In this document: positions 1-38,131 of the stretch, in pieces
Layout of the letters: each line of letters begins with the position of its first letter
How positions within the stretch are numbered: the first letter of the stretch is position 1
Origin: Rhodothermales bacterium
GTDB taxonomy: Bacteria > Bacteroidota > Rhodothermia > Rhodothermales > JABDKH01
Length of the DNA: 38,131 nucleotides
Assembly (NCBI GenBank): GCA_013002345.1
Contig: JABDKH010000024.1
Span: forward strand, 1-38,131
Direction of reading: 5' to 3'
Notes under the pieces: model-generated
What the model saw: the letters and a program-made list of their open reading frames with translations, nothing else
The model's database searches: none
What the model was told of the DNA's origin: nothing
Translations under genes and position numbers: made by a program

Positions 1-136
1 GAGGAATCGACTACGGTCTGCTCGTAGGATCGAGCGAGCATAGGCATGCTGAGAGGGAATGCTGAAACCGGCCATTGGCGTCCCGCCTTTGTTATGACAC
101 GACTTCATGCCGGGGCATAACGCGAAGCGGTGGCAA

Positions 137-979
137 TCACGCGTTGGGCGGCCTGTTTCGTTCAATCTCATCTCGCAGGTCACGCGCGGCGCGTTCAGCG
201 GCCGCGGCGTAATCGGCCCCCGAGTCGGCATACAGGATGCTACGGCTGCTGTTAATGATGAGCTGGCCGTCGGCCGTCAAACCGGCTGCAAGAACGCGAG
301 AAACATCTCCTCCCTGGCTACCGATTCCAGGCACGAGGAAGCAGGTCGAGGGACAATCATTCCGAAGGCGGGCGAGGCCGGCCGGGTCGGTAGCCCCGAC
401 CACCAGCCCGACTTCGCCGTCCAGATCACGTCCCCACGAAACCGCGCTCCGGGCAACATGCCGGTACAGGGGTACACCCGCCTGAGACCACTCCTGGATC
501 TCCCGCGCATCGGGATTTGATGTGCGGGCTAATACAAAGGCCATTTTACCCCGATACTGCAGGAACGGCTCGACGGAGCTTCTGCCCATGTACGGCGAAA
601 CCGTGCATGCGTCGAAGTTGAGAGCCTGCAGAATAGACTCTGCGTAGAATCGGCCGGTGTTTCCGATATCGCCTCGTTTGGCGTCGGCGATTTTGATCTT
701 TGAATCAGGTATTACTGAAACCAGACGCTCAAGGACGTTCCATCCGTCAGCTCCCAGGGCCTCGAAAAAGGCGAAATTGAGCTTGTAGGCGCACGCGTGG
801 TCGCGCGTGGCTTCGAGAATGTCACAACAAAACGTGAAGACACGATCGCGCAGCGACATGGAGCCAGAAAGGACGTCGGGGAGTCGCGCGGGATCAGGAT
901 CGAGGCCGACACAGAGCAGAGAGCGGGTGTCGTCCTGGGACCCCTGCAGTTTATCGGTAAATGATCTGGTGGCGGACAC
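137..979 (-). CDS. pyrF: Orotidine 5'-phosphate decarboxylase, type 2 (PyrF)
   Basis: This enzyme decarboxylates OMP to UMP, the last step of de novo pyrimidine synthesis, in the cytoplasm. Visible marks are LLCVGLDPD at residues 21-29, KLNFAFFEALG at 66-76 and the catalytic loop DAKRGDIGNT at 99-108 with its Asp-Lys-Asp set; a glycine-rich phosphate-binding region (VPGIGSQGG) lies further on. The length of 280 residues fits the long, type 2 form of the family. I chose the GTG at 979 because the frame stays open to 1102 but the extra 41 residues are Arg/Ser-rich and unlike the family, whose proteins begin shortly before the LCVGLDPD strand. No good Shine-Dalgarno precedes either start. It stands alone here, divergent from the acyl-CoA dehydrogenase. 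Function is certain; only the start is open. Confidence 0.93.
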   Translation of the reverse strand: MSATRSFTDKLQGSQDDTRSLLCVGLDPDPARLPDVLSGSMSLRDRVFTFCCDILEATRDHACAYKLNFAFFEALGADGWNVLERLVSVIPDSKIKIADAKRGDIGNTGRFYAESILQALNFDACTVSPYMGRSSVEPFLQYRGKMAFVLARTSNPDAREIQEWSQAGVPLYRHVARSAVSWGRDLDGEVGLVVGATDPAGLARLRNDCPSTCFLVPGIGSQGGDVSRVLAAGLTADGQLIINSSRSILYADSGADYAAAAERAARDLRDEIERNRPPNA

Positions 980-1240
980 GGATCGAGAGGTGAGTTTGGC
1001 CGAAGATAGACACCGGATGCGGAGACAAGATCCGCGTCTTGTCTCGTTTAGTGTGAAATGAAATGTGCCGTGATTTATGGCCGGAACAGTGAGGACACGC
1101 AAGTGTCACAGATTGCGCGGAAAAGCGCTTCCAGCGACCCTCGCCGCGGCGTATGTTGTGATATCATGAGAGCACCGACGGGCCGATTCCGACAGACCAC
1201 ATAAGGCCGCGGCCGTAACGAATGTAAAGGAGTTTTCTAT

Positions 1241-3268
1241 ATGTCGACTGCAAGTTTCAGTAACCTGAAGAAGGTCTCCGAGCGAGACCGCAAGATGATC
1301 GAGGACATCGAGGTGATGCTCGGTCCGGAGCCCTCCGAAATGGGCTTTGTCAAGAACCTCTTCTGGGGCCGATTCAGGAGCGAACTTGTCTTTCCCTACC
1401 CGCATGTCTCGCACGACGAGCGTGCAAAATGTGACATGCTGCTCGAGCGACTTGAAAGTTACCTGCGCGACGAGCACCCGGCAGTGCAGATCGACCAGGA
1501 GGAGTTTATCCCGGACTGGGCCATCGAGAGGCTCTTTGATCTGGGTGTCATGGGCATGACCATCCCGGAAGAGTTTGGAGGACTGGGTCTGGGCGTATCG
1601 AGCTACAACCGGGTGCTTGAGCGCATCGGGAGCTATTGTGGTTCGACGGCGGTGATGGTATCTGCGCACCAGTCGATCGGTTGCAAGGCGCTGATGTTGT
1701 TCGGAACGGAGGATCAGAAGAACAGATTTCTGCCCAAAGTTGCGCGAGAATACCTGTCGGCGTTCTGTCTTTCCGAGCCTCAGGTTGGATCGGATGCGGC
1801 TGGACAGGAGACCCGCTGCGAGAAGATCGAGGACGGTGAGTACTACGTGCTCAACGGAGAAAAGAAATGGAGCACGTCCGCATACAAGAGCGGAATGCTG
1901 ACGGTAACGGCAAAGCAGCTGATCCGCGATCCGAAGACCGGCAAGGAGACTGAGGCCGTCACGGCGCTTATCTGTACTCCGGACATGGAGGGCGTCGACA
2001 TCTTTGAGAAGAACCGGAGCAAGACTGGCATTCGGGGTACCTGGCAGGGAAGAATTCGATTTACGAATGTCCGCGTGCCGAAGGAAAATCTGCTGCATCG
2101 AGAAGGCAAAGGACTGAATGTCGCGCTGACGTGTCTCAACTACGGACGATGCACGCTATCGGCAGGCGTTACGGGTGCGGCCAAGAGGTCGCGTGACCAG
2201 GCGACCAAGTGGGCGCAGACCCGGTACCAGTTCGGTCGTCCAATCGCGGACTTTGAACTCGTACAGGAGCGGATCGCCCGCATGTCGGCCCTGACGTTTG
2301 CCATGGACGCCGTGCTCTATGCCGTGACGGGGATTCTTGATCGCGGCGATCAGGATGTCATGTTGGAAACGGCGATCTGCAAAGTGTTCTGTTCGGAAAT
2401 GGGGTGGGAAACCATCGACGACGCGATGCAGATCATGGGCGGCGAAGGCTACATGACTGAGAACGAGTTCGAGCGGCTCTGGCGCGACAACCGGATTCAC
2501 CGCATCGTTGAGGGATCGAACGAAGTCATGCAGTCGTTCGTCTTCGCGTATGGCGGCAAGCAGCTGGCAGAGCACATGCTGTTGATTCAGGATGCGATGG
2601 GGTGGAACTCAGATGAGTCGATCTCGGCAAACCTCAATCGCATTCTCGAGAATGGCTTGAAGCCGACTCTTCTTCGGCGCTCGATCAAGCTCGGTGCCGA
2701 GCTGTTCCTTGGGCTCAAGCCACCGGCTCCGGCCGTACGTGGATTGCATCCTTCGCTCAGTTCGTACGCGGAGCGCATCTCGAGACTCGTGCGGGAACAC
2801 ACGCACTACTTCAAGCTGGTCAGTAAGTGGCACCGTGAAGAAGTCATTCAACGGCAGGTCGATCAGGCTCGTCTCGCGAACGTCGCGATGTACATCTTTG
2901 CGATGACGGCGTCGGCCTCAAAGATGGATCAACTGCTTCGTTCCGGTGAGCGCGGCGACGCCTATGAGCGAGACCGAACTGCTTTCCAACACGCATTCGA
3001 TTTGTTCGAATTGAGGATTCTCAACACGTTCAGAGAGCTGCGAGTTAACGCGGACGACTCGATGCGTGAGGCGGCAACGGCCTCGCGGCTTCACAACGAT
3101 ACTCTGCCGAACTCGGACTACGTAATCCACGAGTCGTCACCCGTAGCACACGGGCAAGGGCGACCGGTTGCCATCGGCCACGTCAGACAATTTCCGGGGT
3201 CGAACGTCTTGTCCGGTGGTGATGGCGCCGTTGTTGAGGCACCGACCTCACCGGAAACGGACCGCTGA
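1241..3268 (+). CDS. Acyl-CoA dehydrogenase, VLCAD/ACAD9-like with C-terminal extension
   Basis: This is a flavoprotein that introduces the alpha-beta double bond into acyl-CoA, the first step of beta-oxidation. The 675 residues are longer than the roughly 380-400 of short-chain family members and match the very-long-chain (VLCAD/ACAD9) layout: an N-terminal helical domain (about 60-175), a middle beta domain starting at FCLSEPQVGSD (175-185), a C-terminal helical domain with QIMGGEGYMTE (397-407), and an extra helical region from about 430 to the end. The catalytic base is probably Glu424 in RIVEGSNE, placed as in VLCAD. A good Shine-Dalgarno (AAAGGAG, 1226-1232) supports the start. No electron-transfer flavoprotein or other beta-oxidation gene is adjacent, so the true chain length is unknown. 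The last 40 residues look low in complexity and possibly disordered. Confidence 0.93.
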   Translation: MSTASFSNLKKVSERDRKMIEDIEVMLGPEPSEMGFVKNLFWGRFRSELVFPYPHVSHDERAKCDMLLERLESYLRDEHPAVQIDQEEFIPDWAIERLFDLGVMGMTIPEEFGGLGLGVSSYNRVLERIGSYCGSTAVMVSAHQSIGCKALMLFGTEDQKNRFLPKVAREYLSAFCLSEPQVGSDAAGQETRCEKIEDGEYYVLNGEKKWSTSAYKSGMLTVTAKQLIRDPKTGKETEAVTALICTPDMEGVDIFEKNRSKTGIRGTWQGRIRFTNVRVPKENLLHREGKGLNVALTCLNYGRCTLSAGVTGAAKRSRDQATKWAQTRYQFGRPIADFELVQERIARMSALTFAMDAVLYAVTGILDRGDQDVMLETAICKVFCSEMGWETIDDAMQIMGGEGYMTENEFERLWRDNRIHRIVEGSNEVMQSFVFAYGGKQLAEHMLLIQDAMGWNSDESISANLNRILENGLKPTLLRRSIKLGAELFLGLKPPAPAVRGLHPSLSSYAERISRLVREHTHYFKLVSKWHREEVIQRQVDQARLANVAMYIFAMTASASKMDQLLRSGERGDAYERDRTAFQHAFDLFELRILNTFRELRVNADDSMREAATASRLHNDTLPNSDYVIHESSPVAHGQGRPVAIGHVRQFPGSNVLSGGDGAVVEAPTSPETDR

Positions 3269-3307
3269 CCGACGCTTGGGCCTGGCCTGGCAAGAGTGCA
3301 GAGCGAA

Positions 3308-3715
3308 TTACTGCGATTCGGCAGCCTGTGTGCAATACCCGCCTTGATGCGAAATGTCGGGCGGAGTGACGAACATACAGTCTGACATGGTTCCTTTCTC
3401 TCGATTGACGCGTGCCTGAACCTGATTGTACTCTTCAACGAGATCGGTCAGCTCCGCGTCGTCGGTGAATTCCGTCGAGTAGATGAGGTACGTCCAGGGA
3501 CCGCCGCAGGGTTTCGATCCGAAGGCGATCGCACGGCATGAACTCGCTTCCTGAGCTGGTGCGTCGCCTATCAACGCGAGAATTCTGGTTTCCAGTTCGT
3601 CGAGCCCGGGATCGTCGTCCGGGCCGCTGATCTGGCAGCCTCCGGCCAGGACCAGAAGCGGGACAATCATTGCCGGCGCCAGTCTGAAGATCAATCTTTT
3701 TCTGCGCACGATCAT
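3308..3715 (-). CDS. Small Cys-rich lipoprotein of unknown function
   Basis: I do not know the function. The 135-residue product starts with a positively charged stretch (IVRRKRLIFR), a hydrophobic core and a lipobox LAGGC with the lipidated cysteine at 27, so it should be a lipoprotein anchored in a membrane. After the cysteine comes an acidic linker (GPDDDP), then a compact domain with four further cysteines: SSC, GSKPCGGPW, SDCM and GYC. These could form two disulfides. The run IAFGSKPCGGPWTYLIYS recalls a small periplasmic lipoprotein family seen in Bacteroidota; that is memory, not a search. The ATG at 3715 was chosen over a GTG at 3769 because the extra 18 residues would sit in front of the signal peptide. 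It follows the DUF1501 gene by about 140 bases on the same strand and converges with the acyl-CoA dehydrogenase. Confidence 0.7.
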   Translation of the reverse strand: MIVRRKRLIFRLAPAMIVPLLVLAGGCQISGPDDDPGLDELETRILALIGDAPAQEASSCRAIAFGSKPCGGPWTYLIYSTEFTDDAELTDLVEEYNQVQARVNREKGTMSDCMFVTPPDISHQGGYCTQAAESQ

Positions 3716-3856
3716 GGTTCTTCGAACGCTTGCCTCACATTCACATTCAGGAGAGATAATGCGTCGCACGCGTCAGGGTTTCCGGTACCCTGGGAAGTGC
3801 CCTTTGCCACATCGTACGTCCCGGCCGTGAACACGACTTCCACGTCGCGATTATCC

Positions 3857-5485
3857 CTATTTGACGACAGCCATCTTGCCCGCCACGCTACCGTGGTCGG
3901 TGGTCAGGCGGTACACGTAGGTGCCGCTGGGGAGCCTTCCGGCATCGAACGGCATACTGTACGATCCGGCAGTCTGCTGCCGATCAACCACGCGTTGAAT
4001 CATCCGCCCCTGTACGTCAAAGATCGACAGGTCGACATGCGAGGGTCGCGCGAGTGTGTACGAGAGGGTGGTCGTGGCGCTGAATGGATTGGGATAGGCC
4101 GGTCGCAACGCAAATGCTTCCGGGACCGCCTCAGGCACAGTGCTCGTCGGCACGGCCGGGTCTGCGACAAAATCAAGCCGATCAAACGAGCCGCCAAGTA
4201 CCTGTTCAGTGGCCGTTTCCGGCAGGCCGAACCAGTCTGTGAGGACGGTTGAGTAGATGCTTCGGAAGTCCTCCTCGAATTTCATGTTGCCGGTCAGATC
4301 AAGGTCCGTCAGGTCGGGCTGAGCGCCCAGCAGTCCTCCCGATACGCCACCCCCGAGAACAAACAGAGGTGCCGCCGTTCCATGATCAGTTCCGCCTGAT
4401 CCGTTCTGGTTCACTCTGCGTCCGAACTCCGAGAACGTCATGGCCATCACGCGCTCATTCATGCCCGCGATTTCGAGATCCGCGTAGAAGGCAGTAAGGG
4501 CCTCCGAGATGTAGCGCAACAGAGTGGCATGTGGTCCAGGCTGACCGGCATGCGTGTCGAAGCTGCCAAGCGACGCCACGTAGATGCGCGAACCCAGATT
4601 CCCCTTGATAAGCTGTGCGATGACCGCGAGGCTGTCCGCCAGCGGATTCGGAGACGGGTATTCGTATGGCGCTCCGCTGTTGCTCGCTGCGTCCTGAACC
4701 GCAGATGCGTAAAGGAACGAGTCGTTGGCGACGGAACGCACAAACTCCATCTCATTTCCGTACGCGGTATTCGGCAGATTCGTGACGTCGTACACCAGAC
4801 CTGTCTCCGCAATCTGCGAGAACAACTGGACACTGGCCAGACTCATACCCATGTTGGCGGAAGGCCCCTGGAAGATCATGCTTGACAGTCCGCCCACCTG
4901 CACGGCGAGTGGATACTCGGGAGGCTGCTCGCCAAAGTCAGGGAAATCCGCATCGAGGTAACGACCCATCCAACCGGTATTCTGCACAACATCCGAGTCG
5001 CTGGCCGATACCCAGATGTCCGTCGACCTGAAATGAGAAAGATTGGGTTCGGGATAGCCTACACCCTGCACGACGGCGAGGCGACCCTCGTCCATGTGCG
5101 ACTTGAGCCCGCTCAGTGATGGATGGAGTCCGACTTCCGGAGAGAGTAGCGTCGCCTGCGATTTCGCGATCGCGATACCAGGTCGATTCGCGTAGTAGAT
5201 ATCATTCTCGACCGGAATGACCGTATTCAACCCGTCATTGCCGCCGTTCAACTGGATCAGAACCAGGATGCGATCGGTCTCGACGGCCCCGAGCGCCCGA
5301 AGCAGGGGGCTCTTCCCGTACGTTGAAATTGGAAGGCCGCCCATGGCCACTGTGCCCCCGACCGTCATGCCCATCGTCGAGAGGAACGATCGACGCGACC
5401 ATGTGCTGTGGTCGCCTGCATGCGCATCACCATGCGAAAGGCAGCTTCCCTCACGTCCAGTCTGTTTGTTCGTTGCTTCACTCAT
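3857..5485 (-). CDS. DUF1501 protein with Tat-like signal and T9SS-type sorting domain (copy 1)
   Basis: This is a secreted protein of the DUF1501 family, whose fold is usually placed near the alkaline phosphatase/sulfatase group; the substrate is unknown. Order of parts in 542 residues: a Cys/His-rich prefix (CLSHGDAHAGDH, 15-26), a twin-arginine signal (WSRRSFLSTMG, 29-39), the DUF1501 body with IQLNGGNDGLNTVIPVEN, SFDTHAGQPG and MTFSEFGRRVNQNGSGGTDHG, and from about residue 458 a sorting domain with AYPNPFSATTTLSY, DVQGRMIQ and LPSGTYVYRL. The His/Asp-rich blocks look like metal ligands, as expected for that superfamily. The gene starts 23 bases after the DUF1800 gene and is surely co-transcribed with it. 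Copy 2 at 9359-10999 has the same architecture but is clearly diverged, so this is an old duplication. Confidence 0.92.
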   Translation of the reverse strand: MSEATNKQTGREGSCLSHGDAHAGDHSTWSRRSFLSTMGMTVGGTVAMGGLPISTYGKSPLLRALGAVETDRILVLIQLNGGNDGLNTVIPVENDIYYANRPGIAIAKSQATLLSPEVGLHPSLSGLKSHMDEGRLAVVQGVGYPEPNLSHFRSTDIWVSASDSDVVQNTGWMGRYLDADFPDFGEQPPEYPLAVQVGGLSSMIFQGPSANMGMSLASVQLFSQIAETGLVYDVTNLPNTAYGNEMEFVRSVANDSFLYASAVQDAASNSGAPYEYPSPNPLADSLAVIAQLIKGNLGSRIYVASLGSFDTHAGQPGPHATLLRYISEALTAFYADLEIAGMNERVMAMTFSEFGRRVNQNGSGGTDHGTAAPLFVLGGGVSGGLLGAQPDLTDLDLTGNMKFEEDFRSIYSTVLTDWFGLPETATEQVLGGSFDRLDFVADPAVPTSTVPEAVPEAFALRPAYPNPFSATTTLSYTLARPSHVDLSIFDVQGRMIQRVVDRQQTAGSYSMPFDAGRLPSGTYVYRLTTDHGSVAGKMAVVK

Positions 5486-5508
5486 GACCCGATCTCCAAA
5501 CCATACAT

Positions 5509-7116
5509 CTAGATGAGCTGATAGTCAGGTAGCTGGAAAAGGAATCTGAGGTATAGATAGATCTTGATGTTGGCGCCTGCCTCGTACAGATTCCAGTCGT
5601 GCCAGGGGAGGCCTCCGAGGAATACCTTTGCAAGATCAAGTACATACGGGGGACCGTTCAGGAATTCATCCGGGATGGGATAGGTGACGAGGTCGCCGGC
5701 GAAGTCGCCGTCTATTAGTGGGAAGTCCAGCTCGTCGATTGGCACGGCCAGCACGTGGCGTGCGAGTGCGACGGGCAGGCGGAACGCAGCGTGGGGATCG
5801 CCTGGATCCACAAGAAGTGATGCAAGCGGAATCATGTCCATCAGATCGGTCCCCGTGCCGTTGGTCAGCAGGAAGTCTGGCGTGAGCCAACGGATCGGCA
5901 GTGTCGTGGTCGAAACCCACGCGTGATGTCCAGGCCACCCCGCCACATTGGGTGGATTCAAAACCACTTGCTCCAGGAAGAAGGAGAGTCGGCCCGCGAT
6001 GGAGAACACACCCGATGGGAGGGGGGCATGGGATTCGATCAGCATTCCCGTGACGAGCTCCGCCGGGCTTTTGATTTTAGCACCTGCTACGGCGTTATCG
6101 AAGAAGTGTGCGCTCTGTAGCAGCGTCTCCACGACGGGCTTCAGTTCGAAATCACTCTGAACAAGAATCTCAGCGAGTCCGGCAACGATCACCGGGTCGG
6201 GAACGGCATAAACGAACTCAGAATAGAGTTTGGCGCATATGAATTCTGCGATAGCCTGAGCGCGTTCCTCGAATATGATGTCGACCACGTCTGCGTATGC
6301 CCACGATCCCGTCCGCTGCATGAACGTCTTCGGATCGCCATCGTGATAGAAGGCGAAAAACGACGACTGCAGCGAGAAGAAGTTGACCTTCCAGCCTGTC
6401 AAGGCGCGGGCAATCTCCTGGATATCAGACTCCGTGTAGTTCGGGATCCCCTGCGCGTCCACTTGCCCCATCGTAAAGAGTTCGAGCAGTTCGCGCGCGT
6501 AGTTTTCATTGGCCGTGCCGATTTCGTTTTGTGTTCCATTCAGGTACAGCAGCATAGCCGGGTCGATGCCCACTTCGTAGACGAGGTCCTTGAAGTTGCC
6601 GAGGGCATGCGTACGCAGGAGTGTCAGGTAACGGTACGCGAACGGGGCGAGGAAGTAGGCGCCCGTCGAGGTTACGAAGTGATCGTGCCAGAAGAGTGTC
6701 AGGCGCTCCCGCAAGCCGTAATAGTACATCCGCTCGAACCAGTCGTACCGGTAGTCGACCAGCCACTGATTGTTGTCGGTGATGTAGGTCTGGAACTCGG
6801 GGGTATTCGGATCGCCGTTCGGTGGAGCCATGTCTGCCCAGAACGGTGGATCAGGCAAGGCAAGTGAATAGGCGTCGTCGACGATCGCCGCTGCCGCTGC
6901 AGACGCCTGTAGTCCGACGAGTTCGGACACCCTGTCCGGTGCCGCGCCGAATCCGGTGCGTCGCAACAGGTGCGCCGCCATTCTTTCGTCAAGGACGGCG
7001 TCGCTTGGTTCGAGGCCTGCCTCGATCGACAGTGGCTGAGCGCTCATCCTGCTGTCGGCGCCAGCGAGCCGGCTCAGGAACGCTCTTCGATCCAGTTGTG
7101 GGGTCGAGTGCAACAT
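5509..7116 (-). CDS. DUF1800 family protein (copy 1)
   Basis: This is a DUF1800 protein of 535 residues; the family has no established activity and is typically encoded next to DUF1501. Marks visible here are HLLRRTGFG (49-57), a WHDHF motif (143-147), ENYARELLELFTMGQ (204-218), IQEIARALTGW, a QSAHFF helix and PPNVAGWPGHHAW near residue 390. The WHDHF and HHAW pieces suggest metal or ligand contacts but this is inference. The N-terminus has LDRRAFLSRLAG, which resembles a Tat motif without a good hydrophobic core, so localisation is unclear. The start at 7116 leaves 71 bases to the upstream WG-repeat gene, enough for an own promoter, but read-through is possible. It ends 23 bases before the DUF1501 gene. 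Confidence 0.9.
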   Translation of the reverse strand: MLHSTPQLDRRAFLSRLAGADSRMSAQPLSIEAGLEPSDAVLDERMAAHLLRRTGFGAAPDRVSELVGLQASAAAAAIVDDAYSLALPDPPFWADMAPPNGDPNTPEFQTYITDNNQWLVDYRYDWFERMYYYGLRERLTLFWHDHFVTSTGAYFLAPFAYRYLTLLRTHALGNFKDLVYEVGIDPAMLLYLNGTQNEIGTANENYARELLELFTMGQVDAQGIPNYTESDIQEIARALTGWKVNFFSLQSSFFAFYHDGDPKTFMQRTGSWAYADVVDIIFEERAQAIAEFICAKLYSEFVYAVPDPVIVAGLAEILVQSDFELKPVVETLLQSAHFFDNAVAGAKIKSPAELVTGMLIESHAPLPSGVFSIAGRLSFFLEQVVLNPPNVAGWPGHHAWVSTTTLPIRWLTPDFLLTNGTGTDLMDMIPLASLLVDPGDPHAAFRLPVALARHVLAVPIDELDFPLIDGDFAGDLVTYPIPDEFLNGPPYVLDLAKVFLGGLPWHDWNLYEAGANIKIYLYLRFLFQLPDYQLI

Positions 7117-7187
7117 GCCATAAAGAATACGGGATCACTCGGCCCCAGATGTCACAGAATTATGACGATTTCTCCTCGATCGGTAGA

Positions 7188-8252
7188 TCAGTCAGTCGGG
7201 AACCACACGTATTTGCCGTGGGCATCTACGTAGCCGAACGTGGTCCGCTCGCCGACGAGACGCACCACGCGTCCCATGCCGTTCTCGAAGTCAGAGACCT
7301 CGTCGAACTCCGTAGCGACCAACTGATTACCGTCGCGGTCGATGTAGCCCCATTTCTGATTCATCATCACGGCGGCTACCCCGTCGTTGAATGACCTTGC
7401 ATCCTCGTACGAGGGTTGGATAACCATCGTGCCTGTTGCATCTACGTAACCCCAGGAGTTTCCTCCGTCTCTTACCGGCGCGAGCTTATTTCCGAAGCTG
7501 CCCGCACTGATGTACTTCGGACTGATGACCGTCTTTTTCTGGCGGTCGATGAAGCCCCATCGATCGCTGATCTTGATCGCAGCCTTGCCTTCCGAGAATG
7601 CACGCGCCGATGCGTACTGAGCCGGTATCACCGGATTCCCGTCGCGGTCGATGAACCCGTAGCTGTCATCCGATCCCTCATACAGCGCGACCCCCTCCGA
7701 GAACGTGGTGTACTCGTGATTGTCCAGACGAGGCGTCTCGGACGTGCGCACTATCTCGCCGTCGGAGTCGATGTACTCCCAATCATATTCTGCTGTGCGA
7801 ACGAACGCCCGATCGTCAGAGAAAGGCCCCGCGTTCACGAAGGTGGGGTTGATTACGACGCTGCCGTTCTTGTCGATATAGCCCCATCGTCCATCGATTC
7901 GAACGGCCGCCACACCGTCCGAGAACGGTTCTGCGTATTCGAACCTGGGCTCGATGGCGTACTCTCCTGTGCGGTCAATGTAACCGAATCGGGATGAGGA
8001 CCGGACGGGAGCAAGTCCCTCCGAAAAGGAACCGGCTGACCGGAAGTCCGGCTCGATCACCATTCGTCCGTTGGAGTTGATGAACCCCCACTCTCCGTCG
8101 AGTAGCACGGGGTAGAACGATACCACGTCGTCGTCGGAATCGCCGATTCCGGGTATCATGTCGCATCCGTTCAATAGCGTCGCCGACGACAGGAGCACGC
8201 CCACCATCAGCAATTTCAGAATGCGATCCGGATTTCGTGTAGACATTTTCAT
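7188..8252 (-). CDS. WG-repeat lipoprotein (copy 1)
   Basis: This protein is built almost wholly of WG repeats (KWG Leptospira-type), about 30-residue beta-rich units of the form WGYIDrdGn-vI-P-y--A--FseG-AaV. I count nine units, for example DGEWGFINSNGRMVIEPDF, RWGYIDKNGSVVINPTF and KWGYIDRDGNQLVATEF; the fourth is degenerate (DWEYIDSDGEIV) and the last is a half unit ending YVWFPTD. WG repeats are thought to be binding surfaces; no ligand can be named. The 354-residue form starting at 8252 gives a signal peptide and lipobox with Cys30 (LLNGC) followed by Asp at +2 and an acidic stretch (DSDDD). The frame is open to 8405, but that would overlap the upstream WG gene and bury the signal. The gene starts 16 bases after that neighbour's stop. 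Confidence 0.88.
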   Translation of the reverse strand: MKMSTRNPDRILKLLMVGVLLSSATLLNGCDMIPGIGDSDDDVVSFYPVLLDGEWGFINSNGRMVIEPDFRSAGSFSEGLAPVRSSSRFGYIDRTGEYAIEPRFEYAEPFSDGVAAVRIDGRWGYIDKNGSVVINPTFVNAGPFSDDRAFVRTAEYDWEYIDSDGEIVRTSETPRLDNHEYTTFSEGVALYEGSDDSYGFIDRDGNPVIPAQYASARAFSEGKAAIKISDRWGFIDRQKKTVISPKYISAGSFGNKLAPVRDGGNSWGYVDATGTMVIQPSYEDARSFNDGVAAVMMNQKWGYIDRDGNQLVATEFDEVSDFENGMGRVVRLVGERTTFGYVDAHGKYVWFPTD

Positions 8253-8268
8253 CGTGGGTTGGGATCTG

Positions 8269-9339
8269 TCAATTGGTGGGATACCAGACGTATGAACCGA
8301 GTTTGTCGATGTAGCCGACATTCTCGGACTCGGAGTTGCCGGTGAACACGCGCGCAACGCCTCCTTCGAAGTCCTCGGCTCTGTAGAATTCACGGTCGAT
8401 TGCAATGGTGCCGCTCTTTTGACCGATATAGGTCCACCTGTTGTTGAATCTCACGGCCGCATAACCCTCCGAGAACGGCCGCGCTTCACGGAACTGCATG
8501 GGGATGACCGTACGGCCGGCCTTATCGATATATCCGACAAGTTCGCCTCGAACTGCCGCCAGTCCATCGGAGAACTGCGCCGCCGATTCGTACTGTGGCG
8601 AGATTGCGGGTGAACCATTGCGATCCAGATAACCCCATCCATTGGATGTCGCAAACGCGGCGAGACCTTCCGAGAAGTCGCCGGCGAATTCGATGGCGAA
8701 CGACGGATCGATCGTGACAGCACCGGTGGTATTGATATAGATCCAGCCGTCCACGCCCTCGACGGCGGCCATTCCGTCAGAGAAGGATCGCGCGTCCGCG
8801 TAGGTGGGCGGCACGACCATTGTGCCGTTTGTTGAAACGAAGCCCCACTGCCCGCTCACGCGCACCGCCGCGTAGCCCTCGGAGAACGGTTTGGCCAGAT
8901 CAAACTGAGCCGGAATGACTTCGTTACCGAAAATGTCAATGAAGCCGTACTGGGCCGCGAGGTCAGATCCGCGTACGGCGGCCAGGCCCTCCGAGAAGCG
9001 ACCGGCAATGCGATACTGGGGCGCCACGGCTACGTTGCCGCCCTCGTCGATATATCCCCAGTCGAGTCCGACCTGAACGGCAGCCCGCCCCTCTGAGAAA
9101 TCGTCTGCGCCGTCGTAGGCCGGGACAACAGCAATCCGACCCTCGCTTGACACAAAGCCCCACTGCCCGTCAATCTCGACGGGGTGCATTTTAGAGTTGA
9201 CACGGGCCTCCTCGCTGCCACCTCCGATGAAGTCGCACGAGGCGAACATGAGTGCGGGGGCGACCATCGCCCAGGCGACGAGCCGGGCCATGGGGAGCGA
9301 GATTGCAAAGATGTTTCGTGACATGGTTGTCGTGGCCAT
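8269..9339 (-). CDS. WG-repeat lipoprotein (copy 2)
   Basis: This is a tandem paralogue of the preceding WG-repeat lipoprotein and nearly the same size (356 residues). About nine WG units can be read, such as QWGFVSSEGRIAVVPAY, DWGYIDEGGNVAVAPQY, QWGFVSTNGTMVVPPTY and LVGYIDKAGRTVIPMQF, and it also ends in a half unit with YVWYPTN. The signal peptide runs to a lipobox FASC with Cys35, again followed by Asp at +2. Starts at 9339 (ATG GCC) and 9324 (ATG TCA) both work; a TTG at 9369 would overlap the DUF1501 stop. It begins about 20 bases after the DUF1501 gene, so it is part of that operon. Likely surface or periplasmic; whether it is an adaptor, a receptor or a substrate for the DUF1501/DUF1800 pair cannot be read from the sequence. 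Confidence 0.88.
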   Translation of the reverse strand: MATTTMSRNIFAISLPMARLVAWAMVAPALMFASCDFIGGGSEEARVNSKMHPVEIDGQWGFVSSEGRIAVVPAYDGADDFSEGRAAVQVGLDWGYIDEGGNVAVAPQYRIAGRFSEGLAAVRGSDLAAQYGFIDIFGNEVIPAQFDLAKPFSEGYAAVRVSGQWGFVSTNGTMVVPPTYADARSFSDGMAAVEGVDGWIYINTTGAVTIDPSFAIEFAGDFSEGLAAFATSNGWGYLDRNGSPAISPQYESAAQFSDGLAAVRGELVGYIDKAGRTVIPMQFREARPFSEGYAAVRFNNRWTYIGQKSGTIAIDREFYRAEDFEGGVARVFTGNSESENVGYIDKLGSYVWYPTN

Positions 9340-9358
9340 CGGTGGTGGTGAGGGTGGG

Positions 9359-10999
9359 TTACTTCGCAAGGATCATCTTCCGATTCAGCACGCTTGAGCC
9401 TGTCTGCAGCTGGTAGAGATACGTGCCGGAAGGAAGTGCGTCGGCATGGAAGTCGATCGCATGACTCCCGGACGCGACGGTTCGATCAATGAGCGTCGTC
9501 ACGCGACGTCCTTCGATGTCGTAGACCGTCAGCCTGACGTGAGCGCTGGCCGGCAGATCGAAACGAATCTGGGTGCTTGGATTGAACGGGTTCGGGTAGT
9601 TCTGGTGCAGCTCGAACGATCGGGGAACCACGGGGTCGTCGACTCCAACCGAGGCTCGGTTCTCCACGAAATCGAGGCGTGAAAACGTGCCGCCCAGTAC
9701 GGTGTCGACAACGTCGCCCTCCAGCCCCAGCCAGTCCTGCATGAGGGTGGAGTACACGGCCCGATAGTCGGTTGTATACCTGGGGTCGCCACCATAGAGG
9801 TCGAGGAGGTCGGACTGGGTGCCGTAGAGACCACCGGCTAGACCCGCCCCGAAGAGCATCATAGGCGCGCCGGCGCCGTGGTCCGTACCACCGGAGCCGT
9901 TCTCGCGAAGCGTGCGCCCGAACTCAGAGAACGTCATGACGACGACACGTTGGTCGAGCCCATCCTGCTCGAGGTCAGCCATGAAAGCGGCCACGGACTG
10001 AGCAATGTCACCGAGTAGTGACGCATGCCCACCCTGCGGTCCGCCCTGGTTGGAATGGGTGTCGAACCCACCCCTGGATACGGTGTAGAGATTGGTCGGA
10101 AGTCCGCCACGAAGCATCCGTGCGATGACGGCCAGCGACGAGGAGAGTCCGCTGTCCGGATAGCCGGAGAGGTTGCTGCCGGCCTGGGTAGCATTTTGCA
10201 CAGACTCGACATAGCGGAACGAAGCGTTCGTCACGCTGCGGATGTATGCAAGCTCGTCGCCGTAGAGGGTAGCCGGCACATTCTCCGTGTCGTAGAAGCC
10301 ACCTTGCTCCACAAATCTGTCGAGATCACTCGCGTCACTAAACGTAACCGCCAGGTTGCCCGAGCTACTCTGGAATAGCGTCGCCGGCCCGCCGACGCGA
10401 ACCGCCAGCGGATAGTCCAGTGGATTCGAAAAGAAGTTCGGATTCTCGTTGATCAGATAGCGTGCAAGCCAACCCGTGCTCTCGGGTGCCCCCTGATCGC
10501 GACCGGTTGACCAGTTTACCGTGCCCTCAAAGTGGCTGCGCGTTTGATTCTCGTATCCAACGTTGTGAACCACTGCCATCCGACCATCCATCCACAGATT
10601 CTCAAGCGGACTCATCGCCGGGTGCAGTCCCGTTTCGTTGTCGAGCAGGACGGCCGAGCTCTTTGGGATGGCGATCGTCGGACGGTTGTTGTAGTAGATG
10701 TCATTCTCGACGGGCACGACCATGTTGAGGCCGTCGTTGCCGCCATTCATCTGGATCAGAATCAGAATCCGATCTGATCCTGACTGCTGCAGTGCGCCGA
10801 GCAGTCGTGACTGTCCGAATGCACGGACGGTGTGGTTCCCGACGGTCAGGACGGTACCTGCAGCCGCGAGGCCCATCCGCGTCAGGAAGTCGCGCCTTGA
10901 CCAGGCCGCATGATCCTGTTCGTGCGCATGGCCGTGGTGCAGGCAGGCGCCGTGACGATGGCCGCCTTGCCGCAAAATATCTCTTTCACGTTTCGTCAT
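9359..10999 (-). CDS. DUF1501 protein with Tat-like signal and T9SS-type sorting domain (copy 2)
   Basis: This is the second DUF1501 protein, 546 residues from the ATG at 10999. A start at 11059 would overlap the DUF1800 stop at 11031. It has the same order as copy 1: Cys/His prefix (CLHHGHAHEQDH, 19-30), twin arginine (WSRRDFLTRMG, 33-43), the body with LIQMNGGNDGLNMVVPVEN, GGFDTHSNQGGP and MTFSEFGRTLRENGSGGTDHG, then a textbook sorting domain with NYPNPFNPSTQIRFDL, VYDIEGRRV and LPSGTYLYQL. The end motif LNRKMILAK matches the conserved terminal lysine-rich strand of such domains. Export first by Tat and then across the outer membrane is the simplest reading. The two DUF1501 copies are most alike at the nucleophile-like region LNGGNDGLN and the SEFGR-GSGGTDHG block. 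Confidence 0.92.
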   Translation of the reverse strand: MTKRERDILRQGGHRHGACLHHGHAHEQDHAAWSRRDFLTRMGLAAAGTVLTVGNHTVRAFGQSRLLGALQQSGSDRILILIQMNGGNDGLNMVVPVENDIYYNNRPTIAIPKSSAVLLDNETGLHPAMSPLENLWMDGRMAVVHNVGYENQTRSHFEGTVNWSTGRDQGAPESTGWLARYLINENPNFFSNPLDYPLAVRVGGPATLFQSSSGNLAVTFSDASDLDRFVEQGGFYDTENVPATLYGDELAYIRSVTNASFRYVESVQNATQAGSNLSGYPDSGLSSSLAVIARMLRGGLPTNLYTVSRGGFDTHSNQGGPQGGHASLLGDIAQSVAAFMADLEQDGLDQRVVVMTFSEFGRTLRENGSGGTDHGAGAPMMLFGAGLAGGLYGTQSDLLDLYGGDPRYTTDYRAVYSTLMQDWLGLEGDVVDTVLGGTFSRLDFVENRASVGVDDPVVPRSFELHQNYPNPFNPSTQIRFDLPASAHVRLTVYDIEGRRVTTLIDRTVASGSHAIDFHADALPSGTYLYQLQTGSSVLNRKMILAK

Positions 11000-11030
11000 G
11001 TTGAAAGTGTCTGAATGACTCCGGTCAGGA

Positions 11031-12659
11031 CTAGGTGAGCTGATAGGCAGGCAATGCAATCAGATAACCGAGATAGGCACGAAGCAGGCTGCGTGCTTCC
11101 TCGACCCGTGGGTTGCTATCGTCGATGATGATCGGCCACTCGTGATACGGCGTGCTGTCCAACAGCAGCTTGACGAGGTTTTGCTCGTGCGCGGGTGCGT
11201 TCACCACGTAGCCCGGCAGCAGCGAAGGGTCGCCTGCAAACGGCTCCGAAACCTCGCGAATTCCCGTTTCCGACAATGGAAGCGGGATCAGAACTGTCGC
11301 GAGATCGATGGCGATCCGGTACGGGTCAGAGGGGTCGGAAACCTTGGAAACGAGCTCGAATGGATCATAGCTTGCACCATTCCGCTGGTACAGGACGTCG
11401 CTGGCGACGGTCCAGCGGTCCGGCAGGGTGCTGGTCGTCAGCCAGGTGTGATGTCCGGGGTTGCCGCTTGCATCCGGCGGGTTCAGTCCGGGCCAGCCCG
11501 CCACGTTCGGCGGATTGAGAAGCTCCTGTCCGAGGTTGATCGCGCTAAGCACTTCTCGCAGTTCCTCCCATAGCGCCTGGGTCGGCACCACTTCCACTTC
11601 GCGAAGAAATCCGAGGACAAATTCAACCGGACTCTTAATCCGAGCTCCGATAACCGTCGCACGATAAAAGTGCTCGCTCTTCAACACCTTGCGCAATACG
11701 GGCGCGACTTCGAAGTCCGCTGCAATGAGCTCGGACGCGATATCGGCCACAACGGTGTCGTCGGGAATCGCGTGTACAAAGAACGTGTACAGTTTTCTCG
11801 CGATGTAGTGGGCGATGGCGGGCGTCCGCTCCTCGAATATGATGTCGATGACGTCGTCGTACTTGAACGCTCCGGTGCGGCCGAAAAATGTCTTGGCCCC
11901 GCCGTCGTGCAATGACGGGTCGAACGAGGTCGTCCGGTTCTGTGTCACCGCCCATCCGGTAAGCGCACGGGCGATCTCCTTGATGTCTTCCTCGGAATAG
12001 TTCAGTTCGCCTGACGGTCCATACTGGCTCATCGTGAAGAGCTCGAGCAGCTCGCGCGCAAAGTTTTCGTTGGCCTGTCCGACCCTGTTGAGATAGCCAT
12101 CCAGGTACAGATGCATCGATGCGTTGAGGCCGGTCCGCCGAACCAGTTCACGGTAGTTACCGACTGCGTTCTGGCGAAGCAGCTTGTAGTAGTCGTACAT
12201 AATGTGTCCGACCGACAGCGACGTCTTGTTCTGATTGATACTCCATTGTGTCGGCAGATGGTTGTGCCAGAGCAAAGTCATCTTTTCGATGAGGCCGATG
12301 GTCCGCATGTCGTTGAACCACGACTTCTGCAGATCATAGATCTCATTGACGCCGGTGTTGGAGCCCGATGCGTACCACGACGGAGCTTCGGGCAGGGGAG
12401 ATGCGATTGCTTCGTTGACGAGTCGATCGACAGCGGCGCCAACGCTGCCGTCGTTGAGCGCGCGGTCGACGTCACGCTTCAGTGCGCCGAATCCTGTGCG
12501 TGCGACGAGGTGTCGTGCCTGCACCCTGGTCCACGATCCCGAATAAGGGGCGAGCGATAGGGAGCCGGATGAGGCTGTGGTGGCCGTACCGGTCGGAGCG
12601 TACGTCGTTTTTCTCGACATATGAGCGATTCGATCGACTTGATGGTGTGCCCCCGACAT
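11031..12659 (-). CDS. DUF1800 family protein (copy 2)
   Basis: This is the second DUF1800 protein and the first gene of the four-gene run DUF1800-DUF1501-WG-WG. In the 542-residue form, visible marks are HLVARTGFGAL (50-60), WHNHL (131-135), ENFARELLELFTMSQ (198-212), IKEIARALTGWAV, LKSEHFYRA and PPNVAGWPG followed by GHHTWLTTSTL. Relative to copy 1 it has an insertion between AGWPG and GHHTW and a longer Ser/Thr/Ala-rich N-terminus without a clear signal peptide. Starts at 12659 (ATG, directly after a GTG) and 12620 (ATG TCG AGA) are both possible. The function of the family is unknown; the fixed pairing with DUF1501 suggests that the two act together. Confidence 0.9.
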   Translation of the reverse strand: MSGAHHQVDRIAHMSRKTTYAPTGTATTASSGSLSLAPYSGSWTRVQARHLVARTGFGALKRDVDRALNDGSVGAAVDRLVNEAIASPLPEAPSWYASGSNTGVNEIYDLQKSWFNDMRTIGLIEKMTLLWHNHLPTQWSINQNKTSLSVGHIMYDYYKLLRQNAVGNYRELVRRTGLNASMHLYLDGYLNRVGQANENFARELLELFTMSQYGPSGELNYSEEDIKEIARALTGWAVTQNRTTSFDPSLHDGGAKTFFGRTGAFKYDDVIDIIFEERTPAIAHYIARKLYTFFVHAIPDDTVVADIASELIAADFEVAPVLRKVLKSEHFYRATVIGARIKSPVEFVLGFLREVEVVPTQALWEELREVLSAINLGQELLNPPNVAGWPGLNPPDASGNPGHHTWLTTSTLPDRWTVASDVLYQRNGASYDPFELVSKVSDPSDPYRIAIDLATVLIPLPLSETGIREVSEPFAGDPSLLPGYVVNAPAHEQNLVKLLLDSTPYHEWPIIIDDSNPRVEEARSLLRAYLGYLIALPAYQLT

Positions 12660-12815
12660 CACCAGACGACCGCCGCCATGACGAGTGGTCGCGTTCAGGA
12701 TCGAGCCTGATCGCGGCCGGCGCTGGAACAGGGATAGTGGTTGGGCTAGTGGGAGGGATCGACGGGCGGCGCCATCGATTTAAATGGCACGTCAGGCGGC
12801 CAGGGGGAATCCGGG

Positions 12816-12863
12816 TCTCCTGAACACAGGAGAGGGCCTGATCCCTGGAGAGGGCCAGGCCCT
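12816..12863. repeat. Two consecutive hairpins in the serS / DUF1800 gap
   Basis: The 227-base gap holds a perfect 7-bp inverted repeat, TCTCCTG / CAGGAGA with loop AACA (12816-12833), and directly next to it AGGGCCTG / CAGGCCCT (12833-12840 and 12856-12863). A short direct repeat, GGAGAGGGCC, occurs in both. There is no T-run on either strand, so this is not a canonical intrinsic terminator. It lies downstream of serS and in the probable leader of the DUF1800-DUF1501-WG operon, so it could serve either. Confidence 0.4.
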
Positions 12864-12886
12864 GCAAATACTTGTGCACCAGCGGT

Positions 12887-14167
12887 TCAGTCGATTAACG
12901 ATCCGCCGAAGTAGGGTTGAAGAACGGGCGGCACGTCGATGGTGCCGTCGGAACGTTGATTGTTCTCCAGGATGGCGGCAACGGTGCGCGGAAGTGCGAG
13001 GGCGCTCCCATTCAGTGTGTGGACGAAGTCCACCTTTTTCTCACCCGCGGGCCGATATCGCGTCCGCGTTCGTCGGGCCTGGAAGGCTTCAAGATTTGAA
13101 ATCGACGAGACCTCGAGCCATCGCTCCTGACCTGCACTCCAGATCTCCAGGTCGTATTTCTTGGCCTGGCTGAATCCCATGTCACCCGTGCACATCAGGA
13201 GTCGCCGGAAGGGCAGCCCAAGCCGTTCAATCGCTCTCTCCGCATCCGACGTCATCGCCTCGAGCGCATCGTAGCTGCGGTCGGGGTGAGTAAACTGGAC
13301 GAGCTCGACCTTATCGAACTGGTGCAGTCGATTGAGTCCGCGGACGTGCTTGCCGTACGAGCCGGCCTCTCGTCGAAAGCAGGCCGAGTACGCACAAAAC
13401 TTGATGGGCAGATCGGCTTCCGCGACGATCTCGTCGCGCAGGAAGTTCGTAACGGGTATCTCTGAAGTCGGAATGAGGTAGAGTTCGTCACGAACGATTT
13501 CGTACATCATGTCTTCCTTGTCGGGAAGCTGTCCTGTACCGGTCGCGGATGCCGCGTTTACTACGAGAGGAGGCTGAATTTCTCGATAGCCGCCTTCGGA
13601 CACGGCAAGGTCTAGGAAGAACGATACCAGAGCGCGCTGCAATCGTGCCCCTGCGCCGACGTAGAAAGGAAATCCGGCGCCCGCGACCTTCGATCCCCGC
13701 TCGAAATCAACGATCTCCAGTGCAGCGGCCAGATCCCAGTGCATCCGGGGTTTGAAATCGAAGGTCGGTTTGACTCCCTGCTCCGACAGCACCTGGTTTT
13801 CGTCGGCCGAGGTGCCTCTGGGCACCGACGCATGGGGGACGTTTGGAAGCTCCAGCATGAGAGATTCGACAAGTGCTTCCGTCGCTCGAGACGACTCCTC
13901 CAGCTCCTGCACCTGCTTCTTCAGTTCGGCCGTTTCTGCTATCAGGCGCTGTGCCTCTTCCTTGCGCCCATCGCGCATGTGGGTCCCGATCTCCCGCGAC
14001 ACCTCGTTTGACCGCGCCTGCAGCTTCTGGAGGGCACTGAGTTCCTCACGTCGTCGGGCATCGGCTTCGAGCAGGTCGTCGACGATCTTCATGTCACCGT
14101 GTCCCTTGTCACGGATGGCTGATTTCGCGATGTCAGGATGCTCTCGAACCGCATTGAGATCGAGCAT
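12887..14167 (-). CDS. serS: Seryl-tRNA synthetase
   Basis: This enzyme charges tRNA-Ser with serine in the cytoplasm. At 426 residues it is the usual bacterial length. The N-terminal tRNA-binding coiled coil covers about 27-100 (rich in Glu, Lys, Arg and Gln). Class II motif 2 is FRREAGSYGKHVRGLNRLHQ (264-283), and motif 3 lies in NGSALALPRTVAAILENNQ (386-404). TSEIPVT at 234-240 and EVSSISNLEAFQARR at 352-366 are further family blocks. The C-terminus IDVPPVLQPYFGG is also typical. The start at 14167 gives the canonical MLDLNAVREHPD opening. It looks monocistronic, with an AT-rich upstream region. Confidence 0.98.
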   Translation of the reverse strand: MLDLNAVREHPDIAKSAIRDKGHGDMKIVDDLLEADARRREELSALQKLQARSNEVSREIGTHMRDGRKEEAQRLIAETAELKKQVQELEESSRATEALVESLMLELPNVPHASVPRGTSADENQVLSEQGVKPTFDFKPRMHWDLAAALEIVDFERGSKVAGAGFPFYVGAGARLQRALVSFFLDLAVSEGGYREIQPPLVVNAASATGTGQLPDKEDMMYEIVRDELYLIPTSEIPVTNFLRDEIVAEADLPIKFCAYSACFRREAGSYGKHVRGLNRLHQFDKVELVQFTHPDRSYDALEAMTSDAERAIERLGLPFRRLLMCTGDMGFSQAKKYDLEIWSAGQERWLEVSSISNLEAFQARRTRTRYRPAGEKKVDFVHTLNGSALALPRTVAAILENNQRSDGTIDVPPVLQPYFGGSLID

Positions 14168-14199
14168 GAACAGGACCTTATAGCTGATAAGTAGTATTA

Positions 14200-14228
14200 A
14201 ATAAAAGGTATAAGACTATGTACTGCAA
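14200..14228 (-). promoter_or_regulatory. Candidate serS promoter
   Basis: The stretch 14175-14222 is strikingly AT-rich against its GC-rich surroundings. On the minus strand, TTGCAG (14223-14228) and TTTATT (14200-14205) are separated by 17 bases, a weak match to a sigma-70-type -35/-10 pair about 33 bases before the serS start. A Bacteroidota-type -7 element (TACCTTTT) overlaps it. The matches are partial, so this is a suggestion only. Confidence 0.35.
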
Positions 14229-14289
14229 CCTGTGACAGTGATCGATCCGTCGTTGGCTCGACCGCGTATCGGGGCGCAGCTGACGCCAC

Positions 14290-15219
14290 TTATTTCTCTG
14301 TCGCAACCGAGGAATCTACCTGCTTTCGCAACGTTGTGAGCGCCTCCAGTACAGTGCGCGGTTTGTAGCCGAGTTCGGTTTCTGCCTTGAGGATGATAAA
14401 GCCTGTTTTCGGTGGACGTGGAGCAGGCTGCGTAAACGACCGGCTGTCCGCTCGCTCGATGAGCGCGGCATCAAGACCGAAGACATCCGCAACGCCTGTG
14501 GCGAAGTCGTAGATCGACATCATCTCACGCCCCGAAACATGAAACACGCCGGACTTCCCGAATCGCACTACACGCTCCACTCCGTTGGCGAGGTCGTCGA
14601 CAAACGTTGGAGTACGATGCTGATCTGTCACAACCCGAATTGTCTCTCCTGACGACAACTTGCCAGCCACCCACAGAGCAATGTTGTGTCGGCCAAGGTT
14701 TTCACCTGTACCGTAGACGAGGACTGTCCTGACAATCGCCCATCGATCGAGCCCGGCCCCGCGCACGACGTTCTCTGCCGCAAGTTTGGACTTTCCGTAG
14801 AAGTTCACAGGATTCGGGCGATCGGTTTCCCGATACGGTCCGCTTTCTCCGTCGAAAATAAAGTCCGTGGAAATCTGAATCAGTCGCGAGCCTCCAGCCA
14901 GGCAACACTTCGCCAGGTGTTCCACAGCATCGACATTCGCCCGCCAGCAGGCCTCCCTGTTTTCCTCGCACGCGTCTACCGCAGTCATTGCCGCGCAGTT
15001 AATCACAACGCCGGGCGTAAAGTCCGAAAACACGGCACGGACGGCGTCGTAATCGCAGATATCCATCGGCACATATCCACCGGATCCTCCGTGGAAACGT
15101 GCGGTCTCGTCTCTGCCCGTGGCGAGGACGTCATACTCGGGATAGCGACTCAGCAGTCGAACAAGCGACTGGCCGAGCATGCCGTTTGCCCCGGTAATGA
15201 GTGTTCGGTTGAAGAGCAT
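14290..15219 (-). CDS. SDR sugar-nucleotide reductase, RmlD/RfbD-like
   Basis: This is an extended short-chain dehydrogenase of the RmlD substrate-binding family (309 residues), which reduces dTDP-4-dehydrorhamnose with NAD(P)H. The cofactor motif is TGANGMLG (9-16); INCAAMTAVDACE lies at 73-85; the catalytic YxxxK is Tyr141/Lys145 in FYGKSKLAAE, preceded by ISTDFIFDG (116-124), which supplies the Ser/Thr. C-terminal blocks such as GVFHVSGREMMSIYDFA fit. No rmlA, rmlB or rmlC is near, so it could act on another nucleotide sugar. It starts 14 bases after the outer-membrane protein gene, so it is the last gene of a thioesterase - membrane protein - reductase run whose logic is not obvious. Confidence 0.85.
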   Translation of the reverse strand: MLFNRTLITGANGMLGQSLVRLLSRYPEYDVLATGRDETARFHGGSGGYVPMDICDYDAVRAVFSDFTPGVVINCAAMTAVDACEENREACWRANVDAVEHLAKCCLAGGSRLIQISTDFIFDGESGPYRETDRPNPVNFYGKSKLAAENVVRGAGLDRWAIVRTVLVYGTGENLGRHNIALWVAGKLSSGETIRVVTDQHRTPTFVDDLANGVERVVRFGKSGVFHVSGREMMSIYDFATGVADVFGLDAALIERADSRSFTQPAPRPPKTGFIILKAETELGYKPRTVLEALTTLRKQVDSSVATEK

Positions 15220-15233
15220 CCGGCGTATATCGG

Positions 15234-15770
15234 TTACGGGTAGAAACGCAGGCCAATGCCGCCGCTGAGATGCAAGCCCGGGTCAGGAAAGACCCGGAAC
15301 CATGGCGTCAATCCGAGAAAAACCTCGAACCTCTCGGTGAAGAAGTTCACTCCGAAATCGCCACTGATGCCCGCCACAACTTCCGCATTGTTCGAGCCAC
15401 TTTCTTTGAAGCCCACGATCAAGCCGGGACCGAGATAGTAGTTCAGAGGTGAGTCTTCGAGCGCGTGTTCGTGCAAGGCGTGGGCATTGACATAGAAGAA
15501 GTCATCGAGGTCCCAGGCGACCAGAAAGCTGTACGCTTTCGCAGCTTTGAGAATACCGTCGCGCTCAATGTTACGCCGATATACTTTGACAGTGATTCCG
15601 CTGGGATCGCCAACCTGGCCGCCGATACCGACTCGACCTTCAGGCTCATGCTGATCGTAGTCCGGTGCCACAGCTAGCTCATCGGGCGCGCTCATGGTCT
15701 GGGCCGTTGCGGGTATAACCAGTAGTAGGGCCGTGCATGCCATCACGAAAATCTTGGCAATCTTCGACAT
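15234..15770 (-). CDS. Secreted, probable outer-membrane beta-barrel protein
   Basis: I do not recognise a named family. The 178-residue product has a clear signal peptide (SKIAKIFVMACTALLLVIPA, cleavage likely after TAQ near 24). The mature part alternates polar and hydrophobic residues with many glycines (RVGIGGQVGDPSGITVKVY, YYLGPGLIVGFKE, LSGGIGLRFYP) and ends in an aromatic strand, which suggests a small eight-stranded barrel. The ATG at 15770 is preceded by AGGTGG and was chosen over 15851, which would add 27 residues before the signal. It sits between the thioesterase (31 bases upstream) and the RmlD-like gene. Role unknown. Confidence 0.7.
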   Translation of the reverse strand: MSKIAKIFVMACTALLLVIPATAQTMSAPDELAVAPDYDQHEPEGRVGIGGQVGDPSGITVKVYRRNIERDGILKAAKAYSFLVAWDLDDFFYVNAHALHEHALEDSPLNYYLGPGLIVGFKESGSNNAEVVAGISGDFGVNFFTERFEVFLGLTPWFRVFPDPGLHLSGGIGLRFYP

Positions 15771-15801
15771 CTTGTAGCCACCTGTGGGTTGGGGCGGCGG
15801 T

Positions 15802-16323
15802 TTAGCTCTTGAGTTTGGAGAAGGGTGTCCGGTCATCCAGGTACTTCGCATCTTTCATGTCCAGACGGCCTGCCAGAATCAGTCTCAATTCCCGTCGTCG
15901 CGCTGCCTCGTCGAATGCTTCGCGCTCTTCGTCCGTCTCGGCTACGATGGGTGGCGCCGCAACAGCGTGCAGATCTTCATCCACGGCAACAAATGTGTAG
16001 TACGCACGGTTCGAGGCCCGCTTTTCCTGCGTACGCGGATTCTCTGCCCATACGTTGATCTCGACTTCCATCGACGTTCTAAACGCTCGGTTAACCTGGC
16101 TTTCAAGCGTCACAATTTCTCCGAGCCGGATGGGCGAATGGAACTCCACGTTATCAACGGCAGCAGTTACGCACACACGATTTGTGTGGCGCTGCGCCGA
16201 GATGGCCGCGCAAATATCCATCAAGTGGAGCAAGCGGCCACCCATCAGGTTTCCGAGCGTGTTGGTGTCGTTCGGCAAAACGATTTCGCTCATCACGCTT
16301 CGAGAAGCAGCGACTGTCTTCAC
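15802..16323 (-). CDS. Acyl-CoA thioesterase, hotdog fold (YciA/BFIT-like)
   Basis: This enzyme hydrolyses acyl-CoA thioesters in the cytoplasm. In its 173 residues the hotdog motif is plain: VLPNDTNTLGNLMGGRLLHL (15-34) holds the conserved Asn-Asp loop and the Gly-Gly start of the central helix, followed by VTAAVDNVEFHSPIRLGEIV and the NRAYYTFVAVD strand. This is the arrangement of broad-range and medium/long-chain acyl-CoA thioesterases of the YciA and BFIT type. The C-terminal 50 residues are charged (ETDEEREAFDEAARRRELR) and may help oligomerisation. It is the first gene of the run towards 14290. Chain-length preference cannot be told. Confidence 0.88.
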   Translation of the reverse strand: MKTVAASRSVMSEIVLPNDTNTLGNLMGGRLLHLMDICAAISAQRHTNRVCVTAAVDNVEFHSPIRLGEIVTLESQVNRAFRTSMEVEINVWAENPRTQEKRASNRAYYTFVAVDEDLHAVAAPPIVAETDEEREAFDEAARRRELRLILAGRLDMKDAKYLDDRTPFSKLKS

Positions 16324-16471
16324 GATCGATCCTTGTCTCTGGTGTCACGGGAAATGCTCCTTCATCAAGACGACCGGTTGTTTATGGACCGGTACCGAAG
16401 CGAGCAAGTGGGACGACAATATACGATGACCGGGGTTCATGCCGCGCGTGGCCGGAGGTGCGGACAACGCA

Positions 16472-17740
16472 TCAGGTCTTCTGCTTCTTCTTCTTGGCGG
16501 CGGGAAAAAGGATGTTGTTTAGAATGAGACGATAGCCCGGCGAATTCTTGTGCAGATTGAGATCAGTGGGAGGATCTCCAACGAAATGCTGATAGTCCTC
16601 TGGATCGTGCCCGGCGTAGTACGTGAACGTCCCCTGTCCAAAACTGCCGTGGAGATAACGCACTTCGTTTCGCCCGGGTGCCTCTGCGAGAATCGTCACG
16701 CCGGGTTTGACCGTTGACTTTCGAAACGCCGTCGTCTGTCCCACGAAGCCTTTCACCGTGGCCACGTGATTCTGTGTGAGCATGGTCGGAACCGGATCCC
16801 ACTTTGCGCTGAACTCGAACAGCGTAAAGAAATCGAGCGCCGGATTGCGAAGCGGCGGCGGCGGTGGGCCGGTATCGATGTTCGAGTGTTCGTACTCGTT
16901 GGCGTTGAAGCTCGGGCGAAACTCGTGGAACGCGAATGTATGTTTAAAATCCAGCCTCGAAAGTGCATCGGCATCGATGGGATCACCGTCGTATTCAGCC
17001 GGCACGATGTCGATTCCGTGTGCCGCCATGGCGATATCAAAGGTGTCGGTGCCCGAGCACATGGCAAACAGAAAGCCGCCCTGTCCTACATAGTCGCGAA
17101 TCGTTTCGGCCACGGCCAGTTTCAACTGGCTCACCTTGCGATAGCCCCTGCGACGCGCCGTCTCTTCGGCCTGTCGTTGCTGCTCGATATACCAGGGGAA
17201 TGTTCTGTAGGTGTAGAATTTCCCGTACTGTCCGGTGAAGTCCTCGTGGTGAAGATGCAACCAGTCGTATTCCGCAAGCTTACCATCCAGAATATCGTCG
17301 TCGTAGATCATGTCGTACGGCACTTCCGCGTAGGTGAGGGCCAGCAATACGGCATCGTCCCACGGCAGTGTCTGCTGTGGAGCATAGACCGCGATGCGCG
17401 GTGGCTTCTCCAGTCTGACGACGGCCGTATTTCGGTCGGGGTCTTCGATCTCTGCCATCAATTCGGCTGACGCCGCCGCCGTCGATCTGTTGAAATCGAC
17501 ACCACGGACTCGCAATTCGTTCTCGATCTCAGGCGTTGCAGCTACCAGGAATGAGCCGCCCATGTAGTTCAATAGCCAGTCCACGTCGATACCACGATCG
17601 AGCACCCAGTATGCCACGCCGTATGCCTTGAGATGGTCGGACTGACCGGCACCCATCGGGATGACAATGTCCTGGCTGCTTGCCGGGGTCGTACTACTGA
17701 TCACCAGCAGCAGCATCAGGAGGCAGGCTATCTTGGACAT
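16472..17740 (-). CDS. Secreted protein with class-I glutamine-amidotransferase-like region, function unknown
   Basis: The 422-residue product has a signal peptide (SKIACLLMLLLVISST, cleavage about 23) and is therefore periplasmic or secreted. The opening GQSDHLKAYGVAYWVLDRG and NYMGGSFLVA are, as I recall, typical of a Bacteroidota/Gemmatimonadota group that databases often name asparagine synthetase B; I see no asparagine synthetase domain. Residues 115-250 look like a Rossmann/amidotransferase-like fold: PRIAVYAPQQTLPWDDAVLL, LHLHHEDFTGQYGKF (161-175) and FLFAMCSGTDTFDIA (223-237) with Cys228 in an elbow-like position. RYLHGSFGQGTFTYYAGHDP adds to this picture. The start at 17740 avoids 13 residues before the signal. 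It begins 41 bases after the TPR gene and is probably co-transcribed with it. Confidence 0.75.
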   Translation of the reverse strand: MSKIACLLMLLLVISSTTPASSQDIVIPMGAGQSDHLKAYGVAYWVLDRGIDVDWLLNYMGGSFLVAATPEIENELRVRGVDFNRSTAAASAELMAEIEDPDRNTAVVRLEKPPRIAVYAPQQTLPWDDAVLLALTYAEVPYDMIYDDDILDGKLAEYDWLHLHHEDFTGQYGKFYTYRTFPWYIEQQRQAEETARRRGYRKVSQLKLAVAETIRDYVGQGGFLFAMCSGTDTFDIAMAAHGIDIVPAEYDGDPIDADALSRLDFKHTFAFHEFRPSFNANEYEHSNIDTGPPPPPLRNPALDFFTLFEFSAKWDPVPTMLTQNHVATVKGFVGQTTAFRKSTVKPGVTILAEAPGRNEVRYLHGSFGQGTFTYYAGHDPEDYQHFVGDPPTDLNLHKNSPGYRLILNNILFPAAKKKKQKT

Positions 17741-17781
17741 GACGTTTGAATCTGGTGAACTGTGTGGGTGTACAGGCAAAT

Positions 17782-19680
17782 CTACACGCCGTCTCCGCGT
17801 AGTTCGCGAATGCGGCTGCGAGCATTGCTGACAAGTAACGAGCCCGGGTATTCCGTCAGAAGCCGAGAATACAGACTGAGCGCGCGATCTGCGTCGCCAA
17901 GATGCTCTTCGAATAGTCGGGCGGCCTCGAACAGACTTCGGTCGGCCAGGTAACTGGTTGGATAGATGAGCGGAATCTCCCCCAGTAGGGCTGCGGCCTT
18001 TTCGTAGTCACCTCGCTCGATCTGTATTTCTGCGTTGAGGAAATCTGCGTCGTCGTTAAGTGGATGCATCCCGGAGTCGGCCTTCAACAGACGGAGCAAT
18101 TCGGCGGCCTCGTCCAACCGTCTTTGACGGAGTCTCAGTTTCGCCTCCGCGAACCGCCGCAGTGGCGTCTGAAGTGAATCCGGACCCTTGTTCTCGAAGA
18201 GCAGGAGCTTCATTTCGATGGCATCATTCGCGACCTCGGTAGAGGTGTTTTCCTCCATAGCTTCGACAAGTGCGTTGGCGGCCTCGAATTCTCCCCGGTA
18301 GAAATGGATGAGAGCGACCTGGAACCGCGCTTGCTGGGCCTGCTCTCCAATTCTGAGCTCGTCCTCAAGCCGTTGAAACACAAGACGCGCTTCATCCAAT
18401 CGGTCGCGAGTCACATCAATCTGGCCCATTTCGAAACGCGCCTCATTGGTCGCCGGATGAGTCGGAAAGCGCCTGACGAGGTCGGTATACATTGCGTGGG
18501 CTTCGCCAAGTCTGAAGAACACGGTCTGTAGAATCCGCGCCATATCGAGCATCACGAACGGATAGAGTCCGTGGTTTGGATGTGCTTCCACGAAGCTGGT
18601 GTACGCTTTCATGGCCGCATCGTAGTGACTGGCCTGCATACGCACTCCATCGGAGTTTACGGCGCGCTCGCCGATCGACTCCGCCCATTCGACGTGCAGT
18701 TGCCCGATGCCTCTGGCAGCCTCGGGCGCCATGATCGACTCCGGGTAGCGCTGCAGTATGATGTCGTATGCGTCGCGTGCCGCCTCGAACGCGTTGGCGT
18801 TGAGCGCGCGGGACGCGAATCCGAACAGTACGCGGCCCTGTTCCGATTCGAGTCGATCGATCGCCCGGTTTACATCAAGTGCGCTTCCGTAGTCTCCATT
18901 CTCCTCGTAGAGCCAGGCGAGCAACTCACGATATGCACGATTCAACGGGCTGGATCGTACGGCTTTCTCGGCAATCGGAATACTCTGCTCAAGTACGCCT
19001 TCCGAAAGGCCAGTCGAAGTCAGGCGACTCCGAACTACGCCGAGCTGTCGATTGTCGTCTGCGAGGAGGCCCACGTACTCCGTCATGGCAAGATCGTGCT
19101 TCCCAAGGAGGCCCTGCACGTAACCGAGCTCCCGGCGAAACGCCGAATCGTCGCCTGTTCGCTTGCGACCACTTTCGAGAATCTCGACTGCATACTCGAA
19201 GAGGCGAAGCTGGACGAGGACCTGGTAGACCGCGACGTAGGAAGCGGTGCGGTCGGGAGCCAGCTCAATCGCCGCACGAAAGTCACTCAGAGCTCCCGAC
19301 TCGTCTCCCTGCAGCGAGCGCAGTCTTCCGCGATCCGCCAGATGCGTCACGGGAAGGGGCTCCCGCGCGATCTGATCATTGATGATCCGGATCGCATCCT
19401 CGTACATCTTCGTCGATTCGTAGGCTTGTTTCAGTCGACTGTAGAAGACGAAAGTCTCGGGCCAATCCGCGTACAACTGCTCGAGCAGTCCAATAGCGCG
19501 ATCGAACTGGCCGGCGCGAAGAAACGATTCGGCGAGCTGGAATCGGGCGACGGACGTGCTGTCTGCCTGCTGAGCGAAGACCGATGTGGCGCCGGAACCG
19601 AGTACGAACACGAGTCCCGCGACGACGGCCGCGGTGCGGAAGGTGATCCGGGCTTTCGTGTATCCGCTTGTGGGGGCCAT
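17782..19680 (-). CDS. Secreted tetratricopeptide-repeat protein
   Basis: This is a 632-residue protein with a signal peptide (TFRTAAVVAGLVFVLGSGA, cleavage near SVFAQ) followed by helical TPR-type repeats almost to the end. Examples are FDRAIGLLEQLYADWPE, GDYGSALDVNRAIDR, AHAMYTDLVRRFPTHPATNE and RALSLYSRLLTEYPGSLLV. The C-terminal half resembles the periplasmic TPRs of BamD/YbgF-type proteins, which bind partner proteins in the envelope. No catalytic residues are expected. It is divergent from dxr across a 75-base gap that must hold both promoters, and it precedes the amidotransferase-like gene. The antisense frame is open across much of it, which is a codon-usage effect. Confidence 0.88.
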   Translation of the reverse strand: MAPTSGYTKARITFRTAAVVAGLVFVLGSGATSVFAQQADSTSVARFQLAESFLRAGQFDRAIGLLEQLYADWPETFVFYSRLKQAYESTKMYEDAIRIINDQIAREPLPVTHLADRGRLRSLQGDESGALSDFRAAIELAPDRTASYVAVYQVLVQLRLFEYAVEILESGRKRTGDDSAFRRELGYVQGLLGKHDLAMTEYVGLLADDNRQLGVVRSRLTSTGLSEGVLEQSIPIAEKAVRSSPLNRAYRELLAWLYEENGDYGSALDVNRAIDRLESEQGRVLFGFASRALNANAFEAARDAYDIILQRYPESIMAPEAARGIGQLHVEWAESIGERAVNSDGVRMQASHYDAAMKAYTSFVEAHPNHGLYPFVMLDMARILQTVFFRLGEAHAMYTDLVRRFPTHPATNEARFEMGQIDVTRDRLDEARLVFQRLEDELRIGEQAQQARFQVALIHFYRGEFEAANALVEAMEENTSTEVANDAIEMKLLLFENKGPDSLQTPLRRFAEAKLRLRQRRLDEAAELLRLLKADSGMHPLNDDADFLNAEIQIERGDYEKAAALLGEIPLIYPTSYLADRSLFEAARLFEEHLGDADRALSLYSRLLTEYPGSLLVSNARSRIRELRGDGV

Positions 19681-19755
19681 GAGTTTAATATTGAGACAGA
19701 CGATCGTAAGTTTCAGTCAATTCTGGCTGCGTACTCTGCGCCACTCCTCGCCCGC

Positions 19756-20955
19756 ATGATGCCTGGTTCCCAAACACCTTCAAAGTCGGCGCGACCACGT
19801 GGCGTCAGCATTCTCGGGTCAACCGGATCGATTGGTCGTCAGACACTCGATATCGTCCGACTGTTTCCTGAGAGGTTTTCGGTCCGAGCTCTGGCGGCCA
19901 GAAACAGCGCCGAGGCGCTGATCGAGCAGGCTCTGGAGTTCCGACCGGAATGCGTGGTTATCACGCGTGAGTCACGCTATCCGCAGGTGCGTGATGCGCT
20001 TGCGGGTACTGGTATTATGGTCCATGCGGGTTCAGATCATCTCGCATATGCGGCTACGCTGGATTCCGTGGATGTCGTGATGGCCGCCATCGTGGGTTCA
20101 GCAGGGCTGGGTTCGGTGCTTGAAGCCGTAAGGGCGGGAAAGACGATTGCTCTTGCGAACAAGGAAACGCTTGTTGTTGCCGGAGAAATCGTGCGGTTCC
20201 ATGCCAGGAGGTCGAATGCCCTCATCGTTCCGGTAGACAGTGAGCATTCGGCGATTTTTCAGTGTCTTGTCGGGGAGTCGGTTGAGGATGTGGACGAGTT
20301 GATCCTGACGGCATCCGGCGGTCCGTTTCTCGATCGGCCTGCGTCGACGCTCGCTGAAGCGACTCCGAAAGAGGCTCTTGCACACCCGAACTGGTCGATG
20401 GGTCCCAAAATCTCGATTGACTCGGCGACCATGATGAACAAAGGGCTTGAAGTCATCGAGGCTCACTGGCTGTTCGGAATTGGCGGCGATCGAATCCGCG
20501 TGCTTGTCCACCCGCAGTCGATCATTCATTCGATGGTGGAATTTGTAGATGGCTCGACGAAGGCCCAGATCGGTGTACCTGATATGAAAGTGCCTATTCA
20601 ATACGCGCTCACTTATCCCGAGCGGTGGCCGGCGCCTCATGAGCGTATCGATTGGAATGCGTTGGCACGACTTGATTTCCGGCTTCCTGCGCTGGATAAA
20701 TTTCCGTGCCTGGGTCTCGCGTACGACGCGCTGGCGACGGGGGGATCGGCGCCTGCGGTTCTGAATGCCGCCAACGAAGCCGCCGTGGACCAGTTTCTAA
20801 AGGGGAAGATCAGATTTACCGATATAAGTGTTGCCATCGCCGACGCGCTGGAACAGCTGGCTTCGTCAGAGATACCCGACCTTGAGAAACTGATGGAGAT
20901 CGATGCTGCCGCGCGTGCGCTCGTGGTGGAACTCAATCGACCAACCATTCATTGA
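19756..20955 (+). CDS. dxr: 1-deoxy-D-xylulose 5-phosphate reductoisomerase
   Basis: This enzyme converts DXP to 2-C-methylerythritol 4-phosphate with NADPH, the committed step of the MEP isoprenoid pathway. In 399 residues: the NADPH motif GSTGSIGRQTLDIV (21-34), ANKETLVVAGE (134-144), metal-binding Asp161 and Glu163 in PVDSEHSAIFQ, the SGGPF loop (187-191), GPKISIDSATMMNKGLEVIE (216-235) and HPQSIIHSMVEF (252-263). All catalytic blocks are intact. The frame runs open back to 18571, but that part is antisense to the TPR gene; ATG 19756 or 19759 gives the family length. It heads the isoprenoid/envelope cluster and supplies precursors for UppS downstream. Confidence 0.97.
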   Translation: MMPGSQTPSKSARPRGVSILGSTGSIGRQTLDIVRLFPERFSVRALAARNSAEALIEQALEFRPECVVITRESRYPQVRDALAGTGIMVHAGSDHLAYAATLDSVDVVMAAIVGSAGLGSVLEAVRAGKTIALANKETLVVAGEIVRFHARRSNALIVPVDSEHSAIFQCLVGESVEDVDELILTASGGPFLDRPASTLAEATPKEALAHPNWSMGPKISIDSATMMNKGLEVIEAHWLFGIGGDRIRVLVHPQSIIHSMVEFVDGSTKAQIGVPDMKVPIQYALTYPERWPAPHERIDWNALARLDFRLPALDKFPCLGLAYDALATGGSAPAVLNAANEAAVDQFLKGKIRFTDISVAIADALEQLASSEIPDLEKLMEIDAAARALVVELNRPTIH

Positions 20956-21026
20956 ACGCGGGCACGTGCACCGTCGTTCTCGCCCACCCACTTCTTCGCC
21001 CTCTTCCCTGACTCTGTATTCGCCTA

Positions 21027-22448
21027 ATGGAATTCGCCCTGGAAATGCTCTCGTACGTCGGCTGGGTGCTTCTGGCCATCATGATCCTCGTGTTTGTTCA
21101 TGAGATGGGCCACTTTTTGTTTGCCAAGCTGTTCGGAATGCGTGTCGACCGGTTTTCCGTTGGCTTTCCACCCAACGTGCTGAAGAAGCAGATTGGAGAG
21201 ACCGAGTACGTCGTGGGCCTGACACCTCTCGGAGGCTACGTCAAGATCTCCGGTATGGTAGACGAGAGCATGGATACAGATTTCATCGCCTCCGAGCCGC
21301 AGCCGTGGGAGTTCCGGTACAAGCCGGTGTGGCAGCGCATTGTTGTGATCACGGCCGGCGTTGTATTCAACGTGCTGCTCGCGACCCTTGTCTACATCTC
21401 GATCCGATATTCGTCCGGGGAGACCTACATCCCGGCAGAGAACGTGGACGCCGTGTATATCGAGGACGGTTCGCTCATGCACGATATAGGTCTCCGTACC
21501 GGAGATCGGGTCGCCGCTGTGAACGGTGAACTGCTGGATCGTGCCGACGACATTATCTCGCTCGATGCGCTGACGGCCGACCGTCTTACGATAACCGTTG
21601 AACGGGCCGGCCAGGAAGTAACGTTCGAGGGGCCTCCCGACATCATGACGAGGCTGAATCGAACAGATGGGAATTTCGGAATATCCTTTAATCCCAGCAT
21701 CATCGGACGTGTCGCAAAGGATTCGCCGGCCGGGTCCGTTGGATTGCAGCGAGGCGATCGGATCGTGCAGCTGGACAGCCTCCAGATCGGATTCTGGAAC
21801 CAGCTGACCAACCAGATCAAGACATCCGAAGGGAAGGAGATGTTGATCAGATGGGAGCGACCTGACTCCCTTTACGATCGTGGTGGCGAACTTCCGGCCG
21901 GAACATCACTGGAGCGTCACGACGGAGGAGTGGCTCTCTTTCAGGGTCGTATTACGGCCAAGCAAGTGTCTTTTGACGGTTCGGATTACTTCGGAATTGG
22001 GATTGGTTCACCCGATGGGCAGCTTCTACAGCACGAGCTTGGATTCACCACGCGAAACTATTCACTCGGCGCCGCCATCGTTGCCGGCGGGCGAGAGACC
22101 TGGGTCACGACACGAGCAATTCTCACGAGCCTGACTCGCGTCGTCAGCGGGCGAGACAATTTCCGTGAAACGATGGGCGGGCCGGTCGCGATTGCCCGCG
22201 AGACGAAGCGTGCAGCGGAAGGTGGATACTTCTGGCGCATCGTGGCCATGCTTTCGATCACACTCGCAATCGTCAACATCCTCCCGATACCGGCTCTCGA
22301 CGGCGGGCACTTGCTGTTCCTTCTCTATGAGGGAATAGTGCGCAAGGAACCTTCGGTCCGGTTTCGAATGATTACGCAGCAGATTGGGATGCTGGTGCTG
22401 CTGGCCTTCATGGCGTTTCTGATCTTCAACGATATCATGCGCCTTTGA
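21027..22448 (+). CDS. rseP: Site-2 intramembrane metalloprotease RseP
   Basis: This is a zinc protease of the inner membrane that cleaves transmembrane substrates such as anti-sigma factors and remnant signal peptides. The active-site HEMGH is at residues 25-29 in the first membrane helix (LLAIMILVFVHEMGHFLFAK). The third ligand region NILPIPALDGGH lies at 417-428 with Asp425. In between are two PDZ regions (about 140-235 and 240-310; MHDIGLRTGDRVAAVNGE and SPAGSVGLQRGDRIVQLD). Further membrane helices are at about 108-124, 397-420 and 447-467. The length of 473 is normal. It sits 71 bases after dxr; in Proteobacteria cdsA would lie between uppS and rseP, and none is present here. Confidence 0.96.
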   Translation: MEFALEMLSYVGWVLLAIMILVFVHEMGHFLFAKLFGMRVDRFSVGFPPNVLKKQIGETEYVVGLTPLGGYVKISGMVDESMDTDFIASEPQPWEFRYKPVWQRIVVITAGVVFNVLLATLVYISIRYSSGETYIPAENVDAVYIEDGSLMHDIGLRTGDRVAAVNGELLDRADDIISLDALTADRLTITVERAGQEVTFEGPPDIMTRLNRTDGNFGISFNPSIIGRVAKDSPAGSVGLQRGDRIVQLDSLQIGFWNQLTNQIKTSEGKEMLIRWERPDSLYDRGGELPAGTSLERHDGGVALFQGRITAKQVSFDGSDYFGIGIGSPDGQLLQHELGFTTRNYSLGAAIVAGGRETWVTTRAILTSLTRVVSGRDNFRETMGGPVAIARETKRAAEGGYFWRIVAMLSITLAIVNILPIPALDGGHLLFLLYEGIVRKEPSVRFRMITQQIGMLVLLAFMAFLIFNDIMRL

Positions 22449-22571
22449 CCGGGCGGAAGAACTCGTTAATTCCCCGTCACGCGGAATTCACCGCCGCTTG
22501 TCAGACGTAGTTTCTGCTGGACGGCTCCGCGGTCGGGGTCGGAATCAACACAGCCTTTCGTCGCGACACCT

Positions 22572-23378
22572 TTGAAGCCAGCGAAATCCGAATCGTCAAG
22601 CCGCGGACCCACACCTGCCGACCGTGAGGTGCAGGAAAAGCTCAAGTCGGCCGGGCCCATCCCGAAACACGTTGCTGTCATTATGGATGGCAACGGCCGT
22701 TGGGCAGCGGATCGCGGAAAGCCACGGGTTTTTGGGCACCGGGCTGGCGTGGAGGCGGTTCGCGACACGGTCAGGGCTTGCGGTGAACTCGGAATAGGAT
22801 ACCTGACCCTGTACACCTTCAGCACCGAGAACTGGCAGCGACCCCGAACCGAAGTCGATGCCCTCATGCGGCTGCTGGTGCAGACAACGCGGCGTGAAGT
22901 AGCCGAACTCCTCGAAAACAACGTCCAGCTGAACGCCATTGGCAACCTGAGTTCGCTACCGGCATCAGCCAGACGGGAATTGACTGACGCGATCGAGATC
23001 ACATCGTCTAATGACGGTCTGGTGCTCACGCTGGCCATATCTTACAGCGGCAGGTGGGAAATTGTCGAAGCCGCACGGAACATCGCACGCGAGGTAGCGG
23101 CCGGACAATTGCAGCCGGACAGTATCGACGAGGCGATGTTCACCGCGGAGTTGACCACGGCCGAAATGCCAGATCCCGACCTGCTGGTTCGTACGGGCGG
23201 TGAGCTCCGGATATCGAATTTTCTGCTATGGCAGCTGGCCTATTCCGAACTGTACGTGACCCCCACTTACTGGCCCGACTTTCGACGAGAACATCTCTAC
23301 GCTGCAATCCGGAACTTTCATGACCGTGAACGACGTTTTGGGCGCGTTTCCCCGGTTCGAACCAAAGACGACGGCTGA
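22572..23378 (+). CDS. uppS: Isoprenyl transferase / undecaprenyl diphosphate synthase
   Basis: This enzyme condenses isopentenyl diphosphate units onto farnesyl diphosphate to make the C55 lipid carrier for peptidoglycan and other glycans. Family marks: VAVIMDGNGRWA with catalytic Asp39, FGHRAGVEAVRDTV (54-67), YTFSTENWQRP, and the C-terminal DLLVRTGGELRISNFLLWQ with YSELYVTPTYWPDF, which binds diphosphate and Mg2+ across the dimer. The start is uncertain: no ATG lies before the domain, so a TTG at 22572 (268 residues) or a GTG at 22629 (249 residues, closer to the E. coli length) must be used, and neither has a good Shine-Dalgarno. Confidence 0.95.
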   Translation: MKPAKSESSSRGPTPADREVQEKLKSAGPIPKHVAVIMDGNGRWAADRGKPRVFGHRAGVEAVRDTVRACGELGIGYLTLYTFSTENWQRPRTEVDALMRLLVQTTRREVAELLENNVQLNAIGNLSSLPASARRELTDAIEITSSNDGLVLTLAISYSGRWEIVEAARNIAREVAAGQLQPDSIDEAMFTAELTTAEMPDPDLLVRTGGELRISNFLLWQLAYSELYVTPTYWPDFRREHLYAAIRNFHDRERRFGRVSPVRTKDDG

Positions 23379-23509
23379 TCAAGCTGCGCAATAATCCGCG
23401 CCACCGTGCGTTTCAAGCCGGACGTGCCCGGAGCAAAATGCGGTCCCAGACTCCGCGAAACGTCTTGCACTCCACATCGTTCACTTCTCTTACGCCCAAT
23501 CCACACCTC

Positions 23510-25999
23510 ATGTCTTTGCGCAACGAATCGCCAATCCGCTTGCCAATGCGTTCTTTCTGCCTGGCATTGTCATGGTGCCTCCTCCTGGTCGCTCCGACTC
23601 TCGCGCAAGAGGCGAACAACCCATTTGTCGAGCCGGTGCGGGTTCGCGTCCTGGGCGTCAGCGTTGAGGGCGCGGAGAGCGACTACACCCGCACATTCGT
23701 TCGCCAGACCAGCGGTCTGGTCGAAGGCCAGGAACTGACCGTTCCGGGTGACCCTGCAATAGGCGATGCCATTCGATCCATCTACCGCCTTGGCATGTTT
23801 TCGGACGTCGAAGTTCTGGAAGACCGCCGGGTGGGAGACGGCGTCTTTATTGCGATTCGAGTACAGGAAGAACCGAAACTCGGTGAGTACAGCTTCGAAG
23901 GGATCAAGAAGAAGCATGCGAAGGAGCTACGGAAGAAGGTGCCGCTCATCAGGCGGAGCCCGGTGCGGCCCGAAGCTATCGAGAATGCCGAGCTGATCAT
24001 CAAGGAGTTCTTCGTCGAAAAGGGACACCCGCTCGTGAAGACGACGGTTAATCGCACTGAAAAAGAGGATGACACAGTCGATCTCCGGTTCGACATCGAC
24101 CGGGGCCCGAAGGTGAAGGTCCAGGATATCCAGGTGCACGGCAACGAGTATTTCTCCGATCGCAGGGTTCGGAAGAACATGGACACCAAGTCGGACAGCC
24201 GCTGGCGCTTCTGGCGCGGCGCGAAGTTCGACCGGAAGAAGTTCGAGGAGGATCAGCAGAAGGTTCTGGACTTCTACCGGGAGAGGGGTTTCTATGACGC
24301 CAGAATCGTATCAGATTCCGTGTATATGACGGACGTGGATTCGGATCCGGGTCTGGTCGTCGCGATCACGGTGGAAGAGGGAAATCCCTATTTCATTCGC
24401 GATATCAAGTGGGAGGGCAACACGGTCTACAGAGACGAGCAGCTTGAGGCGGCGCTGGGCCTGTCGGCGGGCAACCGCTTCAACGGCAAAAGCCTGGAGG
24501 CGAACCTGTTTGGAAACAAGCGTAGTTCCGACGTGTCGAGCCTCTACATGAATCAGGGATACATGCGGTTCAATGTCAATCCTGTTGTCCGGGCGGTCGG
24601 AAGCGACTCTCTCGACGTCGTGATGGAGATCACGGAGGGCGACATATACAGCTTTGGCAACATAGATATCAGTGGCAACACGAAGACGAAGGAACACGTG
24701 GTTCGCCGGGAACTGCTGACGATTCCGGGGCAGCGCTTCAGCCGTGACATGATCCAGGAGTCCGTTCGTCGTCTGCTGCAGCTGAACTACTTCACGCAGG
24801 AGTCGCTGGCACCGGGACCGCGTGTCGAGATTGACGATGCGAAGAAGGAGGTTGATCTGGCGTATTCATTGGATGAAACGGGAAGCGACCAGCTTGAACT
24901 TTCGGGAACGTGGGGTCGTTTTGGTCTCGTTCTGCAGCTGCGATTCACGTTCAACAATTTCTCGGCGCAGAATCTCTTCAACGGAAAAGCGTGGCGACCG
25001 CTTCCCGCAGGAGACGGCCAGAAGCTGTCCGTGGGCGTTCAGACTAACGGGAGCTACTACCAGCAGTATTCGCTCTCCTTCACGGAGCCATGGTTTAAGG
25101 GCCGGCCCCGACAGATGGGAGTTGCGCTCTCGTATTCAAAGATCGGTCGCAACCCGATCATTTCCAGCTCTGTTTCTACTGGCCGTTTGCAGACGGTGTC
25201 GGCGCGGACATTCTATGAGCAGCGCCTGAGTTGGCCGGACGACAAGTTCAGCACTTCGACGAGCGTCGGTTATCAGTACTTCAATAACGACAACTGGATC
25301 AGCACACTCCAGGCAGGAGTCAGCAACGAGGTGACGTTCCGGCAGGCGCTGATTCGGAATTCGACGAACCATCCAATATTTCCGACGGCAGGATCGAGGA
25401 TGTTGTTCTCGTTCGAGCTTGCTCCGCCGATCGGCGATCTGATTCAGTACCACAAATGGCGTTTCCAGACCGGGTGGAACGTGCCCATCGGCAACAAGCT
25501 GACGCTCGGCATTTCGACCGACTATGGCTTTATCGGATCGCTTACGGGTGACGAAGTCGAGTTTGAGCGCTTCGTTGTGGGTGGCTCGCCGTTTGAGACT
25601 TCGGGCTTCAGCGGTACGTTTTTCGGGAAGGACGTGATCTACATGCGAGGCTATCCCATTTCGGCGATCGGCCCGCGGAGAAGTGGAGATCCTGTGGGTG
25701 GTCGGATTCTGAACAAGTACACTTCGGAGTTGCGCTGGCTTGCGGTTCAGTCCCCGCAGCTCTCCGCCGCACCCTACCTGTTTGCCGACGCCGCAAATAC
25801 GTGGAACGGTTTTAGCACTTACAATCCGGCAAGCCTTTTCCGGTCGGCAGGATTCGGGGTTCGTCTGTTCCTGCCCATTCTGGGAATGGTGGAATTAGCA
25901 TACGGGTATAATTTCGACGAATTTGTGCCGTTATCTTCGAGTGACGATGGAGATCGAGGGTGGTCCTTCCAGTTCACGCTGGGCCAGGGTTTCAACTAG
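23510..25999 (+). CDS. bamA: Outer-membrane protein assembly factor BamA (Omp85)
   Basis: BamA is the central pore of the BAM complex that inserts beta-barrel proteins in the outer membrane. From the ATG at 23510 (829 residues; a second ATG at 23546 is possible and a start at 23438 unlikely) there is a signal peptide (SFCLALSWCLLLVAPTLAQ), about five POTRA domains (roughly 45-430; for instance KKHAKELRKKVPL, KVQDIQVHGNEYFSDRRVRK and IKWEGNTVYRDEQLEAALGL) and a 16-stranded barrel in the C-terminal half. Barrel marks are NNFSAQNLFNGKAW, YYQQYSLSFTEPWFKGRPRQ and MRGYPISAIG, which is the equivalent of the VRGF lid motif in strand 16's contact loop. The end, WSFQFTLGQGFN, is an amphipathic strand. 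It is followed by two Skp-like chaperones, which serve the same pathway. Confidence 0.95.
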   Translation: MSLRNESPIRLPMRSFCLALSWCLLLVAPTLAQEANNPFVEPVRVRVLGVSVEGAESDYTRTFVRQTSGLVEGQELTVPGDPAIGDAIRSIYRLGMFSDVEVLEDRRVGDGVFIAIRVQEEPKLGEYSFEGIKKKHAKELRKKVPLIRRSPVRPEAIENAELIIKEFFVEKGHPLVKTTVNRTEKEDDTVDLRFDIDRGPKVKVQDIQVHGNEYFSDRRVRKNMDTKSDSRWRFWRGAKFDRKKFEEDQQKVLDFYRERGFYDARIVSDSVYMTDVDSDPGLVVAITVEEGNPYFIRDIKWEGNTVYRDEQLEAALGLSAGNRFNGKSLEANLFGNKRSSDVSSLYMNQGYMRFNVNPVVRAVGSDSLDVVMEITEGDIYSFGNIDISGNTKTKEHVVRRELLTIPGQRFSRDMIQESVRRLLQLNYFTQESLAPGPRVEIDDAKKEVDLAYSLDETGSDQLELSGTWGRFGLVLQLRFTFNNFSAQNLFNGKAWRPLPAGDGQKLSVGVQTNGSYYQQYSLSFTEPWFKGRPRQMGVALSYSKIGRNPIISSSVSTGRLQTVSARTFYEQRLSWPDDKFSTSTSVGYQYFNNDNWISTLQAGVSNEVTFRQALIRNSTNHPIFPTAGSRMLFSFELAPPIGDLIQYHKWRFQTGWNVPIGNKLTLGISTDYGFIGSLTGDEVEFERFVVGGSPFETSGFSGTFFGKDVIYMRGYPISAIGPRRSGDPVGGRILNKYTSELRWLAVQSPQLSAAPYLFADAANTWNGFSTYNPASLFRSAGFGVRLFLPILGMVELAYGYNFDEFVPLSSSDDGDRGWSFQFTLGQGFN

Positions 26000-26087
26000 A
26001 AACGACGCCATCGGGCGGGGACTTCACGCCATTCATCATGGACAGTATTTCCACAGAACTGGACACTCGGGCATGGCCAACAACAGC

Positions 26088-26093
26088 GGAGGA
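26088..26093 (+). promoter_or_regulatory. Ribosome binding site of the first Skp-like gene
   Basis: GGAGGA stands 9 bases before the ATG at 26103. It decides for this start against an in-frame ATG at 26073 and the open frame back to 25923, which overlaps bamA. Strong Shine-Dalgarno sites are rare in this window. Confidence 0.6.
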
Positions 26094-26102
26094 CTTCGAG
26101 CT

Positions 26103-26651
26103 ATGACATTCTACAGATCCGGTTTGCTGCTTGCCTTGCTGGTGCTTGCGACGGCCGTTCCTTTGCAGGCTCAACAGCGAATCGCCTTTATCGATTCGGA
26201 CGCGATTCTGAATCGGATTCCCGAGTACGCGACCATCCAGCAGCAGATTGACCGCCTGGCGTCTGAATGGGATTCCGAACTCGAGCAATTGAGGCTCGGC
26301 GTTGATGATATGTTCAAGGACTATCAGTCGCGCGAACTCCTCTATACGAACGAGGAGAGGCGTAAGAAGCGTGAAGAAATTATGCGCGAGGAAGAAGAAA
26401 TCGAACGCCTTCGTATGAGATACTTCGGCCCGGAGGGGGAGTTGTTTGTCGAGCAAGACAAGCTGATGCGGCCGCTTCAGGAGAGAATTCTGGAAGCGGT
26501 TGAAGAAGTGGCAACCTCGGAAGGGTACGATTACGTTTTTGATCGCAGTGGCGATTTCCTGTTCCTCTATGCGCGGGAGCAGAACGACATTGGAGAGAAG
26601 GTGCTGGAGGAACTCGGCATTGATGTTGAGTCCACACAGCGCGGTGGCTAG
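26103..26651 (+). CDS. Periplasmic chaperone, Skp/OmpH family (first copy)
   Basis: Skp-type chaperones hold unfolded outer-membrane proteins in the periplasm for BamA. The 182-residue product has a signal peptide (LLLALLVLATAVPLQAQ, cleavage about residue 24), the typical first strand QRIAFIDSDAILNRIPEY, and then a long charged coiled coil (about 45-125; REEIMREEEEIERLRMR) that forms the tentacles, followed by a return to the body with YDYVFDRSGDFLFLYA. Length and layout fit the family. It lies 103 bases after bamA and 34 bases before a second copy, and both probably share a transcript ending at the terminator at 27285. Confidence 0.9.
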   Translation: MTFYRSGLLLALLVLATAVPLQAQQRIAFIDSDAILNRIPEYATIQQQIDRLASEWDSELEQLRLGVDDMFKDYQSRELLYTNEERRKKREEIMREEEEIERLRMRYFGPEGELFVEQDKLMRPLQERILEAVEEVATSEGYDYVFDRSGDFLFLYAREQNDIGEKVLEELGIDVESTQRGG

Positions 26652-26685
26652 GATCAGCTTTTTGAACACAACCCAGGGACGATAG

Positions 26686-27261
26686 ATGACGACTCTGAAA
26701 CGACTTTTCGGTGCTGCACTCGGTGTACTTCTGGTAGTGCTGGCAACCAATGTGACAACCTTCTCCGCCTCGGCCCAGACGATCAAGATGGGATACGCCG
26801 ACGCTGAGCTGGTACTCGTGAACCTTCCCGAGTACAAGACAAATGCAGAGCGAGTTCAGCGACAGATCGTGAGTTCGCAAAAAGAACTCGAGGCATTGAG
26901 CGGTGAGCTCCAGGGCGACATGCAGAAATTTGAAAAGCAGGCACCGATTCTCTCGCCGGAGAAGCTTGCCGAGCGCCAGCAGGAATTGCAGCAGCGATAT
27001 CTTGCACTGCAGCAGCAGGGCGCGAGCAAGGAGCAGGAGCTTGCAGAATTTGAAGCTGACCTGATGAACCCGCTGATCGAGAAGGTGGGCAATGCGGTCA
27101 ACGAAGTGGCAGCCGCGAACGGACTCGACGTCGTGTTCAAGTCGCCCGGCCTCTTGTACGTCAACGCAGCGACCGTTAAGGATATTACTGCGGATGTTGC
27201 CAGAAGCCTCGGCATTCAAGTGTCTGAGACCGACGAAGCGGCCTCCCCGGTGGGTCAGTAG
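26686..27261 (+). CDS. Periplasmic chaperone, Skp/OmpH family (second copy)
   Basis: This is the second Skp/OmpH-type chaperone, 191 residues. It has a signal peptide (LFGAALGVLLVVLATNVTTF, cleavage near SASAQ), the first strand IKMGYADAELVLVNLPEY and a Gln/Glu/Lys-rich coiled coil (about 55-130; EKLAERQQELQQRYLALQQQ), then LDVVFKSPGLLYVNAATVKDIT. Tandem skp genes after bamA are common in Bacteroidota. It differs from the first copy mainly in a Gln-rich instead of Glu/Arg-rich tentacle, so client preference may differ; this is inference. The run ends in an intrinsic terminator 24 bases downstream. Confidence 0.92.
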   Translation: MTTLKRLFGAALGVLLVVLATNVTTFSASAQTIKMGYADAELVLVNLPEYKTNAERVQRQIVSSQKELEALSGELQGDMQKFEKQAPILSPEKLAERQQELQQRYLALQQQGASKEQELAEFEADLMNPLIEKVGNAVNEVAAANGLDVVFKSPGLLYVNAATVKDITADVARSLGIQVSETDEAASPVGQ

Positions 27262-27284
27262 GTCGAAGCCCAATACCAGGATTC

Positions 27285-27314
27285 GAAAGGCGCCCCGCGG
27301 CGCCTTTCTCGTTT
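27285..27314 (+). terminator. Rho-independent terminator after the bamA-skp-skp run
   Basis: A perfect 10-bp stem, GAAAGGCGCC / GGCGCCTTTC, with loop CCGC (27285-27308), is followed by TCGTTT. It begins 24 bases after the stop of the second Skp-like gene and separates it from panB. It is the clearest terminator I found in the window. Confidence 0.85.
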
Positions 27315-27425
27315 CGGTCGATCCGCCGGGTCATCGTCGGCATTGTATATTGCCAGTCTGAACCCGATTCACAAACATAATGGCCGTTATCGGAAAGCGA
27401 ACGGCGGTAATTGAGGGTCTCACGA

Positions 27426-28259
27426 ATGAGCACGCACAGATCAACAGTCTCGATCGAGGAAGCCAGGCGCATTACGACCCAGACGTTGCAGGAGATGAAG
27501 AAGGCGGAGACCCCCGTCTCGATGCTGACAGCCTATGACTATACGTCGGCCCGCATCCTCGACCAGTCGGGTGTGGACGTAATTCTTGTTGGCGACTCGG
27601 CTTCCAACGTAATGGCCGGACATGAGACGACACTGCCCATTACGCTCGACCAGATGATTTACCACGCGAGCTCGGTTGTTCGCGGCGTGCAACGTGCACT
27701 GGTCGTAGTGGACCTTCCATTCGGATCGTATCAGGGAAACTCGAAGGGAGCGCTGGCATCTGCCATTCGCATCATGAAAGAATCCGGAGCCCACGCCGTC
27801 AAACTGGAGGGCGGGTCGGCCGTCATCGGAACCGTCGAACGCATCATCACCGCGGGAATCCCGGTGATGGGTCATCTGGGGCTGACACCGCAGAGCATCT
27901 ACCGATTCGGGACTTACAAGGTGCGCGCCCGGGAGAAAGAGGAAGCTGATCAGCTCAAGCGTGACTCGTTGCTGCTTGAGCAGGCGGGCTGCTTTGCGAT
28001 CGTGCTCGAGAAGATTCCGCTTGAGCTCGCAGCCGAAGTCACCAGGTCTCTCCGAATACCAACGATTGGTATCGGGGCCGGACCGAGTTGTGACGGCCAG
28101 GTGCTCGTGACGCACGATCTGCTCGGACTCACGACCGATTTCAACCCGCGCTTTGTTCGGCGATACGGACACCTCGCGTCCGAAATCCAGAGCGCGGTTG
28201 AGAACTACATTCAAGATGTTCGATCCCGATCCTTCCCGACGATTGACGAAAGCTACTAG
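27426..28259 (+). CDS. panB: 3-methyl-2-oxobutanoate hydroxymethyltransferase
   Basis: PanB adds a hydroxymethyl group from methylene-tetrahydrofolate to alpha-ketoisovalerate, giving ketopantoate, the first step of pantothenate and CoA synthesis. Family marks in 277 residues: [19 protein letters not shown] (33-51), [20 protein letters not shown] (54-73) with Mg2+ ligand Asp57, [10 protein letters not shown] with Asp96, AVKLEGG with Lys126, [18 protein letters not shown] (149-166) and the catalytic Glu195 in VLEKIP. I used the ATG at 27426; a TTG at 27411 would add only five residues. The gene is 8 bases before surE, so the two form an operon, and no panC or panD is near. Confidence 0.97.
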
Positions 28260-28267
28260 ATCGTCTG

Positions 28268-29101
28268 ATGGACAAACCCGCACGCAACCCCTCTGACCGT
28301 CCACTGATTCTGGTCAGCAACGACGACGGAATAGACGCACCGGGTATCGTCGCACTCGTGTGTGCGATGCAAGGGCTCGGAGACATCCACGTCGTGGCGC
28401 CGGTCGATGAGCAGAGTGCGGTAGGCCATGCCATTACCATTCGCTCGCCCGTCCGCGCGCGACGCTGGCAGCTTGTCGGAGACCCTGAGCACGCGGCCGC
28501 GTTCGCCGTAACCGGTACGCCGGCGGATTGTGTCAAGCTGGCGGTGGACAAGCTCCTTCCGCGATTGCCGGATCTGGTCGTGAGCGGAATCAACAAAGGG
28601 CCGAATACGGCCGTCAACATTATCTATTCCGGCACCGTGAGTGCCGCGACCGAAGCGGCAATTCTCGGTATAGACTCCATCGCATTTTCTCTCTGTAACT
28701 ATCGCGCGACGGACTACGAGACGGCTGGACGTATGGCCCGCTTTGTTGCCGAGAGCGTTCTTTCCAGAGGTTTGCCCGATGGGATTCTGCTTAACGTGAA
28801 CATCCCGGATCTGCCGTACCACGAAATCTCCGGAATCGAGATCACCCGCCAGGCGCGGTCTATGTGGGAGGAGTCTTTTGTGGAACGGCGGGATCCATTC
28901 AACGAACGTTACTACTGGCTGTCAGGGACGTTCGTAAATCTCGACGAAGGTCCGGATACCGACGTCGGCGCGGTCGAACGGGGCTATGTTTCTGTCACTC
29001 CAATCCAGCATGACCTGACGGCGTACGACCAACTCGGACCGTTGGGCGAATGGAAGTGGCAGACTGAACCCATACCGAACGACTCTGGCACTGGTCAGTG
29101 A
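28268..29101 (+). CDS. surE: 5'/3'-nucleotidase SurE
   Basis: SurE is a divalent-metal-dependent phosphatase of nucleoside monophosphates, linked to stationary-phase survival. The 277 residues open with ILVSNDDGIDAPGI, where Asp19 and Asp20 are metal ligands; Ser50 in DEQSAVGHAIT and Asn109 in SGINKGPNTA complete the site, and YSGTVSAATEAAILG follows. Length and all four ligands are normal. It follows panB with an 8-base gap. It converges on the FG-GAP protein gene with only 3 bases between the stops, so the transcripts very likely overlap. Confidence 0.96.
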   Translation: MDKPARNPSDRPLILVSNDDGIDAPGIVALVCAMQGLGDIHVVAPVDEQSAVGHAITIRSPVRARRWQLVGDPEHAAAFAVTGTPADCVKLAVDKLLPRLPDLVVSGINKGPNTAVNIIYSGTVSAATEAAILGIDSIAFSLCNYRATDYETAGRMARFVAESVLSRGLPDGILLNVNIPDLPYHEISGIEITRQARSMWEESFVERRDPFNERYYWLSGTFVNLDEGPDTDVGAVERGYVSVTPIQHDLTAYDQLGPLGEWKWQTEPIPNDSGTGQ

Positions 29102-29104
29102 CAA

Positions 29105-30907
29105 TCAGCGGGTCACGATAAATTTCGCCGCTCGGGTCTTGCCGTCGAGATGGAATACGGCGAAATAAATCCCGGCCGCGAAGCTCTGCGGGTTCCACAC
29201 AGCGGTGTGTCGGTGGCGCGCCGAAGCGTGCACGGCGGGGCGGGCGACCACCCGGCCCATCAGATCAAGGATTGATGCGTTGACGTTGCGGGAATTCGAA
29301 TCGAAAGTCGTCAGTCGAATGTCGCCGCTGCCCGGGTTCGGATAGATCTCGATGGAAGGACGTTCGTCCGGCCCCGGATCAGACTCCGTTCCGACGGGCA
29401 GAAGGGTCGTATCGTACAGGATCAGGAGATCGTCGAGCTCGTCGACGGCCGTCATGTCCAGCGTCCCGTTGTTGTCGCGGTCGTGGAGGATCGCGCATGA
29501 TCCCGCCTGCGAAGCCGGATAGTCTCGGTGACGATTGAACAGCCCACCGCCGCGATTTTCGAAGACCGTGAAGCTGGCGGACGAGTAGTTGCTCGTGACC
29601 AGGTCCAGGTCACCGTCGCCGTCAATGTCGCCAAGATCGATAGCCAGCGGAAAGATGCCCGTTACGAGGGTCCGCGGTGTCTGCAGTTGACCGCGCTGGT
29701 CACTCCGAATCACTGAAGCCGTATTGTCGGTGGAGCCGGCCGACGCCACGTCGGCATATCCGTCGCCGTCGACATCACCGGCCGCGAGCATCCACGGCCG
29801 TCCAGGGACGGGTACCGTCGAGGACAGGAACAGACTGCCTCGGCCGTCGCCGAGAAGAAGCGATACTTCACTGGAGAAGTACGAGCCTACAAATAGATCC
29901 GCGCGACCGTCTCCATTCGCATCGGCGACCGCGCACGAAGTTTCCCCCGCGCCGCCACCATCAATCGGTATGGGACTGCGAAAGGTGCCTGCGCCATCAT
30001 TGATGAGCAGGTACAGTGAACTCCGGGATCTGCTCGCTGTGATGATATCGTCATCCCCGTCTGAGTCGATGTCCAGAACGCACACTGCTCTTGAGTCACC
30101 TGACGCAGGGATGGCCGGCATCACATTCAACCGTCCGTCTATCGTGCCGAGCAGTAGGTTGACGTTGTCACTTGCGTTGTTGCCGACGGCCAGGTCGATA
30201 TGTCCATCTCCGTTGAAATCTGCACCTTCGTTTGCGCTGGGAATGGAGCTTCCGGGCAGGGGGTAGATCTGGAAGGAATCGAACGTGCCGCTTTGATTCA
30301 GGAAGACGCGGACGTCCGCGGCGATCTCGTTTGGGATAGCCAGGTCACTCCAGCCATCGCCGTTCAGGTCGCCCGCATACGCGCCGTAGCTCTGAATCCG
30401 GTTCTCACCGGGAAGCCGGATTGGCACCCGGTCGGTCTCCGTCATTGTTAGATCAGCCGGCAGGCTTCGAACCCAGAAGCTCCAGTAGTGCCCTCCGGAA
30501 AACGGCGTCCCATCTTCAAAGGTCACGGAATCCGATACACTTACGGAGACCTGCTCACCTGCAAAGAACGGTCGGTTCGGGCTGAGGCGCACCAGGCGGT
30601 TCCCGTTCTCGAATCTAAAGTCGCCTGAAGCGGGACCGGACCACCTTCCGTACACGCGAAATGTGGTCGAGTCTATGGACGATGGCCGCACCGCGCTCGA
30701 GAAAGTCAGGGCGATATCCGCGACGGTCGAGACACCGACCGTGTTACGAGGCGGAATCACCGAGTCGACGCCGTGCGTCTGTCCGAGCACCGCCGGGGTA
30801 CCGGCAACCGCGGCTGCGGCCAACAATGCGCACGCTACGGCTGTCCGTCGACTGCGCGCTCGCGTGCCATGTCGCGACAGGCTTGCGGATGGATACAACG
30901 GCTCCAC
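29105..30907 (-). CDS. Secreted FG-GAP/VCBS repeat protein with Ig-like and T9SS-type sorting domains
   Basis: This is a large cell-surface or secreted protein of unknown binding partner (600 residues). It has a signal peptide (RRTAVACALLAAAAVAGTPA, ending near VLGQ), an Ig-like Big_5 domain (about 48-150; SVIPPRNTVGVSTVADIALT and FRVYGRWSG), then seven repeats with Ca2+-binding Asp loops such as DLNGDGWSDLAI, DFNGDGHIDLAV, DANGDGRADLFV, DVDGDGYADVAS and DIDGDGDLDLVT, forming a beta-propeller, and a C-terminal sorting domain (IEIYPNPGSGDIRLTT, ILDLMGRVVA and AAGIYFAVF). Starts are poor: a GTG at 30907 is the first in frame, and a downstream TTG is possible. It lacks an adjacent partner gene. 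Confidence 0.88.
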   Translation of the reverse strand: MEPLYPSASLSRHGTRARSRRTAVACALLAAAAVAGTPAVLGQTHGVDSVIPPRNTVGVSTVADIALTFSSAVRPSSIDSTTFRVYGRWSGPASGDFRFENGNRLVRLSPNRPFFAGEQVSVSVSDSVTFEDGTPFSGGHYWSFWVRSLPADLTMTETDRVPIRLPGENRIQSYGAYAGDLNGDGWSDLAIPNEIAADVRVFLNQSGTFDSFQIYPLPGSSIPSANEGADFNGDGHIDLAVGNNASDNVNLLLGTIDGRLNVMPAIPASGDSRAVCVLDIDSDGDDDIITASRSRSSLYLLINDGAGTFRSPIPIDGGGAGETSCAVADANGDGRADLFVGSYFSSEVSLLLGDGRGSLFLSSTVPVPGRPWMLAAGDVDGDGYADVASAGSTDNTASVIRSDQRGQLQTPRTLVTGIFPLAIDLGDIDGDGDLDLVTSNYSSASFTVFENRGGGLFNRHRDYPASQAGSCAILHDRDNNGTLDMTAVDELDDLLILYDTTLLPVGTESDPGPDERPSIEIYPNPGSGDIRLTTFDSNSRNVNASILDLMGRVVARPAVHASARHRHTAVWNPQSFAAGIYFAVFHLDGKTRAAKFIVTR

Positions 30908-31350
30908 ACTCGGGTACTCGATCGTACGAAGGACGACATCCGGCCCGGCAGCGTCGCGGACGGAGCATATCCGGAAGAATCGTTGGCTTCGGAACTAGTG
31001 GAGTCCCAGGTCAGGAGCGCAGCAGGTCGCGCCGCCGTACTCCACACATCGTACTCGACGCTGTTGACCTGAGAAGAGTGCCATGTGACCGACGAAGTGA
31101 CGACATATCGCGTCATGATCTTGTCCGTGATGAGTCGCAACGAAACGGGGCAAAAAGCTGTGAACCCGCTCGCGTCGTGTGTGAACATGATCGCCAAAAA
31201 GTTGATGCTTGCAGTCTCCGGCAGGGACGAATCCCGGATCGACCGTGCAGACTACCTCCCTTCGTCCAGTCACGCAAGTCAGAAAGCGGCGGGCCTGTCG
31301 AATCGGAGAGAGGTCTGGTACCGCAGTGACGCCTGTCACGGGCAGCCTGC
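30908..31350. other. 443-base gap without a recognisable gene
   Basis: Several open frames cross this stretch on both strands, but their translations are Arg/Ser-rich, have no signal, motif or good start, and overlap each other, so I call none. The part next to 30907 must hold the promoter and leader of the FG-GAP protein gene, and the part next to 31351 the end of the SpoIID-like transcript. I see no hairpin with a T-run and no known riboswitch. Confidence 0.5.
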
Positions 31351-32724
31351 CTACCAGCCAACACGATCGCGATCGCTTGAGCTGGTGCCGGGTGCTCCGA
31401 CGGAGGCGCTCCAGCCGCGGAGCCCGCCGGTTGTACCACGCTCGCCGTTGCGTGGACGGCGGGTCGATCGTGGGCTCGGGTCGTCGTCATCGGTCGGGGG
31501 TGTCACGGCCGCCACTTGATCGCCCGTCTCAAAACCGAGCTTATCCATGGAGCGGGTGCGCGTGCCGGCAAAGTAGAAATGCAGGATCTCTTCGAAGTTG
31601 TAGCCCCGCTCAGCCATCTCATGTGCTCCCCATTGGCTGAGGCCGACGCCATGGCCGAATCCTGACCCCTCGAATACGTAGTTGCCATCCTCCGTCCTGA
31701 CGTCGAACATCGTGCTGCGGAGGGCAGACACTCCAAAGCGGCCCGTCAGGACCTGCCGGAACTCCGTACCCGTGAGTTCCGCGTCGGGCGCACCCTGCAA
31801 CTTCAACTTGACCGTCCTGGCCCGCCCGTCCTTGCTCCTGGAATCAACGGACAACCCGGTCACCGAAGCCCCGGTGAATTGTGAAAGCGCGCCGTGCACG
31901 CGTTCACGGGAAAGGCGGGACAACCAGTCGTTGTATGGCGAGGCGGCTCTATCGAAACGGTCCTTGCGCGCGCGGAGGTAGGGGAGCGATTCGCCCGACC
32001 AGACATCTGAATTCCGGGCGGAGTGGCCCCCGTTCGAGGCAGAATATGCGGCAACGACCGGTTCGTCCTTGTGCATCAGGACGATTCCGCGCGTCGAGTT
32101 GGCAGCCTCACGCGACGCTTCAGTGACCACATCGAGGCCGTGATACACCTGCGCACCCACCCCGTCAACCAGTTCTTGCCGACTGTCGAGAATCGAACGG
32201 ACGGCGAGCGTCCTGGCAAGGACAGCCATGGCCCGCGTACCTTCCTTGTCCCCGAGCGAGTACTCCTTCGCGACGACTGACGCTACGTACGGCTCTATCT
32301 GCACCGTGTTTGTGATCGCGAGGACCTGTTCGGCGGATTTTCGGATTGATATCGTTCCCGGGTATCTTCTGATGGTCGACCGGCCGTTCTCTGCGATACC
32401 CACGACGAGTCCGTCGTCGCCCGAGACACGTACGTGCAATTCGGTCTGGTGAATATCCATATCGCCAGCCCGGACGCTCAGGCCAAGCGCGTCAGGTCGA
32501 ACCGTGATCGTGTCGCCTGGCAGGACGGTCATAATCCCATCCTGGTCAAGACGGGCGTAGAGCATTGCTTCGCCCTTCGATGGTACGATCGAAACGGACG
32601 AGGGCCTGCTGTTCGCAAAAAGGCGAACAGTGATCTCATTCGATGCCTCCTGACTCAGGGCTGGTGACGCCAGGAACAATGACACGGTGACGACGGCGAG
32701 TAGTCGTCCTGGATAACGCTTCAT
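31351..32724 (-). CDS. SpoIID/LytB domain protein, probable peptidoglycan-acting
   Basis: SpoIID-type proteins cleave glycan strands that lack stem peptides; LytB relatives enhance amidases. The 457-residue product has a signal peptide (LLAVVTVSLFLASPALSQ) and the family blocks VQIEPYVASVVAKEYS with the conserved glutamates, GTRAMAVLARTLAVRSI, VVAAYSASNGGHSARNSDVW, GSGFGHGVGLSQWGAHEMAE and FEEILHFYFAGT. After the domain comes a roughly 70-residue tail rich in Pro, Asp, Arg and Gly (PPTDDDDPSPRSTRRP), likely disordered. The ATG at 32724 was chosen; the frame is open to 32943, but those 73 residues would precede the signal and overlap the upstream hydrolase. It lies 44 bases after that gene and belongs to the MFS-hydrolase-SpoIID run. 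Confidence 0.9.
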   Translation of the reverse strand: MKRYPGRLLAVVTVSLFLASPALSQEASNEITVRLFANSRPSSVSIVPSKGEAMLYARLDQDGIMTVLPGDTITVRPDALGLSVRAGDMDIHQTELHVRVSGDDGLVVGIAENGRSTIRRYPGTISIRKSAEQVLAITNTVQIEPYVASVVAKEYSLGDKEGTRAMAVLARTLAVRSILDSRQELVDGVGAQVYHGLDVVTEASREAANSTRGIVLMHKDEPVVAAYSASNGGHSARNSDVWSGESLPYLRARKDRFDRAASPYNDWLSRLSRERVHGALSQFTGASVTGLSVDSRSKDGRARTVKLKLQGAPDAELTGTEFRQVLTGRFGVSALRSTMFDVRTEDGNYVFEGSGFGHGVGLSQWGAHEMAERGYNFEEILHFYFAGTRTRSMDKLGFETGDQVAAVTPPTDDDDPSPRSTRRPRNGERGTTGGLRGWSASVGAPGTSSSDRDRVGW

Positions 32725-32768
32725 GACCACCAGTGATCTATGTGGCTTCAGGCCGCCGATACGCGCGG

Positions 32769-34319
32769 CTACGGTCCGGCCGGAAGGTCGATACGCTGCG
32801 CTGGTCCCTCGAGGCCAAGGCGGGAGACGGCAGACACGATGACGACCTCGGGCCTGGATGTACCCGGATACTCGACAAGCTGTTTCCAGCCCGGGAGAAT
32901 ATTGACCACCCACCTTCCTTCTTCGAGGGTCCGAATCACCCACAACCAGGTGTCCGACGACGGGGTCGTCATTTCGATCAGCATGTTGCCGCGAAGCGAA
33001 TCGACGGTGAGTTCAGGTCTTGCGGGCCGCAGCCCGCCCAACCACCCGGTCTCCGGCACAAGCGAAGGCGCATCATAGAGCTGGGACGCTAACGCGGGCG
33101 CGGCCGCGGAGCTGTCGCGCATCAATGACTTCATGCTGAAATGGACGTTGCCTGTTGCCCGATCTCGCGACCGTGTGACAAGGACCTGGTCGAGAATTTC
33201 AGTCGGCGCCCACTGGCGCGCACCGGTCATCATGACGCGGCTCGTGAAGTTTCCCGGCCATATGTGTCGACCGTAAGGGTTCTGTTCGAGCCACCAGTCC
33301 AGCAGCGCCGGGTAGCTCTGTTCCTTCTTCTCTATCTCCCAGTACAGCTGTGGAGTCATGTAGTCCACCCACCCATTGACCAGCCACTTGCGGGAGTCGG
33401 CATAAATGCGATCGTACGCATCGAATCCCTCGATCTGAGGTGGATGTCCGGGACGCCAGATTCCAAACGGACTGATGCCAAAACGAACCCACGGCTTTGT
33501 CTCCTTGATGCCTCGCGCCAGATCCTCGACAAATCGGTCGACGTTGCTTCTTCTCCAGTCTTTGCGGGAGCCGACGAGCCCGGATTCTATCGCAGCAGCC
33601 CAGGTGGAGTCGTCCGGGAAATCGACAGTTACTCCGTCGTCGTCCGTGACCTCGTAGGGATAGAAATAGTCGTCCAGGTGGACCCCGTCGATGTCGTATC
33701 GTCCAACTACATCGAGGATGACCGCCAGCGAGTAGTCACGCGCACGTGGATCACCGGGGTCGAGCCACTTCTGCTCGCCATAGTCGCGAACCAGCTCCGG
33801 AAATGCGACGCTGACATGTCGGGCAGACGGCGGCGCCGTGGCGGTTCGATGCAGGGCGCGGAACGGGTTGAACCAGGCGTGGATCTCCAGTCCCCGTCGA
33901 TGTGCTTCCTCTACGGCGAAGGCAAGGGGATCGTAGTAGGGCTTCGGCGGCACGTCCATGGTGCCGGTCAGGTACTCCGACCACGGCTCGATTGGCGAGT
34001 CGTACATGGCGTCTGCGGCGGGGCGCACCTGCAGTATGACGGCGTTCAGTCCGACGGCGCGCGCGCGTTCGAGGAGCCGGCGCAGTTCCATCTTCTGGGC
34101 GGTCGTGGAAAGTCCGGGCCGGGATGGCCAATCGATGTTCGCGACGGTGGCGATCCATGCGGCGCGGAATTCGCGCTGCATCTGGGGGACGGGTGGCTCA
34201 GGGAGCGGCACGCCCACCTGCCTCACGGGACGCTGACTACCGCAAGATGTGAAGAACAGAGCGGCGCAGACTATGCTGATGTATGGCCCAAGGGCCTTGA
34301 AAGTGCCAGATCCAGGCAT
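32769..34319 (-). CDS. GHL10-family glycoside hydrolase-like lipoprotein (YngK-like)
   Basis: This is an extracytoplasmic protein of the glycosyl-hydrolase-like 10 (formerly DUF187) family, a TIM-barrel group proposed to act on cell-wall glycans. In 516 residues: a signal peptide with lipobox FFTSC (Cys26), then REFRAAWIATVANIDWPS, ILQVRPAADAMYDSPIEPWS, LEIHAWFNPFRALH, DIDGVHLDDYFYPYE with paired Asp residues near the likely active site, VRFGISPFGIWRPG and DYMTPQLYWEIE. A C-terminal beta domain (about 415-516) may bind the substrate. It lies between the AmpG-like permease (86 bases) and the SpoIID-like protein (44 bases), which supports a role in processing peptidoglycan fragments outside the inner membrane. 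Activity is inferred. Confidence 0.9.
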   Translation of the reverse strand: MPGSGTFKALGPYISIVCAALFFTSCGSQRPVRQVGVPLPEPPVPQMQREFRAAWIATVANIDWPSRPGLSTTAQKMELRRLLERARAVGLNAVILQVRPAADAMYDSPIEPWSEYLTGTMDVPPKPYYDPLAFAVEEAHRRGLEIHAWFNPFRALHRTATAPPSARHVSVAFPELVRDYGEQKWLDPGDPRARDYSLAVILDVVGRYDIDGVHLDDYFYPYEVTDDDGVTVDFPDDSTWAAAIESGLVGSRKDWRRSNVDRFVEDLARGIKETKPWVRFGISPFGIWRPGHPPQIEGFDAYDRIYADSRKWLVNGWVDYMTPQLYWEIEKKEQSYPALLDWWLEQNPYGRHIWPGNFTSRVMMTGARQWAPTEILDQVLVTRSRDRATGNVHFSMKSLMRDSSAAAPALASQLYDAPSLVPETGWLGGLRPARPELTVDSLRGNMLIEMTTPSSDTWLWVIRTLEEGRWVVNILPGWKQLVEYPGTSRPEVVIVSAVSRLGLEGPAQRIDLPAGP

Positions 34320-34405
34320 TGTTCGAGCCTCAAAGCGTGATCGAAGTGGGAAAATAGTCGTCTGTGTGATTCAGGGGTGCGAGCCATGGAATTGAGCCGA
34401 TCAGG

Positions 34406-36295
34406 TCAGCTTGCATCGCCCTCCGCATTGTCCTCCTTTTTGCCGAATGAGGGATCGATCTTGATCAGAGCCGTCGCAATGAACCCCGGAATCGTAGCGA
34501 TCAGAATCCATATGAAGAACTTCGGGTATCCGATGATCTCCTGCAGCCAGCCGCTGAACATTCCGGGAATCATCATCCCGAGCGCCATGAAACCGGTGCA
34601 GATCGCGTAGTGTGCAGTCTTGTGCTGTCCGTCGGCCACGTAGATCATGTACAGGAGATACGCCGTGAACCCGAAGCCATAGCCAAACTGCTCAATGGCC
34701 ACGCAAATGTTCACGGTAAGAAGACTCTCCGGCGCCACGGTCGATAGGAACACGTATACCGCGTTCGGGATGTTTATCGCGATGACCATCGGCCACAGCC
34801 AGAACTTCAGGCCGTTTCGTGCAGCGAGGAATCCGCCAAGCAGTCCCCCGGCCGTAAGGGCCAGCACACCGACGGTGCCGTACACAAAGCCCACCTCGCC
34901 GGTGGTAAGTGCAAGTCCACCTATTTCACGTGCGTCGAGCAAGAACGGGGAAGCGAGCTTGACCAGCTGTGCCTCCGCAAACCGAAAGAGCAGCATGAAG
35001 GTGATAGCCGTCGCGATGCCTGGCTTCTTGAAGAATGACGTAAACGTCTCGATGAACCCGGCGAGGATGCTGGAGTCGGGGCCCTGGACGATGGCGACAT
35101 CCTCTTCCGGGAACGGCATGATCACCTTGTGATACACGAATGCCACGACGAAGAAGCCGGCCAGTACGTAGAATGTGATCGACCATGCGAGCGCAATGTT
35201 GCCGGATCGGCCGACAAAGGACGCACCGGTGGCCCGATTCAGCTTCGGATCGAGCTGAAAGGCGATGAGCGCGCTCTCCCTCTGGTTGTCCAGATCAAAC
35301 TCCAGGCGTGCACCCTCAATGAGCTGTACGCTCTTGTCTCCGGAGTCACGTCCGAGATTCACAACCACCTGCTCTCCCGCAGCCATTGGCCTGCTAAGGT
35401 AGACGCGAACGACTCCGACATTTCCTGCCAGATCGGGTAGTGCCGTCTCCGCAGTCTGTGCGCCAAAGAGCCGCTGCACGGTCCGTCTCAGCGGTCCCGA
35501 CACAAGTCGATTCCACGCTGAAGGTGCATCTGCCATTCCATCGTCATCGATGCCGCGTTCGGGCTCGTAGAATCGGTTGCCAATGTTGTGGGCCCTAACC
35601 TGCGCGAGAATGGAATCGACAGTTGCTCGCGACTGCGGCCGCGCGGCAATTTCAATTTCGACAGGATCCACGATGAGTCGAAGCGGCGCGCCTTCGTCCT
35701 GCAGTCTCGTCGAATCATAGAACGCGGCATCAACCGAGGCGACGGACGACGTCGACGTTTGCGCGTTAACCTGAATTTGAATCGGCTCGAGCCCGGTCGA
35801 GGTTTCGAGGTACCCCGCCAGGATGATGAGGAGGCCCTGGCCGGTGATCATAGCGATGCGGTAGAACGTGCTTCGGATCCCTACGAACCACGCTTGATCG
35901 TGTGTCGAAAGGCCGAGCATGTAGAATCCGTCGGCCGCGATATCGTGGGTCGCTGAACTGAACGCGAGAAGCCAGAAAAAGGCGAGCGTGTATCTGAGGA
36001 AATCCGGAACGGGGATTGTCAGCGCGACTCCGGCGAGCCCCGCGCCGATCAGGAGCTGCATCGCGATCGTCCAGAACCGTTTGGTCTTGATCGTATCGAC
36101 AAGCGGGCTCCAGAGGGGCTTGATGACCCATGGCAGGTACAGCCAGCTCGTATACAGAGCAATGTCAGTATTGGACACTCCCAGCCGCTTGTACATGATG
36201 ACGGATACGAGCATCACGACGACGTACGGGATCCCCTCGCTGAAGTACAGGCTGGGTACCCACGTCCAGGGATTGCGATGGGAGGGTCGGGACAT
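34406..36295 (-). CDS. MFS permease, AmpG-like, with a large periplasmic insertion
   Basis: This is an inner-membrane major-facilitator transporter of 629 residues, related to AmpG-type muropeptide permeases. The N-terminus (PSLYFSEGIPYVVVMLVSVI, TSWLYLPWVIKPLWSPLVDT and SATHDIAADGFYM) is characteristic of the AmpG/acetyl-CoA transporter branch. Six helices lie before residue 390 and six after. A segment of about 200 residues (165-365), soluble and rich in Asp, Arg and Gln, is inserted between helices 5 and 6, which places it in the periplasm. The start at 36295 gives a short cytoplasmic N-terminus; GTG codons at 36397 and 36391 would add 34 or 32 residues. It is divergent from the NagB-PIG-L gene, and the neighbours suggest uptake of anhydro-amino-sugar peptides or similar fragments. 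Confidence 0.88.
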   Translation of the reverse strand: MSRPSHRNPWTWVPSLYFSEGIPYVVVMLVSVIMYKRLGVSNTDIALYTSWLYLPWVIKPLWSPLVDTIKTKRFWTIAMQLLIGAGLAGVALTIPVPDFLRYTLAFFWLLAFSSATHDIAADGFYMLGLSTHDQAWFVGIRSTFYRIAMITGQGLLIILAGYLETSTGLEPIQIQVNAQTSTSSVASVDAAFYDSTRLQDEGAPLRLIVDPVEIEIAARPQSRATVDSILAQVRAHNIGNRFYEPERGIDDDGMADAPSAWNRLVSGPLRRTVQRLFGAQTAETALPDLAGNVGVVRVYLSRPMAAGEQVVVNLGRDSGDKSVQLIEGARLEFDLDNQRESALIAFQLDPKLNRATGASFVGRSGNIALAWSITFYVLAGFFVVAFVYHKVIMPFPEEDVAIVQGPDSSILAGFIETFTSFFKKPGIATAITFMLLFRFAEAQLVKLASPFLLDAREIGGLALTTGEVGFVYGTVGVLALTAGGLLGGFLAARNGLKFWLWPMVIAINIPNAVYVFLSTVAPESLLTVNICVAIEQFGYGFGFTAYLLYMIYVADGQHKTAHYAICTGFMALGMMIPGMFSGWLQEIIGYPKFFIWILIATIPGFIATALIKIDPSFGKKEDNAEGDAS

Positions 36296-36410
36296 TAGCT
36301 TGTTTGGTGAATATTCGATGGTTCGTGATCCCGAATCTAGCGACTGGGAATCTCTTTCGCGTGCTATCGTTTCAGACTTCTTCTGTTGCACATCCACTCA
36401 AGGAACGCTC

Positions 36411-38131
36411 ATGAGTATAGATCGGCTTGAGAGTCAGATTCAGGTACATAAGAGAAGCGGAAGCGCTGGCGAAAGAGTACCGGTCTTAATATTTGACGAT
36501 CCCGGAGAAATCGCGCTGCAGGCAGCCCGGCGCATTCGAACGCTGATTCAGGAAAAGGACGCAGCCAACGAGTACGCCGTCCTCGGCTTGCCGACCGGCT
36601 CGACGCCGATCGGCGTTTACCACGAACTTGCCCGAATGCACCGGGAAGAAGGGCTGGACTTCACCAACGTGATCTCGTTCAATCTGGACGAATATTATCC
36701 GATCCAGCCGGACAGTCTCCAATCGTACCGGCGGTTCATGATGGAGAATCTGTTCGATCACATCAACGTGCGCCCGGAGAATATTCGCATTCCGCGCGGG
36801 GACATCACGCCGGAAGAAGTGGAGCACCACTGTGCGGAGTATGAGCGCGAGATTGCCAAGGCGGGCGGGATAGATCTGCTCTTGCTGGGGGTGGGCCGCA
36901 GCGGCCACGTGGGATTCAACGAGCCGGGGTCCGAGATCGGCGACCGGACGCGCCTGATCGTGTTGGACGAGATTACGCGCAAGGATGCCGCAAGCGACTT
37001 CTTTGAAGAGCGCTACGTACCTCGAGAGGCCATCACGATGGGAGTCGGTACCATCCTGGAGGCGAAGGAGATCATTCTGATAGCCACTGGCGAGCACAAA
37101 GCGCCGATCATTCGCCGTGCGGTTGAGGAGGCGCCGACGACTGATGTCTCGGCGACCTACTTGCAGCTGCACCCGGACGCCACCTTCTATCTCGATCGGG
37201 CGGCGGCTGGTCAGCTCACGCGCGAGCAGACCCCATGGCTCGTCCGGCAAGTTCACTGGGACGATCACCTGGCCAAGCGGGCCGTGATCTGGTTGTCCAA
37301 GAAGGTGGGCAAGTCCATCCAGTGGCTGGAGGTGTCGGACTTCCATCAGAATCACTTGCACAGTCTCGTACATGCGTACTACGGCGGCGTGGATGAGCTG
37401 TGCCGGTCGACGTTTGAGGACTTGCGTCGGCGGATCTGGTATCGGAAGGATCTGCCGTCAAGCCAGAAGATCATCGTGTTCAGCCCGCATCCGGACGATG
37501 ATGTGATTTCAATGGGAGGGACGTTGCTCAAGCTGGCGCAGAACGGCAACGATACAAAGGTTGCCTACATGACGAACGGATCGGTAGCCGTCTTTGATGG
37601 CGATGTAAGCCGGCATCTCCGTTTTGTGGAGATGACGGCGCCGATGTTCGTCGGGGACGAGCAGGCCGGAACGATCTCCGACAAGGTGGATGGCATCGAA
37701 CAGTTCTTCAAGGACAAAGAGCCGGCTTCCGTTGATCTCAAGGAAGTGCAGGACCTCAAGGCCTACATCCGGTACACGGAAGCGGTTGCCGGGATTGAGG
37801 TGATCGGGCTGGATGCCTCGTGCGCCAGGTTCCTTGACATGCCGTTCTACAAGACCGGTCGTGTCAAGAAGGATCCGATCGATGACGAGGACATCCAGAT
37901 TGTTCTGGACTTGCTCAGCGAGATTCAGCCGACACACATCTTCGTTGCGGGCGACCTGTCGGATCCACACGGGACGCACCGCATGTGTTACTCCGCCATC
38001 GAGCAGGCGCTTGCGCAATACAACGCGCATGAGTTCGGCGGCCCGGGGGACGAGGAATCAGAAGACGACGGTGCGGGTCATCAGCCGCCGATGGTCTGGC
38101 TATATCGCGGAGCGTGGCAGGAGTGGGAGAT
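36411..38131 (+). CDS. nagB: Glucosamine-6-phosphate deaminase-like protein fused to a PIG-L deacetylase (partial)
   Basis: The gene runs off the right edge after 573 codons. Residues 25-275 are a NagB domain (GLPTGSTPIGVYHELARMH, SFNLDEYYPIQPDS with Asp93, and LLGVGRSGHVGFNEPGSE with His166 and Glu171), which converts glucosamine 6-phosphate to fructose 6-phosphate and ammonia. From about 350 a PIG-L/LmbE domain follows: IIVFSPHPDDDVISMGGTLL with the zinc-binding HPDD (360-363) and DPHGTHRMC later; these domains deacetylate N-acetylglucosaminyl groups. The fusion could therefore do deacetylation and deamination in one protein. The position equivalent to catalytic Asp141 of E. coli NagB is Ser164. 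An AAGGAA site lies 5 bases before the ATG. It is divergent from the AmpG-like permease. Confidence 0.92.
   Translation, partial: MSIDRLESQIQVHKRSGSAGERVPVLIFDDPGEIALQAARRIRTLIQEKDAANEYAVLGLPTGSTPIGVYHELARMHREEGLDFTNVISFNLDEYYPIQPDSLQSYRRFMMENLFDHINVRPENIRIPRGDITPEEVEHHCAEYEREIAKAGGIDLLLLGVGRSGHVGFNEPGSEIGDRTRLIVLDEITRKDAASDFFEERYVPREAITMGVGTILEAKEIILIATGEHKAPIIRRAVEEAPTTDVSATYLQLHPDATFYLDRAAAGQLTREQTPWLVRQVHWDDHLAKRAVIWLSKKVGKSIQWLEVSDFHQNHLHSLVHAYYGGVDELCRSTFEDLRRRIWYRKDLPSSQKIIVFSPHPDDDVISMGGTLLKLAQNGNDTKVAYMTNGSVAVFDGDVSRHLRFVEMTAPMFVGDEQAGTISDKVDGIEQFFKDKEPASVDLKEVQDLKAYIRYTEAVAGIEVIGLDASCARFLDMPFYKTGRVKKDPIDDEDIQIVLDLLSEIQPTHIFVAGDLSDPHGTHRMCYSAIEQALAQYNAHEFGGPGDEESEDDGAGHQPPMVWLYRGAWQEWE

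Follow-up and report, generated by a model that had tools for sequence, protein, structure and literature searches.

A conserved four-gene DUF1800/DUF1501/WG-repeat unit as a candidate surface system in Rhodothermia

Introduction

The locus described here raises the question of whether two DUF1800/DUF1501 gene pairs and the two WG-repeat lipoprotein genes between them belong to one system, and where the products of such a system would act. DUF1800 and DUF1501 are widespread families that occur side by side and have no assigned function. A DUF1800-DUF1501 operon has been reported near bacterial chitin synthase genes; its DUF1501 bears a Tat motif, and one species has the pairs in tandem (PMC5122149). 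The stretch analyzed here (38,131 nucleotides from a Rhodothermales bacterium; hereafter the window) was initially interpreted, in a sequence-only reading, as carrying a duplicated pair that works with both WG lipoproteins in a single six-gene surface system.

Organization of the locus

All six genes lie on the minus strand between positions 12659 and 3857, in the transcription order DUF1800, DUF1501, WG, WG, DUF1800, DUF1501; coordinates and Pfam matches, all far above cut-off, agree with the sequence-only reading on this point (Table 1). Counted from the most likely start codons, the intergenic gaps are 31, 19, 16, 71, and 23 bases, so that only the second of the earlier estimates (about 31, 20, 16, 71, and 23) needed correction. 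Upstream of the six genes are serS, identified by sequence as a seryl-tRNA synthetase gene, and rmlD, while downstream come a small ORF resembling a lipoprotein gene and a gene for an acyl-CoA dehydrogenase. Pfam detected no chitin synthase domain in the six genes or in the scanned neighbors (rmlD, pyrF, and others), and the SusC/SusD pair of a polysaccharide utilization locus is absent from the Pfam-scanned neighbors. A promoter and terminator scan was uninformative, with terminator-like sites at background level. The source genome, a 4.1 Mb draft in which the window is contig 24, encodes exactly two DUF1501, two DUF1800, and three WG proteins, two of the latter in the window.

Table 1. Positions of genes and sequence features in the window
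Feature	Position	Strand	Evidence
DUF1800, core copy (P0006), first gene of the four-gene unit	11031..12659	-	PF08811, 278 bits; WG-linked DUF1800 clade; AF2 pLDDT 95.4; no signal peptide seen
DUF1501, core copy (P0005): Tat leader, predicted alkaline-phosphatase-like domain, T9SS sorting domain	9359..10999	-	PF07394, 104 bits; Por_Secre_tail; fold match
Conserved leader of core DUF1501 (RHGACLHHGHAHEQDHAAWSRRDFL... twin-arginine)	10814..10957	-	Leader comparison
T9SS type A sorting domain of core DUF1501	9371..9598	-	TIGR04183, 42.2 bits (cut-off 23)
WG-A lipoprotein (P0004); 9 WG-like repeats (own profile); lipobox FASC-D	8269..9339	-	PF14903 (WG_beta_rep), 248 bits; orthologous group A
WG-B lipoprotein (P0003); ~10 WG-like repeats (own profile); lipobox LNGC-D	7188..8252	-	PF14903 (WG_beta_rep), 277 bits; orthologous group B
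DUF1800, second copy (P0002), other paralogue lineage; RRAFL near N terminus, no hydrophobic core	5509..7116	-	PF08811, 295 bits; tree
DUF1501, second copy (P0001): Tat leader and T9SS sorting domain; separable from core	3857..5485	-	PF07394, 86 bits; TIGR04183, 42 bits; tree
Conserved His-rich Tat leader of second DUF1501	5315..5455	-	Leader comparison
T9SS type A sorting domain of second DUF1501	3872..4099	-	TIGR04183, 45.9 bits

The conserved unit comprises four genes

The unit that is conserved consists of DUF1800, DUF1501, WG-A, and WG-B. In a class-wide search, WG-A relatives at E<=1e-60 were found in 40 of 245 genomes, belonging to 26 of 89 genera and 11 families. Every genome with such a match, the source genome included, contributed to a set of 40 loci, and in 40 of 40, judged to the contig ends, a DUF1800, a DUF1501 with a sorting domain, WG-A, and WG-B follow one another in the same order on the same strand. 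No broken block was found among these loci, barring contig ends and one frameshifted copy (genome G501, locus L297), and this extends to distant loci, where WG-A identity drops to 40–49%. It is only in part of the order that the block is bordered by serS and rmlD; in families f17, f18, f19, and f58 and in parts of f8, f11, and f12 the block is intact and the tested flanking genes of the window are not beside it.

Across 99 whole genomes (source genome included), DUF1800 is present in 55, and each of the 20 tandem WG doublets adjoins a DUF1800/DUF1501 pair, 18 by coordinates and two more on reading the contigs; the remaining WG genes listed in these genomes are single and unlinked. Around DUF1800 relatives in 73 named loci, DUF1501 adjoins in most, and WG genes occur in two Rhodothermales loci only. 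With the four-gene order kept throughout, the association of WG genes with the pair in relatives, which the sequence-only reading had suggested checking, is far beyond chance. That reading also took pairs lacking WG genes in related genomes to count against a system. Such pairs do exist, but they belong to other paralogue lineages: the DUF1800 proteins encoded directly upstream of WG genes form one clade, in which every member with visible downstream DNA has both WG genes, the members without visible WG (L228, L239, L243, and L248) all being cut by contig ends. This single-clade statement rests on the DUF1800 tree, which covers loci other than those of the f18 type. The WG-linked DUF1501 proteins form two supported groups that are not joined, with the f9/f12 group standing apart.

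The second pair in the window groups with standalone DUF1800/DUF1501 pairs, which are common, and away from the WG-linked clade. In f1 and f6 the core is followed downstream by a pair of this lineage; a pair of a different lineage follows it in f9 and lies upstream of it in f12. Many genomes and most families have the core with no second pair beside it, and none was seen in f7, f8, or f18. Genome G023 (locus L233) carries the second pair alone, with no WG gene, between serS and an acyl-CoA dehydrogenase gene; its proteins are 50% identical to P0002 and 58% identical to P0001. The core and the second pair are separable modules, and the second pair is an older paralogue. A recent tandem duplication is ruled out by the trees, which place the two pairs in separate old lineages, so the earlier description of a duplicated module does not hold; a six-gene core is ruled out by the relatives that have the core without the second pair. 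One part of the six-gene proposal that survives is that a conserved multigene unit joins DUF1800/DUF1501 to WG lipoproteins. The hunch of an undescribed surface system was a good one, although the unit has four genes.

Export signals of DUF1501

Both DUF1501 proteins of the window start with a twin-arginine leader and end with a T9SS type A sorting domain, features that the sequence-only reading had missed. The sorting domains score about 38.1–45.9 bits against TIGR04183 (cut-off 23), and the genome encodes SprA (1932 bits) as well as TatC. The readable leaders of the group follow the pattern S/T-R-R-x-F-L (RK in a few) and have a mild hydrophobic core. Signals here were called by simple hydrophobicity and motif rules, not SignalP, and by these rules DUF1501 combines the features of a Tat substrate: the twin-arginine motif, the mild core, and TatC in the same genome. 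None of 60 other T9SS cargoes of the genome has a Tat-like leader, and 47 of them are Sec-like by the simple rule.

Ahead of the twin arginines lies a conserved His-rich extension, approximately RxG[SA]xLE[HD]GxAHxxDHxxW. It is present in 62 of 66 readable DUF1501 proteins with a sorting domain (the exceptions are three Ignavibacteria and one mis-parsed row) and absent from the 34 readable Flavobacteria/Chloroflexi-type leaders, which belong to DUF1501 proteins with no sorting domain. Five further leader-bearing DUF1501 proteins in which no sorting domain is visible come from truncated or broken ORFs. Searching 12 genomes with the leader returned 16 significant matches. The 15 that were fetched and scanned are all DUF1501; 14 of these adjoin DUF1800, one is a truncated relic, apparently broken by an insertion, and the sixteenth match (G010, contig 5) adjoins a DUF1800 match. 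A general, lineage-wide Tat leader was accordingly rejected, as the leader was found only on DUF1501 in these 12 genomes.

With its sorting domain above the curated cut-off and SprA in the genome, the window DUF1501 resembles T9SS type A cargo. Such cargo is reported to reach the periplasm through Sec (PMC5445135), however, whereas the window DUF1501 has a Tat leader, and a Tat-then-T9SS route would therefore be unusual. Of the envelope location proposed earlier, the part concerning DUF1501 and the WG lipoproteins is supported by these signals; the statement that each member of the pair is exported is not, as DUF1800 usually lacks a signal peptide.

Predicted folds of DUF1501 and DUF1800

The AF2 model of DUF1501 (pLDDT 88.5) gave 206 Foldseek matches at E<=1e-3, headed by sulfatases, YejM, and alkaline phosphatase with a top probability of 1.0, although TM-scores are low (~0.3–0.4). 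This comparison, proposed in the sequence-only reading, bears out an enzyme-like fold, and on the model DUF1501 is predicted to have the alkaline phosphatase/sulfatase fold. No meaningful sequence relatives were found in the PDB. In an alignment of 68 DUF1501 sequences from several phyla, both window copies included, D15, S81, H82, D239, H241, E285, R288, N293, T298, D299, and H300 (alignment numbering) are identical in 68 of 68. Judging by their position relative to the strands, these residues may serve as the superfamily's nucleophile and metal ligands. DUF1501 resembles the superfamily in its model fold, and its invariant Asp, Ser, Asp/His, and Asp/His residues lie at plausible positions; it differs in its low overall TM-score and in lacking the formylglycine signature at the invariant Ser. 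A formylglycine sulfatase was rejected, because the C/S-X-P-X-R signature is absent and an invariant S-H-F occupies positions 81–83. DUF1501 proteins of another subtype are found in the same order and account for many strong PF07394 matches among relatives; they are of the same Pfam family but score ~500 bits as against ~100 for the window copies, and several genomes carry them without any DUF1800 match.

The DUF1800 model (pLDDT 95.4, pTM 0.94) is all-helical and has no PDB match by fold (best E 0.38) or by sequence. By the simple rule, 163 of 178 DUF1800 proteins have no signal-like hydrophobic stretch, and some Rhodothermales members keep an RRxFL motif without a hydrophobic core. Sec-type signals do occur in a related subfamily (L149, L154, L155, L157, and L236) and in L087, which favors work outside the cytoplasm and hence a Tat hitchhiker. 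Export of DUF1800 itself is something we can infer at best.

WG lipoproteins

WG-A and WG-B are two separate orthologous groups. Each is represented in every family sampled, which places their divergence before the origin of those families. The mature proteins vary little in length, at about 314–339 residues, and most of them end alike (GYIDRxGxYVWYPT-like C terminus), which suggests a closed structure of fixed size. The PDB yielded no meaningful sequence relatives and no solved WG-repeat structure. Where the N terminus is readable, almost every WG protein has a lipobox with acidic residues after it, and in most WG lipoproteins Asp directly follows the lipobox Cys. In E. coli, Asp at this position is the rule for inner-membrane retention, while acidic residues after the Cys resemble the surface-export signals of Bacteroidota lipoproteins. 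The E. coli rule is not established for this phylum, and the WG lipoproteins could nevertheless face the periplasm.

Comparison with known systems

The DUF1800-DUF1501 operons linked to chitin synthase (PMC5122149) share with the window the same two families, their adjacency, the Tat motif on DUF1501, and tandem pairs. Unlike them, the window has no chitin synthase nearby and adds the T9SS sorting domain, the long conserved leader, and two WG lipoproteins. In pairing a Tat protein with a helical neighbor that has no signal, the locus is also reminiscent of Tat complexes with a chaperone or hitchhiker (DmsD/TorD, PMC3316669; PaoABC, PMC4273604), but no structural match between DUF1800 and solved chaperones was detected, and in the window a surface step would follow. 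In a literature search of incomplete coverage, we found nothing tying the DUF1800/DUF1501 pair to WG proteins or to T9SS, hardly any coverage of WG repeats, and no description of the four-gene system.

Proposed mechanism and alternatives

We propose, at about even confidence, that the four-gene operon encodes a cell-surface hydrolase complex that combines a Tat-then-T9SS route with WG lipoproteins. In this model DUF1501 belongs to the alkaline phosphatase/sulfatase superfamily and hydrolyzes esters in a metal-dependent reaction. Its folding would take place in the cytoplasm, where it would probably also take up its metals and bind DUF1800, and its dedicated His-rich twin-arginine leader would direct it to Tat for passage across the inner membrane. 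With no signal of its own, DUF1800 would most likely be co-exported as a hitchhiker. The C-terminal sorting domain would then route DUF1501 through T9SS to the cell surface, where WG-A and WG-B, as putative outer-membrane lipoproteins, may form a repeat scaffold of fixed size that docks the enzyme or presents a polymer substrate. In the source genome, the pair just downstream may supply a second enzyme of other specificity. The gene unit, sequence signals, predicted folds, and invariant residues are observed; to these the model adds parts that we infer, namely enzyme activity, hitchhiking of DUF1800, WG docking, and surface location. The fuller picture, an undescribed surface system in which a folded hydrolase and a helical partner of new fold pass through a Tat-to-T9SS relay and are received by a paired WG scaffold, is put forward more tentatively.

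One alternative is that DUF1800 stays in the cytoplasm as a chaperone of DUF1501, in the manner of redox enzyme maturation proteins, binding the His-rich leader extension, so that DUF1501 alone is exported to work with the WG lipoproteins. The all-helical fold with no PDB match, the general lack of a signal-like stretch, and the placement of DUF1800 upstream of a Tat protein whose leader is unusually conserved are consistent with this, and Tat chaperones do recognize leaders (PMC3316669). DmsD and TorD bind the hydrophobic part of the leader, however, not the N-region (PMC3316669); Flavobacteria and Chloroflexi have DUF1800/DUF1501 pairs without the extension; and the Sec-type signals noted above indicate that the domain can act outside the cytoplasm. 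We consider a chaperone possible but unlikely. It is also conceivable, though rather improbable, that DUF1501 and DUF1800 are extracellular while the WG lipoproteins are periplasmic with an unrelated or regulatory task, the operon reflecting co-regulation only. Asp after the Cys would fit retention by the E. coli rule, but in this phylum that rule carries no established weight, the acidic residues resemble surface-export signals, and a block that stays intact while its flanks change argues for joint function.

The other two alternatives concern the extent of the unit. That all six genes form one surface system, in which two enzyme pairs differing in specificity share the two WG proteins, gains from a second pair abutting the core in f1, f6, and f9 and lying just upstream in f12, which involves at least two lineages, and from a 71-base gap that permits co-transcription with terminator-like sites at background level. 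Yet in most families the core occurs with no second pair, standalone pairs are common, and G023 keeps the second pair by itself, making this reading quite improbable. That the block is a slowly decaying ancestral gene order with no functional link gains from serS and rmlD also being kept upstream in part of the order, where local gene order is conserved. Decay is a poor explanation because the four genes stay together in families where the tested flanking genes are gone, and blocks whose WG-A proteins have diverged so far are still unbroken; we regard it as very improbable indeed.

Implications

If the fuller picture is correct, the locus would provide a relay from Tat to T9SS and, for DUF1800, DUF1501, and WG repeats jointly, a first function. 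A concrete route and leader motif are now named, and they can be put to the test with a single mutant and a single fusion. As a four-gene unit that is intact across the class, the locus offers a defined test bed for all three families.

N termini and copy number of DUF1800 and DUF1501

Sec-type signal peptides mark one DUF1800 subfamily, represented at loci L154, L155, L157, and L236 (G066:C76), the last of which has two DUF1800 copies close to a DUF1501 that lacks a sorting domain. An RRxFL-like motif without any hydrophobic core is found at the DUF1800 N terminus in P0002, the second copy in the window, and at L211, L213, L223, L239, and L247; by a simple rule, 22 of 178 DUF1800 copies have this arrangement. 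Such N termini resemble a degenerate Tat leader or a mimic of one.

DUF1501 is greatly expanded in three genomes of family f8 (G012, G024, and G033; 13–16 copies per genome), where many copies belong to the other, high-scoring subtype. At L372 (G011:C1, ~3670854), a DUF1501 start with an intact leader stops after ~248 residues and is followed by transposase-like sequence, with no adjoining DUF1800; this orphan looks like a relic disrupted by insertion.

Additional genes in the window and its genome

The small ORF beside the six genes has no Pfam or NCBIfam match and no relatives among the fetched loci. Besides the DUF1501 copies, the window contig encodes another T9SS sorting-domain protein. 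The third WG gene of the genome is solitary, distant from every DUF1800 and DUF1501.

Features outside the six genes
Feature	Location	Strand	Remarks
Small ORF	window 3308-3769	(-)	lipobox-like start; directly downstream of six genes
T9SS sorting-domain protein	window 29105-30907	(-)	sorting-domain match 29114-29347, 37.8 bits
Third WG gene	L148 (G000:C97), ~4762-5304		single
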